Part shown: positions 1 through 64,000 of the stretch, piece by piece
Numbering within the stretch: position 1 is the stretch's first letter
Layout: each line of letters begins with the position of its first letter
NCBI RefSeq assembly: GCF_000235405.2
Contig: NC_017095.1
Span: forward strand, 893,501-957,500
Length of the DNA stretch: 64,000 nucleotides
Direction of reading: 5' to 3'
From: Fervidobacterium pennivorans DSM 9078
Lineage (GTDB): Bacteria > Thermotogota > Thermotogae > Thermotogales > Fervidobacteriaceae
The notes under the pieces: generated by a model
Databases searched by the model: none
Seen by the model: the letters and a program-made list of their open reading frames with translations, nothing else
What the model was told of the DNA's origin: nothing
Position numbers and translations under genes: made by a program

Positions 1-849
1 TTATTTGGAGAGATAAACGATTTAAATGAGCTTGAGGATTATACAAACAACATTGCTGGTTTCTCAACAGACGGAATTCGGTACACAAGTCCAGACTTAA
101 TAAAAGCTTTCTCAGAGAAAAAGAGTGCTTTAGTTTTTGATCATTCACAACTACACGAAGTTCCAGGAGATTTCTACATAGATTCGAAACTACCTAACGC
201 AGTGCGCACATACTCAAACGAGGCAATCGCGATATTCAGAACTGTGTTGACAGGGCTTGAGTTCGGGTTTAATAGATTTCACATTCAGCATGTCTCAACC
301 TCACAATCTTTGGAGACCATAGAGTACCTAAGAAAAAAGGCGAAGGTTACATGTGAAGTAACCCCCCATCACGTTTTCTTCCGCCCAGAGGAGATAAACA
401 ATCCAAACCAGAAGATTAACCCTCCCATTTCAAAAGACAGAGATATCCTCGTCAATGCTGTGAGAAAGGGTATCATAACGTGTTTTGCAACAGACCATGC
501 ACCGCATCCTGAAAAGCCAGCAGATTTTGAAAGAGCCCCATATGGAAGTTCCCATATAGAGGTAGCGTTTTCTGTGTATCTGAAAGTGTTCGAAGATATC
601 GAACTCGTTTTGAAAAATCTCACTATAAATCCGCTTAGTGTGTTGGGAAAAAGTTATGAGGAACTTGGCTTAAAGTTCCCCAACGACGCTGTGTTGATTG
701 ATGAAAAGGCTGAGTATACTGTTGAAAGCAACAAGTTCTTCAGCAAAGGCAAAAACTGTGCATTCAATGGTTATAGATTGAAGGGAAAGGTCCTTGGAAT
801 AAGAAGAAACGGAAGGTGGGTGTTCTGGAATGGCGAATTTCTCCGCTGA
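1..849 (+). CDS. pyrC: Dihydroorotase, 5'-truncated by the window edge
   Basis: The reading frame is open from base 1, so the start lies outside the window; 282 C-terminal residues are visible. Dihydroorotase closes carbamoyl-aspartate to dihydroorotate in pyrimidine synthesis. Visible cyclic amidohydrolase signatures in order are GFSTDG, VFDHSQLHE, RTYSNEAIAI, HIQHVST, CEVTPHH and FATDHAPH; the histidines are metal ligands and the Asp of TDHAPH is the family's catalytic base. It heads the visible part of a pyr operon and overlaps pyrK by 20 bases, which suggests translational coupling. Family assignment is firm. Confidence 0.93.
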   Translation, partial: LFGEINDLNELEDYTNNIAGFSTDGIRYTSPDLIKAFSEKKSALVFDHSQLHEVPGDFYIDSKLPNAVRTYSNEAIAIFRTVLTGLEFGFNRFHIQHVSTSQSLETIEYLRKKAKVTCEVTPHHVFFRPEEINNPNQKINPPISKDRDILVNAVRKGIITCFATDHAPHPEKPADFERAPYGSSHIEVAFSVYLKVFEDIELVLKNLTINPLSVLGKSYEELGLKFPNDAVLIDEKAEYTVESNKFFSKGKNCAFNGYRLKGKVLGIRRNGRWVFWNGEFLR

Positions 850-1567
850 ATTAAAAAAGCAAACAAAGTACAAAGCCTTTCTACTAACTAAGAGGATCGT
901 TGAAGAAATAACGCAAAATACTTACTTAATCACTTTTGAAGAAGATTTCGATTTTCTACCAGGACAGTTCTGCATGGTGAGCGTAGGTGACGCAGGATTA
1001 ACGCGGAAACCTTACACGCTTGGAAGATTAAACAAAAGGGAACTTGCTATCTCCGTAAAAATTGCAGGAAAGGGAAGCGAGTATATAGTTAAGACCAACG
1101 AAAAACTCAATGTCCTTGCACCTCTTGGCAATCCATTTATTCCTGAGAGTAATAATGGTGCAGTTATTGTGGCACCGTCCTGTCTTGCCGAGGGAATCCA
1201 TCTTTCCGAACGTTTTGATATACCGTTAATCGTGGCCTCAAAGACCGAACTGAACGAGAAATTTGTGAAGAAATTCAAGATGAGAGTATTTGTAGGGAAC
1301 GATGAGTATTTAAATTTGCTCAGTGAATTAAATCACTCAGCTTTCGACTGGATATTCGTCAGCGGCTCCAGAGTCATGGAAGAGCTTGCTGTAAAAAATA
1401 TGCCAAATAAGGTTGTTTACGTTTCATTGAATGAGTACATGGCTTGTGGAATAGGTGCTTGTAAAGGATGCGCTGTGGAAACAGTCCATGGCATAAAACA
1501 CGTTTGCACAGACGGACCGGTGTTTAGAGGTGATAACATATGGCAAGTTCAAAGACACTCAGACTGA
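830..1567 (+). CDS. pyrK: Dihydroorotate dehydrogenase B, electron-transfer subunit
   Basis: This 245-residue protein has the ferredoxin-reductase-type layout of PyrK: an FAD-binding beta barrel with RKPYTLGR near residue 63, a shortened nucleotide-binding middle, and a C-terminal [2Fe-2S] site with cysteines in CGIGACKGC and HVCTDGPVF. In this family PyrK passes electrons from the PyrD flavin to NAD+. It lies between pyrC and pyrD and overlaps both. The presence of PyrK makes the following PyrD a class 1B enzyme. Confidence 0.93.
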   Translation: MANFSAELKKQTKYKAFLLTKRIVEEITQNTYLITFEEDFDFLPGQFCMVSVGDAGLTRKPYTLGRLNKRELAISVKIAGKGSEYIVKTNEKLNVLAPLGNPFIPESNNGAVIVAPSCLAEGIHLSERFDIPLIVASKTELNEKFVKKFKMRVFVGNDEYLNLLSELNHSAFDWIFVSGSRVMEELAVKNMPNKVVYVSLNEYMACGIGACKGCAVETVHGIKHVCTDGPVFRGDNIWQVQRHSD

Positions 1568-2409
1568 GAACACCCATTGTTATAGCCTCCGGACCTGGGG
1601 GTTTTGGTGAGTACCTTAACGTAGATTCAATAGATTGGTCTTACGTAGGCGCGTACACATTGAAGACGATAACTCTCCATCCAAAGGTTGGTAACAAACC
1701 GCCGAGAATATACGCAACCGATATCTTCATGATAAATCGCATCGGGCTCGAAAATCCTGGTTTTGTTGGTTTAAAAAAGATTCTAGATAGTGGAGAGTTA
1801 GATGTTTTGCTTTCAAAAGTTCCAGCTATTTTGAGCCTTGGAGGGGATTCGTTTGAAGAGTACGTTGAGATAACCAGACTTGTGAAACCTTACTTAGATA
1901 AGTTTTTGGCTATCGAATACAATTTTAGCTGTCCAAACGTTCATCACGGCGGACTTTCAATTATGTCAGATAGAGAAGAGTGGAGGAAACTTTTGAAGGC
2001 GATAAGAAAAGAAACGGATGCGTTTATCATTGCAAAACTTGGAATAGAAAGTGGGTTTGTTGAAGAAATGGCAAAGATTGTCGCGCTGGAAGGTTGGAAT
2101 GGTGTCACTGTTATCAATACTATCCGTGGACTTATCATAAACTCTGAAGGACAAGTTTTACTTGGAGGGCTTTCAGGTCCTGCACTTTATCCTATCGCAC
2201 TTAGGGCTGTTTACGAAGTGAGGAAGGTCTTACCAGATATTTTCATAATCGCATCCGGTGGTATATACACTGCCCAACAAGCAAAAGAGATGCTCCAATT
2301 TGGGGCGAACGCAGTGAGCATAGGAAGTGCACTATTCCAAAATGAGTATGTTATCAACAAAATAGGAAAAGAAATTGTGGAGTTCTTAAAAAGTGAAGAA
2401 AAACAATAA
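1540..2409 (+). CDS. pyrD: Dihydroorotate dehydrogenase B, catalytic subunit
   Basis: A 289-residue FMN-dependent TIM barrel that oxidises dihydroorotate to orotate. NFSCPNVHHGG near residue 128 carries the cysteine that serves as catalytic base in class 1B enzymes, and ASGGIYT near residue 232 lies in the FMN phosphate-binding region. The ATG at 1540 is preceded by an AGAGGTGAT ribosome site inside the end of pyrK, and the two genes overlap by 28 bases. Class 1B is supported both by the cysteine and by the adjacent pyrK. Confidence 0.94.
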   Translation: MASSKTLRLRTPIVIASGPGGFGEYLNVDSIDWSYVGAYTLKTITLHPKVGNKPPRIYATDIFMINRIGLENPGFVGLKKILDSGELDVLLSKVPAILSLGGDSFEEYVEITRLVKPYLDKFLAIEYNFSCPNVHHGGLSIMSDREEWRKLLKAIRKETDAFIIAKLGIESGFVEEMAKIVALEGWNGVTVINTIRGLIINSEGQVLLGGLSGPALYPIALRAVYEVRKVLPDIFIIASGGIYTAQQAKEMLQFGANAVSIGSALFQNEYVINKIGKEIVEFLKSEEKQ

Positions 2410-2429
2410 TTTCTAAAGGGGGGATTTTT

Positions 2430-3113
2430 ATGTTGATGGTTACTCCACTTAGTAGTGAAAAGATGGAAAAAGTCGAGAGAAAAAACTGGGTTGTAACAGA
2501 GCCGGTGCTTAGCTTAGACATGGAAGACCCTATTGGTTTCATTGAAAAACACGGAAGTTTTGATTATGTTAAGGTTGGACATAACCTTGCAGTGCAAGGA
2601 AAGAGGATACTTGATTATTTCTACGAAAGAGGATACAAAGTTATTCTTGATTTGAAATTTTCTGATATACCATCAACGGTGGCAAGGTCGATAAGAGCCT
2701 GGGAACATCCTGCAATCGTTGGTTTCACAGTTCATGCAAACGCGGGGTTAGAGAGTGTTAAAGCCGCCCTTGAATCAACTGATAAGATGATTTTCTCTGT
2801 GATAAAGTTAACATCGCTACCCGGAAGGCTCGAAGATTTTGAACATATTATTGTAGGACTTGCGAGGTTGGGCTCTTCGTTCGTGCTACCTGGCATGTGG
2901 GCAATTAAGATGCGACACAAAATAGGTGGAGCAATACTGGTTCCCGGTATACGTATGGAGCAATCAAAAGATGACCAAAAAGATGTGGTATCGTTATGGG
3001 ATATTTTTGGGATAGCGAACTTCGCTGTACTTGGAAGAGAAGTGTATAAGGCAAAAGACCCCGGTGAAAAGATACAGGCAATAAAAGAGAAGGTGAGATT
3101 ATGGAAACAATAA
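2430..3113 (+). CDS. pyrF: Orotidine 5'-phosphate decarboxylase
   Basis: A 227-residue protein with the OMP decarboxylase hallmark DLKFSDIP (about residues 73-80), which carries the Asp/Lys catalytic array, after an N-terminal SLDMEDP substrate-site segment. VPGIRMEQSKDD near residue 171 is the phosphate-gripper region. It catalyses the last step to UMP. The ATG is preceded by AAAGGGGGGA. It overlaps pyrE by 13 bases, so the two are coupled. Confidence 0.93.
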   Translation: MLMVTPLSSEKMEKVERKNWVVTEPVLSLDMEDPIGFIEKHGSFDYVKVGHNLAVQGKRILDYFYERGYKVILDLKFSDIPSTVARSIRAWEHPAIVGFTVHANAGLESVKAALESTDKMIFSVIKLTSLPGRLEDFEHIIVGLARLGSSFVLPGMWAIKMRHKIGGAILVPGIRMEQSKDDQKDVVSLWDIFGIANFAVLGREVYKAKDPGEKIQAIKEKVRLWKQ

Positions 3114-3718
3114 ATGAAAGGGTTTTAGAAATCCTCAGAAAGACAGGCGCTTTGCTCGATGGTCACTTCATACTCTCTTCTGGTTTACATTCCCCCAATT
3201 ACGTCCAATGCGCTAAGGTTTTCGAATATCCGAAATATGGGGAACAGATCGGGGAACTAATAGCAAGGAAAATTTTAGATGCTGGACTGGGTGTTGACGT
3301 TGTTGTCGGACCGGCACTTGGTGGTGTTATCGTGGCATATGAAGTAGGGAAGAAGTTGAACACACGCGCGATTTTTACTGAACGTGAAGACAGTGTCATG
3401 AAATTGAGAAGGGGCTTTGAAATACACGAAGGCGAAAGAGTGCTTATCGTTGAAGATGTTGTTACAACGGGAAAATCAACACTCGAAGTTGTAGAAGTTG
3501 TTGAAAGCTACGGCGGGCAAATCGTAGGGTTTGCAAGCATTATAAACAGGTCAGGAAAAGAAAATCCGTTTGAAGAAATCAATCAAAAACTTAAAGGAAA
3601 GCCGTACTTCTACCTTGTGAAGTTCGACTTCCCTACTTACAAACCTGAGGATTGTCCACTTTGTAAATCTGGTATACCTGCTGTGAAACCTGGTAGCAGA
3701 AAGATGAATACAAGGTAA
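3101..3718 (+). CDS. pyrE: Orotate phosphoribosyltransferase
   Basis: A 205-residue type I phosphoribosyltransferase that joins orotate and PRPP to give OMP. The PRPP loop RVLIVEDVVTTGKST lies near residue 112 and the flexible catalytic-loop region FTEREDSVMKLRRGF near residue 91. The C-terminus has an extra CPLCKSG dicysteine motif of unknown role. It is the last pyr gene here and ends three bases before the convergent aldolase gene; no clear hairpin terminator is visible in the gap. Confidence 0.93.
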   Translation: METINERVLEILRKTGALLDGHFILSSGLHSPNYVQCAKVFEYPKYGEQIGELIARKILDAGLGVDVVVGPALGGVIVAYEVGKKLNTRAIFTEREDSVMKLRRGFEIHEGERVLIVEDVVTTGKSTLEVVEVVESYGGQIVGFASIINRSGKENPFEEINQKLKGKPYFYLVKFDFPTYKPEDCPLCKSGIPAVKPGSRKMNTR

Positions 3719-3721
3719 AGG

Positions 3722-4399
3722 TTATTTTTGCCTGTATGATTTGAGATATTTTTCTCTTAACAACTTTGCATGCTCATCTGGAAGAATAGAAACCTTTCCA
3801 ACTCTGAGTGCTTCTATGTAAATTTGTGCAGTTTTTTCTGCGACGAGTGTTGCAATTAAAGCTTCTTGGAGATTTTCACCCACGGTCACAAGACCGTGGT
3901 TTCTTAAAAATACACAATGGTTATTTCCAAGAGCTTTGATGGCGTTCCGTGCGAGTTCTTCGGTCCCTGGAAGTGCGTATTCTGAAACAAAAAGACGTTC
4001 TCCAAGAATCATTACAGCATCCTCAACAATCGGGGGAATCTCTTTTAAAGTCACCGAGACTATTGTAGAATAAACAGGATGTGTGTGTATTATTGCATGA
4101 ACATCTGCTCGCTTTTCGTAAATCTCAATATGCAAAGGTAGTTCTGAAGAGGGTGTTAACTCACCGTAGACTTTCCTCCCCTCGTTGTCTACAACTATTA
4201 TATGCTTTGGTGTTAACTTATCATATGGAAACCCAGATGGTGTGATGTAAATGTATCCACCATCTCGGACACTAATGTTTCCCCAAGTACCTTTCGTAAG
4301 CCCTTCTTCAGAAACCTTACGGGCATAATTGACTATCGATTCGGCGATATCGTAATTGAAGGAAAATTTTTCCACACTTTTCTTTGTTTTCTTCGCCAT
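3722..4399 (-). CDS. Class II aldolase / epimerase family protein
   Basis: A 225-residue zinc-dependent class II aldolase (fuculose-phosphate aldolase / ribulose-phosphate 4-epimerase family). WGNISVRDG near residue 40, HTHPVYS near residue 100 (zinc histidines) and FLRNHGLVTVG near residue 160 (third histidine) are present. It is the last gene of the galactoside operon, 33 bases after galK, so a role in sugar-phosphate metabolism is likely. Sequence alone does not tell L-fuculose-phosphate aldolase from L-ribulose-5-phosphate 4-epimerase or other members. Confidence 0.85.
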   Translation of the reverse strand: MAKKTKKSVEKFSFNYDIAESIVNYARKVSEEGLTKGTWGNISVRDGGYIYITPSGFPYDKLTPKHIIVVDNEGRKVYGELTPSSELPLHIEIYEKRADVHAIIHTHPVYSTIVSVTLKEIPPIVEDAVMILGERLFVSEYALPGTEELARNAIKALGNNHCVFLRNHGLVTVGENLQEALIATLVAEKTAQIYIEALRVGKVSILPDEHAKLLREKYLKSYRQK

Positions 4400-4432
4400 T
4401 CACTTACCCCTTTCGCATCACCCATAGTATTC

Positions 4433-5503
4433 TCAGAGTGCTCTAAACACACCATTGCTGGTCTCTACGTTAAGAAGTGTTGGCAAAATGCCAAATTTAA
4501 TTCTGTAAGCTTCTGAAATTTTTTCAAAAATGCTTTCGAAATTTCCTTTAACTAACGCTATGATACTTCCTCCAAAGCCTGCTCCAACTATCCTTGCCCC
4601 TAAAACATTTGAGTATTCACGTAATTTCTCAATAAGGAAATCTATCTCTTCGCAAGAAACTTCGTAATTGTCTTTGAGACTGTAATGTGATTCGTACAGA
4701 TACTTTCCAACCAAAACTAAGTTGTCATCTTCTAGTGCCGATAGTGTCTTTAAAACTCTCTCATTCTCTGTAACAACATGCAGTGCCCGCTTTTTCAAAA
4801 CAGGGTCTTGAATCTTTTCGATGTCTTCAAGCGTAACTTCCCTAAACGATGGTTTCCTGAGCGCTTGCAGTGCAAGTTCACATTCATGTCGTCTTTTATT
4901 GTATTCGGACGAACCAAGCTCATGCTTAACTCCAGAGTTAATGAGATAAAGCTTGGTATCATCGAGTCGAAGAGGGACGTATTTATACTCTCTTGTCATG
5001 GTGTCTATAAAAAGTGCGTGGTCTTCTTTCGAAAGTGCAACAGCGTATTGGTCCATTATCCCACAGCGAACACCAACGAAATCAACCTCACATTCGTGGG
5101 CAATTTTTGCAAGTTCTTCACGGTCAAGCTCGAATCCCATCATTTGAGAAATAGCATACCCTGCACCAACTTCCAAAGCAGCAGAGCTTGATAATCCTGC
5201 TCCCATTGGAAGATCAGAATCAATGTACATTGTGAACGGCTTAACTTCGTATCCATGTTCTCTCAGCTTCTGAATCATCCCTATTACGTAATCAGCCCAG
5301 GAATTTGTTTTTGTGGGGGCATCAAACTCTATTCCTTTCTTCAACTGATGTGAGAAAATTTTAAACTTTTTCGATGGTTCTATTTCAATTTTTACATACC
5401 TTTTTATAGCAAATGGTAAGACAAAACCGTCGTTATAATCTGTGTGCTCTCCTATAAGATTTGCACGTCCCGGTGAATAAACCACTATTTTTTGGTTTGC
5501 CAT
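4433..5503 (-). CDS. galK: Galactokinase
   Basis: GHMP-family kinase that phosphorylates galactose at C1. The galactokinase signature GRANLIGEHTDYNDG is near residue 12, the ATP loop PMGAGLSSSAALE near residue 105, and GAGFGGSIIALV near the C-terminus. I chose the ATG at 5503 (MANQK...) rather than one 21 bases upstream because a GGAGG ribosome site lies between them. The start sits two bases beyond the galT stop codon, so the two genes are translationally coupled. 356 residues is normal for bacterial GalK. Confidence 0.93.
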   Translation of the reverse strand: MANQKIVVYSPGRANLIGEHTDYNDGFVLPFAIKRYVKIEIEPSKKFKIFSHQLKKGIEFDAPTKTNSWADYVIGMIQKLREHGYEVKPFTMYIDSDLPMGAGLSSSAALEVGAGYAISQMMGFELDREELAKIAHECEVDFVGVRCGIMDQYAVALSKEDHALFIDTMTREYKYVPLRLDDTKLYLINSGVKHELGSSEYNKRRHECELALQALRKPSFREVTLEDIEKIQDPVLKKRALHVVTENERVLKTLSALEDDNLVLVGKYLYESHYSLKDNYEVSCEEIDFLIEKLREYSNVLGARIVGAGFGGSIIALVKGNFESIFEKISEAYRIKFGILPTLLNVETSNGVFRAL

Positions 5504-5504
5504 A

Positions 5505-6458
5505 TCACAACTCAACCTCCACATTCCTGAGTTCTTTTGCCGCTTCTTCTGGAATTTTTGGGTTTATGAACGCCCAAGTTCCAGTTTCAACACTTGCCAT
5601 CCACTTAATTTTGTCTTTGTCTCGTTTTACAGGGTTAAACTCAATATGGAAATGGAAAGCATGTGAATAGCTTACATCATTGACTGGTGCTTGGAAAAGC
5701 ATCATCATGTATGGGAATGCTTGTTTGAAAAGTAAGTCATATTTCATTGTAACAACTTTTAGAGCCTTTGCCAAGTGATATCTCTCAGTGTTTGTAAGTT
5801 CTACAAGAGTACTTACGTGCCTTTTGGGATACACATGGACTTCGTAGGGCCAGCGTGCATAAAACGGAACAAGTGTGATAAATGATTCATTCTCGTAGAT
5901 TATTCTTTCTTTTAATTTTATCTCATTATCAACAATATCACAAACCGCACAACTGCCGTTCTCGTCGTAGTATTGAGACAAAGCCTGCAGTTTTGCTTCT
6001 ATACGCTTTGGAATGAACGGAAAGGCATATAATTGTCCATGTGGGTGCGGAAGGGTTGCACCTACTTCCTTACCCCTGTTTTCGAAAATGAAGACGTATT
6101 TGATAAACCGGTTTTGTGATAAGTCAAGGTATCTATCTACCCACATCTGGATTAGTTTTTCGATTTGGTGAATAGGCATCATACTCATAGCACTTTCATG
6201 CTCAATTGTATAAACAACAACCTCGCATTTTCCGTTCGAACGTGCCTTTCTATATATACCCGTGCTTTGGACTTCTGGAGCATCTATCTTCATTGAAGGA
6301 TATCTGTTATCGAACGAAACCAAATCGTACTCTGTTTCGAACTCATCACCACCAGGACAAAGTGGACAGAAATTCGTTGGATTCGTAGGTCTTGCTTGCG
6401 TGTATGCTGAAACCATAACCCATTCTCCAGTGAGCAGATTCCATCTTCGTTCCATCAT
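5505..6458 (-). CDS. galT: Galactose-1-phosphate uridylyltransferase
   Basis: This 317-residue HIT-superfamily enzyme exchanges UMP between UDP-glucose and galactose-1-phosphate in the Leloir pathway. It shows CPLCPGG near residue 32, the active-site HPHGQLYAFP near residue 157, CAVCDIV near residue 189 and a C-terminal SHAFHFHIEFNP histidine cluster. It follows galA and precedes galK in the same direction. No galE is present in this window. Confidence 0.93.
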   Translation of the reverse strand: MMERRWNLLTGEWVMVSAYTQARPTNPTNFCPLCPGGDEFETEYDLVSFDNRYPSMKIDAPEVQSTGIYRKARSNGKCEVVVYTIEHESAMSMMPIHQIEKLIQMWVDRYLDLSQNRFIKYVFIFENRGKEVGATLPHPHGQLYAFPFIPKRIEAKLQALSQYYDENGSCAVCDIVDNEIKLKERIIYENESFITLVPFYARWPYEVHVYPKRHVSTLVELTNTERYHLAKALKVVTMKYDLLFKQAFPYMMMLFQAPVNDVSYSHAFHFHIEFNPVKRDKDKIKWMASVETGTWAFINPKIPEEAAKELRNVEVEL

Positions 6459-6485
6459 CGCTTATCACCACCTTAGACTCCCTAT

Positions 6486-8150
6486 TTATTGTTTTTCTCT
6501 GTAGTAATTGAAGATTCTGCCGTCCGTTCTTTTTTCAACCACTTTTGACAATTCAATCCTTGGTGTATCGTAGTTGACTTTGTATTGCAAAGTTGCAAGG
6601 TCATCTATAACAAGTTCATCACAACCATTGGTACCACAACTTGTGATTTTGTATCTTCCATTCATCAACCCACTGACTTTGAACCTTCTGCGACCGTAGG
6701 TCTTGTATTTTTTAACCAAGTTCCACAAATTCTTATCAATTTCGTAGGAGAGGTTATCACTCTGTATTATCATATTATCCAACAAGAGTGATGCAATAGT
6801 GTAAAGTTCCCTATGCGCATCATTAAGCTGTGTATCTTCCTTTCTCAACATAAGACAGTCAGGGTCGTTCCACCAAAGTATGTTGTTCATAAAGTTGCGT
6901 GTAATAACGTTCCTTAGAGCATAATACGCATTTGGATAGCCTATATCTGGTCCATTTGGGTCCCAGAAAGAGGCTGTGTCGGCACTGATTCTCATACCGT
7001 CAACCAAACCAACACTTGGTAGAAGGGGAGCACCACATCCAAGAACAAACGAGTCTCCCACAGCTTCTCGAATAACTTTCAAACCCATTCTATACGCTTC
7101 TATTGGCGAAACATTATGTTTATACCTTTTTCCTTGAATTGCTCCGGCAAAAAGAAAATCGATTTTAAAATAATCGAATCCATTCGCTTTTAAACCAACA
7201 AAGAGGTTTTTTAACCACTCCACAGCTTCAGGATGCGTTGTGTCAAGTGCATATATCTTTTTACTCCAGTTTTCATACGCGACAACGGGTACACCACTTT
7301 CGTTTTTAACCAGCCAATCGGGGTGGTTTTTGAATACATTTGATGTTTCCGAAATACTGAATGGGGCAAGCCAAATTCCTGGCTTGTAACCATATGATGC
7401 TATCTTATCTGCAACTTCTTTTAGACTTGGGAACTTCTCATTAGGTACCCAGTCACCAATATCAATTTCCCATGCATCATCTATTTGGAAGACTTCGTAT
7501 CCTAAATCCAACTCTTTAGACTTCTCCAAATCGGAAATCATCTTTTCATAATTGAAGTCAAGGTAGTATTGATACCAGCTCGACCAACTAACCGGGTTGT
7601 GTGATGAAAATGTAATGTTGTTTTCTTTTGCAATAAGTTCGGCATAGTATGTGAGTCCATCATCAGGGTTCAAATTGATTACCGCAATAGGTTCTATAGG
7701 TGTCCATTCATCGAACATCTTGCCAAAATACCTTAAATGGACAGATATAGTATCGTCAGACAACTTGAAATAAACATGACCAATCTCGGATTTAAGCGCT
7801 CCTACTACGAAGGTATCCGCAGCTAAGAAATAATCGCTGATAAGGTTATCAAAATAAACTTCTGGCATAATGGATGCACTGAAACCAAATTTTTCAATTA
7901 GGTCCTTTGGGAAATTCAATTTAAAATCCTTTGTTATAACCCTTGCAGGCCCCCATGACTGCCAGTTATTGGCAAGTACTTTATCTGGTCTTGGGAACGA
8001 GAATAGTTCAACATCGTCTACTATTCCTTTTATTTCTCCTGAAATCTTGTAGCCAGCCGGAATCTTACGAACTTCTAATATCAGTTCGTATCTATCAAAC
8101 TTACGGTAACCGATTATCTTCCTTATTTCTGACAAGCTTGGGATGTACAT
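6486..8150 (-). CDS. galA: Alpha-galactosidase, GH36
   Basis: A protein of about 554 residues that removes terminal alpha-galactosyl units, for example from melibiose or raffinose-type sugars. GH36/clan D motifs are visible: FQIDDAWEIDIGDW, the nucleophile motif YFKIDFLFAG, and RISADTASFW with the acid/base aspartate. There is no signal peptide, so it is probably cytoplasmic. The start is uncertain: the ATG at 8150 lies 11 bases from AGGAG, while a GTG at 8162 and a TTG at 8174 are also in frame. Confidence 0.9.
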   Translation of the reverse strand: MYIPSLSEIRKIIGYRKFDRYELILEVRKIPAGYKISGEIKGIVDDVELFSFPRPDKVLANNWQSWGPARVITKDFKLNFPKDLIEKFGFSASIMPEVYFDNLISDYFLAADTFVVGALKSEIGHVYFKLSDDTISVHLRYFGKMFDEWTPIEPIAVINLNPDDGLTYYAELIAKENNITFSSHNPVSWSSWYQYYLDFNYEKMISDLEKSKELDLGYEVFQIDDAWEIDIGDWVPNEKFPSLKEVADKIASYGYKPGIWLAPFSISETSNVFKNHPDWLVKNESGVPVVAYENWSKKIYALDTTHPEAVEWLKNLFVGLKANGFDYFKIDFLFAGAIQGKRYKHNVSPIEAYRMGLKVIREAVGDSFVLGCGAPLLPSVGLVDGMRISADTASFWDPNGPDIGYPNAYYALRNVITRNFMNNILWWNDPDCLMLRKEDTQLNDAHRELYTIASLLLDNMIIQSDNLSYEIDKNLWNLVKKYKTYGRRRFKVSGLMNGRYKITSCGTNGCDELVIDDLATLQYKVNYDTPRIELSKVVEKRTDGRIFNYYREKQ

Positions 8151-8181
8151 ACAAAGGCTCACTCCTTTCTCCAAGAAGATT

Positions 8182-9180
8182 TCAAGTTGTTTCTCTTACA
8201 ACGAGTTCAACATCCAAGACCAGCCTTTTGTTTACAAATTCTTTTCTTTTTATCATTTCGTAAAGTAGTTCAAACGCATCTTCTCCTTCTTTTTGCTTAT
8301 CTATGCGAACTGTCGTCAGTCTCGGTTGTATAAAATGCGCAAATGCTATATCATCGTATCCTACAACCGACACATCGTCTGGAATAGAGTAACCTTTTTC
8401 GCGAAGTGCTTGCATTGCGCCAATTGCAGAAATGTCGTTAAAACAGAAAACTCCATCAAATTTAAGTCCGGACTCTATGATATCAAGCATCTTTTTATAC
8501 GAATTCTCAACACCTTCTTCTACTTCAAAGACATAACTTTCGTCAAATGGCAACATATGTTCATGGAGAGCCCTTCTGTATCCTTCAAGCCTCATACGAG
8601 CAACGGATTTGTATAAGTACCCGCTAAGGTATACGATTTTCTTCCTACCTTTCTCGATCAAGTGACTCACAGCCAAATAACTTCCCTTGACATCGTTGCT
8701 GTAAACCTCTGGAACCTCAATATCCTCAAAGTGAACACCAAGGATAACAAAAGGCACGGCGGATTTTATAAGTAATTGTATGTCCTCGCTTTTTTCTTGC
8801 GTAGGGGAAATGATAATCCCATCTACCCTCCGGCTGAGCATAGTTTTTACCGCGTCTTCCTCTAAGTTGTAGTCTTTTTCTGTGTTCATAAAAATGACGT
8901 TGAACCCCCGTTTCCTGGCAGCCATTTCTATTGACTTGAGCACCTCTGAGTAAAATGGGTTCGAACTGTCCTCCAAAATCACACCTATGACTTTGGTCAA
9001 CCCATATCTCAAAGATGTCGCAGTTGCATCCTTTATATACCCAAGCTCTCTCGCTACTTTCAAGACCCTTTCTTTTGTTTCTTTGTTTATATCCGGCTTA
9101 TTATTAAGTGCTCTTGAAACTGTGTTTATAGATACACCGGCCGCCTTGGCAATGTCACGTATCGTTACAAATTTCTTCAA
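8182..9180 (-). CDS. LacI-family transcriptional regulator of the galactoside operon
   Basis: A 332-residue repressor with an N-terminal LacI helix-turn-helix (IRDIAKAAGVSINTVSRALN) and hinge region, then a periplasmic-binding-protein-like sugar domain. I chose the TTG at 9180 because AGGAGG lies 8 bases upstream, whereas the GTG nine bases earlier overlaps that site. It lies inside the galactoside operon, between the beta- and alpha-galactosidase genes, so local autoregulation by galactose or a galactoside is likely (inference). The palindrome at 11146-11161 is the natural operator candidate. Confidence 0.9.
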   Translation of the reverse strand: MKKFVTIRDIAKAAGVSINTVSRALNNKPDINKETKERVLKVARELGYIKDATATSLRYGLTKVIGVILEDSSNPFYSEVLKSIEMAARKRGFNVIFMNTEKDYNLEEDAVKTMLSRRVDGIIISPTQEKSEDIQLLIKSAVPFVILGVHFEDIEVPEVYSNDVKGSYLAVSHLIEKGRKKIVYLSGYLYKSVARMRLEGYRRALHEHMLPFDESYVFEVEEGVENSYKKMLDIIESGLKFDGVFCFNDISAIGAMQALREKGYSIPDDVSVVGYDDIAFAHFIQPRLTTVRIDKQKEGEDAFELLYEMIKRKEFVNKRLVLDVELVVRETT

Positions 9181-9202
9181 ACTCCTCACCTCCTATGTGA
9201 AC

Positions 9203-11047
9203 CTATCTTTCAACGAACCTAAATTCGAATGGTTTCAAAACATGTAAGCTTCCATCAATATACAACTTGTTCTCAGTTGGTAATGTGTTCAGAACACCTG
9301 TTAGTTCTCTACTATCTCGTTCTACATTCACCAACTCGTATCCTTTACCTAAGACCCTGGGTCTCAGATTTTCTGACAGTAATAATTTCCAACCATTCTC
9401 ATCAAGGACAGAAGCTACATAATAGCGGTTGTTTTTAACTGTTACAAGCGGGGCTCCATTCTCGAAACTGCCGATGACTTTCGCATCCAAAACTTCGAGC
9501 TCATCTTTCCAGAATAAAGTTGTAACACATTGAGAAAAGAGATACCCTTTTTCTTCCTTGATTCCACCAAAATCAACTACTTCAATCCCGAATTCATCAA
9601 CAAGATGCCATGGCATTCTCTCAGTTAGCCAATTATACTTGTCCTTTATAGATGACATTGCCGTGAGATACACTGGACCTTCAAATTTTTTGATTTTCTC
9701 AATGAATTCCTCAGAAATATAAGAAGCATAAGGAACTATCAATACATTGTACCCTTCAACCTCATCTTCATTAAACACGAACTCTGCATTGTATCCAAGG
9801 TTCTTAACAGCTTTGTAAATATCTACAATTGCATCCCAATACTTAAAGTTTCGATTCAGATGGTTTATTCTGTGAATCCACTCATTTTCGTAGTCAAAGT
9901 AAATAGCAACCTCGGGTTTTGGAGTAATGACCCCCGGTGTTTGATTTTTCACTTTTGAATAAGCTTCCAACCGTTTTGTCGGTCTTCCATAGTAGTCCAA
10001 TAACCCGGCATGGTATTGTTCAGCCCCGAACCGAATCTGGTCGAAACGAAACGGCATCACACCCATTGCCCCATTTAAATACGCCTGTTTAGTCCACATT
10101 GCAAGATACTCGGGTTCGTAATTCTCGTTAACTTGCCTCCAATTCACCCTTGCCGGTTGTTGTTCGATAACCAAAAATGGTTGGTGTTTCAAAGACCTCA
10201 TTAAAGAATGATTTGCTGACTGTCTTAGTGGGTCGTATTCTTCTGTTGCTATATAATTATCCCAAGAAACGAAATCAACGTATCTTGCCATTCTTCGATA
10301 GTCCAAATCCATGAAATCTACCATAAAGTTGTGAGTTATAGGCTTCGAGGAATACTTTCTGATTATTTCAACCTGACTTTTTAAGAAACGGATGAAGCTG
10401 TCAGACATAAATCTATAGATGTCGAGCATCTGGTGGGGATTCTCAAATGTTGGGGTGTTTATTGGAAAGACAATCTCATCCCAGCTGTTGTATGTTTGAC
10501 TCCAGAACACCGTTCCCCAGTGTTTATTCAAATTCTCTATAGTCCCATACTTTTCTTTTAGCCATTCGCGAAACGCAACAAGGTCTTCGTTGGTGAAGCT
10601 GTACGTCGTGCCATGACATCCGAATTCGTTATCAATTTGCCATACATCAATTGCATCACCATATCTGGATGCATATTGCTCAACAATTCGTAAGGCGTAT
10701 TCAAGATATGCTTTCGAGTTCGGGGAGTAATGCCTTCGACTTCCGAAACCCCTAACTCTACCATTCCAGTCAACTGGGAGGATTTCTGGATATTTACTCA
10801 CAAGCCAAGCGGGAGGAGTCGCAGTCGGCGTTCCCAAGATTATCTTGATACCATTTTCAGAGAGTAGTTCTATCGCTTCGTCAAGTAAAGAAAAATCGAA
10901 CTCGCCATTCCTTGGTTCTACAACACTCCACATAAATTCACCTATCCTAACCCACTCAATGCCGTAAACCTTCATCAAATCCACGTGCTTTTTCCAAAAC
11001 GACCTGTCCCAATGTTCTGGGTAGTAGTCCGCACCATAAATGTCCAT
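9203..11047 (-). CDS. Beta-galactosidase, GH42
   Basis: A 614-residue GH42 enzyme hydrolysing beta-galactosides. It starts MDIYGADYYPEHW, carries the acid/base motif VWQIDNEFGCH near residue 140 and the nucleophile motif LVIEQQPARVNW near residue 295. The C-terminal part matches the trimerisation and beta-sandwich domains, somewhat shorter than the commonest GH42 lengths of about 650-690. There is no signal peptide. GGAGG precedes the ATG at 11047. It is the first gene of the operon and feeds galactose to galK and galT. Confidence 0.92.
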   Translation of the reverse strand: MDIYGADYYPEHWDRSFWKKHVDLMKVYGIEWVRIGEFMWSVVEPRNGEFDFSLLDEAIELLSENGIKIILGTPTATPPAWLVSKYPEILPVDWNGRVRGFGSRRHYSPNSKAYLEYALRIVEQYASRYGDAIDVWQIDNEFGCHGTTYSFTNEDLVAFREWLKEKYGTIENLNKHWGTVFWSQTYNSWDEIVFPINTPTFENPHQMLDIYRFMSDSFIRFLKSQVEIIRKYSSKPITHNFMVDFMDLDYRRMARYVDFVSWDNYIATEEYDPLRQSANHSLMRSLKHQPFLVIEQQPARVNWRQVNENYEPEYLAMWTKQAYLNGAMGVMPFRFDQIRFGAEQYHAGLLDYYGRPTKRLEAYSKVKNQTPGVITPKPEVAIYFDYENEWIHRINHLNRNFKYWDAIVDIYKAVKNLGYNAEFVFNEDEVEGYNVLIVPYASYISEEFIEKIKKFEGPVYLTAMSSIKDKYNWLTERMPWHLVDEFGIEVVDFGGIKEEKGYLFSQCVTTLFWKDELEVLDAKVIGSFENGAPLVTVKNNRYYVASVLDENGWKLLLSENLRPRVLGKGYELVNVERDSRELTGVLNTLPTENKLYIDGSLHVLKPFEFRFVER

Positions 11048-11145
11048 GTGTAAAACCTCCTTGAAATTTATGTTATTTGCACATTCGCTAATGCTTTTCC
11101 AAAAAAATCTATACCCCTTTCCAATTTCAACGTTTTATTACTTAT

Positions 11146-11161
11146 TCGGTAACGTTACCGA
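11146..11161. promoter_or_regulatory. Perfect 16-bp palindrome, candidate LacI-family operator
   Basis: TCGGTAACGTTACCGA reads the same on both strands. The length, symmetry and central CG match typical LacI-family operators. It lies 99 bases upstream of the beta-galactosidase start, in the divergent intergenic region, and the operon encodes a LacI-type regulator. Confidence 0.7.
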
Positions 11162-11288
11162 CATCCCCAATGCTATTTAATCAAATATTTTTGAGATTTC
11201 AAAGCATCAATATCGACAAATTTTGTTGATTAACAGAATCTATTTGCCGTATACATACTAAATCTTCACTAATTAACGAAATACTTGT

Positions 11289-11317
11289 TTGAAATCTTTA
11301 AAAACCAATGCTACAAT
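11289..11317 (+). promoter_or_regulatory. Sigma70-type promoter for the MFS gene
   Basis: TTGAAA at 11289-11294 and TACAAT at 11312-11317 are separated by 17 bases. Transcription would begin near 11323, which rules out a GTG there as start codon and supports the ATG at 11362. Confidence 0.7.
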
Positions 11318-11361
11318 AGTTCGTGAAACGAATTAATTCATCTTTAGGTGGGGTTATACTC

Positions 11362-12600
11362 ATGGCAAGGGTCATGAATCCGTATCGAGCTCTTAAAAAC
11401 AAACACTATCGGAATTTTTGGTCTGCCCAAAGCATTTCTTTAATTGGCACATGGATAGATACAACGCTAAGAGGCTGGGTGGCTGTTAACTTGTTTTCAG
11501 AGGACAAGGCCGCAGGTTTCATAGGGCTTATAGCTTTCCTTAAAGGTTTCCCGTCGGTTTTCTTTTCACCGATCGCTGGTGTTTTGATAGACTGGTTCGG
11601 ACCCAAAACGATACTGCTTTACACCCAGCTTTTGGATGCTGCTAACGCGTTTTTCATGGCTTACCTTGTTTGGAAGGGTCTGTTAAATCCTTTCTTTCTA
11701 CTTTTCCTCAGTCTTATGATGGGTATTACGAGCGGTTTTTACCTTCCTTCTAGGAACACATTTATATCAAACATCGTTCCGAAAGACATGCTTCCAAATG
11801 CACTTGCGTTACACTCAATGATTTTTAACGTTGCAAGGATGGTAGGACCAACAATTGCGGGTTTTGTTGTAGAGTTGTATGGTTTGGAGTTTGGGTTCAT
11901 AGTCAACGCTATTTCATTTCTACCATTGATAGTTGTACTGTTATTGATTCCAGACAATCACGCTAAAATTTACGGTAATGTGAGTTTTAAAAAGTTCTTT
12001 GAAGACCTTATGGAAGGTGTCCGTTATGTATCAACAAATTCTGTATTGATTAATACATTCGTAGGGCTAACGATGTATTCTCTTTTCGGCATGCCATTTG
12101 GCATGTTGATGCAGGCTTTTGTCAAAAGTGTTGTGAAATCAGATATACTTGGTTACGGACTGATTATGGGAATGATGGGTGTAGGTGCTTTTATCGGTGC
12201 TAACATAGTAGCGTCTATTAATCCCGAACGTTTGATAAAGCTAAGAGAAGATTTTTTGTTGGTTGTAATCGGAACAAGCATTCTGATTGCTTCCATCAAA
12301 CCTGCTTTGACACCTTACGCAGCATTCTTGATAGGTGCTTGCCAGTCTTCGTTCTTTAACATCACAAATAGTAGAACGCAGTTGTTATCTCCTTCAAATA
12401 TGAAAGGTAGAACAATATCTCTGTATTCGTTTGTCAACAATGGCGGTTCACCAACTGGAACCTTTATCTTGGGAATGTTGGGCAATTTCGTAGGGATTAA
12501 AAACGTCTACATCCTCTCAGGTCTAATATTGCTCTTCTTTGCGATTTCAAGACTCTTTCTGTTAGTCAACCTTTCGAAACAGCCAAAAAATTTCCAATAA
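11362..12600 (+). CDS. MFS transporter
   Basis: A 412-residue integral membrane protein with about 12 hydrophobic segments typical of the major facilitator superfamily; the N-terminal half has GTWIDTTLRGW and SPIAGVLIDWFGPKT, the loop motif after TM2. The ATG at 11362 follows AGGTGGGG, and the promoter position excludes the earlier in-frame GTG. It is transcribed away from the galactoside operon. The substrate cannot be read from the sequence; it resembles efflux-type members, and import of a sugar is possible only by context. Confidence 0.85.
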   Translation: MARVMNPYRALKNKHYRNFWSAQSISLIGTWIDTTLRGWVAVNLFSEDKAAGFIGLIAFLKGFPSVFFSPIAGVLIDWFGPKTILLYTQLLDAANAFFMAYLVWKGLLNPFFLLFLSLMMGITSGFYLPSRNTFISNIVPKDMLPNALALHSMIFNVARMVGPTIAGFVVELYGLEFGFIVNAISFLPLIVVLLLIPDNHAKIYGNVSFKKFFEDLMEGVRYVSTNSVLINTFVGLTMYSLFGMPFGMLMQAFVKSVVKSDILGYGLIMGMMGVGAFIGANIVASINPERLIKLREDFLLVVIGTSILIASIKPALTPYAAFLIGACQSSFFNITNSRTQLLSPSNMKGRTISLYSFVNNGGSPTGTFILGMLGNFVGIKNVYILSGLILLFFAISRLFLLVNLSKQPKNFQ

Positions 12601-12659
12601 AGCCTGCTAAGGAGGATTAACCCACCATCTCTCCTTGGTACTCACCGAAACGAAAATTC

Positions 12660-12708
12660 TACAATTCATTGTATACTATTGCAGTTGAACCACAAGATGT
12701 GGTATAAT
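12660..12708 (+). promoter_or_regulatory. nrdJ promoter with two embedded dyads
   Basis: TTGCAG at 12679-12684 and TATAAT at 12703-12708 are 18 bases apart, and the -10 is extended (TGGTATAAT). Two inverted repeats are present: TACAAT-TC-ATTGTA at 12660-12673 and ACCACA-AGA-TGTGGT at 12689-12703. Their centres are about 30 bases apart, similar to paired NrdR boxes, although neither fits the NrdR consensus closely. Confidence 0.6.
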
Positions 12709-12762
12709 ATACCTCGCTAAACTAAGAAGAAATACTATGTAAATTTGGGGAGGGAAAACAGT

Positions 12763-15297
12763 ATGTCCATTGTTTATAGTACATTGAATAAGTTTATCGA
12801 CTATTGGAAAGATGTTGAACCATCAAAAAATGCCTACAAAATACTTTCTGAGCGGTATTTTTTAAAAACTCCTTCTGGTGAGTATCTTGAGACCAAGTGG
12901 GCTGATATTTGTCGTAGGGTTGCACGCGTAATTGCAACGGCGGAATTGGTGAACAATCCCGCCATGGAAAGTAAAAGTGACAGCGAGAAACTGGATGAAG
13001 TTAAATCCTGGGAAGAAACATTCTATAACTTTTTACTCTCAAGGATATTCATTCCAAACAGTCCTACTTTGTTTAACGCCGGTATGGGAGTCAGGCACGA
13101 ACTACTGTGGAAACCTATTGAACAAATGACGCTTGAAGATTACTGGGAAATATATAATTCAAGAAACCATCTCCATATGCTTTCCGCATGTTTTGTTGTT
13201 CCAGTTGAAGATAGTATAGAGGGTATATTCGATGCGGTTAAAGAATACGCACTAATTACCAAAGCTGGTGGTGGTATCGGCAGTAACTTCTCGAGGTTGA
13301 GACCCAAAGGAAGTTTTGTTGCGGGAACACATGGGCAAGCAAGTGGTCCTGTTTCATTCATGCATGTTTTCAACTCAGCAGTTGGTGTTGTCGAACAAGG
13401 CTATAGAAGACGTGGTGCTCTGATGGGAATTTTGAATATCGACCATCCAGACATCGAGGAATTTATCACTGCAAAAGAAGGTAACGATGGAGAGAAAGTA
13501 TTAAAATTCTTCAACATATCGGTTGGAATAACGATGCCCAGGGAAGAGCTGTTGAGGCTCTACATGGAAGACGGAGAAATTGAACTGAAGCACCCAAAAT
13601 GTAATACTACAAAAAAAGTAAAGGTCCGAGAGCTACTTAAGAAAATGGCTAAAAATGCTTGGAAAACAGGAGACCCAGGGTTAGCATTCCTAAGCGAGAT
13701 GAACAAATACTACGCTATGTATCCAGAAATGGTTATTGAGAGTACCAATCCATGTGGTGAAATTGGACTTGCACCATACGAAGCTTGTAACTTGGGTTCA
13801 ATCGACGTTGCGAAGTTCTATCTGGATGGTCAATTTAATTGGGAGGCATTTGGTGAGGCAACGAGACTGGCAGTTAGGTTCCTTGACAACGTTATAGATG
13901 TCAACGTCTTTCCACTGGAAAAAATAACAAGGGCAGTAAAAGATAGCAGAAGAATAGGTCTTGGTATCATGGGATTTGCAGACTTACTCTACTTATTAGA
14001 CATCCCGTATGATTCTCCAGAAGGAAGGCAATTTGCAGCGGATATGACTGCATACATGGCGATACAAGGTCATAGTGAATCTAACAGGTTGGCACAAGAA
14101 AAGGGCAACTTCCCGTTGTTTGAGAAAAGTAGATACTATCGCGAAGAAGGTTTCGCACCATTTGCAATGGGAATGAGCAAATTTGACGATGAGTTAAGAC
14201 AAGTTCTTTCTGAATCAAAGTACGGTAAGCGTAACGTTGCAGTCTTAACTATAGCCCCAACTGGTTCAATTTCAAACATCGCAGACACAAGTAGCGGATT
14301 GGAACCAAACTTCCTCCTTGCGTATGTCAGGTACATGAACAAACACGATGGTGGAAAAGAAGCGTTGTTCTACGTCAACAGAGTCCTTGAACAAAAGCTT
14401 GATAAGGAGATATTAGAAAAAATTAAAGAAAGGTTAGTAGAAAAAGGTTCTCTCAAAGATTTACCCGAAGTGCCAGAACACATTAAAAGAGTTTTCGTCA
14501 CCGCAATGGATATATCACCTATGGACCATTTGTTAATGCAGGATGCGTTCCAAAGGTATGTTGATAACAACATTTCAAAGACGATAAATATGCCAAATAG
14601 TGCTACTGAAGAAGATGTTTTGAACATATACCTCGAAGCACTGAAACTGAACATCCGTGGATTGACCATATACCGCGATGGTTCATTGCAAACGCAAGTA
14701 CTTACCTCAGCAAAGAACTTGAAAACAAAAGATGCACCAAAGGTTCAATTCTTTGTGCTTGATGAAAAGCACAAACTGAGACCTAAACCGAGGAAGGATA
14801 CGCTGAGAAGTGTCACAAGGAAGTTCAAAACCGATTCAGGCACCACATACATCACAGTTAGCTTCGATGATAACGGGGAAGCTGTTGAAATATTCTTGTC
14901 CAATGGAACTGAACTTGCGGAAGCGATTGGAAGACTTAGTTCAATTGCCTTGAGAGCGGGAGTATCAGCCGAGGAAATTCTTGAGCAATTAAGAAAGGTC
15001 AAAGGCACATATACTCCTGCTCTGGCAAAAGAAATTAAGAGCGCCATCGATGACTTTGTTGAACTTTGGGGTGAAACTCCAGCAGAAACTATCGATACAT
15101 TCGTGATAGATGGAACCGCAAAAACAGCTGAAGAAATTGAGAAATTCGTTACTGCAAACGGGTTACAATGGGCTGAAGGATATTACATCGATGCGGATGG
15201 TAACACGTATTGTCCATCGTGTCTCTCGAAAAATAGTATTATCAAACAAGAAGGATGCACAAGTTGTAGAAAATGTGGCTGGAGCAAGTGTAGCTGA
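12763..15297 (+). CDS. nrdJ: Adenosylcobalamin-dependent (class II) ribonucleotide reductase
   Basis: An 844-residue enzyme that reduces ribonucleotides to deoxyribonucleotides using adenosylcobalamin. Conserved segments in order are NSPTLFNAG, SACFVVPVEDS, AGGGIGSNFSRLRPKG, ESTNPCGEIGL with the active-site cysteine, GLGIMGFADLLY and APTGSISNIADTSSG. The C-terminal end is cysteine-rich (CPSCLSKNS, CTSCRKCGWSKC), fitting a zinc-binding tail as in thermophile NrdJ. The ATG at 12763 follows GGGGAGG; an in-frame TTG 18 bases earlier overlaps that site. A strong terminator follows. Confidence 0.95.
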   Translation: MSIVYSTLNKFIDYWKDVEPSKNAYKILSERYFLKTPSGEYLETKWADICRRVARVIATAELVNNPAMESKSDSEKLDEVKSWEETFYNFLLSRIFIPNSPTLFNAGMGVRHELLWKPIEQMTLEDYWEIYNSRNHLHMLSACFVVPVEDSIEGIFDAVKEYALITKAGGGIGSNFSRLRPKGSFVAGTHGQASGPVSFMHVFNSAVGVVEQGYRRRGALMGILNIDHPDIEEFITAKEGNDGEKVLKFFNISVGITMPREELLRLYMEDGEIELKHPKCNTTKKVKVRELLKKMAKNAWKTGDPGLAFLSEMNKYYAMYPEMVIESTNPCGEIGLAPYEACNLGSIDVAKFYLDGQFNWEAFGEATRLAVRFLDNVIDVNVFPLEKITRAVKDSRRIGLGIMGFADLLYLLDIPYDSPEGRQFAADMTAYMAIQGHSESNRLAQEKGNFPLFEKSRYYREEGFAPFAMGMSKFDDELRQVLSESKYGKRNVAVLTIAPTGSISNIADTSSGLEPNFLLAYVRYMNKHDGGKEALFYVNRVLEQKLDKEILEKIKERLVEKGSLKDLPEVPEHIKRVFVTAMDISPMDHLLMQDAFQRYVDNNISKTINMPNSATEEDVLNIYLEALKLNIRGLTIYRDGSLQTQVLTSAKNLKTKDAPKVQFFVLDEKHKLRPKPRKDTLRSVTRKFKTDSGTTYITVSFDDNGEAVEIFLSNGTELAEAIGRLSSIALRAGVSAEEILEQLRKVKGTYTPALAKEIKSAIDDFVELWGETPAETIDTFVIDGTAKTAEEIEKFVTANGLQWAEGYYIDADGNTYCPSCLSKNSIIKQEGCTSCRKCGWSKCS

Positions 15298-15318
15298 TAA
15301 CTGAACATTGGCAGCAAT

Positions 15319-15364
15319 AAAAACACCCCCGTGTGCTTATCAAAAGCATCACGGGGGTGTTTTT
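15319..15364. terminator. Bidirectional terminator between nrdJ and rex
   Basis: AAAAACACCCCCGTG pairs with CACGGGGGTGTTTTT, with a TGCTT/AAGCA inner stem. A/T tracts on both sides allow it to end both the rightward nrdJ and the leftward rex transcript. Confidence 0.9.
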
Positions 15365-15370
15365 CATTTT

Positions 15371-16015
15371 TCAGACTTGCTCTTCTTGTTGAATATTCAC
15401 AGGTGAGTTCTTTAATATCATGTATGCCAATGTTTCAAACGAGAGCGTTATATCAACATCTTCAACCGGTATATTGGTCCTTAGCTTTATTGGCGAAAAG
15501 TTCACAATTCCTTTTATACCAGACTCTTCAACCAGTTCTGCAACGTATTGAGCGGCACTTTCAGGAACAGCGATAACAGCCATTTCGATGTTAAGCTCTT
15601 TGACTTTCTGATTCAGTTCGCTGATATGGAAAACAGGTATTCCAGCTATCTTTTTACCAACTTTCTGCCTGTCGTTATCAAACATAGCAACTACATTAAA
15701 TTTATGCTTCGCAAGTCCAGGATAATTTGCAAGCGCACTACCCAGATTTCCAGCACCTATAATCGCGACGTTCCATTCTTTATTCACACCAATGATGCGC
15801 GCTATTTCCGAAATCAACTTGCTCACATTGTAACCAAGTCCACGCTTACCAAATTCACCAAAGTATGACAAATCCTTTCTAACCTGACTTGGTTTAATGT
15901 TCAACCTGTCCGCTATATCTTGCGAAGATACAAAGTTCACACCTTCTTCTTTATACCTTGCTAAACAACGATAATAGAGTCCTAACCTTCTGACCGTTGG
16001 TTTTGGTATTTTCAT
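15371..16015 (-). CDS. rex: Redox-sensing transcriptional repressor Rex (canonical copy)
   Basis: A 214-residue Rex protein. The N-terminal winged helix has SQDIADRLNIKPSQVRKDLSYFGEFGKRGLGY (in two parts), the DNA-reading element of the family. The Rossmann NADH-binding domain starts with AIIGAGNLGSALANY near residue 86. Rex binds its operator when the NADH/NAD+ ratio is low and falls off when NADH binds. The ATG at 16015 follows GGGGGAG. Two tandem insertion sequences lie 26 bases upstream, separating the gene from its probable native promoter at 18219-18247. The Rex-type dyads at 19351 and 23466 are likely targets. Confidence 0.93.
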   Translation of the reverse strand: MKIPKPTVRRLGLYYRCLARYKEEGVNFVSSQDIADRLNIKPSQVRKDLSYFGEFGKRGLGYNVSKLISEIARIIGVNKEWNVAIIGAGNLGSALANYPGLAKHKFNVVAMFDNDRQKVGKKIAGIPVFHISELNQKVKELNIEMAVIAVPESAAQYVAELVEESGIKGIVNFSPIKLRTNIPVEDVDITLSFETLAYMILKNSPVNIQQEEQV

Positions 16016-16044
16016 ACATCGCTCCCCCTACTTTAGTTTGGATA

Positions 16045-16074
16045 ATGTTAACTAAAAGTATTGAAACTTTCCAA
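16045..16074 (-). promoter_or_regulatory. Possible outward promoter at the IS left end, facing rex
   Basis: Read leftward, TTGGAA (16069-16074) and TAACAT (16045-16050) are 18 bases apart, each matching the sigma70 consensus at 4 of 6 positions. Transcription would begin close to the IS edge and give a leader of about 23 bases with a good ribosome site before rex. The same bases occur in the copy facing glmU. Confidence 0.35.
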
Positions 16075-16141
16075 AAACCGCATTATCCTTATAAAGAGGG
16101 GACACCCCCCAACCAACTCTCGACAAAGGAGGTATCCCGAT

Positions 16142-17092
16142 ATGAACAACTCAACGCTCTCTTGTCCAAAATGCGGTTCCACCAGCTTATACAAAAACGG
16201 TCATGACAAATACGGTAACCAACAATTCCTTTGCAAACTCTGCCATCATTCTTTCAAACTCTCCCATTCTCACAAACGCAAAAACTTCTCTTTCCCTTAT
16301 CCCAAATGCACTTCTTGTGGTAAATCTATGCAAATTTACAAAGTCCGTCGCTCTTTCGTTGTCTTCCGTTGTAGAGCTTGTCGTACCAAAGATAGAGTAC
16401 CTTTTAACCTCCCCGAACCAGTCACCCTTATTCCTGAGAAATTTAAATATTTCCGCTTCCCTATCTTTTTCGTCTTAAAGGCTTTTGTTTTGTATATGAA
16501 ACACAATATGTCTTATCGCTCTCTTGCTCATTCTCTTAATATCAAAGTATCTCATGTCACCATATACAAATGGGTTATTAAATTGTGTACTTTATTCTCT
16601 GTACTTTTTCCAACATTTACCATCGAAAATGTTTTCTCAGTTCATGCTGATGAAACTGTTCTTGTGTTCAAAGAACAAAAGTACTATGTTTGGCTATTAG
16701 TTGATCACGAAACTAACTTAATTCTTTGTTGGCATGTCTCAAAGTATCGTGATATGGGACAAGTCAAAGTATTGCTCGAGAAGTTCTTTGGTAATTCAAA
16801 ACCTAGAAACATTGAACTTATTACTGATGGACTTGGTGCATATGAAAGTGCAGTAAAGCTGTTGTTCAGAAATATCAATCACGTAGTGGTACCGCTCGGT
16901 AAAAACAATCAATGTGAATCTAAGTTTTCATTGTTGAAAGACTTTTTCCGACTCAAGCGAGGGCTGAAGAATACGAAGAATTTAGCAAAATACATTCAAG
17001 GCTTTTGTGTAGTGAAGAATCTTTGGAAAACACACAATGGCAATATCAATTGCATTCTTTCACACTTACACTCTTTCATCACTACAAGTTAA
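16142..17092 (+). CDS. DDE transposase with N-terminal zinc ribbon (IS copy A)
   Basis: A 316-residue transposase. An N-terminal zinc ribbon (CPKCGSTSLYKNG, FLCKLCHHSF) is followed by a second cysteine pair (CTSCGKS, CRACRTK), a helix-turn-helix-like region (SYRSLAHSLNIKVSHVTIYKW) and a DDE catalytic core with D in VHADETVLVF, D in ITDGLGAYES and E in QCESKFSLLKDFF. The ATG follows GGAGG. Full length with no stops, so this copy could supply transposase to copies B and C. Confidence 0.88.
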   Translation: MNNSTLSCPKCGSTSLYKNGHDKYGNQQFLCKLCHHSFKLSHSHKRKNFSFPYPKCTSCGKSMQIYKVRRSFVVFRCRACRTKDRVPFNLPEPVTLIPEKFKYFRFPIFFVLKAFVLYMKHNMSYRSLAHSLNIKVSHVTIYKWVIKLCTLFSVLFPTFTIENVFSVHADETVLVFKEQKYYVWLLVDHETNLILCWHVSKYRDMGQVKVLLEKFFGNSKPRNIELITDGLGAYESAVKLLFRNINHVVVPLGKNNQCESKFSLLKDFFRLKRGLKNTKNLAKYIQGFCVVKNLWKTHNGNINCILSHLHSFITTS

Positions 17093-17106
17093 CACTATCT
17101 TAGTTT

Positions 17107-18165
17107 GATAATGTTAACTAAAAGTATTGAAACTTTCCAAAAACCGCATTATCCTTATAAAGAGGGGACACCCCCCAACCAACTCTCGACAAAGGAGGTA
17201 TCCCGATATGAACAACTCAACGCTCTCTTGTCCAAAAATGCGGTTCCACCAGCTTATACAAAAACGGTCATGACAAATACGGTAACCAACAATTCCTTTG
17301 CAAACTCTGCCATCATTCTTTCAAACTCTCCCATTCTCAAAAACGCAAAAACTTCCCTTTCCCTTATCCCAAATGCACTTCTTGTGGTAAATCTATGCAA
17401 ATTTACAAAGTCCGTCGCTCTTTCGTTGTCTTCCGTTGTAGAGCTTGTCGTACCAAAGATAGAGTACCTTTTAACCTCCCCGAACCAGTCACCCTTATTC
17501 CTGAGAAATTTAAATACTTCCGCTTCCCTATCTTTTTCGTCTTAAAGGCTTTTGTTTTGTATATGAAACACAATATGTCTTATCGCTCTCTTGCTCATTC
17601 TCTTAATATCAAAGTATCTCATGTCACCATATACAAATGGGTTATTAAATTGTGTACTTTATTCTCTGTACTTTTCCAACATTTACCATCGAAAATGTTT
17701 TCTCAGTTCATGCTGATGAAACTGTTCTTGTGTTCAAAGAACAAAAGTACTATGTTTGGCTATTAGTTGATCACGAAACTAACTTAATTCTTTGTTGGCA
17801 TGTCTCAAAGTATCGTGATATGGGACAAGTCAAAGTATTGCTCGAGAAGTTCTTTGGTAATTCAAAACCTAGAAACATTGAACTTATTACTGATGGACTT
17901 GGTGCATATGAAAGTGCAGTAAAGCTGTTGTTCAGAAATATCAATCACGTAGTGGTACCGCTCGGTAAAAACAATCAATGTGAATCTAAGTTTTCATTGT
18001 TGAAAGACTTTTTCCGACTCAAGCGAGGGCTGAAGAATACGAAGAACTTAGCGAAATATATTCAAGGATTTTGTGTAGTGAAGAATCTTTGGAAAACGCA
18101 CAATGGCAATATCAATCGCATTCTTTCACAATTACACTCTTTCATCACTACAAGTTAACACTATC
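17107..18165 (+). mobile_element. Insertion sequence, copy B (1059 bp), tandem to copy A
   Basis: Near-identical direct repeat of copy A with the same ends, starting 7 bases after copy A stops; the 7 bases are TTAGTTT, all but one base of the 8-bp target duplication. The right flank is TTTAGTTT (18166-18173). The transposase frame carries two one-base indels. Confidence 0.88.
17208..18158 (+). pseudogene. Transposase of IS copy B, two compensating frameshifts
   Basis: Compared with copy A, this copy has one extra A in the run near 17234-17240 (five instead of four) and one T fewer in the run near 17671-17676 (four instead of five). The first shift changes frame after about ten residues, removing the zinc ribbon, the second cysteine pair and the HTH region from the reading frame; the second returns to the catalytic frame, so the DDE core could be read only from internal starts. 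Both changes lie in homopolymers, so recent decay, slippage or sequence error are all possible. Confidence 0.85.
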
Positions 18166-18316
18166 TTTAGTTTTTACTTTTTGAGTCAACTTGTTCATGT
18201 TATCCTTTTCACAATTGAATTTTACCACTTTTATTTGTGAAGTGCAATATTATTTAAGAAATAATAGATTAGAATTTTAACCTGTAGGGGGAAAATTTCA
18301 CAAACACATTCAAAAA
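18166..18316. other. Former upstream region of rex, now beyond the IS pair
   Basis: This region holds the right target duplicate and a leftward promoter-like pair at 18219-18247. Without the two elements and one duplicate it would directly abut the rex leader. No gene is seen. Confidence 0.5.
18219..18247 (-). promoter_or_regulatory. Probable native rex promoter, separated by the IS pair
   Basis: Read leftward, TTGCAC (18242-18247) and TAAAAT (18219-18224) are 17 bases apart, and the -10 is extended (TGGTAAAAT). It would have driven rex with a leader of about 55 bases before the two insertion sequences arrived. Confidence 0.5.
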
Positions 18317-18958
18317 TCAAAGACCCGTTTCAAAAGTTGTTAATATTACTTTAATTCTACCGGGGATTCTCGCGGAAGATTCAACAACGACAAGGTAGTT
18401 GCAAATTCTATCTGAACTGGTGCAGTCATAGCAAAATCCTTTCTGAACACATGGAGTTGACAAGTTAAGTCGCTTACTGTTCATTGGTGAGATAAACCTT
18501 AGTCTCTCACGTGCATCTTCTATATCCTTTACTACCTTGTTCACACTGGAAATAATTATTACATTTTTCGGTCCAAAAACAATCGCTGCTACTCTATTTC
18601 CATTACCATCCAGGAATACAAGTCTTCCATCTTCCGTGATAGCGTTAGCGCCTGAGAGATAGTAATCAACTGTAAAAGCTTTTAATTCAAGCTCTTTACG
18701 CTCTTCGGGTATTTTCGCTGCGTACCTGTCGTAGTATACGTATTTACCGTTTCTGAAGATATCCAAAACACCATTTTCAATCAACGTCAACGACCCACCA
18801 TTTGCAACTGTCGAACCTTCAGGCACAAGTTCGCGAACTTTTTTTAGTAGTTCTTCTTTGGAATTAACAATGTGAACTTCAAAATGCCTCCTTTTCATTT
18901 CTTTGGCTAGTCTTTCGGCAAGTGCTTTATACTTCCAAAGGTAAAGTTCTTCACGCAT
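18317..18958 (-). CDS. LUD-domain protein (lactate utilization family)
   Basis: A 213-residue protein of the LUD (DUF162) family related to LutC/YkgG. It has the fold's VANGGSLTLIENG segment near residue 52, AITEDGRLVFLDGNGNR near residue 107, and a cysteine cluster CVQKGFCYDCTSSDRICN near residue 170, typical of the stand-alone group. LutC proteins support lactate oxidation; the role of stand-alone members is less clear. No lutA or lutB lies nearby. The ATG at 18958 follows GGAGGTG. Confidence 0.85.
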   Translation of the reverse strand: MREELYLWKYKALAERLAKEMKRRHFEVHIVNSKEELLKKVRELVPEGSTVANGGSLTLIENGVLDIFRNGKYVYYDRYAAKIPEERKELELKAFTVDYYLSGANAITEDGRLVFLDGNGNRVAAIVFGPKNVIIISSVNKVVKDIEDARERLRFISPMNSKRLNLSTPCVQKGFCYDCTSSDRICNYLVVVESSARIPGRIKVILTTFETGL

Positions 18959-19004
18959 ACGAACACCTCCAAGGAAGTTTTAGAACTTGTAGAACTAAGA
19001 AAAC

Positions 19005-19031
19005 AAAAAACGGGACCTTTAAAAGGTCCCG
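19005..19031 (-). terminator. Terminator after tRNA-Asp
   Basis: On the minus strand CGGGACC and GGTCCCG form a seven-base-pair stem with a TTTTAAA loop, followed by six or more Ts. It lies between the tRNA and the LUD gene. Confidence 0.88.
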
Positions 19032-19039
19032 TCTTCACT

Positions 19040-19117
19040 TGGCGGGGACGACGAGATTTGAACTCGCGGCCACCGGTGTGACAGACCGGCGTGCTAACCA
19101 GGCTGCACCACGTCCCC
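19040..19117 (-). tRNA. tRNA-Asp (anticodon GTC)
   Basis: The minus strand folds as a tRNA: acceptor stem GGGGACG with CGTCCCC, anticodon stem CCGGT/ACCGG closing the loop CTGTCAC (anticodon GTC), T loop GTTCAAATC, discriminator G and an encoded CCA end. A terminator follows directly. Confidence 0.96.
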
Positions 19118-19156
19118 GTCTGCTTGCTTGAGCCAGCTTTCCACTGACCGTGGATA

Positions 19157-19185
19157 ATTTTGCCATAACTTCCCGTTGTTGTCAA
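19157..19185 (-). promoter_or_regulatory. Probable promoter of tRNA-Asp
   Basis: Read leftward, TTGACA (19180-19185) and CAAAAT (19157-19162) are separated by 17 bases, about 40 bases before the tRNA 5' end. The -35 is perfect and the -10 matches 4 of 6. Confidence 0.6.
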
Positions 19186-19318
19186 TAGGGATTTTTATAA
19201 CCTTTATGTTTACTCTGAAAATTAATTGTGAATTTTTATGATAGTGTTTTAAATAATTATTTCCGGAATTCAGTCAAAAATGCGCTTCTTTATACTTCTT
19301 TTAGGTATTTTAAGCTAC

Positions 19319-19347
19319 TTGACTATATGAAAGAAATGTTTTAAACT
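19319..19347 (+). promoter_or_regulatory. Promoter of the sensory hydrogenase operon
   Basis: TTGACT (19319-19324) and TAAACT (19342-19347) are 17 bases apart. The Rex-type dyad begins three bases after the -10, so bound repressor would cover the transcription start. Confidence 0.75.
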
Positions 19348-19350
19348 ATA

Positions 19351-19368
19351 TCGTGAAAGTAATCACGA
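19351..19368. promoter_or_regulatory. Rex-type operator
   Basis: TCGTGA-N6-TCACGA is a perfect 6+6 inverted repeat with the geometry of Rex sites (consensus near TTGTGAA-N4-TTCACAA). The same halves and spacing recur at 23466-23483 before hydC. Rex binding is an inference from site form, position and the two rex genes in the window. Confidence 0.78.
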
Positions 19369-19420
19369 ATACACAAAAAATACTAAACGTACTTCCCATT
19401 TCAAAGTGAGGGGACAAGAA

Positions 19421-19708
19421 ATGAACAATTCAAAAAGTGATGAAACTAAACTTGTAGTTTACGTATGCTTAGGAAGTTCATGCCATCTAAAAGGTGCGTA
19501 CAAGATAGTTGAGAAGCTCAAAGAATCTCTTATAGACTCACGTATTGAACTACGTGGGAGTCTTTGCATGGGCAATTGTTCGGAAGGGGTTAATGTAAGG
19601 TTTGGTAATGAACGTGTTGGAAATGTAAGCTTATTAAACGTGGAAAACTTGATTGAGAAAATCAAGGAAAGTCTCAAGGTGATAAATGAAAGCGAAGAAA
19701 GTAGGTGA
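19421..19708 (+). CDS. Thioredoxin-like [2Fe-2S] ferredoxin of the sensory hydrogenase operon
   Basis: A 95-residue thioredoxin-like ferredoxin with a four-cysteine pattern: YVCLGSSCHLKG and GSLCMGNCSEG. The same fold occurs in HydC/NuoE, at the HydB N-terminus and at the HydA C-terminus, all encoded just downstream. I chose the ATG at 19421 because the in-frame GTG at 19406 overlaps the GAGGGG ribosome site. As first gene of the operon it is likely an electron carrier for the sensory hydrogenase (inference). Confidence 0.88.
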   Translation: MNNSKSDETKLVVYVCLGSSCHLKGAYKIVEKLKESLIDSRIELRGSLCMGNCSEGVNVRFGNERVGNVSLLNVENLIEKIKESLKVINESEESR

Positions 19709-19715
19709 AAAAGCA

Positions 19716-21410
19716 ATGATAACAATCACAAGAAGCAGGTATATATTATCTGATAAGGCTAACTGTACGTATTGTTACAAATGCCTCAGGAATTGTCCAG
19801 TCAAAGCTATTAGCTTCAAACAAGGTGAATCGTTTGTTATTGAAGAGGAATGTGTGCTTTGCGGCACTTGTGTCAATATATGTCCGCAAAATGCGAAGCA
19901 ATACAGAAATGATGTCGAGAACTTCTTAAGTCTTGTGAGGAAACCTTTTATTTTGTCAATAGCTCCTTCTTTCTACGCTTATTTCAAAGAACCTTTTAAA
20001 GTCTTGTCCTTGCTTAAACAGTTAGGCTGCGTGTATATCTCTGAAACCTCTATTGGAGCAGAATACGTGTCAGCAGAGTATGCTAAGATATTTTCACATA
20101 GCAATAAACCTCTAATCACAACGGCGTGTCCTGTTGTTGTTGAACTCGTTGAAAAGTATTTTCCAGAATATGCTGATTATCTGTTTAAAGTTAAGTCCCC
20201 TGCAAGCGTTCATGCAGAGTTCCTGAAACATATGTTCGGAAATTTGCCAAAAGTTTTTGTTAGTCCGTGCATTGCGAAAAAGAAGGAACTTGAGGATGTG
20301 TTTGATGTAGTCTTGACTTTCGAAGAATTCGAAAATGGATTAGAAAAAATCTTTCACGAGAGTAACAATACTACCAAAGGGATAGCCACTTTGTTAGAAA
20401 ATATGCCGCAAACTTATCCAGACCCGCCACATCCAATCAGAGCGAGGTTTTATCCATCCTCCAAAGGAGTTGTTGATTCAGCTGCTGCATATGTTGGAGA
20501 AAATTTCCCATATTACGTGCTTGAAGGTGTTGAAAACATAATAGATTTCTTTAAGACGTTCAATGGTTTCAATGAAAAGATACTTATAGAAGCATCTGCA
20601 TGTGTCGGGGGCTGTATTAACGGTCCCACTATGAAAAAGGAAGACAACATATTATTAAGACATTCAAGGCTTCAAAAAGCTATTCGAATTTTAGAAAGTC
20701 TAAATGTAAAAAAGGTGGATAGGTTTTCGGTTCCCTTTGATCTGAAACGTTCTTTGAAAATACGAAAGGTCGAATACAATATACCTGAGTCAGAAGTTGA
20801 ACGTATTTTTGCAGAGATGGGAAAGACGGATCCTGAAAAGATATTAGACTGTACCGGCTGTGGATATGAAACGTGTCGTGACAAAGCAGTTGCTATTGCC
20901 GTTGGTAAGGCAGAAAAAGAAATGTGTTTTGCATATTTAGTTGAAAAGGTTTCCTCTGTGAGTAACCTTGTTGTTGAGGAAACACCAAATGCAATTGTGA
21001 TATTCAAAGATTCAAAAATTCTGTATATAAACAATGCAGCAGGGATTCTGTTTGCGAATTATCCGGAAGATATGATTATCAGTATTTGCCAAAGGGCAAA
21101 AGAAAGCTCAAACAAAATACATGAGCTTTATATTAATTCAAGAAAGGTCTATCTGTATCCGAAGGTTTTTGACTTACCAGACGATGGAGGCATAGTTGTT
21201 CTATTTGTAGACCTTACGGAGATGGTCCAACAAAGAGAACACATGAACGAGCTGAGAAGACGAACTATTGAAAAAATAGATGAAGTTTTGAACGAGCAAA
21301 TGAAATTGGCTCAAGACATAGCAAGTTTGCTTGGCGAATCGATAGCGGAAACAAAATCTAGGTTCGCAGAATTCAAGAAATTCCTGGGGGAAGAAAATGT
21401 TGACAACTGA
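19716..21410 (+). CDS. hydS: Sensory [FeFe]-hydrogenase, HydS type, with PAS domain
   Basis: A 564-residue protein. Domains in order: two [4Fe-4S] ferredoxin motifs (residues 17-60), an H-cluster domain, a four-cysteine Fe-S domain (CTGCGYETC...EKEMC, about 387-410), a PAS domain (about 425-510) and a C-terminal coiled coil. H-cluster motifs are TTACP (135; the proton-relay cysteine of TSCCP is alanine), SPCIAKKKELE (Cys185) and ASACVGGCINGP (Cys296, Cys300). The Ala substitution and PAS output domain mark a group C sensory enzyme, not a catalytic one. The ATG at 19716 follows AGGTGA at the preceding stop. It overlaps the phosphatase gene by 14 bases. Confidence 0.92.
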   Translation: MITITRSRYILSDKANCTYCYKCLRNCPVKAISFKQGESFVIEEECVLCGTCVNICPQNAKQYRNDVENFLSLVRKPFILSIAPSFYAYFKEPFKVLSLLKQLGCVYISETSIGAEYVSAEYAKIFSHSNKPLITTACPVVVELVEKYFPEYADYLFKVKSPASVHAEFLKHMFGNLPKVFVSPCIAKKKELEDVFDVVLTFEEFENGLEKIFHESNNTTKGIATLLENMPQTYPDPPHPIRARFYPSSKGVVDSAAAYVGENFPYYVLEGVENIIDFFKTFNGFNEKILIEASACVGGCINGPTMKKEDNILLRHSRLQKAIRILESLNVKKVDRFSVPFDLKRSLKIRKVEYNIPESEVERIFAEMGKTDPEKILDCTGCGYETCRDKAVAIAVGKAEKEMCFAYLVEKVSSVSNLVVEETPNAIVIFKDSKILYINNAAGILFANYPEDMIISICQRAKESSNKIHELYINSRKVYLYPKVFDLPDDGGIVVLFVDLTEMVQQREHMNELRRRTIEKIDEVLNEQMKLAQDIASLLGESIAETKSRFAEFKKFLGEENVDN

Positions 21411-22536
21411 GATATATTACGCACAAAAGAACAAAGCCGGCGAAGAGGTTTGCGGTGATACGGTAAAGTTTAAAAAGACCGAAGAAAAAACTGTTGTAAG
21501 TGTTTCAGATGGGCTTGGTAGTGGAATAAAGGCAAGCATCCTTTCAACCTTGACCGCTTCTATGGCTACAACGATGTTGCTCAGCGATGTGCCTATTTCT
21601 GAGGTCTTTTCGTCTATCATTTCAACGCTTCCAACGTGTAAAGTTCGGGGAATAAGTTATGCGACACTTGCCACTTGTTATGTTAACCATGTGAGTGGAG
21701 ATTGCCATATCTTTGAGTACGATTTTCCTGTAGTCCTCTTCTACAGAGAAGGTGAGTTCGTTGAGCTTGAAAAGAAAGTACACGAAATACAGGGTAGAAA
21801 AGTTCTCGAAAGCGGTATTCAAATTAAGCCCGGAGATATCGTCTTTTTGATGACAGATGGTATTTCGCAAGCGGGTATGGGAACTGTGAAGTATCCATTT
21901 GGTTTCGGAGTAGATAACGTTAAAAAAGAATTGAAGAATTTACTCGATAACAAGGTTGATTTGCAGAGTATCACAAAACATCTTGTTAGACTTGCCGAAG
22001 CACTTGACAGAGGCACAAAAGGTGATGACGCAACTGTTTGTGCGATAAAAATCAGAGAGAGAAGAAATCTAACAATCATGGTTGGACCACCTGAAAAGAA
22101 AGAGAATGACAAGATAGTTGTTGAGAAACTGATGAATGCAGAAGGTAAAAAAGTCATTTGTGGTGGGACGACGAGCCAAATTGTTGAGAAAATACTTGGT
22201 AAAAAGGTGGAGATAGATTTCTCAAGTATATCGGAATATTCCCCACCTATAGGATATATGGAGGGTGTAGACCTGGTTACTGAGGGAATTATCACATTGT
22301 CGCAGGTTTTCAGATACTATGAAAACCAAGACACAACTTTGGGTATTGGTGCTCAAAAACTTATCGATATGCTCGAAGAAGCTGATGTTATAACTTTTTT
22401 GGTTGGTAGGGCTATAAATCCCGCCCACCAAAACCCACTTTTTTCACATGATATCTCTTTGAAATTTAGGCTTATTCATGATATCTCTCAAACACTTAAA
22501 AAGCGTGGCAAGGTTGTAAAGATAGAGTATTACTGA
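21397..22536 (+). CDS. SpoIIE-type PP2C serine phosphatase
   Basis: A 379-residue protein. Residues 1-220 carry the SpoIIE/PP2C phosphatase core with the metal-binding motifs VSDGLGSGIKA (about 34), LMTDGISQAGMG (about 150) and GTKGDDATVCAIKI (about 210). A C-terminal domain of about 150 residues is less familiar. It is coupled to hydS, suggesting that H2 or redox sensing controls dephosphorylation of a partner protein (inference). No anti-sigma factor or STAS antagonist is encoded nearby. A terminator follows. Confidence 0.9.
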   Translation: MLTTEIYYAQKNKAGEEVCGDTVKFKKTEEKTVVSVSDGLGSGIKASILSTLTASMATTMLLSDVPISEVFSSIISTLPTCKVRGISYATLATCYVNHVSGDCHIFEYDFPVVLFYREGEFVELEKKVHEIQGRKVLESGIQIKPGDIVFLMTDGISQAGMGTVKYPFGFGVDNVKKELKNLLDNKVDLQSITKHLVRLAEALDRGTKGDDATVCAIKIRERRNLTIMVGPPEKKENDKIVVEKLMNAEGKKVICGGTTSQIVEKILGKKVEIDFSSISEYSPPIGYMEGVDLVTEGIITLSQVFRYYENQDTTLGIGAQKLIDMLEEADVITFLVGRAINPAHQNPLFSHDISLKFRLIHDISQTLKKRGKVVKIEYY

Positions 22537-22569
22537 TTCAACATGAGGCTTTTCAGAACAACAATGGAG

Positions 22570-22597
22570 AGAGGCTAGGAATATAGCCTCTTTTTAT
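22570..22597 (+). terminator. Terminator of the sensory hydrogenase operon
   Basis: AGAGGCTA pairs with TAGCCTCT around a six-base loop and is followed by TTTTATT. Confidence 0.88.
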
Positions 22598-22649
22598 TTA
22601 CTATCTAAGTTCTTCTGTTACTATCTAAAAATGCATTTTTCACCAGGAT

Positions 22650-22940
22650 TTGATTCTCGAAAGAAAGGTTAATGAGAACAACACAAACGTTAGCAACCTC
22701 GAAGATGGAACTCTCGAAGGTTATCTTACCACTTTCACAAGTTACATCTCACTTGCGGCAAATCTTGCCATTGCTGTTAAAGTAACAGACTTTATGCAAC
22801 TTAAGGTTGGAACAATTGCAATTGTTGGATATTCGCTAGACGGATGGCTTGTTAATGGTAAACCTCTTCAAGGACTAGCACAATACAGCAATTTTTTGCT
22901 GACGTATGGATTCTACGGAGGAGTTGGCTTCGGGTTATAA
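22650..22940 (+). pseudogene. Orphan ORF, possible C-terminal remnant of a beta-barrel or surface protein
   Basis: A 96-codon frame opens at a TTG with only a poor ribosome site and a stop just upstream. The peptide is rich in alternating hydrophobic, aromatic and glycine residues and ends YGFYGGVGFGL, like the last strands of a beta-barrel. I do not recognise a family. No promoter is visible, and it follows the terminator of the preceding operon. It may be the tail of a decayed gene or a small real gene. Confidence 0.35.
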
Positions 22941-23434
22941 CGAAATTACAAAACAAATAACGTAGCTGTGCTTCTACATACTTTTAATGTTGTTATCTGT
23001 CTTTGCCAATTACCACACGCTTTATCTTTATCATTCCAACAATTCTCAAGTGTTATTTCAGAAGAGGCTAATTTGCAAGGAAAATGGCAAACAAACATTT
23101 AACCTTTCTTATCTAATAATAATTTCCTTTTCTCGTCATAACGGGAGAAAAGATGTATGACTTTTCGATGCTTTTTATACCTTTCACTTGCTAAAACCTG
23201 CCCACAGACCAATCCTTAAGGTCTGCAACGATTGTGTTGTATCTACAAAAGTAGTTTCAAGATACTTATTCAGAATTCCCTGCAAAAGGTCACCCATCCT
23301 TTCTTAAGCTTCTCATCCAAACTAAACCCATCGATTTGAAAAAGACAGAGTGAGTAAAAGCCTATTTATTAGGTATTTATTAGGTAATCACACTCATTGC
23401 GAATTTATGTCGTGAAAAATTTCTAAATTACCCC
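22941..23434. other. Gene-free stretch before the hydABC promoter
   Basis: About 490 AT-rich bases with no credible gene. The only pattern noted is a two-unit tandem repeat of TATTTATTAGG at 23363-23384. It could be decayed coding sequence together with the orphan frame at 22650. Confidence 0.5.
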
Positions 23435-23463
23435 TTGACAGAGACAGCATTTTGTTTTATGCT
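23435..23463 (+). promoter_or_regulatory. Promoter of the hydCBA operon
   Basis: A perfect TTGACA (23435-23440) and TATGCT (23458-23463) are 17 bases apart. The Rex-type dyad starts three bases after the -10, the same arrangement as at 19319. Confidence 0.78.
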
Positions 23464-23465
23464 AT

Positions 23466-23483
23466 TCGTGAAAAGTATCACGA
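23466..23483. promoter_or_regulatory. Rex-type operator
   Basis: TCGTGA-N6-TCACGA has both half-sites identical to the dyad at 19351-19368 and lies over the predicted transcription start of hydCBA. Binding by one or both Rex proteins is inferred. Confidence 0.78.
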
Positions 23484-23515
23484 TAGGTTGTACGCAAAGA
23501 ATGTAGCAAAGATAG

Positions 23516-25929
<2,414 letters not shown>

Positions 25930-25963
25930 TCCTCAAGACCTGATTGTTAGTTTGGGAGGGTGA

Positions 25964-28619
<2,656 letters not shown>

Positions 28620-28671
28620 TATTACGATATCCAAGCAATGTTTGGACAGTTAGTCGGCCTTCGAACAATAG

Positions 28672-28759
28672 TGCGCCACGCGCATATACATAGTGAGGAA
28701 CGACCTCACAACGGCCACCACACCTTCCCACCCCGGTTAGCAACCGGGGACTTTTTTTT
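28672..28759 (+). ncRNA. GC-rich stretch with three consecutive perfect hairpins
   Basis: Stem-loops are TGCGC-CAC-GCGCA (28672-28684), GTGAGG-AACGA-CCTCAC (28693-28709) and CCCCGGTT-AGC-AACCGGGG (28731-28749), the last followed by eight Ts. The stretch is far richer in GC than its surroundings, as structured RNAs of thermophiles are. No protein-coding signal stands out. It could be a small RNA, an mRNA 3' structure of the hydrogenase operon, or the end of a lost mobile element. Confidence 0.35.
28731..28759 (+). terminator. Terminator of the hydrogenase operon
   Basis: CCCCGGTT and AACCGGGG form an eight-base-pair stem with an AGC loop, followed by ACTTTTTTTT. Confidence 0.9.
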
Positions 28760-28766
28760 ACAAACG

Positions 28767-28794
28767 AAAAATGCCGGGTTATCCCGGCATTTTC
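28767..28794. terminator. Terminator between the hydrogenase operon and the peptidase gene
   Basis: ATGCCGGG and CCCGGCAT pair around TTAT with AAAA before and TTTT after, so it can end the leftward carboxypeptidase transcript and back up the rightward one. Confidence 0.88.
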
Positions 28795-28826
28795 CATTGT
28801 TTTTCGTTAGTTTAATGCTCAGAAGT

Positions 28827-30296
28827 TCAGAGTTCTATCCCATACACCTTCGAGTATTTTTCTTTCACGTATCTAACAAATGGTTCGTAAGATAGTGGCT
28901 TACCGGTTACCATCTTGATTAATTCAGCAGGTTCATACATTTTCCCTTTCGAGTGAATCTTTTCTCGCAGAAAGTCTTTGATGACATAGAACTCTCCCTT
29001 TGAAACTATATCTTCAAAGTCAATTTCTTCTTCTAACTTCTCAAATATTTGAGCAGCGTAAAGATTACCAAGTGCATACGTTGGGAAGTAACCAAAGTTT
29101 CCACCATACCAGTGCGGGTCTTGCATGCAACCGAGCGTGTTATTCGGGACTTCCAAGCCTATATACTTTTTGAATAATTCATTCCACTTTTCGGGGATAT
29201 CTTTCACACTCAATTCACCGTTGATTAATGCGCGTTCAATTTCGAATCGTATGATTATATGTAAGTTATACGTTACCTCATCAGCTTCTGTTCTGATGTA
29301 GGACCTTTGGACTCTGTTCACTGCTCTCCAAATATCTTCAACCGTGTAGTTTTTCATTTCTGGAACAATTTCCACAAACTTTTGGTATATTCCTTTCCAG
29401 AATGCCAGGCTCCTACCCACTATATTCTCCCAAAAACGGGATTGACTTTCATCAAAACCATACGAAGCACTGCTACCAATTGGTAAACCATAGAATTCTG
29501 CCGGAATGGAGAGCGCATACAACGCATGCCCAAATTCATGAATCGTTGAATAGATAGAGTTCCTCATATCGTTCGCAATATACCTTGTTGTTATACGCAC
29601 ATCGTTTAGACCTATCGGATTAGTAAATGGATGTGCTGATACATCTAACCTGCCCTTGTTGAAATCGTACTTAAGGTAATGCAATAACCAAGTACTAAAT
29701 TCCTTTTGTTTTTCAACACTGATTTCTCTATCAAATGGGTCTTCTGTTTTTGGTAGGCTCTCTATTTTCTTAAGCACTTCGAGAGTAAAAGTCTTAACAT
29801 TGTTAAATATCTGCTCCACACTCATTGCTCTCATACCAGGTTCGTAAAGGTCAAGTAAAGCGTCGTATGGTTCTTCATCGTAACCTAAAATCTCTGCATA
29901 CTTTCTGGATAGTTCTACAAGTTTTTCAAGCAAGGGTCTTACTTCTTCAAAATCTCCTCTTGGTTTTGCAATTTCCCATTTCTGTTCAAGCATCGTTGAA
30001 GTCATCATTATCTCCTGAAAGAGTTCTGGAGGAACTTTTTTATACTTGTAATACTCCTTCTTTCCAACAGAAACTATCTTTTCTTCGATTTCATTTTGTG
30101 GTTGTGCAGTTTCCAAAAGTGTGCCAAGAGCATCATCGATCATGGATTTGAAAGCATAGGTGCCTATTTCGGATAAAACCTCTGCCCTGTAAGGACCTGC
30201 ATCTTTTGGCATATAAGTCTGCATATCCCAGTAAAGTAAAGAAGCTGCGCTGTAATACTTTGCCACCCGTTTGTAGTAATTCTTTAGCTCTTCCAT
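28827..30296 (-). CDS. M32-family metallocarboxypeptidase (Taq type)
   Basis: A 489-residue thermostable carboxypeptidase of family M32, which removes C-terminal residues from peptides. The zinc motif HEFGHALYAL is near residue 255 and the third-ligand region ESQSRFWENIVGRS about 30 residues on. The ATG at 30296 follows AGGAGG at 7 bases. The protein lacks a signal peptide and probably works in the cytoplasm on imported or recycled peptides. It follows YifB in the same direction with a gap of 34 bases. Confidence 0.92.
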   Translation of the reverse strand: MEELKNYYKRVAKYYSAASLLYWDMQTYMPKDAGPYRAEVLSEIGTYAFKSMIDDALGTLLETAQPQNEIEEKIVSVGKKEYYKYKKVPPELFQEIMMTSTMLEQKWEIAKPRGDFEEVRPLLEKLVELSRKYAEILGYDEEPYDALLDLYEPGMRAMSVEQIFNNVKTFTLEVLKKIESLPKTEDPFDREISVEKQKEFSTWLLHYLKYDFNKGRLDVSAHPFTNPIGLNDVRITTRYIANDMRNSIYSTIHEFGHALYALSIPAEFYGLPIGSSASYGFDESQSRFWENIVGRSLAFWKGIYQKFVEIVPEMKNYTVEDIWRAVNRVQRSYIRTEADEVTYNLHIIIRFEIERALINGELSVKDIPEKWNELFKKYIGLEVPNNTLGCMQDPHWYGGNFGYFPTYALGNLYAAQIFEKLEEEIDFEDIVSKGEFYVIKDFLREKIHSKGKMYEPAELIKMVTGKPLSYEPFVRYVKEKYSKVYGIEL

Positions 30297-30330
30297 ATAT
30301 ACTCCTCCTAACTTCTCTAATAACATATCA

Positions 30331-31854
30331 TCAGAGTACAAACTCTAAATCTACGCTGCTCAACCTGTAATGCAATGCTTCACTAACAGCTCTTGCATCA
30401 ACAATATCATCACCATTGAGGTCTGCGATGGTTCTTGAAACTTTCAAGATTTTATCTATAGCCCTTCCTGAAAGCTTGTGCTTTGTGACAAAAAGTTTCA
30501 AAATCTCCTCTGCTTTGTCGTCCAGTCTAATATACTTCTCAACCATTTTGTGCGTCAACTTTGCATTTAGCTTTATATTCTCTTCTTTGTATCTATGCAT
30601 CTGTTTTTCTCGCGCTTTCATTACCCTTTCACGAATTTGCTCACTCGATTCCCCGTCTGTTTGTAAAATTTTTCCACGCATCTCTTCGTACGAGACCCTG
30701 GGAACCTGAATTTGAATGTCTATCCTATCAAGTATCGGACCTGAGATATTTTTCCAGTATCTTCTAATTTCATAAGAAGAACATTTGCAGGCTATTTCTT
30801 TGTCTCCATAGTAACCACATGGACAGGGATTCATCGCCGCAATTAACTGAAAGTTGGCCGGAAAGATATGCGTGGCTTTTGAACGAGAAACAGTAACCAC
30901 TCCATCTTCAAGAGGTTCACGGAGCGCTTCCAAAACATCCCTTCGAAATTCAGGAAGCTCATCCAAGAACAACACACCATTGTGAGCAAGGGTCACCTCT
31001 CCAGGCTTGACGTTGGTACCTCCGCCAATTATAGCCACCGCACTTGAAGTATGGTGCGGACTTCTGAACGGTCTTTTAGTGATAAGTTTTGAATCCAACA
31101 GACCAATAGCACTATATATTTTCGAAGTTTCGATGATTTCCTGTTCACTCATAGGTGGCAGTATAGTTGGAAACCTTCGAGCAAACATTGTTTTTCCCGT
31201 GCCTGGTGGTCCAACCATCAGTACATTATGTCCACCGCTTGCTGCAACTTCTAAAGCTCGTTTTGGAACTAAATGCCCACGGATATCCGAAAAGTCCACT
31301 TCGTGGTTTTCAATATCAAAGCTCGGTGTTTCATACTCAATTTGAGGAAAGTTCCCTGTCTTAATTGCTTGGACCGCTTCGTAGAGATTTTTAAAAGGTA
31401 GGAATTTTGCTTTAGTAGCTACAGCTTCAGGGATATTATCCGCAGGGATGATAAAGGTAGTCGAAGGATTCTGAAATTCCAACAATATAGGAAGGACACC
31501 TTTGACTTTTTTGACGCTTCCATCTAAACCTAACTCTCCAATAACAACAGCGTTGAAGGAAGGTATGTGTTTTGCTGCTCCTAAAATAGCTAATGCAATT
31601 GCAAAATCTAAAAAGGTACCTTCTTTTTTAACATCTCCAGGTGCTAAGTTAACAGTGATAAGCCCATCGGGCATAGAAACATTTGAATTCTTGAAAGCAC
31701 TGAGAATTCTTTGCTTGCTCTCTTTAACTGCGGTATCTGGTAGTCCGACAATGTTGATGTCTCTTTTTACGCTCCGCGAGTTTATATCTACCTCCACATT
31801 TACCAGAAGCGGAGTTATACCAACAATAACTGCCGACTTCGTGCTGAAAAACAT
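30331..31854 (-). CDS. YifB/ComM-family AAA+ ATPase (Mg-chelatase-like)
   Basis: A 507-residue protein. An N-terminal Lon-protease-like domain (residues 1-170) precedes an AAA+ Mg-chelatase domain with Walker A GPPGTGKTMFARRF near 217 and Walker B VLFLDELPEF near 302, then a cysteine cluster CPCGYYGDKEIACKC and a C-terminal helical domain. ComM, the best-known member, is a helicase that promotes branch migration during natural transformation. The Nudix gene ends four bases upstream, so they share a transcript. Confidence 0.92.
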   Translation of the reverse strand: MFFSTKSAVIVGITPLLVNVEVDINSRSVKRDINIVGLPDTAVKESKQRILSAFKNSNVSMPDGLITVNLAPGDVKKEGTFLDFAIALAILGAAKHIPSFNAVVIGELGLDGSVKKVKGVLPILLEFQNPSTTFIIPADNIPEAVATKAKFLPFKNLYEAVQAIKTGNFPQIEYETPSFDIENHEVDFSDIRGHLVPKRALEVAASGGHNVLMVGPPGTGKTMFARRFPTILPPMSEQEIIETSKIYSAIGLLDSKLITKRPFRSPHHTSSAVAIIGGGTNVKPGEVTLAHNGVLFLDELPEFRRDVLEALREPLEDGVVTVSRSKATHIFPANFQLIAAMNPCPCGYYGDKEIACKCSSYEIRRYWKNISGPILDRIDIQIQVPRVSYEEMRGKILQTDGESSEQIRERVMKAREKQMHRYKEENIKLNAKLTHKMVEKYIRLDDKAEEILKLFVTKHKLSGRAIDKILKVSRTIADLNGDDIVDARAVSEALHYRLSSVDLEFVL

Positions 31855-31858
31855 CCTC

Positions 31859-32410
31859 CTATCCCCCTTGTTCTTTCATTAACTCGTAGACCCTTTGAGC
31901 AATTCGTGCAGTTAACCCCCAGATTATATAGTTTTCATATTTGTAAAAAATGACCTTATAAACCCCTCGCTTCCAATTGTATTCTTTTCCAAAAGGTATG
32001 AGATGATATGGAAAGTCTTCACGCGGTTTGAGTTCTACATCGACGTAACCAATGGAATAGGGTTTTTCAAAGTGTTCAAGTGGGACTAAAAAGGTTTCCT
32101 TCACCTCACTTTTGTTTATACAAAGTTCGTAGAGGTCTACAGAAACAGCAAATGGGTATACAACTGAATTGAAAGGTGTGATAAGTGGTTCCACTTCGAA
32201 AAGTAATTTAACAGTTTGAAGTCCTGTCTCTTCTTTAAGCTCCCTTAAGGCTGCTTCATATGGTTGCTCATTTTCTTCAATGCGCCCACCTGGAAACGAT
32301 ACTTCCAACGGTTGTGGGATGTTTTCCGACCTCACTTCAAAAAGAATTTTACGCTCATAAACAGGAACACATACTGCGTAGTAATTAAATTCACCAAGGA
32401 AGCGTTTCAA
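31859..32410 (-). CDS. Nudix hydrolase, CoA-pyrophosphatase-like
   Basis: A 183-residue protein with a complete Nudix box: PGGRIEENEQPYEAALREL then KEETGL, giving G-x5-E-x7-REL-x-EE-x-G-L around residues 43-65. The spacing and the C-terminal region resemble the NUDT7/CoAse (UPF0035) group, which cleaves CoA and related diphosphates; the substrate is not certain. I chose the TTG at 32410 because GAGGTG lies just upstream of it. Confidence 0.85.
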   Translation of the reverse strand: MKRFLGEFNYYAVCVPVYERKILFEVRSENIPQPLEVSFPGGRIEENEQPYEAALRELKEETGLQTVKLLFEVEPLITPFNSVVYPFAVSVDLYELCINKSEVKETFLVPLEHFEKPYSIGYVDVELKPREDFPYHLIPFGKEYNWKRGVYKVIFYKYENYIIWGLTARIAQRVYELMKEQGG

Positions 32411-32457
32411 AAGCTCACCTCTGTCTTTCAAAAATAGTTCTTAAAACTTGTGATGGA

Positions 32458-34296
32458 TTATTTAACAGCAGAGTTCCAGTTCATCGGGTTTCCATAGAGA
32501 CTGTTCCAATATCCAGAAGGCGTATCGTTAACATAATAGCATCTCACTTCTTTACCAAAGACAAATAAGTAACCATTACTTAAACTTATGTATTTTCCAT
32601 TTGGAACGGTATCTGTAAACAAAACCTTCTTAGTATTTTTATCAATAACCTGGAATTTGCCATTTGAATCGATAACATAGAGCTTTTCTTTTCCTAGAAC
32701 AGCATCAGTGATTTCGGCCGAAATAGTCAAGAAATTGTTCTTTTCTTTGAAAACGACTGTGCCTTCTTTCATAGGTATGAATTCATAAACGTTTCCATAT
32801 TCGTCTATAAGTGAAAAACCTACTTGTTTACTGACGTAAGGTGTTTCTAAGTATATCGGTAGGTTTTTAGGTTTCCCTGCAAAACTATCTATGCTTTTAT
32901 CCCTCCAAAGATTCCCAGCACCATCGACAACATAAACCTTCCCTGAAAGAGACACCGATGGCGGTATTGAAGGATAGGTCCCTACTTTGTACGAGCTTTT
33001 TATGGTTCCCGTTTTTCCTTCATCTTTGATAATATAAAGCGTTCCTTTATCCGTAACCACGTATAACAAATATCCATCCCAAGCAGGACCATATGCGATA
33101 TCACTGTCAAGTGAGAGTTTCCATGCAAGTGTTCCGTCTTCTCTTAACGCATAGATGGTGTCATCCCAAGACCCGACGTAGATATGATTACCAACTGTAG
33201 TATGCGCAGTTATGACAAAGTTTGTTCGGTATGACCATATTATCTTTCCACCATCAATTGCAATGACTGTACCTTTCGTTGTAGGCACATATGAAACAGT
33301 CCCTTTTACAGCAGGCTTGCCAGAGATGGAATCGTTTAAGACTACTTTCCACAGAAGTTCGTATAACTTTGGAGTTTTTGGTTGCTGTTGAGATTCTGAA
33401 GGCTTTACAATGGTTATTTCTTCTTTTTGTTGTTGTTCTTCACCAGATTGCTTTTGTGAAGTCGAAGGGGTAGTTGATTGTTGGACTGGAGACTGAACCG
33501 TTACTGGTTCTTGAACAACAGTAGTCTCTTCCTCTTCTTCACTAGTGGCAACAGGAACAAGAGATTTTACGGTAAATTTCAACTCTTTTTGTACAAGGTC
33601 AGCGGTAATCAAAAAATTTCCAGAATACAGGTACTTTCCATCTGTGAAAAGTGTTCCTTTGTATGGAAAAGTAGTGCTTAACCTTGCCGAACCTCGGTAG
33701 AAGTAAATCTTACTTCCGTCACTAAAGACATGATACCCAGCAAAGTAGACGTAATCTGAAAATTTTGGGTAGACTCTTTCAAGCTTCACGAACCTAACGT
33801 TTGAAATGTTAAAAAGTTGTGTTTGAGAGCCAAAAACCGCCATGTATTGTTCGGAAATCTTAAAGAAAGTCGCGTCTGTTGGGATAGACCACACAACGTT
33901 ACCAGCGTAGTAACATACTATTTGGTTGCTCTCGATTCCAATTATGTAGTCTGATACAACATAAACGCTTTTCATCTTTGATGATACTGTTCCTATACTT
34001 GTTGCTGCTCCCTTTTCTATCTTGTACACTTTTGAGTTTGATAATACGTAGTTGATCCCGACACGTTGTGAATTTCTAATGTCTATTTTAGTAGTCCCGT
34101 CAAGAGAGTAAATACCATCGGTCGCCACATAGTAATACTGCGTACCATCGAAAAGCACATCTAATGCTGATACGCTCTTGAGAACATTACCAGCTTCATC
34201 AACAATACCTGAAGTTGTAACAATAAGAGCCCCGGAAAATAGCAGTGTAGCGAGCAAGAAAGATAGTGAAGTAACAGCCAGTAATCTTCTTTTCAC
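32458..34296 (-). CDS. Exported PQQ-like beta-propeller protein
   Basis: A 612-residue protein with a basic N-terminus and a hydrophobic segment (about residues 8-28) that acts as signal peptide or anchor. Two propeller-like regions of short beta repeats (about 35-235 and 315-605; for example GNHIYVGSWDDTIYALREDG and GYLLYVVTDKGTLYII) are separated by a Glu/Gln/Ser/Pro/Thr-rich linker at about 245-310. The repeats resemble PQQ/BamB-type propellers that scaffold cell-envelope proteins. No PQQ enzyme active-site motif is evident. It appears single-gene; function is unknown. Confidence 0.78.
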   Translation of the reverse strand: MKRRLLAVTSLSFLLATLLFSGALIVTTSGIVDEAGNVLKSVSALDVLFDGTQYYYVATDGIYSLDGTTKIDIRNSQRVGINYVLSNSKVYKIEKGAATSIGTVSSKMKSVYVVSDYIIGIESNQIVCYYAGNVVWSIPTDATFFKISEQYMAVFGSQTQLFNISNVRFVKLERVYPKFSDYVYFAGYHVFSDGSKIYFYRGSARLSTTFPYKGTLFTDGKYLYSGNFLITADLVQKELKFTVKSLVPVATSEEEEETTVVQEPVTVQSPVQQSTTPSTSQKQSGEEQQQKEEITIVKPSESQQQPKTPKLYELLWKVVLNDSISGKPAVKGTVSYVPTTKGTVIAIDGGKIIWSYRTNFVITAHTTVGNHIYVGSWDDTIYALREDGTLAWKLSLDSDIAYGPAWDGYLLYVVTDKGTLYIIKDEGKTGTIKSSYKVGTYPSIPPSVSLSGKVYVVDGAGNLWRDKSIDSFAGKPKNLPIYLETPYVSKQVGFSLIDEYGNVYEFIPMKEGTVVFKEKNNFLTISAEITDAVLGKEKLYVIDSNGKFQVIDKNTKKVLFTDTVPNGKYISLSNGYLFVFGKEVRCYYVNDTPSGYWNSLYGNPMNWNSAVK

Positions 34297-34368
34297 AGCA
34301 CATTACCCCCTGATAATCTACTTGATACTGCTTATGGATTAATCAACCAAACGTTCTTAATTATACGT

Positions 34369-35562
34369 TCAGTTATTTATTGGCGAGACCTGTAGAATCA
34401 AAAATTTTAGATACATCGTTTCAAGGATATTGTAGACTTGTGGATGGTCAACAGGCTGGCCACCTCTGTAAATTAACCTCAAAAGAACTTTAGCATCAAT
34501 AGCGGCATCAACCAAAATAGATTCAAATTCACTCTGGGACACAACCTGCGTACAGGATGCTGTGGCAAGTAACCCGTCACTTTTCAGTAGTTTCATACTT
34601 CTATAGTTAATTTCTTTATAGCCTTTAAACGCTGCATCACGACTTGAAGCACTCTTAGCAAAAGACGGAGGGTCAAGAACTACTATATCGTATTTTTTCG
34701 ATTTTTCATAACTGGATTTCAAGTAATCAAAAGCATTTGCAACGACAAAGTCCATTCTATCTTTATCAAAACCATTTAATTTTGCAATTTCCTTAGCTAC
34801 TTCAATTGCACGCTCTGAATAGTCTACAAAAGTTACGTGCTTTGCTCCACCGCTAAGTAAGTGCATTCCAAAATTTCCGGTATACGAAAAACAATCGAGA
34901 CAAATCTTGTCATGGGCAAACTCTCTGAGTTTTCTCGCATTCTCACGTTGGTCTAAGAACGCTCCCGTCTTTTGTCCCTTCGTATCAGCCAAGAACTTTA
35001 TCCCGTTTATCTCAAAAGGTATGAGTTCTGGACCAGAGCCGTAAATCCAACCTGAGAATTCTTCAAGGCCTTCTTTCTTAACAGCATTTCCCTCAGTTCT
35101 TTCAAATATACCTGCCGGTGAGAAAATTTCAACGAGCACTTCCAAAATGAGGTTTTTAAGCTTGTTTATTCCAAGTGTATTAAATTGAATTGTAAGATAT
35201 TCATCGAACTTATCCACAATGAGTCCAGGTAATCCGTCAGCTTCACCAAAGATAACCCTGTATGCATTCTCTCTTGTAATACTGTATCTATTTCTTATTG
35301 CTTGCAAAATTCTATTCTTTATAAATTCCCGGTTAATTTCTACCGGTTTTCTTGAAAGCAATCTGACCGTTATCTTAGATTTTGTATTGATGTATCCAAT
35401 CCCCAAAAACTGATTTGCGAAAGTGTATACAAGGACTATATCTCCATCCTCAAAGCTGCCTTCTATCTTTTCAATTTCGTTATCGTAGACCCAAGGATGT
35501 CCATTAAATACACGACGTTTGATGTCTTTCTTTAAAATAACTTTCGCATTTCTGTTAACCAC
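34369..35562 (-). CDS. RlmI/RlmK-type SAM-dependent rRNA methyltransferase
   Basis: A 397-residue protein with an N-terminal PUA domain (about residues 1-75; RRVFNGHPWVYDNEI) and a Rossmann methyltransferase with the SAM loop CLDCFSYTGNFGMHL near 215, followed by VLDPPSFAKS near 292. Members of COG1092 make 5-methylcytosine in 23S rRNA. The exact target base is not predictable. It has its own promoter at 35611-35638. Confidence 0.88.
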   Translation of the reverse strand: MVNRNAKVILKKDIKRRVFNGHPWVYDNEIEKIEGSFEDGDIVLVYTFANQFLGIGYINTKSKITVRLLSRKPVEINREFIKNRILQAIRNRYSITRENAYRVIFGEADGLPGLIVDKFDEYLTIQFNTLGINKLKNLILEVLVEIFSPAGIFERTEGNAVKKEGLEEFSGWIYGSGPELIPFEINGIKFLADTKGQKTGAFLDQRENARKLREFAHDKICLDCFSYTGNFGMHLLSGGAKHVTFVDYSERAIEVAKEIAKLNGFDKDRMDFVVANAFDYLKSSYEKSKKYDIVVLDPPSFAKSASSRDAAFKGYKEINYRSMKLLKSDGLLATASCTQVVSQSEFESILVDAAIDAKVLLRLIYRGGQPVDHPQVYNILETMYLKFLILQVSPINN

Positions 35563-35610
35563 CGCCTATTTCACCTCTTAGCATGTCTTATAATCATCGC
35601 TTACGGTTAA

Positions 35611-35638
35611 ATTATAGCATAGATTTCGCTTTTCTCAA
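35611..35638 (-). promoter_or_regulatory. Promoter of the methyltransferase gene
   Basis: Read leftward, TTGAGA (35633-35638) and a perfect TATAAT (35611-35616) are 16 bases apart, about 50 bases before the start codon. Confidence 0.7.
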
Positions 35639-35841
35639 TCGTGTTGGTATTTTGAAAAAAATTGAGTAAACTCTCGGTATTAAATGGTCTAAACAATAAA
35701 ACGTTATAAGATTCTCATAGCGAACGATTTCGGGATTTTCTACAGCGAGGTCTTAAGGATTATAATTTTGTTGAAAAACGTTCGAGAATTAAACTTTTCG
35801 TGAAAAAACTCAACACTCTGGGGAAGGGGAGTGGCTGCAAC

Positions 35842-36150
35842 ATGCGGATAAAGGAACATCCTATTCTTAGTGTTCCGAGTGAGAAAACTTACTTAACGTT
35901 CTACTTTGAAGGGCAAACTGTTTACGCAACTTCGGAAGATACGATTGCAAGTGCTCTTATTGCAAACGGCTTTGATGTTTTCGGTTTCACAGAGCACAAC
36001 CATCCTAGAGGTTTTTTCTGTGCTATAGGTAAGTGTTCTGCCTGCCTTGTGGAAGTTGATGGGATTCCTAACGTTAGAGCTTGTATAACCCCCGTAAGAG
36101 AAGGGATGCATGTCAGAATGCAAGTTGGAAGGGGGAAACCAAAATGGTAA
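35842..36150 (+). CDS. [2Fe-2S] subunit of a flavin oxidoreductase complex
   Basis: A 102-residue plant-type ferredoxin domain with the cysteine pattern FFCAIGKCSACLVEVDG and a fourth cysteine in VRACITPV. It resembles the small subunits of HcnABC, opine oxidases and archaeal proline dehydrogenase complexes. The ATG at 35842 follows GGGGAAGGGGAG. It overlaps the next gene by seven bases, so the three genes to 39144 form an operon. Confidence 0.85.
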   Translation: MRIKEHPILSVPSEKTYLTFYFEGQTVYATSEDTIASALIANGFDVFGFTEHNHPRGFFCAIGKCSACLVEVDGIPNVRACITPVREGMHVRMQVGRGKPKW

Positions 36151-38000
36151 GGCGCGTCAAAGCACTCGTTGTTGGTTCAGGACCAGCTGGATTAACCGGA
36201 GCGATAGCTATAGCAGAATCTCTTGGAGATGGTAAAGATGTGGTAATTATAGACGAAGGAATCGAACCTGGTGGTCAACTTCCAAAGCAAACACACAAAT
36301 TCTTTGGTCACGAAGGATTCTACGCCTCGGTAAGGGGATTTGAAATTGGGAACTTACTTGTCAAAAAAGTTAAAAGTCTTGGAGTTGAAATAATACAGCA
36401 AGCAACGGTAACAGGTATATATGAAGACGTAATAACTGTTTACGATAGGGTAAATAACATTGTGAATGAGTATTTAGCTGATTATCTGCTAATTGCAACT
36501 GGGGCAACAGAAAAATTTTTAGCCTTCAAAAATAACACTCTCCCTGGTGTTTATGGAGCTGGTGCTGTTCAGACGCTAATGAACCAATACAGAGTTCTCC
36601 CAGGTCAATCGTTCCTTATCGTTGGTGCAGGTAATATAGGGCTTATCGTTGCATATCAGTTAGTTCAAGCGGGTGCAAAAGTAAAAGCTATTGTTGAAGC
36701 TTCATCACGCGTTGGTGGATACGCTGTTCACGCGAATAAAGTCAAAAGGCTTGGAATACCCATATTGTTAAAACATACGATTCTTGAAGCAATTGGAAAT
36801 GACAAGGTTCAAGGCGCAGTTGTAGCTGAAGTTGATGAAAGATTTAAACCAGTTCCTGGAACGGAAAAAGAATTTGTTGTTGATGCCATATGTCTGGCTG
36901 TTGGTTTGCAACCAAATGTTGAGCTTGTTGCTCAAACTGGCGCAAAACTTGTTTACATACCCGAATTAGGAGGGTATGTGCCTTTGCGTAACGAGAACAT
37001 GAGAACAACCGTGCACAACGTATTTGTCGCTGGAGACCTGTCGGGAATAGAAGAGGCAACAACTGCTATGATTGAAGGATACATTGCTGGTTACAATATC
37101 GCACAGGAACTAACGGGAAAATCATTTGAAGAAAAGATTGAAAAAATGAAAAAAGAGCTCGAAGAGTTTAGAAGAGGACCTTTCTCCAAAAAGGTTAGGG
37201 ACGGACTAAAAAAGATGGGCATTGTGTTTCCTGAAGGAGGATACAGAGAAGAGCAACAAGTTGACAAAGGACCGATAGGAAAATTAAGAGCGGTTATAGA
37301 ATGCCCACAAGCTATACCTTGCAATCCATGTGAAACATCGTGCCCGACTGGAGCAATAAACGTCGGTTGGAATATTAATAGCATACCTCAAATAGATTAT
37401 ACCAAATGCATTGGTTGTGGGGTTTGCGTTATGAAATGTCCAGGTCTTGCAATATTTATGGTTCAGGAGAAGGATGAGTACTCACTGGTTGGTATCCCGT
37501 ATGAACTACTTCCAATACCAGACAATGGCATGAAGGTAAAACTTTTGGACAGAGAAGGTAAAGACGTTGCCGATGGAGAAGTGGACCATGTGGTTCTAAA
37601 CAACAAGGGAAAAACACACGTAGTATTTCTCAGAGTGCCAAAAGGATACGAAGATGTAGTTAGAAGTTTCCGAATACCAGCTAAGTCAGATGAATTTATC
37701 TGCAGATGCGAGGAAATAACAAAAGAAGATATCGAAAGAGTTATAGACATGGGTATTACAGATTACGAAGAACTCAGAAGAGTGTTAAGAATAGGTATGG
37801 GACCGTGTGGTGGAAAGACCTGCAGGACTTTAACTTTACAAATCCTTTCAGAGAAGACAGGTAGACCTATTTCTGAAATAGAACTTGGAGCCTACCGCCC
37901 CCCAACAATGCCAACTCCATTTGAAGCTGTGATCAAGTCCGAATTGACTGAGAAAAGTGAGATTTCTGGCAGCATACAAGGGGGTGTCAAAGATGAGTGA
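36144..38000 (+). CDS. FAD/iron-sulfur oxidoreductase, large subunit
   Basis: A 618-residue protein. An N-terminal FAD site (VVGSGPAGLTGAIA) and internal NAD(P)H-type site (IVGAGNIGLIVAYQL) form a pyridine-nucleotide disulfide oxidoreductase fold. Then come two [4Fe-4S] motifs (CNPCETSCPTG, CIGCGVCVMKC) near residues 400-455 and a BFD-like [2Fe-2S] domain at the C-terminus (CRCEEIT, GPCGGKTC). The layout matches HcnB/opine-oxidase subunit A type proteins with an extra ferredoxin insert. The ATG at 36144 follows GGAAGGGGG. The substrate is unknown. Confidence 0.87.
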   Translation: MVRRVKALVVGSGPAGLTGAIAIAESLGDGKDVVIIDEGIEPGGQLPKQTHKFFGHEGFYASVRGFEIGNLLVKKVKSLGVEIIQQATVTGIYEDVITVYDRVNNIVNEYLADYLLIATGATEKFLAFKNNTLPGVYGAGAVQTLMNQYRVLPGQSFLIVGAGNIGLIVAYQLVQAGAKVKAIVEASSRVGGYAVHANKVKRLGIPILLKHTILEAIGNDKVQGAVVAEVDERFKPVPGTEKEFVVDAICLAVGLQPNVELVAQTGAKLVYIPELGGYVPLRNENMRTTVHNVFVAGDLSGIEEATTAMIEGYIAGYNIAQELTGKSFEEKIEKMKKELEEFRRGPFSKKVRDGLKKMGIVFPEGGYREEQQVDKGPIGKLRAVIECPQAIPCNPCETSCPTGAINVGWNINSIPQIDYTKCIGCGVCVMKCPGLAIFMVQEKDEYSLVGIPYELLPIPDNGMKVKLLDREGKDVADGEVDHVVLNNKGKTHVVFLRVPKGYEDVVRSFRIPAKSDEFICRCEEITKEDIERVIDMGITDYEELRRVLRIGMGPCGGKTCRTLTLQILSEKTGRPISEIELGAYRPPTMPTPFEAVIKSELTEKSEISGSIQGGVKDE

Positions 38001-39144
38001 AGTTAAAAAGTATGATGTATGCATAATAGGTGGGGGTATAACAGGAACTGCTTTGGGGTATTTTTTATGCAAACTTGGAAAAACTTCCATTGCGATATTC
38101 GAAAAATCGTACCTTTCATCAGGGTCAACAGGTAGATGCGCTGGCGGAATTAGACAACAATGGTCAACTAGACCAAATGTGCGTTTAGCAATGAGAAGTG
38201 TTAAATTATTCGAAAGATTCAAAGAAGATGTCGGTATGGATATAGAATACAAACAGGGTGGATATTTGGTACTCTCATACAGCGAAGAGGAAGCTGAACA
38301 ATTTGAAAAGAACGTCAAAATGCAACGTGAAGAAGGGCTAAACGTAGAAATCCTGACTCCTAAACAGGTTTCTGAAAGATACCCGTACATAAACACCGAA
38401 GGGTTGGTTATGGCTACGTTTTGCCAAACGGATGGTCATGCCAATCCGCATAAAGCCGTTATCGGTTATGCGCAAGCAATTAGAAGAATGGATGGGCACA
38501 TATATACCCACACAGAAGTAAAGAATATTGACGTTGCAAACGGGAAAGTTATAGGCATCGATACGACAGCTGGGTACTTTGCATGTGACGTAGTTGTCAA
38601 CGCCTCAGGACCATGGTCAAATGAGGTCTCAAAACTTGTCGGTGTTGACCTTCTGACCGAGAGTTACAGACATCAAATTTTGGTGACCGAGCCGTTAGAG
38701 AACTTCTTCCCAATGATGGCAATAAGCTTTTCCGGTAATTTTTACATGCGTCAAACCCTCCATGGACAATTCATAATGGGACAAGGTGATAAAGATGAAA
38801 AACCAGGACTCAACTTCAACGTCACGTACAAATTTGAAAAAGAGCTAGCAAATAAAATGGTTAGAATTTTCCCATTCCTAAAAAATGTCAGGATAATACG
38901 ACACTGGAGTGGAATGTACAACATGTCACCTGATGCCCAACCAATAATTGGTGCAAGCGAAAAGGTAAAAGGATATTATTACGCAGTAGGCTATTCAGGC
39001 CATGGTTTCATGGTAGCACCTGCCGTTGGTGAAGCGCTTGCAGAATTAATAGTATTTGGAAAGACGCTACACACCGATCTCTCCTACCTTGATATAAAAA
39101 GATTCGAAGGTCAGGTTTCGGAAAGAGAGAAAAACGTGGTATAA
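37993..39144 (+). CDS. FAD-dependent amine/glycerol-phosphate oxidase-like subunit
   Basis: A 383-residue DAO-fold flavoprotein with an N-terminal FAD motif IIGGGITGTALGYFL, RCAGGIRQQW near residue 48, and the C-terminal SGHGFMVAPAVGEALAELI segment. It resembles sarcosine oxidase beta, HcnC and the catalytic subunit of proline dehydrogenase complexes. With the two preceding genes it likely forms a membrane-free dehydrogenase for a secondary amine or amino acid, with electrons leaving via the Fe-S subunits; glycerol-3-phosphate is an alternative substrate. Start overlaps the previous stop (ATGAGTGA). Confidence 0.86.
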   Translation: MSEVKKYDVCIIGGGITGTALGYFLCKLGKTSIAIFEKSYLSSGSTGRCAGGIRQQWSTRPNVRLAMRSVKLFERFKEDVGMDIEYKQGGYLVLSYSEEEAEQFEKNVKMQREEGLNVEILTPKQVSERYPYINTEGLVMATFCQTDGHANPHKAVIGYAQAIRRMDGHIYTHTEVKNIDVANGKVIGIDTTAGYFACDVVVNASGPWSNEVSKLVGVDLLTESYRHQILVTEPLENFFPMMAISFSGNFYMRQTLHGQFIMGQGDKDEKPGLNFNVTYKFEKELANKMVRIFPFLKNVRIIRHWSGMYNMSPDAQPIIGASEKVKGYYYAVGYSGHGFMVAPAVGEALAELIVFGKTLHTDLSYLDIKRFEGQVSEREKNVV

Positions 39145-39145
39145 T
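39137..39145 (+). promoter_or_regulatory. Extended -10 promoter element overlapping a stop codon
   Basis: TGGTATAAT contains the TAA stop of the preceding oxidoreductase gene. It lies about 53 bases before the REC-GGEEF start and probably gives that gene its own transcript. The -35 is weak. Confidence 0.5.
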
Positions 39146-39197
39146 TTAAGTAGTGTTAGAAAACATTTTTGTTTTCAAGGGGAGTGCTGATAGTAAT

Positions 39198-40613
39198 ATG
39201 GACAAGAAAGTCCTTATAGTTGACGACAGCAAATTTTGGAGGATGGTTCTTCAAAGCATCCTAGAGAAATTGGGAGTAAATCAGATAATAGTTGCTGAAG
39301 ATGGAACAAAAGGTATAGAAATTGCCTTAAAAGAATTACCAGATGTAATCATTACCGATTACAATATGCCTGGAATATCTGGTCTTCAAATGTGTCTTTA
39401 TCTTAGGTCGATACCCGCGTTTAAAAACGCGGGTATCGCTGTTTTAACTGGTTCTGATGATGTCATAAATGAGTTCTGGGCTGAGCATAGCGGTGCTAAC
39501 AAATTTATCTCGAAACTGCTTTCAAAAGACGTGCTTGAAAAGGAACTTGAAAGATTTCTTTCTGGTGATTACGCTTCTTCTAAATCAAAAGAGATGTTTT
39601 ACGTAACAAGTATCTATGATGTTCTTGAGCAAAAGATGAGAACTGAAATACTGAACAGAGAGATACTTTCTCTCATTCAGTTTGCAAGAGACGAACTTTA
39701 CGTCATCCAGCAACTCAAGAATTTTTTAGAATTCTTCTCCCGTTTTACTGGGCTCGCTTTCCTTCTTTTATCACCAGTTGAAGGACGAATTTACAACTTT
39801 GGCTTGCCACTAAGTAAGATGATCAGTAAAGAAAAACTACTAGGTTCGTTTGAAAGACCCTTAGAACCTTCCAATTGGTCTTACTTTGGTAATTTTGGTT
39901 CAGAATTCAAAGTAGATGGTTTGGAAACCGTTGTTATCAAATATCAAGAGAGTGAAATAGGACTAATCGCATATACAAATCCAACAGATAGGTGGAGCTT
40001 GAACAAGGTTTTAAACGAAGCAAACGAAAGCATATCACTTCTGTTCAATACATTGAACATTTTCAGAGAACTCAAAGTTGCATCCACCGTTGATGGTTTA
40101 ACAGGGCTATTCAACAAAAAGGAGTTATTGAGATTCCTTGAGGAGACGCATAACCTGGCCAAAATAAACAAAACGATATATTACGTTGCAATGTTCGATA
40201 TTGACAATTTTAAAAAGGTGAACGATACATACGGACATTTAGTTGGAGACGAGGTATTAAAGGGTCTCGCTGCGATTTTGAAAGAGGAGATAGCAGGAAA
40301 AGGTATAGCAGGAAGGTACGGTGGAGAAGAATTCTGTCTTATCATAACAAAGGTGTCAAACACCGACGAAGTTGTTGACCTAATTGAGAAAATCTTAGCT
40401 AGAGTTAGAAACACTCAATTCCCGCACGGTAAATGCACCATTTCTTGTGGTGTTGTGAGTTCGGAAGGTTATGAATCCCCGACAGAGGTGTTGAAAGCAG
40501 CAGATGACTTATTGTATATATCGAAGAAAACTGGAAAAGACAAAGCTAGTTACATGTTCCTTCCAAAAAATAACGTGCTGCTCAGCCAAGCACAACATCA
40601 AGAGCAGACATGA
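39198..40613 (+). CDS. Response regulator with GGEEF diguanylate cyclase domain
   Basis: A 471-residue protein. An N-terminal REC domain has VDDS (residues 8-11) and the phosphoacceptor Asp54 in ITDYNMPG. A middle region of about 150 residues is GAF-like in size but not clearly recognised. The GGDEF domain (about 300-460) has the active-site variant GGEEF in AGRYGGEEFCLI, which is normally active. The RxxD inhibitory site is absent. It probably makes cyclic-di-GMP in response to phosphorylation. No histidine kinase lies next to it. The 3' end overlaps the convergent ZIP gene by 32 bases. Confidence 0.9.
   Translation: MDKKVLIVDDSKFWRMVLQSILEKLGVNQIIVAEDGTKGIEIALKELPDVIITDYNMPGISGLQMCLYLRSIPAFKNAGIAVLTGSDDVINEFWAEHSGANKFISKLLSKDVLEKELERFLSGDYASSKSKEMFYVTSIYDVLEQKMRTEILNREILSLIQFARDELYVIQQLKNFLEFFSRFTGLAFLLLSPVEGRIYNFGLPLSKMISKEKLLGSFERPLEPSNWSYFGNFGSEFKVDGLETVVIKYQESEIGLIAYTNPTDRWSLNKVLNEANESISLLFNTLNIFRELKVASTVDGLTGLFNKKELLRFLEETHNLAKINKTIYYVAMFDIDNFKKVNDTYGHLVGDEVLKGLAAILKEEIAGKGIAGRYGGEEFCLIITKVSNTDEVVDLIEKILARVRNTQFPHGKCTISCGVVSSEGYESPTEVLKAADDLLYISKKTGKDKASYMFLPKNNVLLSQAQHQEQT
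39410..39439. repeat. 30-bp inverted repeat inside the REC coding region
   Basis: CGATACCCGCGTTT, AA, AAACGCGGGTATCG: a perfect 14-bp stem around two bases, GC-rich in an AT-rich gene. It encodes SIPAFKNAGIA of the REC domain. Confidence 0.85.
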
Positions 40614-41331
40614 TTAAAAAACCAAGTATAAGAAAGTAAGTAGATAACCGTTCATTTCCACGTAAATGTGTCTCAGGTATAACCTCATCGCTGACAACAA
40701 ACACCATAGCACCTGCTGCAAATGCCAACATATACGACAAAAGTTTTTTGCTAATTAATATCAATCCAGCGCCGAATACTCCACCGATAACTTCAACCAC
40801 GCCTGTAAGGAAAGTAACCAATAACGAAAATGGAGTTGAATATCCCGCATTCATTAACGCAACCATTGTAGCAGCACCTTCTGGAATATTCTGCGTCCCG
40901 ATAGCTATAGCAACATTTAAAGCTTCTGGTGTGTAACCACTTATCCCAACCGCCATACCTTCCGGGAAGTTGTGAATTGTTATAGCTATCACAAAGAGCC
41001 ATATCTTTGATAGTTTCTTAACATCTGCTCCTTCATGACCTTTTAAAAAATGTTCATGTGGCGAATACTTATCCATCAAATCTACGAGAACAGCACCAAG
41101 CAAGAAACCTATGGTAAAGCGGAAAACTCCACCTATTTCAAGTGAAGGACCTGCTAAGCTAAAAGCACTTGCTGCAAGCATTATGCCTGCAGCCATACCC
41201 ATCAACGAATCGATAACCTTTTCTCCAAGGTGTTTGTGAAATAATAGCAATGGTATTGCACCAAGTACAGTTGAAAGTCCAGCCACTGTACTAAGAATCG
41301 TCCCCTTTAAGAATTCTTGAGCCAGGATAAT
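40582..41331 (-). CDS. ZIP-family metal transporter, non-ATG start likely
   Basis: A ZupT/ZIP-like transporter with HNFPEGMAVG and GTQNIPEGAATMVAL, the metal-site motifs of TM4 and TM5, and about eight membrane segments. The first ordinary start (GTG at 41286) would cut into the first membrane helix. The frame is open upstream and encodes QEFLKGTILSTVAGLSTVLGAIP, as usual for ZIP N-termini (shown only to orient). GGGGGTG lies five bases before an in-frame ATT at 41331, the best start candidate; ATC and CTG follow. The likely substrate is zinc, iron or another divalent metal. Confidence 0.82.
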   Translation of the reverse strand: MILAQEFLKGTILSTVAGLSTVLGAIPLLLFHKHLGEKVIDSLMGMAAGIMLAASAFSLAGPSLEIGGVFRFTIGFLLGAVLVDLMDKYSPHEHFLKGHEGADVKKLSKIWLFVIAITIHNFPEGMAVGISGYTPEALNVAIAIGTQNIPEGAATMVALMNAGYSTPFSLLVTFLTGVVEVIGGVFGAGLILISKKLLSYMLAFAAGAMVFVVSDEVIPETHLRGNERLSTYFLILGFLIMSALDVVLG

Positions 41332-41371
41332 ACTGACACCCCCAACTTTAGTAGTGCCCTAACCTATAAGT

Positions 41372-41400
41372 ATTCTAACACAAAGTATAAAATTAAACAA
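41372..41400 (-). promoter_or_regulatory. Promoter of the ZIP gene
   Basis: Read leftward, TTGTTT (41395-41400) and TAGAAT (41372-41377) are 17 bases apart. Transcription would start near 41365, leaving space for the upstream ATT start. Confidence 0.6.
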
Positions 41401-41415
41401 TATATTTATGACTGT

Positions 41416-42678
41416 TCAAGCATTTTGCTGCACTGCAAGATTTGGATCATAAGCCTCGTCTGGAGCCTTAATAAGAAAGACAACAATTACAATCGTAGAA
41501 ATGATGTTCACCGTCAAGAAGAACCAAAATGCATCAATTCTGTCAAGAAGATACCCATACAATGCAGATGATATTGGAATGCTTCCCATCGCCAAAAGCG
41601 ATAAAACGGAAAAGACTCTTGAGCGCAACTCAGATGGAACTAGCATTTGAAGATTAGCGTTAATAGGAATGTTGACCAATACATTGAAGAAACCAAAGGC
41701 AGCTGCGCCCGTGACAAAAAGAATATACAATGTTCCCTTACCAAATCCAAAATAGGGCATAATAAGTACGGAGAGAAGTACCACAAATGCTTGTTCAAGT
41801 AATAATCCCCAAGATATTAGAGCCTTAGAGCTGAATTTGTGAAGAAAGAACATAATCGCTATATTTCCTAATAACGCTCCTATTGTTCCAAAGACTTGTA
41901 ATGTACCGAACTGTGTTGCTGAAAATTTTAGCACTGTTCGAAGAATATACGGAAATACAACACTAAAAAGAGGTGACGTAAGAAAATTTATTACTATAGC
42001 GAAAGTAAATAAAAACTTTAAACCTCGGTTCTTGATAACAAATTTGATTCCCTCAGAAAGCTCACCAACAAAATTAACTCTTCTTTCTTTTGGGCGATGA
42101 TTATAGATAATGAACATTTCACTGACTCCTGATAATATGTACAATACCGCTGTCATAAGAAGGACATTAGTCAACCCATAGTAACCATATAACATAGATC
42201 CAACGATAGGTCCAAAAATGTTAGCACCACTATTTGCCATGGCATTTAACGATGTTGCTCTTTTGAGATTTTCTTTCTTCACAACATCTCCAAACATTGC
42301 TGCGGTGGGCCCGTCGAAAAGCCCGTCACAGAATGAAAGAACTGCTCTAAACGCAAGAAGCACACCTACACTCATCTTGTCATTAATTGCAATAAGCCAC
42401 AGAATAAATAACAACAATCCTCTCAGTTCATCAAGAAGAACCATAATAGTCTTTCTATTTAACCTGTCTCCGATAACTCCTCCGATTGGTGTTGCAAACA
42501 ATCGCGGCAATATTCCAAGAACCGTGAATATTCCCATTATTGTTCCCGAACCGGTCTTATCTAAAATATACAATGGCATAGCTACAAGTAAGGCCGCCGC
42601 GCCTAAAACAGATTCGAATCGCCCACTAATTATCAACGCCAAATTTCTTTTCTCATACTTGTACTGCTCTTCGGACAT
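41416..42678 (-). CDS. MFS transporter
   Basis: A 420-residue membrane protein with about 12 transmembrane segments, of the MFS_3/macrolide-efflux-like group: the loop motif after TM2 is GGVIGDRLNRKTIM, and FCDGLFDGPTAAMFGDVV lies near residue 115. The substrate is unknown; an exporter is the usual role for the group. It has its own strong promoter at 42726-42754 and is divergent from the M42 peptidase gene. Confidence 0.85.
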   Translation of the reverse strand: MSEEQYKYEKRNLALIISGRFESVLGAAALLVAMPLYILDKTGSGTIMGIFTVLGILPRLFATPIGGVIGDRLNRKTIMVLLDELRGLLLFILWLIAINDKMSVGVLLAFRAVLSFCDGLFDGPTAAMFGDVVKKENLKRATSLNAMANSGANIFGPIVGSMLYGYYGLTNVLLMTAVLYILSGVSEMFIIYNHRPKERRVNFVGELSEGIKFVIKNRGLKFLFTFAIVINFLTSPLFSVVFPYILRTVLKFSATQFGTLQVFGTIGALLGNIAIMFFLHKFSSKALISWGLLLEQAFVVLLSVLIMPYFGFGKGTLYILFVTGAAAFGFFNVLVNIPINANLQMLVPSELRSRVFSVLSLLAMGSIPISSALYGYLLDRIDAFWFFLTVNIISTIVIVVFLIKAPDEAYDPNLAVQQNA

Positions 42679-42725
42679 AAATCTGGTACCTCCCTCTTTT
42701 ACAGATTTTGTCGTAATGCAAATAT

Positions 42726-42754
42726 ATTTTACACTTATAAAAAATTTTTGTCAA
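42726..42754 (-). promoter_or_regulatory. Promoter of the MFS gene
   Basis: Read leftward, a perfect TTGACA (42749-42754) and TAAAAT (42726-42731) are 17 bases apart. Confidence 0.75.
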
Positions 42755-42805
42755 GCACTCAAATAATTTTGTATACAAAAACAATTAGGAAAGCGAATGA
42801 ATTTG

Positions 42806-42814
42806 TGGTATAAT
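42806..42814 (+). promoter_or_regulatory. Extended -10 promoter element of the M42 peptidase gene
   Basis: TGGTATAAT with a weak -35 (TTAGGA at 42785). It lies about 38 bases before the GTG start. Confidence 0.55.
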
Positions 42815-42851
42815 TTTAAATGCGTGCAGAGAAATGATAGGGGGGATTAGG

Positions 42852-43849
42852 GTGAAACGTAGATTGTTTGACCATAGCGAACTAATCGAGTTGTGTGAAG
42901 TACCTGGTGTATCTGGTAGGGAAGAACGTGTAAGAGAGAAAATCTCTGTTATGTTAGGTGTAGAAAAGTCTAAGCTGCAGACTGACAAGATTGGAAATTT
43001 AATCTTCGAAAAAGAGGGTTTAGCGAACGAAAAAGAGGTACTATTAATGGCACACATGGACGAGATAGGTTTTTATGTTTCTTCACTTAGGTCGGATGGA
43101 AAGTTGGAAGTAAAGAACGTTGGAGGAATCATCGAAGAAACTTTACCTGGTTCTTTCGTCCAGGTATTTACGAAAACCGGTGTAGTTGACGGAGTAATTG
43201 GTGCGGTTCCACCACATCTTAAAGCAGACGGAGTTGCTTTTGAAAAGGTTGTAGACGTTGGTGCTAAAAATAGAGATGAACTCGTAGAGCTGGGAATTGA
43301 CGTCATGGATTTTGTAGTTTTTAGGAAAACTTTTGCTTTATTGAACAATGATTACTTGGCAATGAGGAGCTTAGATGACAGGTTTGGTTGTTTCACACTC
43401 ATTGAAGTCTCACGCGGCGTAAACCCGCGTTCAAAAGTTGTCTTTGCCTGGACAGTGCAGGAAGAAGTTGGACTTCGTGGTGCAAAAGCTCTCGCAAGTA
43501 TATATAATCCCGATTTAGCTATTGCAATTGATTCTTTTGCATGCTGTAGCAAGCAGAATGCCCACATTGAACTTGGAAAAGGACCGGTGATAAGGGCTTT
43601 CGATAATAGTTCAATATCCAATTACGAGGTTGCCAAATTCATTGTAAGTTTAGCGAATAAGGAAGGAATACCAATACAGATTGGAACAACTGGGGGGGCA
43701 ACGACGCGAGCGTTTTCGTTGAGAAAGGTGTACCTATGATTGCTCTGAGTGTGCCTGTAAGATACTTACACTCGCAAGTCGAAATGATTAATTTGAACGA
43801 TTTAGAAAACCTTATCAAATTACTTACGAAATTCCTGGAGGTGTTCTGA
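42852..43849 (+). pseudogene. M42-family aminopeptidase, frameshifted in a run of seven Gs
   Basis: An M42 metallopeptidase with zinc/catalytic motifs AHMDEIGFYV, SLDDRFG, QEEVGLRGAKA and AIDSFA in one frame up to about 43690. There, ACTGGGGGGGCAAC should read T-G-G-N-D-A-S; five or eight Gs would keep frame, but seven are present. The original frame ends at 43739, while the adjacent frame continues with VPMIALSVPVRYLHSQVEM to 43849, which carries the last zinc histidine. The product would lack that ligand unless the frame is restored. Start GTG at 42852 follows GGGGGG. Confidence 0.85.
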
Positions 43850-44581
43850 GTGGTTGAATTGTTGTTGTTTTTGGGAGGGCTCTTCTCAGGAGTAGTCAAT
43901 GTTCTTGCTGGCGGTGGCTCTTTTCTAACGCTTCCAATACTTGGTTTGTATGGTCTGAGTCCAACCGTAGCTAATGGAACCAACAGGATAGGTATACTTT
44001 TACAAAACATCTCGGCAACATGGCGCTTTTTAGCTAAAAAAGAATTGGACTTGAAAAATGCTCTTTTTATAACCATTCCAACGATAATCGGAGCAATATT
44101 GGGTACATCAATAGTCCTAAGCCTTCCTGAAAAGTTAGTTAAGCTGAGTGTTGGAATTATATTTCTTGTAATGTCTTATTTTGTATTATTTACACCTAAG
44201 GTGTGGGAAGAGGGAAGGAGAAAAAAATCAAATAGAACCCTCAGTTTTGTGGTCTTTTTCCTTATAGGAATCTACGGTGGGTATATTCAGGCAGGAGTTG
44301 GTTTCTTCTTAATCTATGCCTTAACACTTTTAGAAGGTTACGATGTAAGAAAAGCAAATGCAATGAAGATATTCCTAACGCTCATTTTTACTGTTTTCTC
44401 ACTAACTTTGTTTTCATTTAAGAACAAAGTCGAATTTGTCCCAGGGTTAATTCTTGGCGCTGGTTCCTTTGTTGGGGGATACGTCGGCTCATATTTGAAC
44501 ACACGAGTGAATAAGAAGGTTATAAGGTATGTTGTAGCTGGAATGATGATATTTTCAGCAATGAACTATATTTTCTCTTAA
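43850..44581 (+). CDS. TauE/SafE-family (TSUP) membrane transporter
   Basis: A 243-residue protein with about eight transmembrane helices and the TSUP motifs GVVNVLAGGGSFLTLPIL near residue 13 and the matching half GGYIQAGVGFFLI near 143. The family exports sulfite, sulfonates or other small anions. The GTG start follows directly on the stop codon of the restored M42 frame, with GGAGGTG inside the M42 end, so the two were translationally coupled. Confidence 0.85.
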   Translation: MVELLLFLGGLFSGVVNVLAGGGSFLTLPILGLYGLSPTVANGTNRIGILLQNISATWRFLAKKELDLKNALFITIPTIIGAILGTSIVLSLPEKLVKLSVGIIFLVMSYFVLFTPKVWEEGRRKKSNRTLSFVVFFLIGIYGGYIQAGVGFFLIYALTLLEGYDVRKANAMKIFLTLIFTVFSLTLFSFKNKVEFVPGLILGAGSFVGGYVGSYLNTRVNKKVIRYVVAGMMIFSAMNYIFS

Positions 44582-44591
44582 CGTATTAAAA

Positions 44592-44640
44592 AACAGCCCT
44601 GGTTCTAGCTATGAACTGTTTGATTCTCACCAGGGCTGTT
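44592..44640. terminator. Terminator after the TSUP gene, sharing bases with the UVR-protein gene
   Basis: AACAGCCCTGG (44592-44602) and CCAGGGCTGTT (44630-44640) pair over a 27-base loop that has its own small stem. The right arm encodes the last residues (QQPW) of the convergent gene. T-rich sequence follows on the plus strand. Confidence 0.75.
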
Positions 44641-45073
44641 GTTTTAATCTTCTGTCGATTTCATCTATTATCTTTTTGAGTTTCTTGGCTTCTTTGTAAT
44701 CTTCTCTTCTTAAAGCCTTTTTTAGTTTATGATTAAGAAGCGTTAATCGTCGCTTTTGAATGTCGGAGACTACCTTGCCGTAAATGTTTGAATCTTTTGG
44801 GAACATCGTTAACTGAATGGTGCTCGGTTGTTCAGAATACAAAAATTCCAGGGAAAAAATAAATTTCCTGTTCTTCGCTGGAGATTCTTCCATAAGATTT
44901 TTGTGTGACAATATGGTTTGCAAGCCAGCACGTGTGTATCGCTCAACTTCGTACTTCAGTAACTCTTTAAGACAAGACTTACAATACGATATCTTCTTTA
45001 TCGTGCCGTCAACGTAAACATTTTGATTTATTTCAGCTTTGTTGCCACATCTGATGCACTTTTCGTTTTCCAA
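44627..45073 (-). CDS. UVR-motif zinc protein, McsA-like
   Basis: A 148-residue protein with a four-cysteine zinc site, CIRCGNKAEI near residue 5 and YCKSCLKELL near 31, and a C-terminal UVR motif (about 110-143; LKKALRREDYKEAKKLKKIIDEID in part). McsA proteins have this layout and in Bacillus activate the kinase McsB and bind heavy metals. No mcsB or clpC is adjacent, so the role here is unknown. It follows pth with a gap of 57 bases. Confidence 0.8.
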   Translation of the reverse strand: MENEKCIRCGNKAEINQNVYVDGTIKKISYCKSCLKELLKYEVERYTRAGLQTILSHKNLMEESPAKNRKFIFSLEFLYSEQPSTIQLTMFPKDSNIYGKVVSDIQKRRLTLLNHKLKKALRREDYKEAKKLKKIIDEIDRRLKQQPW

Positions 45074-45130
45074 TTTATCACCTTCTCGAATTCTTTATGT
45101 TTTTGTTTATGTCCTTTCAACGTTTGGATG

Positions 45131-45664
45131 CTATTCGATTTGAATTGAATTGTATTTGTTCATCGCTTTATCAATGCCTTCAGAAACAATCGTCTCTATC
45201 GCTTGTAATGTTAAGTCAATAACCTTACGTAGCTTTTCAAATTCTTCAGGAGAAAATTCTGAAAGAACGTAATTCGCAGCATCAATTTCTTTTGGTTTCG
45301 GTCCAATGCCTATCCTTATTCTCGGAAAATCTTGCCCGATGTACGATATTATTGATTTAATTCCGTTATGTCCACCTGCACTACCATCTTTCCGGATTCT
45401 AATTCTTCCCAATGGTAAATCAAGGTCATCATACACTACTATTATATCATCATGTGGTAAGTATTTAAATACCTCTCCACTCAAATTCATATAGGTCAAA
45501 GGCTTGACCAACTTTACCTTCTGCCCAGAAATGTTGATATCTGAATAAAGATAATTTGGTCCAGACTTCCATGACTTACTCAATCTATCTAAAACCATGA
45601 ATCCAACGTTGTGGCGAGTATTTGCGTATTTTTCACCCGGGTTTCCCAACCCTATTATTATCAA
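45131..45664 (-). CDS. pth: Peptidyl-tRNA hydrolase
   Basis: A 177-residue enzyme that releases peptides from prematurely dissociated peptidyl-tRNA. GLGNPGEKYANTRHNVGFM contains the catalytic His at about 20; PLTYMNLSGE and VYDDLDLPLGRIR with KDGSAGGHNGIKS follow, all Pth hallmarks. I chose the TTG at 45664 since GGGAGG lies 8 bases upstream and Pth proteins normally begin at this point. Confidence 0.93.
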   Translation of the reverse strand: MIIIGLGNPGEKYANTRHNVGFMVLDRLSKSWKSGPNYLYSDINISGQKVKLVKPLTYMNLSGEVFKYLPHDDIIVVYDDLDLPLGRIRIRKDGSAGGHNGIKSIISYIGQDFPRIRIGIGPKPKEIDAANYVLSEFSPEEFEKLRKVIDLTLQAIETIVSEGIDKAMNKYNSIQIE

Positions 45665-45721
45665 CGTCAGTTCCTCCCTTACCTTGTAATCCAAATATCC
45701 GAGTATAACACCAAACTAACG

Positions 45722-45746
45722 AAAAGTCCCCCTGCGGGGGACTTTT
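45722..45746 (-). terminator. Terminator after rplY
   Basis: AAAAGTCCCCC and GGGGGACTTTT pair around TGC, an 11-bp stem with built-in A/T ends. It lies between rplY and pth, so some transcripts end here. Confidence 0.88.
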
Positions 45747-45768
45747 CACAGTGTGCTTTTTAAGTGAA

Positions 45769-46428
45769 TTATTTTTCTTCCTCTTCTTTCTTACCTTTCT
45801 TGAGAACTTCAGGTTCAGACGTCTCGGTTGTTGTCACAGTTTCTTCTACTTCAAGTCCCCTTGGCACAACTATTGTTATCAAAACATCTTCTGGTTCCAT
45901 ATCGATTTTAACACCCTCAGGAAGCTTAACATCTTTAACCCTCAGTGAATCTCCAAGGTCTAAGCTTGTCACGTCGATTTCTATTGTCTCAGGTATTCTA
46001 TCAGGCAGCGCTTCAACTACAACTTCGTGGTGGATAACCTCCAAGATACCACCTTTTTCAACACCTATTGCCTTGCCAACGATGTGTAGTGGAACGTTAA
46101 TCTTCATCTTGTGGTGAGCTTCGGGGATGTAAAAGTCAACATGCCTAACTTCATCTGTAACCTTGTCGTATTGGACCATCTTTATGAACGCCATATGTTT
46201 GAGAACTTCTTTTCCGTTTTCATCTTTCACAACAAGTGTTAGTGGTGTTGACTCTGTGACTTCTTTAAAAAGCTTTAAGAAGCTGTTCTTTTCCAAAGCC
46301 AGGCTAACTGGTTTCTCGAGTCCTGGCCCGTACGCAATAGCAGGTATAACACCCTGCGCTCTCAATCTTCTAACTGCGCGCTTTTTGCCAACTATAGACC
46401 TTAGTTGCGCGTTAACTACGTGCTCCAT
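45769..46428 (-). CDS. rplY: 50S ribosomal protein L25 (long, Ctc-type)
   Basis: A 219-residue protein with the L25 5S-rRNA-binding domain (residues 1-95; KKRAVRRLRAQGVIPAIAYG) and the C-terminal TL5/Ctc domain (about 100-190). The tail is an acidic/lysine-rich extension (KKGKKEEEEK). It lies between prs and pth, the same arrangement as in many bacteria. GAAGGAGGAG precedes the ATG. Confidence 0.93.
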   Translation of the reverse strand: MEHVVNAQLRSIVGKKRAVRRLRAQGVIPAIAYGPGLEKPVSLALEKNSFLKLFKEVTESTPLTLVVKDENGKEVLKHMAFIKMVQYDKVTDEVRHVDFYIPEAHHKMKINVPLHIVGKAIGVEKGGILEVIHHEVVVEALPDRIPETIEIDVTSLDLGDSLRVKDVKLPEGVKIDMEPEDVLITIVVPRGLEVEETVTTTETSEPEVLKKGKKEEEEK

Positions 46429-46501
46429 GTCTACTCCTCCTTCTTTTTTATTTTTAAGGTTTTATTTTTATCTTCTTATTTTTTTCTCAGCTGGGTTAGA
46501 G

Positions 46502-47428
46502 TTATTTGAAGAGTATACTGACAGAGAGATTCTTTCTAACCCTAATTATCGCTTCCCCGAGCAAAGGTGCAACAGAAACAACATGGAACTTGCTAGGTAG
46601 ACTCTGATGATATATTGTATCACTAATATAAATCTTTTCAATACTCGAGTTCTCAATTCTTTCAACCGCACCAGATGAGAGAACCGGATGTGTTATACAA
46701 GCAATTACTCTCTTCGCGCCTGCGTTCTTTACAGCATTTGCACCTTCAACCAAAGAACGTGCAGTATCAACGATATCATCTACGATAATCGCTGTCTTAT
46801 CCTTAACATCACCTATTATGTTAAGAATTTCAGCCACGTTGTCTTTCGGACGCCTTTTGTCAAGTATTGCAAGAGGAAGGCCCACCCTTTCAGCTATTTG
46901 TCGCGCTCGCTTAACTCCACCCACATCTGGTGAAACAATAACAGCATCGTCGTCCAGTATTCCATCTTTACTTAATGTCTCAAGAAACACAGGAAAGCTC
47001 CAAAGATTGTCAACAGGAATATCGAAGAATCCTTGAACTTGTTCGGCATGTAAGTCAACAGTCATCACACGAGTTGCTCCTGCAACTGTGAGTAAATTCG
47101 CAACGAGCTTCGCTGTAATCGGGTCTCTACCTTTTGCCTTTCTATCCTGTCTTGCGTAGCCGTAGTAAGGTATTACCACGGCAATGCTATTGGCGGAAGC
47201 CCTTTTAAACGCATCTATCATAACCAACAATTCCATTAAATTTTCGTTAACCGGTGGACAAGTAGGCTGAATGACAAAAACATCGTGGCCACGTACTGTT
47301 TCCTCTATACGAACGTTGATTTCACCATCCGCAAATCTTCCAACCGTGATGTCGCCAAGTCTCATACCAATGTAGCTAGCAACCTTTTCCGCCAAGACCT
47401 TGTTCGCATTACCAGTGAAAATCTTCAT
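46502..47428 (-). CDS. prs: Ribose-phosphate pyrophosphokinase
   Basis: A 308-residue PRPP synthase. It starts MKIFTGNANKVLAEKVA, with FADGEINVRI, YYGYARQDRKAKGRDPITAK (ATP/catalytic loop) and the PRPP loop IIVDDIVDTARSL near residue 208. PRPP feeds pyrE in the pyr operon. I chose the ATG at 47428, which overlaps the glmU stop and follows AAGGA. Confidence 0.95.
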   Translation of the reverse strand: MKIFTGNANKVLAEKVASYIGMRLGDITVGRFADGEINVRIEETVRGHDVFVIQPTCPPVNENLMELLVMIDAFKRASANSIAVVIPYYGYARQDRKAKGRDPITAKLVANLLTVAGATRVMTVDLHAEQVQGFFDIPVDNLWSFPVFLETLSKDGILDDDAVIVSPDVGGVKRARQIAERVGLPLAILDKRRPKDNVAEILNIIGDVKDKTAIIVDDIVDTARSLVEGANAVKNAGAKRVIACITHPVLSSGAVERIENSSIEKIYISDTIYHQSLPSKFHVVSVAPLLGEAIIRVRKNLSVSILFK

Positions 47429-47429
47429 T

Positions 47430-48788
47430 TCATTCCTTGTGATTTGCATTTTTCATGGCCTCCCTTTTCAGCTTCGCCCAGTTTTCCTTAATAATTTGTC
47501 TAGCCCTTCCAAGTGCCAGAGCATCATCTGGAACGTCTTCAGTAATAACCGAACCTGCCCCTACAATCGCTCCTTTTCCTATTTTAACTGGTGCAACGAG
47601 CGAAGAATTGCTACCTATAAATGCACTATCACCAATAAATGTCTGGTACTTTTTGTAACCATCGTAATTGCAGGTAATAGTTCCAGCTCCAATGTTTACG
47701 TCCTCACCGACAGTTGCATCACCTAAGTAAGTGAGATGCTGTGCCTTTGAGTTCTTTCCTATTGTAGATTTCTTCGTTTCCACGAAGTTTCCAATCTTTA
47801 CATTCTCTTTTAGAATCGTTCCCTCTCTCAGTCTTGAGAACGGTCCGACAGATACATTATCTTCTATAACTGCTCCTTCAACTTCTGAACGTATCACTTT
47901 GACGTTGTTACCGAGTATTGAATTCTTTATTCGGGTATATGGTCCTATTTCACAGTCTTCACCAATTGTGATTTCTCCTTCTAAAATTGTAAATGGGTAA
48001 ATTACGGTGTCAATACCTATTTTCACATCAGGTCCTATGAATGTGGAAGTGGGATCCACTACTGTAACTCCCGAAAGCATCAACTCTTTCAGAATTCTTT
48101 CTCTTGCAACAGCCTCAAGCTGGGAAAGCTGAACTCTATCGTTTACACCAGATACTTGCACAGGATCATCTAACAATACCGTTTCAACATTCTCTGCCAT
48201 TTCAACTAAATCTGTCAAGTAGTACTCGCCTTGTGCATTGTTGTTGGTGAGTTTATCTATGTTATCAAGCAAGAACTTTCCGGAAAATATGTAAATTCCG
48301 CTGTTGACTTCTTTTATCCTTAGCTGTTCTTCATTAGCATCCTTGTGCTCAACAATTCTAATCTTTCCATTTTCTCTAACAATTCTTCCATAGCCGGTAG
48401 GGTCATCTGCAATGAACGTTAAGACTGTGGCATTTGCTTTGGCATTCGTGTGAGTTTCTAAAAGTCTTTGAATTGTTTCCTCCTTTAGAAGAGGGACATC
48501 ACCGTAGAGTATCAGTACATCATCGCTTGGTGATATAAACTCTTTAGCGCACATCACCGCATGTCCTGTCCCAAGTTGCGGCTCTTGAATGTACACTTTA
48601 ACATCTGCTGGGAGATAAGACTTCACAATCTCGGCCTTGTGACCAATCACTACACCAACTTCTCCGAATTTCTTTCCCAAGTCCACAACCCAGTTTATCA
48701 TCGGCTTACCAAGTATCTTGTGAACTACCTTTGGGTATTTCGACTTCATCCTTTTGCCCAATCCAGCAGCAAGTATGAGTACTTTCAT
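47430..48788 (-). CDS. glmU: Bifunctional GlmU (uridylyltransferase / acetyltransferase)
   Basis: A 452-residue enzyme that makes UDP-N-acetylglucosamine. The N-terminal pyrophosphorylase has [17 protein letters not shown] and LYGDVPLL; the C-terminal left-handed beta helix has hexapeptide repeats from about 250 on, ending in the acetyl-CoA region ([21 protein letters not shown]). The ATG at 48788 is chosen over an upstream in-frame codon since GlmU begins MKVLILAAG. An IS derivative sits 25 bases upstream and interrupts what was probably an operon with the membrane protein gene. Confidence 0.94.
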
Positions 48789-48804
48789 ACCAACAACCCC
48801 CAAC

Positions 48805-48812
48805 ATTTTTAA
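48805..48812. repeat. Target-site duplication of IS copy C (left), mate at 49202-49209
   Basis: ATTTTTAA occurs directly before and directly after the element, showing an 8-bp target duplication and fixing the ends of this IS. Confidence 0.85.
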
Positions 48813-48816
48813 GATA

Positions 48817-48846
48817 ATGTTAACTAAAAGTATTGAAACTTTCCAA
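48817..48846 (-). promoter_or_regulatory. Possible outward promoter at the IS left end, facing glmU
   Basis: Same bases as at 16045-16074: TTGGAA and TAACAT, 18 bases apart, read leftward. A transcript from here would begin at the element edge about 25 bases before glmU. Confidence 0.35.
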
Positions 48847-48913
48847 AAACCGCATTATCCTTATAAAGAGGGGACACCCCCCAACCAACTCTCGACAAAG
48901 GAGGTATCCCGAT

Positions 48914-49114
48914 ATGAACAACTCAACGCTCTCTTGTCCAAAATGCGGTTCCACCAGCTTATACAAAAACGGTCATGACAAATACGGTAACCAACAATTC
49001 CTTTGCAAACTCTGCCATCATTCTTTCAAACTCTCCCATTCTCAAAAACGCAAAAACTTTCCTTTCCCATATCCCAAATGCTCTTCTTGTAGTAAGCCTA
49101 ACGTCTTTGTGTAG
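48914..49114 (+). pseudogene. Truncated transposase: zinc-ribbon peptide of IS copy C
   Basis: The transposase start and GGAGG site are intact and encode 66 residues with the N-terminal zinc ribbon (CPKCGSTSLYKNG, CKLCHHSF), ending at a TAG created at the deletion joint. The DDE core is lost. The peptide could still bind element ends and interfere with transposition (speculative). Confidence 0.7.
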
Positions 49115-49214
49115 CGAGGAATCTTTGGCAAACCAATAACGGCAATATCAATCGCACCCTTTAGCAATTACACTCTTTCATCACTACAAGTTAACACTAT
49201 CATTTTTAACATTT

Positions 49215-49646
49215 TTATTTATTATCTTCGTCATCGGCTTTATATCTTTTTTGAATTGAAAATTCCCTTAAAATAACCGGAATGAGAATAAGTCCGAGCA
49301 GGTATCCTTTAACGCCAAATTTATGGGCTCCTATCGCACCTATACCCATTCCGGTTAACAACATCATTGGAATTAGACTGTACCAAGTTTTGAGTATGTC
49401 ATAGAAAACTGCGAAAAATGTTCCATAAACAACGAAATTCAGCCCTTCCAAACTATATGGTCGAAACTTGCCAAATATGGCTATTGCACCAATTAGAAGA
49501 AGATTTAACCCTGCTAAGGACTCCGCCCGGTCGCTTTTCCTAAACGCGAAGTATAATCCTACAAGTATGAGGGAAAAATAACTGGGATTCCTTGTCAAAT
49601 AGAACGAAGCTACGGAAGCTATTATAGAAAGTACCAAAGCCACCAT
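49215..49646 (-). CDS. Small membrane protein of unknown function
   Basis: A 143-residue protein with about five hydrophobic segments, short loops and a charged C-terminal tail (KRYKADDEDNK). I do not recognise the family. The ATG follows GGAG. Before the IS copy C insertion, its stop codon would have been about 30 bases from glmU, so it was probably co-transcribed with glmU. Confidence 0.6.
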   Translation of the reverse strand: MVALVLSIIASVASFYLTRNPSYFSLILVGLYFAFRKSDRAESLAGLNLLLIGAIAIFGKFRPYSLEGLNFVVYGTFFAVFYDILKTWYSLIPMMLLTGMGIGAIGAHKFGVKGYLLGLILIPVILREFSIQKRYKADDEDNK

Positions 49647-49698
49647 TGGATATCACTCCATTTAATAGAAGATAGAACTAGCATGTTAAGAAATATAA

Positions 49699-49716
49699 GG
49701 GGCGCAAAAGCGCCCC
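49699..49716. terminator. Hairpin after ppdK
   Basis: GGGGCGC and GCGCCCC pair around four bases just beyond the ppdK stop. The following T run is weak (TTATATTTC on the minus strand). Confidence 0.65.
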
Positions 49717-49732
49717 CGTGAGTTAAGTATAA

Positions 49733-52378
49733 TTAGCTTCTGTATTTAATACTTGCTTGAGCAGCTGCAAGTCTTGCAACTGGAATTCTGTATGGTGATG
49801 CACTGACATAGTCAAGTTTTGTTGTGGCAAAGAATTCGATGGATTTTGGATCTCCACCGTGTTCACCACAGACTCCACACTTGAGTGTTGGTTTAACTTC
49901 CTTTCCTTTTTCCGTTGCAAGTTTCACAAGCTGACCGACACCTTGTGTATCAATGTGTTTGAATGGGTCGTGTTCAAGTATACCTTTTTCAAGGTATTCT
50001 GGCAAGAACTTTCCAACGTCATCTCGGCTGAATCCGAATGTCATCTGTGTAAGGTCGTTCGTACCAAAGCTAAAGAAGTCAGCTTCCTGGGCAATCTGGT
50101 CAGCTGTAACTGCAGCTCTTGGAACCTCTATCATTGTACCAACGAGATACTTGAGGTCAACACCATGTTCTTTAATGAGTGCGTCTGCTGTTTCCACAAC
50201 AACTTGTTTTATGTATTTAAGTTCGTTGACATGGCCTACAAGAGGAATCATTATTTCCGGAACAACTTCGATACCTTCCTCTTTCTTAAGTTCGATAGCT
50301 GCAAGGATTATTGCTTTTGTTTGCATTACAGCAATCTCCGGATATGTGATGACAAGCCTTACGCCCCTGTGTCCGAGCATTGGGTTAAGCTCGTGGAGTT
50401 GTTCAACAACTTTCTTGAGTTCTTCAACAGAAATACCAATCTGCTGAGCAACTTCTGCCATCTGTTCTTCTTCCTGTGGCAAGAATTCGTGTAGTGGTGG
50501 GTCGATAAGTCTTATTGTAACTGGGTAACCCTTCATTTCTCTGAACAGACCTTTGAAATCTTCCTTTTGGAGCGGGAGAAGTTCGGCAAGTGCTGCTTCC
50601 CTTTCTTCTTTTGTTCTTGCGACTATCATTCTTCTAACCTTTGGTATTCTGTCCTTTTCAAAGAACATATGCTCAGTTCTGCAGAGTCCGATACCTTCTG
50701 CTCCGAATTCTCTCGCAACTTTTGCATCTCTTGGAACGTCAGCGTTTGCCCTAACGCCAAGCTTTCTGAATTCGTCTGCCCATGAGAGTAGTTCGGCAAC
50801 TGGTCCTTCGAGACCTTGTGGTTTAACTGTCGTAATCTTTCCAAGGAACACTTCTCCAGTAGTTCCATCTATTGACAACCATTCGCCTTCTTTAACAATT
50901 ATGTCGCCAACTTTGAGGTAGCCTTCTTCTTCATTAACGTAAATACTTTCCGCACCGACTACTGCTGGTTTACCGAGACCTCTTGCAACGACAGCAGCGT
51001 GAGATGTCATACCACCGCGTGCTGTTAGTATACCCTCGGCTGCATTCATACCACCGACGTCTTCAGGACTTGTCTCTGGTCTAACAAGGAGAACCTTTTC
51101 TCCTGCTTTTGCTGCTTCTTCCGCTTTGTGTGCATCGAAGTAAACTTTACCTGTTGCAGCACCTGGTGATGCTGGAAGACCTTTTGCAATAACCTTTGCA
51201 TTCTTTCTTTCGTTTTCATCGAATTTCGGGTGGAGCACTCTTTCAATATCGGATGGTTGGACTCTCAAGACGGCCGTCTTCTTATCGATGAGACCTTCGT
51301 GAACCATGTCAACTGCTACCTTTATTGCAGCCTGGCTTGTTCTCTTTGCGCTTCTTGTCTGGAGTATGTAGAGTTTTCCTCTTTCAACTGTGAATTCGAT
51401 GTCCTGCATGTCTTTGAAATACCTTTCAAGTCTGTCCATTATTTGAATGAGTTCTTCGTAAGCTTGTGGAATCAATTCTTTCATTTTTTCAAGAGGATAT
51501 GGAGTTCTTATACCAGCAACGACGTCTTCACCTTGTGCATTTGGCAAGAATTCTCCGTAGTATACTTTTTCTCCAGTGTTCGGGTCTCTTGTGAAACAAA
51601 CACCTGTACCGCTGTCGTCACCCATGTTACCAAAGACCATGGCAACAATGTTGACAGCTGTTCCAAGGAGCTGACCTTCTTTGATTCCATGAATTTCTCT
51701 GTATTTGATAGCCCTATCACTCATCCATGACCAAATAACTGCCTCAATTGCTGCCCACAATTGTTTGTAGACATCCTGTGGGAACTCTTTTCCGTGTTTT
51801 TTGTAAATTTCTTTGTAGATTTCTACAAGCTTTTTGAGGTCTTCCGCATCAAGCTCTGTGTCAAGCTTTACACCTTTTTGTGCCTTCATTTCGGCGAGCG
51901 CATTTTCGAAATCTGCATGTGGAATTCCAAGAGCGGTATCACCGAACATTTGGAGAAATCTTCTGTAAGAGTCATATGCGAATCTTTCGTTGTTTGTCAT
52001 TTCGACAAGACCTTTGACTGTTTCGTCGTTAAGACCCAGGTTGAGGATTGTGTCCATCATACCAGGCATCGAGATAGCGGCACCTGACCTAACAGAAACA
52101 AGGAGTGGCTTTTTGGGATCTCCAAACCCTTTTCCTGTTACTTCCTCCAATCTTTTCATTGCTGCGTCAACTTGTTCTTTCAAATCCTCTGGATAAGTTC
52201 TGTTGTTGTCATAATAGTATTTACAAACTTCTGCAGAAATAGTAAAGCCAGGAGGAACTGGAACTCCGGCGTTCGTCATTTCAGCAAGATTTGCACCTTT
52301 ACCACCCAGTATGTCTCTCATCTGGGCGTTACCTTCTGCCTGTCCATTGGCAAAGAAATAAACCCACTTTTTACCCAT
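49733..52378 (-). CDS. ppdK: Pyruvate, phosphate dikinase
   Basis: An 881-residue enzyme that interconverts pyruvate, ATP and phosphate with PEP, AMP and diphosphate; in glycolytic anaerobes it can run toward pyruvate. The N-terminal ATP-grasp domain begins GGKGANLAEMTNAGVPVPPGF. The swivelling domain has the phosphohistidine motif GGMTSHAAVVARGLGKPAVVG near residue 455 (in part). The C-terminal PEP barrel has GLCRTEHMFF and the cysteine motif CGVCGEHGGDP near 835. The ATG at 52378 follows GGAGG at 7 bases. Confidence 0.95.
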   Translation of the reverse strand: MGKKWVYFFANGQAEGNAQMRDILGGKGANLAEMTNAGVPVPPGFTISAEVCKYYYDNNRTYPEDLKEQVDAAMKRLEEVTGKGFGDPKKPLLVSVRSGAAISMPGMMDTILNLGLNDETVKGLVEMTNNERFAYDSYRRFLQMFGDTALGIPHADFENALAEMKAQKGVKLDTELDAEDLKKLVEIYKEIYKKHGKEFPQDVYKQLWAAIEAVIWSWMSDRAIKYREIHGIKEGQLLGTAVNIVAMVFGNMGDDSGTGVCFTRDPNTGEKVYYGEFLPNAQGEDVVAGIRTPYPLEKMKELIPQAYEELIQIMDRLERYFKDMQDIEFTVERGKLYILQTRSAKRTSQAAIKVAVDMVHEGLIDKKTAVLRVQPSDIERVLHPKFDENERKNAKVIAKGLPASPGAATGKVYFDAHKAEEAAKAGEKVLLVRPETSPEDVGGMNAAEGILTARGGMTSHAAVVARGLGKPAVVGAESIYVNEEEGYLKVGDIIVKEGEWLSIDGTTGEVFLGKITTVKPQGLEGPVAELLSWADEFRKLGVRANADVPRDAKVAREFGAEGIGLCRTEHMFFEKDRIPKVRRMIVARTKEEREAALAELLPLQKEDFKGLFREMKGYPVTIRLIDPPLHEFLPQEEEQMAEVAQQIGISVEELKKVVEQLHELNPMLGHRGVRLVITYPEIAVMQTKAIILAAIELKKEEGIEVVPEIMIPLVGHVNELKYIKQVVVETADALIKEHGVDLKYLVGTMIEVPRAAVTADQIAQEADFFSFGTNDLTQMTFGFSRDDVGKFLPEYLEKGILEHDPFKHIDTQGVGQLVKLATEKGKEVKPTLKCGVCGEHGGDPKSIEFFATTKLDYVSASPYRIPVARLAAAQASIKYRS

Positions 52379-52606
52379 TTTCACACCTCCACATCGAAAA
52401 ATTTAGAAAAGTACCTGTATAATTGTATCATACTTTTTCTATTTGTCGTATACACACCGTGATAAATTGTTTTTTTCTTTTATGTTAATTTCTTCAGAAA
52501 GTGTTTGATTCGTGGCATAGTTAAGATGCGAACCGTTGTTTAAAGCAAAATAAAGCAAAAAATTGATGTATAAAAGGTGGTAGAAAATTACAAGAAGGTG
52601 GAGCCT

Positions 52607-53543
52607 GTGGAAAGGAGTATACTGACAAATACTTTCAAAACCTTGTTGATGGGAACCGTTTCATTTTACTTGCTAACTTATCTTTCATCCTCGAGCGTTC
52701 TCAAGACAATTTCATCAGATGTTAGAAAAATCAACATCGATTCGATTCAAGTTGCATACAGAGAAGCAGGTCAAAGCAATTCAAAAGTAGTGGTATTTTT
52801 GCATGGATTTGGAGGGTCATCTTACGATTGGAAGGAGCTAATGGACATGCTGTCCGAATCATACCGCTGCATAGCATTTGATATACCGCCATTTGGTTTA
52901 TTCGAAAAGAGATTAGATTTTGATTATTCAGACGAGTCAATGTAAGGCTTATAATGGACTCCCTGAATTATCTTGGTGTAAATCGTTACGTTTTAGTCGG
53001 TCATTCAATGGGTGGCTACTTATCATTGGCAATAGCAAGTCTTTTTCCAGAAAGAGTGGAAAAACTAATTTTGTTTGACGCAGCGTATACGAATCATTCA
53101 GAATCTTTAAATGGTCTTAATCTTCCTTTTGAATTGGGCAACGAGAACCAGGTTAAACTTTACCAAGTACTTTTGGACATAGGTTTAAAAACATATCCTT
53201 TGGTTAAATTTCTCTACCAGACATCTCTTTCGACTGGTAGCATTCTTAGCACAGAACACTTTGAATATCTTTTTGCGCAAAACTATTTCTTACCAGCGGA
53301 AGTGCTATTAAATTAACTAAAGACAAAACCACCCAAAAGCCTTTAGCAGTAGACCTTGCTAACATAGTTGCAAAAACACTCATCATTTATGGCGAAAAAG
53401 ATAACATAACTCCCTCATCAATTGGTGAATACTTGGCTCGGAACATAAAGGGTTCTCAACTTATACGGATTCCAAACGAAGGACACATGCCCTTAGCAAA
53501 TAAATTAGTATTAGAGAAGGTAAAAGCATTTCTGAAAGACTGA
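52607..53543 (+). pseudogene. Alpha/beta hydrolase with two frameshifts
   Basis: An N-terminal hydrophobic segment is followed by the oxyanion motif FLHGFGGSSYDW, the nucleophile motif [10 protein letters not shown] and, in the last piece, YGEKDNIT and EGHMPL with the catalytic Asp and His. The pieces lie in three frame segments: near 52941 ATGTAAGG should read ATG-GTA-AGG, and near 53307 GTGCTATT should read GTG-GCT-ATT. Each break needs one missing G. All catalytic residues survive, so decay is recent or the sequence has errors. The GTG at 52607 is the likely start. Confidence 0.85.
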
Positions 53544-53552
53544 TAAAAAGAG

Positions 53553-53578
53553 CGTGACCCCATCATTATAGGGTCACG
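53553..53578. terminator. Bidirectional terminator between the hydrolase and the fab operon
   Basis: CGTGACCC and GGGTCACG pair around a ten-base loop. On the minus strand CTCTTTTT follows, so it ends the fab operon best. Confidence 0.8.
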
Positions 53579-53637
53579 ATGAATTTTTGATACCGAAAAA
53601 CACAAGAGATTTCAGAGAGGAGGATTTCCAAGTGCGA

Positions 53638-54354
53638 TTAAAGTTCCATCCCACCGTCGATAATTATCACCTGGCCATTGATGTAGGTTCCGTCTATCAC
53701 TAAGAATTTTACAAGCTTTGCAACTTCCTCTGGTTTTCCAAATCTTCTCATAGAGATTTTCTCGAGTGCGGTTTTTTTAATTTCCTCGGGTAATTTTTCT
53801 GTCATAGGTGTTTCGATAAAACCTGGTGCAATAGCATTTACCCGAACGTTTTTCCTTCCAAATTCCTTCGCCAGAGACTTTGTTAAGCCTATCAATCCGG
53901 CTTTTGAGGCAGCATAGTTCGCCTGCCCAATATTACCCTCTAATCCAACAACGGAGGAGACATTGATTATAACACCTTCATTCTTTGCAATTTCCCTTAT
54001 TGTTGCTTTAACCATGTTGAACGCACCCGTTAGGTTCGTGTTTATCACACTGTCCCACTCTTCGTAAGTCATTCGGTACACTAAATTGTCTTTCGTTATT
54101 CCTGCGTTGTTGACAAGTATATCTATCCTCCCAAGCTTTTGCACCACATTTTTAACTGCACTTTCAACAGCGTTCCTATCGGTAATATCAAGGATGTATT
54201 CGTGATAGAATCGAGCATCAATATTCTCTGATGAAGGTGTATAGTTGAATCCAACGACAATACATCCTTCTTCGATAAATTCTTTTGTTATCGCTTTCCC
54301 AATCCCTCCTGATGCACCTGTGACAATTGCAACCTTTCCATCAAGTCTGCCCAT
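53638..54354 (-). CDS. fabG: 3-oxoacyl-[ACP] reductase
   Basis: A 238-residue short-chain dehydrogenase with the NADPH motif TGASGGIGKA near residue 12, NNAGI near 82, the catalytic Ser in NVSSVVG near 132, and YAASKAGLIGLTKSLAKE near 147. It reduces 3-oxoacyl-ACP in fatty acid elongation. It is the last gene of the fab operon and overlaps bioY by 14 bases. Confidence 0.92.
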   Translation of the reverse strand: MGRLDGKVAIVTGASGGIGKAITKEFIEEGCIVVGFNYTPSSENIDARFYHEYILDITDRNAVESAVKNVVQKLGRIDILVNNAGITKDNLVYRMTYEEWDSVINTNLTGAFNMVKATIREIAKNEGVIINVSSVVGLEGNIGQANYAASKAGLIGLTKSLAKEFGRKNVRVNAIAPGFIETPMTEKLPEEIKKTALEKISMRRFGKPEEVAKLVKFLVIDGTYINGQVIIIDGGMEL

Positions 54355-54898
54355 ACTCTTTCCCCCTCATAACTTTGTCAAGTTTCAAAGCAACGAGATT
54401 GGCCACAAACAATTTGGCAAAATCAATGAAAACAAAAGGTATGACTCCTACTATGAAAGCTTTCCTATAACTGCCTATGTGGAGCCCTAAAACAGTCCAA
54501 CCAATGATGTAAACCACAGCAAGCCCCACGACTCCTGATAAAACGGTATTAAATTTTCTCCTTAGTTGCGCAATTAAAAAAGCGCTAATCGGAAATGCCC
54601 ACAGATAGCCTGATGTAGGTCCAACCAGATGAGCAATACCACCAGAAAAGTTTGCAAAAACAGGAAGACCTACTGCTCCAAGTGTCAAGTAAAGCAGCAT
54701 AGAAGTCATAGCTTCAACAGGACCCAACAAAAAACCAGACAGGAAAACAAAGAGCATTTGTAATGTTATAGGGACATTTCCAACAGGAACCGCAATCTGA
54801 GCCCCAACTGCTGTTAATGCTGCAAATAAGGGAATAATAGCTATTCTCCTTAAATCCCTAATATTTCCTTTTGTGCCCTTATTGTTCTTATCTTCCAC
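54341..54898 (-). CDS. bioY: Biotin transporter BioY
   Basis: A 185-residue S component of a biotin ECF transporter with about six helices. FAALTAVGAQIAVPVGNVP near residue 25, LGAVGLPVFANFSGGIAHLVGPTSGYLWAF (in part) near 70-100 are BioY hallmarks. Biotin is the cofactor of acetyl-CoA carboxylase, which explains its place among fab genes. The GTG start lies within the fabD end after GGAGGGGG. No biotin operator-like dyad was found. Confidence 0.92.
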   Translation of the reverse strand: MEDKNNKGTKGNIRDLRRIAIIPLFAALTAVGAQIAVPVGNVPITLQMLFVFLSGFLLGPVEAMTSMLLYLTLGAVGLPVFANFSGGIAHLVGPTSGYLWAFPISAFLIAQLRRKFNTVLSGVVGLAVVYIIGWTVLGLHIGSYRKAFIVGVIPFVFIDFAKLFVANLVALKLDKVMRGKEYGQT

Positions 54899-55802
54899 CG
54901 GTAACCCCCTCCGTCAGATTTTTGGTTTCGATTAACGTTGAAAAGTGTTTGGCATTGAGTTTGGCTTTCTTCAACATAGAAGTCAACACATTTTTTGGTC
55001 CGACTTCTACAAATTCGTCAACACCAAGAGCAATCATCCTATCAATTGATTGTTTCCAATATACAGGTCCACTAATTTGTTCAAGAACATAATGTTTTAT
55101 TTGTTCAGGGTCTGTTATTTCTCGAGCTACACTATTCATAACAATAGGGTATTTTGGCTGTCTAAATTTTATATGCTCAACTTCTGCAGCCATCTTTTCT
55201 CTTGCACTTTCCAAAAATGGTGTATGGAAAGGACCGGATACCTTTAGTTCTATCGCCCTTTTACCATTTTCAGTGAGGTGCTTTACAAAGCTTTTTATAC
55301 TTTCGCTTTTCCCACTTACAACTGTTTGTTCCTCAGAATTGTAGTTAGCTATATAGAGACCGTCGTATTTGCGGACGAGTTCTTCTATCTCCTCAATTGC
55401 TACACCTACAACCGCTGCCATGCTACCTTCCCCAGGCTTCATTGCTTGCGATATATACTCTCCTCTTTTTCTTACAAGATATATACCTGTTTCAAAATCA
55501 TAAACCCCTGCCACAGCAAGTGCTGTGTACTCACCTAAGCTGTGTCCGGCAACAAAATCGGGTTCTCTAAAACACTTTTTCAACTCAGTAAATGCCACAT
55601 AACTTGCTAAGTATATAGCTGGTTGAGCATTTTCGGTGAGTTTCAAAACTTCCTCATCACCGTCCATGATTTCTATCAAGTCGAAGCCTAAAACATCATT
55701 TGCAACTTTTGCATAGTTATCCCACGACTCGTATTTGGAAAAGTCACTTGCCATTCCGCTGTATTGTGAACCTTGTCCTGGAAAAATGTAAGCAAGTTTC
55801 AT
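54888..55802 (-). CDS. fabD: Malonyl-CoA:ACP transacylase
   Basis: A 304-residue enzyme that loads malonyl groups on acyl carrier protein. It starts with the typical FPGQGSQYSGM, has the nucleophile motif VAGHSLGEYTAL near residue 90 and the catalytic His in SGPFHTPFL near 197. It lies between fabK and bioY. Confidence 0.94.
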   Translation of the reverse strand: MKLAYIFPGQGSQYSGMASDFSKYESWDNYAKVANDVLGFDLIEIMDGDEEVLKLTENAQPAIYLASYVAFTELKKCFREPDFVAGHSLGEYTALAVAGVYDFETGIYLVRKRGEYISQAMKPGEGSMAAVVGVAIEEIEELVRKYDGLYIANYNSEEQTVVSGKSESIKSFVKHLTENGKRAIELKVSGPFHTPFLESAREKMAAEVEHIKFRQPKYPIVMNSVAREITDPEQIKHYVLEQISGPVYWKQSIDRMIALGVDEFVEVGPKNVLTSMLKKAKLNAKHFSTLIETKNLTEGVTGGR

Positions 55803-55865
55803 AGAAAATCACCTCCAATTCGAGACAATTCCCAAAAGTTTTTGCTTATTTGCTTCCTCATTTCT

Positions 55866-56813
55866 TCATTTTAAAAGTTCACAAAGTTCTTGAATCGTTG
55901 CATAGAACTCATTAACAATGTCTGTAATTATTTCCTTCACGGGCTTAATCTCATTTATCAATCCTACACATTGACCTGCCATGAACGAGCCTTCTTCAAT
56001 ATTGCCATCAACTACCGCTTTTCTTAAGCTTCCAACTAAAACTTCTTCAGCTTCCTGAAGATTCTTTGTTTCTAACTCTTTCACTTTTTTCGCGAACCTT
56101 GTCTCAATTACCCTGGCAGGATGTCCAAGTGGAGCGCCTGTGATTACAGTATCTCGTATAGATGATTTTATGATAAGCTTTTTGAAATTCTCATGTGTGT
56201 CTGCTTCTGTTGAAGCGATGAATCTTGTTCCCATTTGGATGCCCTCAGCACCAAGTGCAAACATCGCAGCCATGGATTTTCCATCGGCTATTCCCCCAGC
56301 TGCAATGACTGGTATTTTCACGGCCCTACACACAGCGTTTACCAGGACTAACGTGGTAACCTCTCCAATATGACCTCCCGATTCCATACCTTCGGCAATA
56401 ACTGCATCTGCCCCTATACGTTCCATCATCTTCGCCATATTGTCCGAAGCAACAACAGGTAAGACCTTAACCCCAGCTTCTTTCAACTTTGACATATACT
56501 TTGAAGGATTACCAGCTCCAAATGTCACAACAGGCACTTTCTCCTCTATAACTAAATCAACCAGCTCATCAGCATACGGTGATACTAGTATTATGTTTAC
56601 TCCGAAAGGCTTATCTGTTAATTTACGGATGGTATCGATAGCCTCTTTTAGCTGTGCTCTGTTCATCGCACCGGAACCTATAACTCCTAACCCTCCAGCA
56701 TTCGAAACGGCAGCTGCTAGCTTTGGAGTCCCAGCCCACGACATACCTCCCATGATAATTGGATATTCGATGTTCAACAGCTGGCAAATTCGATTATTTT
56801 CCTTGAAGTTCAT
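55866..56813 (-). CDS. fabK: Enoyl-[ACP] reductase II, FabK type
   Basis: A 315-residue FMN-dependent reductase of the nitronate-monooxygenase/FabK family: PIIMGGMSWAGTPKLAAAVSNAGG (in part) near residue 19, EGMESGGHIG near 142, AAGGIADGKSMAAMFALGAEG (in part) near 170 and GTRFIAS near 198. It catalyses the last reduction of each elongation cycle in place of FabI. It overlaps fabZ by four bases. Its place in a fab operon favours FabK over nitronate monooxygenase. Confidence 0.9.
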   Translation of the reverse strand: MNFKENNRICQLLNIEYPIIMGGMSWAGTPKLAAAVSNAGGLGVIGSGAMNRAQLKEAIDTIRKLTDKPFGVNIILVSPYADELVDLVIEEKVPVVTFGAGNPSKYMSKLKEAGVKVLPVVASDNMAKMMERIGADAVIAEGMESGGHIGEVTTLVLVNAVCRAVKIPVIAAGGIADGKSMAAMFALGAEGIQMGTRFIASTEADTHENFKKLIIKSSIRDTVITGAPLGHPARVIETRFAKKVKELETKNLQEAEEVLVGSLRKAVVDGNIEEGSFMAGQCVGLINEIKPVKEIITDIVNEFYATIQELCELLK

Positions 56814-57310
56814 CTTCCATCCGCCTCACTTTGTACTTTATCCTCAACGGCTGATGATGAATCCTTGCCTTCTCCTTTTTTCACTCCCACCATCAATTTT
56901 GCTTTTGCGACCAGTTGACCATCGACTTTGGCTTTCCCATCAACAATTACTATAGGTCCTTTCTTGTCTAGCACTTTAACTTCGTATGTCAGCTCACAGT
57001 TAGGTCTAACTTCTTTCTTAAACCTCGCTTCGTCTATGCCGATGAAGATGGGTATTGAATTTCTTTCCACATTCTCTAACAACAAAACTCCTGCTGTTTG
57101 CGCAAGACCTTCAATAATGTAGACTCCCGGATATATTGGATAGCCTGGGAAGTGACCTTTAAACACCGGTTCATCTTTGGTAACGTATTTTTTTGCAATG
57201 ATGTAGTCCTCTCCTTGTTCAATCACTTCGTCAACCAAAAGTATAGGGTCTCTGTGGGGCAATATTTTTAGAATTTCTTCTTTTCCTCTTAGTGTTTTCT
57301 TTTCATTCAT
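56810..57310 (-). CDS. fabZ: 3-hydroxyacyl-[ACP] dehydratase
   Basis: A 166-residue hot-dog-fold enzyme that dehydrates 3-hydroxyacyl-ACP. LPHRDPILLVDEV has the catalytic His near residue 17, and FPGYPIYPGVYIIEGLAQTAG (in part) has the catalytic Glu near 60-70. A charged C-terminal tail of about 20 residues (GEGKDSSSAVEDK) is not usual in FabZ. The ATG at 57310 overlaps the fabF stop. Confidence 0.93.
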   Translation of the reverse strand: MNEKKTLRGKEEILKILPHRDPILLVDEVIEQGEDYIIAKKYVTKDEPVFKGHFPGYPIYPGVYIIEGLAQTAGVLLLENVERNSIPIFIGIDEARFKKEVRPNCELTYEVKVLDKKGPIVIVDGKAKVDGQLVAKAKLMVGVKKGEGKDSSSAVEDKVQSEADGR

Positions 57311-58538
57311 ATCTTCCCACCACCAACGAAGCATTGTGTCCACCAAAGCCGAAGGAGTTCTTAATAAAATTCCGTATTTCTACACCTTCAATAGTAGTTC
57401 GTGGAATGTTGAAATAATCAGGTCCATCTAACTCTTCCAAATTCGGCATTCCGTGAATAAATCCTTCGTTCATTTGAACGATGGAAGCTATTGTCTCGAC
57501 AGCACCTGCTGCACCTAATAAATGTCCTGTTAATGTCTTCATTGAGTTGACATAAATATCCTTGACCCTCTCACCGAAGACATTTTCTATAGCTTTCAAC
57601 TCTACTTCGTCACCAGCGGGTGTACTTGTTGCATGACAACTCACAAAGTCAATCTCGTTAATCGAAAGTGCTGCATCCTCAATTGCCATCTTCATTACTT
57701 TTGTTGACCCTCTTGCTTCAGGATCCGGAGCACTAAAATGGTATGCATCATCATTCATCGCATAACCCTTTATCTCGGCTATAATTTTCGCACCACGTGC
57801 CCTTGCAAATTCCTCGCTTTCCAGTACTAAAACTCCCGCTCCTTCCCCCATCACAAACCCATCTCTTCCTTTATCAAAAGGTCTAGACGCCTTTTTAGGT
57901 TCGTCGTTTCTCGTTGAGAGTGCTCGCATAGACGCAAATCCAGAGATGGGAAGTGGTGCAATTGTAGCTTCTGAGCCACCAACTATTGCGACATCTGCGT
58001 AACCGTGCCGAATCAGCATTGCACCTAACGCTATTGAATGAACAGATGTTGCACATGCGCTTACGGGAGCAAAGTTTGGACCTTTTAATCCAAATTCCAT
58101 TGCTATCACACCGCTCGCCATGTTTATAAGAATCATTGGAATCAAGAATGGACTTACTCTTTCAGGACCTTTCTCTTTCATTACTTCGTTTTGTTCTGCA
58201 AGTGTCAGGAATCCGCCCATACCAGACGAAACCAGCACTGCGACTCTTTCCTCAATTCCATTGAAATCTAACCCACTCATAGTTATTGCTTGTCTTGCAG
58301 CTGCAATGGCAAACTGATTGAACCTATCAAGACGCTTAGCAAGTTTTCTGTCCATGTACTCTTCAGGTTTAAAATCCCTTACTTCGGCAGCAATTTGTAC
58401 TGGGAGGTTCGAGGCATCGAAAGATGTTATCTTGTCAATACCAATGTGCATATTTCTCAAATTTTGAGCAAATGTTTCCAAAGAACACCCAATTGGAGAG
58501 ATAACACCAATTCCAGTAACTACAACTCTTCTTTTCAA
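57303..58538 (-). CDS. fabF: 3-oxoacyl-[ACP] synthase II
   Basis: A 411-residue condensing enzyme. The active-site Cys is in VSACATSVHSIALG near residue 163, and the catalytic histidines are in SCHATSTPAGD near 303 and LTGHLLGAAGAVE near 340. It elongates acyl chains. I chose the TTG at 58538 (MKRRVVVTGIG...), because GGGGG lies 8 bases upstream while the GTG nine bases earlier falls in that site. No fabH is present in this window. Confidence 0.94.
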   Translation of the reverse strand: MKRRVVVTGIGVISPIGCSLETFAQNLRNMHIGIDKITSFDASNLPVQIAAEVRDFKPEEYMDRKLAKRLDRFNQFAIAAARQAITMSGLDFNGIEERVAVLVSSGMGGFLTLAEQNEVMKEKGPERVSPFLIPMILINMASGVIAMEFGLKGPNFAPVSACATSVHSIALGAMLIRHGYADVAIVGGSEATIAPLPISGFASMRALSTRNDEPKKASRPFDKGRDGFVMGEGAGVLVLESEEFARARGAKIIAEIKGYAMNDDAYHFSAPDPEARGSTKVMKMAIEDAALSINEIDFVSCHATSTPAGDEVELKAIENVFGERVKDIYVNSMKTLTGHLLGAAGAVETIASIVQMNEGFIHGMPNLEELDGPDYFNIPRTTIEGVEIRNFIKNSFGFGGHNASLVVGRYE

Positions 58539-58582
58539 AATCTCCACCCCCTTCTTCCTTAATAATCTTCTTTTTCAAAGGA

Positions 58583-59431
58583 CTAAATCTCTACTTTTTC
58601 ACCAATCACCATTCCAAATGCTTCCGGTCCTACATGTGCAGCTATTGCCGCACCGATATTTGAAATTCCGAGTACAGCCTTTTCATCAAAATTTGCAATC
58701 AATTTGTCCAAATAGTTTTTCATACTTTCGATAGTAAAACCACCAATAATAGAGTAGTGTCGTGCAATACCTTTTTGATTCACAAAGTCTTGCGCTATCT
58801 TTGCCATAGAAGAAACCCCTGATTCCAAAGTCCTCACTGTTCCCAAGGTGTTAACTTCACCTTCGTTATCTGTTGTAAGGATAGGCTTTATGTTAAGTAA
58901 TTTCCCAAAGAAAGCCTTTGCCTTTCCTATGCGACCACCCCTGTATAGATATTCAAGCGTTGGCACAAAGAAAACAAGCTGCGAGTTCTCAACTGCTTTG
59001 TCAATATCCTTTTGTGTTAGATTACCATTTTTTCTCACAAGTTCCATAGCTTTCAAAAGAACGTATCCTTGCTTTATTGAAGCAGTTTTTGAGTCTAAAA
59101 CTACGATATTCTTGGCCCCGAGCGAACTGACAACACTTTGAACAATGTCGTACGTATTACTTAGCTTTGAAGAAATCGTTATAACATATACTTTTTCACT
59201 ACTTTCAGATGCTTCTTTTAGAACTCTCTCCACAGCTTTGGGTTTAGGTAGAGAGGTTGTGGCAACCTCACCTTGTAGTTCAATTCGATAAAGCTCTTCA
59301 GGATTCAGTGTAACTTTGTCCTCATATTCTTCATTACGTCCATACACTCTGAGCGGGAGAATTTTCAATTCAAAAGGCAAATTAATACCTGCCGGTAAAT
59401 CACATCCAGAATCTGTTATAAAAGTGACCAT
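58583..59431 (-). CDS. DegV-family fatty-acid-binding protein
   Basis: A 282-residue DegV protein: it starts TFITDSGCDLP, has TTSLPKPKAVERVL near residue 57 and RGGRIGKAKAF near 163, which line the fatty acid pocket in the family. In Firmicutes such FakB-like proteins present fatty acids to the kinase FakA; no fakA is seen here. It is the first gene of the fab operon, 44 bases before fabF, behind a strong promoter. Confidence 0.9.
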   Translation of the reverse strand: MVTFITDSGCDLPAGINLPFELKILPLRVYGRNEEYEDKVTLNPEELYRIELQGEVATTSLPKPKAVERVLKEASESSEKVYVITISSKLSNTYDIVQSVVSSLGAKNIVVLDSKTASIKQGYVLLKAMELVRKNGNLTQKDIDKAVENSQLVFFVPTLEYLYRGGRIGKAKAFFGKLLNIKPILTTDNEGEVNTLGTVRTLESGVSSMAKIAQDFVNQKGIARHYSIIGGFTIESMKNYLDKLIANFDEKAVLGISNIGAAIAAHVGPEAFGMVIGEKVEI

Positions 59432-59475
59432 GCTATCTCACCTCTTGTACTGACGTGTGGTCTTTTTCAGAAAGA

Positions 59476-59504
59476 ATTATACTCCATACAACAAAATTAG
59501 TCAA
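59476..59504 (-). promoter_or_regulatory. Promoter of the degV-fab operon
   Basis: Read leftward, TTGACT (59499-59504) and a perfect TATAAT (59476-59481) are 17 bases apart, just upstream of degV. It lies back to back with the acpP promoter. Confidence 0.78.
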
Positions 59505-59537
59505 TATAAAACTTTTTGATTGCCTCTAACATTATTA

Positions 59538-59566
59538 TTGACAAAAAACAATTATTGTGGTATATT
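59538..59566 (+). promoter_or_regulatory. Promoter of acpP
   Basis: A perfect TTGACA (59538-59543) and TATATT (59561-59566) are 17 bases apart, with an extended -10 (TGGTATATT). Confidence 0.78.
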
Positions 59567-59636
59567 AACTTTTGTCAAATATGGAGATGTTTTTATAGTA
59601 GGTATCAAATTTACCAAGTTAAAAGGGGGAATGCTT

Positions 59637-59867
59637 ATGGATTTGGAAAAAAGAGTGTGTGAAATCGTAGCAGAACAACTTGGGTTGGATATCTCGGAAG
59701 TTACACCAGACAAGAACTTGATGGAAGACCTCGGTGCTGATTCTCTTGATGTTGTAGATTTAGTTATGGCTTTTGAAGATGAGTTTGGTGTGAAGATAAG
59801 CGATCAAGACTTGTCGAAGATAAAAACGGTAAAGGATGTTGTGGAAGCAATAAGACTTCGCTCATAA
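59637..59867 (+). CDS. acpP: Acyl carrier protein
   Basis: A 76-residue acidic ACP. LGADSLDVVDL carries the serine that takes the phosphopantetheine arm. Of two close ATG codons, the second (59637) is seven bases after GGGGGA and is preferred. It is transcribed divergently from the degV-fab operon from its own strong promoter and ends in a strong terminator, so it is a single-gene unit. Confidence 0.95.
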   Translation: MDLEKRVCEIVAEQLGLDISEVTPDKNLMEDLGADSLDVVDLVMAFEDEFGVKISDQDLSKIKTVKDVVEAIRLRS

Positions 59868-59902
59868 TTCTTATTAAGAAGAAAGATTAATAGAAGACTT
59901 AC

Positions 59903-59937
59903 AAGACCCTGGCGTAGCCCAGGGTCTTTGTTTTTTT
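59903..59937 (+). terminator. Terminator of acpP
   Basis: AAGACCCTGG and CCAGGGTCTT form a ten-base-pair stem around CGTAGC, followed by TGTTTTTTT. Confidence 0.92.
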
Positions 59938-60001
59938 ATCATTTTTTATGGAATTTTTATAGAAAGTCAGAAAATATTTCAAACAGAAATTTCTTTTTGT
60001 T

Positions 60002-60010
60002 TGGTATAAT
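60002..60010 (+). promoter_or_regulatory. Extended -10 element upstream of the glycerophosphodiesterase gene
   Basis: TGGTATAAT lies about 45 bases before the start codon; no good -35 is seen at the usual distance. Confidence 0.5.
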
Positions 60011-60054
60011 TATATTGTCGTCTGTAATCAACCTATTATGGAGGGTGAGAACAA

Positions 60055-60741
60055 TTGAAAATACTTGGTCATAGAGGGTTGCCTGTATTGTATAAAGAAA
60101 ACACACTCCAATCGTTACTTGCACCATTCTCCTTTGGAGCTGATGGTATAGAAACAGATGTCAGATTAACAAAAGACGGTGTCCCTGTTTTAATCCACGA
60201 CGAAACCCTGACCAACTTTTGTGGCGCTGGCGTTAGGGTCGGTGATTTAACACTTGCCGAGTTAAAAGAATACAAAAGTAATGGTGAAACAATTCCGACA
60301 CTTGAGGAATTTCTCAAATTAGCACCTAAAAACAGATGTTTAAATATTGAAGTTAAAGAATACGAAGCGGGAGAATTGTCGGTGCTGATCTGTAAAACAT
60401 TTTACGAAGGGGAAATCATATTCAGTTCTTTCAACCATCGCTTAATCAATGAATTAAAAGAAAGGTACAGTGGTTTAAAATTCGGCTACCTTTTTGACGA
60501 ACAACATATAAGTATGAGTGACGAGGAAATACTTGCGCTATTTGACAAAAATACTTATAGTGCCCATTTACCCGTAATTGGTTTGCTTTACTTCCCGGAA
60601 CGATTGGTAAATATTATTAAGGAATTAAAGAAAAGGGAAATTAAGATAGTATTGTGGACAGTTAATAGTAAAAATGACATTGCAAGGATTACTGAATATG
60701 TGGATTATGTTATAACAGACGATGTAAGAATTTTCCTGTGA
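60055..60741 (+). CDS. Glycerophosphodiester phosphodiesterase
   Basis: A 228-residue TIM-barrel GDPD: LGHRGLPVLYKENTLQSL has the catalytic His near residue 5, ADGIETDVRLTKDGVPVLIHDE (in part) has the metal ligands and second His near 30-50, and NIEVKEYE follows near 98. It releases glycerol-3-phosphate from glycerophosphodiesters. There is no signal peptide. The start is TTG after GGAGGGTGAG. The next gene overlaps or follows closely, so it may be the head of the signalling cluster transcript. Confidence 0.9.
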   Translation: MKILGHRGLPVLYKENTLQSLLAPFSFGADGIETDVRLTKDGVPVLIHDETLTNFCGAGVRVGDLTLAELKEYKSNGETIPTLEEFLKLAPKNRCLNIEVKEYEAGELSVLICKTFYEGEIIFSSFNHRLINELKERYSGLKFGYLFDEQHISMSDEEILALFDKNTYSAHLPVIGLLYFPERLVNIIKELKKREIKIVLWTVNSKNDIARITEYVDYVITDDVRIFL

Positions 60742-60782
60742 GTGCTTTCAAACGTTTGAAAAATCACTTGGAGGGTTGCGTG

Positions 60783-61709
60783 ATGTATAAAATCATTGTG
60801 CTCCTAATAAGTATGCTTGCAATCATATTCGTTTGGTTTAACTACACCTCAACAACTGTGGGTTTCATCTATAATCCTATAACAAACGCCGCTGAGTATC
60901 TAGGTCTCAAGAATTATAGAGTAAATTTTGTTGCTTCCAATATTGACAGTGATTTAGAGAAGTTTTTCAAATATCTCTCGAGCCGAGGTGTTAAATTTGT
61001 GGTAGGTCCTTCCATGTCGGTTGATGGAAAAAAAGTTCTTCCATTTCTTAAAAAATACAATATTTTAGCACTCTCACCCACTATCACTTCCACAGAATTG
61101 CTAAAATCCGGTTATATTTACTCGCTTATGCCGCCAAATAAATCTATCGTTTTGGCATTTCAAGAATATTTGGAAAAGTTGGGATGCAGTAACCTTTTGT
61201 TAGTACTTGACGATTCAAATAGAGAATACAGCGACGAGTTTAAAAGCCTTTTAAATTACTTTCCCGGAGATTTTGTTTATTACCAAGAATTATCCTCCAT
61301 CAAGAATGTCCCTGTTGAAAAGTACGATACTGCTGTTCTTACAACTGTAGAAAAAGATTCCTTCGAAATAATAAAGTTTTTGAAAACAAAAAATCCAAAG
61401 ATCAGAATATTTGCCACGGAAGCTTCTTTCAGCAAGGAATTCCTGAGACTTGGAGGCATTTTTTTAGAAGATACATATTTCTTGGTTCCCAAGTTGCATT
61501 CAACAGAAGGAGTTGAATTGGTAATGATTGAAAATTGGGTTGACTTTATTCAAAAACACAGGTTTCTAAGCACTCAACAATTCAAGCGTTTTATCAACAC
61601 ACATATTATCAAAGTGGGTGAAAGATACGTTTATTTCACAGAGGAAGGGGTCAAAGAAGATCTTCAACTTTACGTAGTCAAAGATGGTAAATTCAAGGAG
61701 GTTCAGTAA
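60783..61709 (+). CDS. Membrane-anchored periplasmic-binding-protein-like protein
   Basis: A 308-residue protein with one N-terminal membrane helix (about residues 2-20) and a type 1 binding-protein-like region (about 40-280; GVKFVVGPSMS, LALSPTITSTELL, YSLMPPNKSIVLAFQEYLEKLGCSNLLLV in part), resembling branched-chain amino acid receptors. No lipobox and no ABC transporter genes are near. It is one base from the HD-GYP gene, so it may be the ligand-sensing partner of that protein (inference). The ATG at 60783 follows GGAGGG. Confidence 0.7.
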   Translation: MYKIIVLLISMLAIIFVWFNYTSTTVGFIYNPITNAAEYLGLKNYRVNFVASNIDSDLEKFFKYLSSRGVKFVVGPSMSVDGKKVLPFLKKYNILALSPTITSTELLKSGYIYSLMPPNKSIVLAFQEYLEKLGCSNLLLVLDDSNREYSDEFKSLLNYFPGDFVYYQELSSIKNVPVEKYDTAVLTTVEKDSFEIIKFLKTKNPKIRIFATEASFSKEFLRLGGIFLEDTYFLVPKLHSTEGVELVMIENWVDFIQKHRFLSTQQFKRFINTHIIKVGERYVYFTEEGVKEDLQLYVVKDGKFKEVQ

Positions 61710-61710
61710 A

Positions 61711-63201
61711 GTGGATAAAACAACAAGAATTGGAGCCATTGTCAACGGAATAATTGTGACAGTTTTTATCCTGCTGTTAACTGCTTTTTATATTAGACTT
61801 GATAAGGAAGCTTTGAGAGATTTAAATGATTTTTCCGAAATGCTTGACAGCTACATTGAAAATCGCATTGGCGTTGTTGTTGAATTACCAAAAGACTTAA
61901 AAATCAACGGTTCAGACTATTCTCAGAATTTGAAAATAGGTCCCAATTCTTATTTGAAAGGCATATTTGTCAAAGGTTATTCACTTAAGTACGTTTATGA
62001 AGAGAAAGATAACCTGTTTTTATTAGAAATACCTATTTCATTGATTAGATTCCCAACACGCGAATTCAAGATTATTGTTGAGGTAGATGGAAGAGTTGTC
62101 TATTCATCTGAAAGAGGATTGATTGGTAATTTAGTTAATAGCAGTTTTAATAATTTTACAGACTTTCTAGGGAAATCCGGAACAACGAAATACAAATTTA
62201 ACGTAAGAATCTCGCCAAATCCAGATGTTTTACTTTCAAGCGTCTTCTTCAATTTTCTATGGGGATTGATTCCTTGGGTAGCCTTAGTGACTCTGAACAA
62301 CATTCACGCGCGCAAAGAAAAAGACCTTGAAAAAGCTGCTTCCGCATTGCAAGGTATAATTTCAGATATGATTCTCAGAGTAGAAACTGGCGAATATCTA
62401 GAGTACAACCCAATTGAAACGAAACACGAACCCTTGTTAAAAGTTCAAAATGCTATTCACAATTTATTTTCACGTTATACGGAAGCAATCGCTGGATTTA
62501 AATCAACGACCGAAGAATTGGAAAACACAATGGCACAAATAGAGGAAATGCAATCGGCTTTGGAAGAGCGAAATTTCCTTTTGATAAATACACTTGCCGA
62601 AACTGTTGAACTCAAAGACATAGGCACGGGAGAACATTCAAAAAAGGTTATGCAACTATCACTTGCACTAGCAACAAAACTCAACATAACCGACCCAGAA
62701 GAGCTCAACGCAATAAAATACGGGGCGATACTTCATGACGTAGGAAAAATAGGTATACCCGACCAGATACTTTTGAAACCTGGGAAACTTAGTCCAGAAG
62801 AGTTTGAAATAATGAAAACTCATACCATATTAGGAGAAAGGGTCGTTTCGCAAATTCCGGGATGGGAACTTGTGGCAGATGTTGTCCGGCATCATCATGA
62901 AAATATCGATGGAAGTGGCTATCCGGATGGGCTTTCGAAAGGTACATTGAGTCTCAGAGCACAAATAGTTTCTTTGGTCGATGTGTTCACTGCGTTGACA
63001 GAAGATAGACCTTACAGAAAGGCCTTGAGTCCTTTGGAAGCTCTTGAACTAATGCAAAGCATGGTTGGAACAAAGTTTGACCGTGAATTGTTTGAAAAAT
63101 TCAAAGAAGTTGTTGTGGAGCATATGGAATTTTCAGGACTTTCAAAAGACAAGTCTGAAGCAGAGGAAATAAGCGATTCAGAAGGTGGTTATTTAGCATG
63201 A
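61711..63201 (+). CDS. Membrane HD-GYP domain protein
   Basis: A 496-residue protein. Two membrane helices (about 8-30 and 180-200) enclose an extracytoplasmic domain, followed by a coiled coil (about 255-290) and an HD-GYP domain with HDVGKIGIPDQILLKPG near residue 340 and RHHHENIDGSGYPDGL near 390, complete for metal binding and the GYP contact. HD-GYP proteins hydrolyse cyclic-di-GMP. The GTG at 61711 follows AAGGAGG at 9 bases. It overlaps the TPR protein gene by four bases. Confidence 0.9.
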   Translation: MDKTTRIGAIVNGIIVTVFILLLTAFYIRLDKEALRDLNDFSEMLDSYIENRIGVVVELPKDLKINGSDYSQNLKIGPNSYLKGIFVKGYSLKYVYEEKDNLFLLEIPISLIRFPTREFKIIVEVDGRVVYSSERGLIGNLVNSSFNNFTDFLGKSGTTKYKFNVRISPNPDVLLSSVFFNFLWGLIPWVALVTLNNIHARKEKDLEKAASALQGIISDMILRVETGEYLEYNPIETKHEPLLKVQNAIHNLFSRYTEAIAGFKSTTEELENTMAQIEEMQSALEERNFLLINTLAETVELKDIGTGEHSKKVMQLSLALATKLNITDPEELNAIKYGAILHDVGKIGIPDQILLKPGKLSPEEFEIMKTHTILGERVVSQIPGWELVADVVRHHHENIDGSGYPDGLSKGTLSLRAQIVSLVDVFTALTEDRPYRKALSPLEALELMQSMVGTKFDRELFEKFKEVVVEHMEFSGLSKDKSEAEEISDSEGGYLA

Positions 63202-63734
63202 AATCCCAGAAATTGTCTCTTTTGCTCGCTACGATTTTCTGCATACTGTTTGTCATCACTTACCTTTACAATGTGAATCTCGTCTCGCATCTACAAAGGT
63301 TCCAAAAGATAGTAAAAGCTTACGAATTATACGTGTCTGACAGTAAAGACTTTTCCAAATACGTTGAGGACAATAATTTAGAAGAATTGTCTTATCTCGT
63401 TGAAAAACAGATAAAATCACAAGTAAGAGCGAAAATAGACGCTGCAAAACAGGCTTTCAGGAGTGGCAATTACGCCGATGCTGCTAAATTACTTAGGGAG
63501 ATTAAGGATATTGAAAATCCCTGGCTTGATGAGGTATACTTTTATTTGGGCTCGTCATTGTACAAAATTGGGGAAATTGAGAGCGCAAAATTCTACTTGT
63601 CTTCATTTTTAGACAATTTTAAGTATTCTATATACCGTAAGGAAGCACTTTTGATGCTACGGGAATTTTCTGATGGTGAGCTTAAGAAAAAAGTCGAAGA
63701 AACTTTAAATAGCATGGAAGAATTTAAAAAATAG
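63198..63734 (+). CDS. Membrane-anchored TPR-like protein
   Basis: A 178-residue protein with an N-terminal membrane helix (about 7-25) and two to three TPR-like helical pairs (about 75-165; AKQAFRSGNYADAAKLLREI, YLGSSLYKIGEIESAKFYL). It is predicted to face the periplasm. It overlaps the HD-GYP gene, pointing to a joint role, perhaps as an assembly or interaction partner. The function is unknown. Confidence 0.75.
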   Translation: MKSQKLSLLLATIFCILFVITYLYNVNLVSHLQRFQKIVKAYELYVSDSKDFSKYVEDNNLEELSYLVEKQIKSQVRAKIDAAKQAFRSGNYADAAKLLREIKDIENPWLDEVYFYLGSSLYKIGEIESAKFYLSSFLDNFKYSIYRKEALLMLREFSDGELKKKVEETLNSMEEFKK

Positions 63735-63751
63735 GAATCGGAGGAAAAAGA

Positions 63752-64000
63752 ATGGTTCTTAGAGATGTCCAAAGCGAATACGATTTGAGAAACGTATACC
63801 TAAAAAGAGTAGGAGTAAAAGGTGTTAGGTATCCTATCGTGGTTCTCGATAAGACAAATGGTGTTCAATCAACAATTGCAACGATAAATATGTACGTAGA
63901 CCTTCCACAAAACTATCGAGGAACGCATATGAGTAGGTTTATCGAAGTTCTTAACGAATATCACCTAGAGATAAATCCTAAACGAGTGAGAGATATCTTA
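63752..64000 (+). CDS. folE2: GTP cyclohydrolase FolE2, 3'-truncated by the window edge
   Basis: The first 83 residues match type IB GTP cyclohydrolase: RDVQSEYDLRNVYLKRVGVKG (in part), RYPIVVLDK and DLPQNYRGTHMSRFIEVLNE, where GTHMSRF is the family signature. The enzyme makes dihydroneopterin triphosphate for folate-type pterins, or related precursors. The ATG at 63752 follows GGAGG. Confidence 0.9.
   Translation, partial: MVLRDVQSEYDLRNVYLKRVGVKGVRYPIVVLDKTNGVQSTIATINMYVDLPQNYRGTHMSRFIEVLNEYHLEINPKRVRDIL

Follow-up and report, generated by a model that had tools for sequence, protein, structure and literature searches.

Three genes at positions 19421 to 22536 of the window, the 64-kb stretch of Fervidobacterium pennivorans DNA analyzed here, encode a ferredoxin (HydFd), a HydS-type hydrogenase, and a SpoIIE-type phosphatase, and the genes of a trimeric hydrogenase and a Rex repressor follow on the same strand (Table 1). 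Translation and Pfam searches bore out this three-gene set, which had been recognized in a preliminary description of the region. HydS matched PF02906 (E value, 8.1e-36), Fer4 (twice), and the FeS family PF04060 at residues 387 to 414, and the phosphatase matched PF07228 (E value, 1.5e-18; 67.9 bits against a cutoff of 25). As AGGTGA precedes the ATG at 19716, HydS probably starts there rather than at 19686. The end of the HydS gene and the start of the phosphatase gene overlap by 14 bp, and a G-rich ribosome-binding stretch (GGGGGAAGAAA) precedes the phosphatase ATG; the translational coupling of the two genes suggested earlier is thus plausible. Further upstream, at 16061 to 18158, lies a tandem pair of near-identical transposase copies, the second broken by frameshifts; the same element also occurs near the hydrogenase genes in relatives (L051 and L054).

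Table 1. Predicted features of the HydS-phosphatase locus and the adjacent hydrogenase operon (window coordinates)
Feature	Positions	Strand	Basis or remark
Rex-type palindrome TCGTGA-N6-TCACGA, ~70 bp before the ferredoxin ATG	19351..19368	+	Predicted; putative Rex binding
HydFd, thioredoxin-like [2Fe-2S] ferredoxin, 95 aa, TM1420 position	19421..19708	+	ATG 19421; PF01257, E 7.4e-8; position conserved
HydS, sensory [FeFe] hydrogenase, group C/M2f	ORF 19686..21410, start probably 19716	+	Pfam, residues
HydS 2x[4Fe-4S] ferredoxin domain, residues 23-72	19752..19901	+	Fer4 matches; Cys mostly 87/88
HydS H-cluster domain, residues 87-314, Ala147 at proton-relay position	19944..20627	+	PF02906; residues
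HydS C-terminal Fe-S domain, residues 387-414	20844..20927	+	PF04060; four Cys 88/88
HydS PAS domain, residues ~436-509	20991..21212	+	PAS-only homologues; model and Foldseek
HydS signalling helix, residues ~511-571 (~61 residues)	21216..21398	+	
HydS helix core motif QMKLAQDIASLLGESIAETK, residues 538-557	21297..21356	+	Shared with PAS-only proteins
SpoIIE/PPM-type phosphatase, 379 aa, no N-terminal linker	21397..22536	+	PF07228, catalytic Asp
Phosphatase C-terminal domain, residues 223-379 (157 residues), uncharacterised	22063..22533	+	AF2 pLDDT 92
Second Rex-type palindrome, upstream of hydC	23466..23483	+	Predicted
hydC-hydB-hydA, bifurcating [FeFe] hydrogenase (A6-like HydA)	23516..27976	+	
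Rex repressor, overlaps hydA end	27924..28619	+	

The palindrome TCGTGA-N6-TCACGA had two exact matches in the window, where 0.09 would be expected with up to one mismatch. In several relatives, similar palindromes precede HydFd or HydC by 2 to 80 bp, many others having none by this pattern, and the Rex regulon of Thermotoga maritima takes in hydrogen-production genes (PMC8836258). Together, these observations make Rex control of both the ferredoxin-led and the hydC-led operon likely. Two Rex paralogues flank the region, at 15371 to 16015 and 27924 to 28619.

The order Fd-HydS-phosphatase-HydC-HydB-HydA-Rex recurs in approximately 30 Thermotogales loci, which places the locus far above chance. 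By this order, it is recognizable as the already known Fd-HydS-phosphatase-HydCBA-Rex locus of the Thermotogales (T. maritima TM1420-1426). In T. maritima, TM1420-1422 have been listed as a sensory CD(M2f) unit beside the bifurcating hydrogenase TM1424-1426 (PMC3561251), in the same order as here, and the preliminary description was correct both in stating that HydS-type proteins are known in Thermotoga and in regarding the phosphatase target as not settled. The F. pennivorans locus differs from that of T. maritima in a gap of approximately 980 bp between the phosphatase and hydC (22537 to 23515), in which ORF 22650-22940 is a possible gene remnant.

Residue conservation was counted across 88 aligned HydS proteins. 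Each H-cluster cysteine (C148, C195, C306, and C310) was present in 88/88 sequences, as was each of the four cysteines of the C-terminal Fe-S domain. Ala147 aligns with the cysteine of bifurcating HydA (C299 in CpI), a position taken by Ala in 48, Ser in 18, and Cys in 15 of the HydS proteins; TmHydS likewise has Ala (A131; PMC10055695). The position of CpI M353 is Ser193 here, as Ser in 6/88 sequences, whereas 80/88 have Gly, as does TmHydS (PMC8163306), and that of CpI M497 is Ser304. The modified H-cluster with Ala for the relay Cys and the extra Fe-S domain were therefore described correctly. With its Cys ligands, the altered relay Cys and methionine positions (Ala147, Ser193, and Ser304), and a C-terminal Fe-S cluster followed by PAS, HydS is assigned by sequence to the group C (M2f) sensory [FeFe] hydrogenases. 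HydS proteins of group D (M2e), such as TamHydS, share the modified H-cluster surroundings and the C-terminal Fe-S domain but lack the PAS domain. At one related locus (L082), HydS is in two ORFs (301 and 230 aa), as though a frameshift or stop had split the gene.

Pfam did not detect the PAS domain in this HydS alone. However, its PAS-only homologues match PAS families, and a model of the domain (pLDDT 84) matched solved PAS/LOV folds (Foldseek E value, 4.6e-5); the predicted PAS domain, claimed previously and supported by homologues and fold, is too divergent for Pfam. The coiled coil described behind it corresponds to a helix of approximately 61 residues. Its motif, QMxxAQEIAxLLGETxAETK, is about as conserved as the cluster cysteines, with Q543, L549, and G550 present in 88/88 HydS proteins and M539, A546, E551, and E555 in at least 86/88.

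The catalytic residues Asp21, 38, 154, 210, and 211 of the phosphatase were present in 77/77 aligned sequences, which, along with the PF07228 match, agrees with its earlier classification as a SpoIIE-type PP2C enzyme; it is a member of the SpoIIE/PPM family with predicted Ser/Thr activity. A median of 22 residues precedes the first catalytic Asp in these 77 sequences, so an N-terminal linker is absent. Regulated PPM phosphatases such as RsbU and RsbP relay the signal through a helical linker within the same polypeptide (PMC12143880); the sensor plus linker in cis of the RsbU/RsbP type is missing from this phosphatase. A PAS or other sensor, a helical linker, and a PPM catalytic domain (PMC12143880) are parts common to RsbP/RsbU and the present system, but here a second polypeptide carries the sensor and linker, there is an extra C-terminal domain, and a STAS substrate is not obligatory (see below). 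The C-terminal domain (residues 223 to 379) had no match in Pfam and none in the PDB by Foldseek at an E value of 0.001; the best PDB match (E value, 5.7e-3; TM, ~0.35) was rejected as chance. With hhalign, no relation was found between the PAS-helix region and this domain. Among 103 Thermotogota genomes, 48 copies of the domain were found in 47 genomes, only in this phosphatase.

A scan with the phosphatase alignment returned 583 relatives. The 80 most similar were kept, a set ranked by similarity and not drawn at random; 79 of their loci were readable. In 75/79 loci of this set, a helix-bearing adaptor was encoded directly upstream of the phosphatase, which was HydS in 53 and a PAS-helix protein in 22. 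PAS-helix adaptors are approximately 170 aa long, lack the H-cluster, and end in the same helix motif as HydS. They are paired with the phosphatase in Cyanobacteria, Chloroflexi, Planctomycetes, Desulfobacteraceae, and others. In Cyanobacteria, the order was hoxE-F-U-Y-H-Fd-PAS-phosphatase-hoxW (e.g., L099, L105, L110, and L124; in L135, the module is also between hoxH and hoxW). As the module is inside the hox operon, its partner there is a [NiFe] hydrogenase. We found no open-access text on this cyanobacterial arrangement. The Synechocystis genes sll1225 and ssl2420, considered as possible module members, are both named in a paper on toxin-antitoxin systems.

One locus (L088; 4070 to 9140) encodes a HydS of 475 aa with the terminal helix but without PAS, along with a PAS-helix protein as a distinct gene product, a second hydrogenase, and a single phosphatase. 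This arrangement identifies the helix as the element common to both adaptors, and, judged by these alignments, it is their constant part. The H-cluster is the variable part, as many relatives have PAS and helix only and one protein has H-cluster and helix without PAS; H2 sensing would therefore be one input among others to a broader module. Repeated gain or loss of the H-cluster front end was considered and found unsupported, since the PAS-helix tree needs just two changes (on two long branches). In this tree, PAS-only adaptors cluster, save one row in a poorly resolved neighborhood, so that the split between HydS and PAS-only adaptors appears old rather than repeated.

The preliminary description proposed a path from H2 or redox state to the phosphatase. 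As a genetic linkage it is well supported by the adaptor-phosphatase adjacency in 75/79 loci, and it has already been described for hfs and TM1420-1422 (PMC11837493, PMC3561251), but the H-cluster is not a constant part of it. Within this limit, the cassette probably reads hydrogen or redox state and signals to a protein phosphatase. We propose that a low-activity H-cluster in HydS would sense H2 or redox state and that the resulting change of state would pass through the C-terminal Fe-S cluster and the PAS domain to the terminal helix. As the phosphatase has no N-terminal linker of its own, the QMxxAQEIAxLLGETxAETK helix would supply in trans the linker that RsbU and RsbP have in cis, and its contact would switch the phosphatase. 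The latter would then dephosphorylate a Ser/Thr protein encoded elsewhere, which need not be a STAS anti-anti-sigma factor. The proposal is drawn from sequence (domains, catalytic residues, gene overlap, adjacency, the helix in two adaptor types, and STAS-free genomes), and we consider it slightly favored as a whole, with a probability of roughly 0.55.

The core of the system could instead be mainly a redox sensor, made up of the [2Fe-2S] ferredoxin and the PAS-helix, with H2 sensing by HydS as a lineage-specific addition. Indeed, PAS-helix proteins without an H-cluster serve the same phosphatase in the phyla named above, and HydFd was nearby in 62/79 readable loci (best 80 of 583 relatives). 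However, HydS was the commoner adaptor in that set (53/79), and it has kept all H-cluster cysteines; we consider this alternative rather unlikely. It is compatible with the HydS-helix proposal, the difference being mainly the dominant signal.

As for the target, the phosphatase could exert post-translational control over the hydrogenase itself, removing phosphate from a subunit of HydABC, of a related hydrogenase, or of HoxEFUYH. In favor of this, the recurring neighbors across phyla are hydrogenases (HydCBA, HfsD-like enzymes, or HoxEFUYH with HoxW/Hyp). Shared operons are also expected under transcriptional control, though, and a few loci have no hydrogenase within reach, so we regard a hydrogenase target as doubtful.

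Partner switching is the typical mode of action of SpoIIE-type phosphatases. In its classical form, the phosphatase would dephosphorylate a STAS protein encoded in the genome, which would then sequester an RsbW-type kinase and free the target of that kinase. A search of the genome for STAS proteins and HPK-like kinases, as suggested earlier, recovered three STAS proteins, each a standalone protein carrying the D-S-x-G-L-G phosphosite, and a single RsbW-type HATPase, along with three other SpoIIE phosphatases. A PAS-SpoIIE phosphatase of approximately 360 aa in relatives is apparently in two reading frames in this genome (G000:C1:616274-616798; L041). All STAS and standalone RsbW-type genes are outside the window, as expected from the earlier statement that no anti-sigma/anti-anti-sigma pair is encoded there.

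Such a pair does not seem to be obligatory, however. Among the 103 Thermotogota genomes, other SpoIIE phosphatases were found in 86/88 genomes with STAS and 0/15 without, and the RsbW-type protein was likewise absent from these 15. The module phosphatase breaks from this near-perfect co-occurrence: two relatives (G082 and G084; 98% complete) encode one and two module phosphatases, respectively, and lack STAS proteins (by PF01740 or PF13466), the RsbW-type protein, and any further SpoIIE phosphatase. As these genomes keep the module phosphatase with neither STAS nor RsbW, the gene inventories indicate that the partner switch is not obligatory for it, although a single genus counts as one evolutionary case. 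Furthermore, no STAS or HATPase was found among the 25 commonest of 183 families in 125 neighboring proteins, a scope that could miss a rare case. The module was present in 45/88 genomes with STAS and 2/15 without (103 genomes; Fisher test, 0.01, uncorrected for phylogeny), a weak correlation, so a STAS target may still serve where STAS exists. For the module phosphatase in general, we consider partner switching an improbable explanation.

No Hanks-type kinase (PF00069) was found in 11 genomes, F. pennivorans included, and no HPr kinase (PF07475) in 13 genomes, namely F. pennivorans and relatives. A CBS-CBS-HATPase_c_2 protein is encoded in this genome at 988.8 kb (G000:C1:988788-989129; L048). 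It is also present in STAS-free relatives (L187, L188, and L190) and is the sole HATPase_c_2 protein over the cutoff in G082 and in G084. As it occurs widely, both in genomes that have the module and in genomes that lack it, it is no more than a candidate for the opposing kinase. Mere cotranscription of HydS, ferredoxin, and phosphatase with no functional link is very improbable given their adjacency in many phyla, the two adaptor types, and the near-invariant helix.

In the hfs operon of Thermoanaerobacterium, the hydrogenase HfsB bears a PAS domain and HfsC is a serine phosphatase (PMC11837493). Judged by published architecture (PMC11837493) rather than aligned sequences, hfsABC has the same order of ferredoxin-like protein, PAS hydrogenase, and phosphatase; in hfsABCD, the monomeric hydrogenase HfsD follows, whereas here the trimeric HydCBA and Rex do. 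Deletion phenotypes indicate that hfs acts in regulation (PMC5707799, PMC11837493). T. saccharolyticum strains lacking hfsA or hfsB had higher ethanol and a higher level of the adhE transcript, while those lacking hfsC, hfsD, or hfsABCD showed no rise in ethanol (PMC5707799). This difference suggests that HydS more likely restrains the phosphatase (HfsC) than turns it on. However, overexpression of hfsD alone in a full hfs deletion of T. thermosaccharolyticum gave the high-ethanol phenotype (PMC11837493), so any effect of HfsC may run through hfsD alone; the hfs epistasis is incomplete.

More tentatively, and at less than even odds, the module may be an unrecognized system spanning phyla, in which a single PPM phosphatase, distinguished by a new C-terminal domain, connects in trans to interchangeable sensors (H-cluster, PAS, or both) by way of a dedicated docking helix, serves both [FeFe] and [NiFe] hydrogenases, among them those of cyanobacterial hox operons, and operates without STAS, RsbW, or a Hanks-type kinase, with the CBS-HATPase protein as a possible opposing kinase.

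The question of what HydS signals to dates back to its naming, and STAS partner switching is now removed as the obligatory answer for its phosphatase. The module also forms a bridge from fermentative [FeFe] systems to the [NiFe] hox operons of cyanobacteria, for which controlling H2 production has applied interest, and as hfsB deletions raise ethanol yield in several thermophiles, the circuit is of practical value. The part most worth following would be a phosphatase that takes its docking helix in trans from exchangeable sensors and is untied from STAS.
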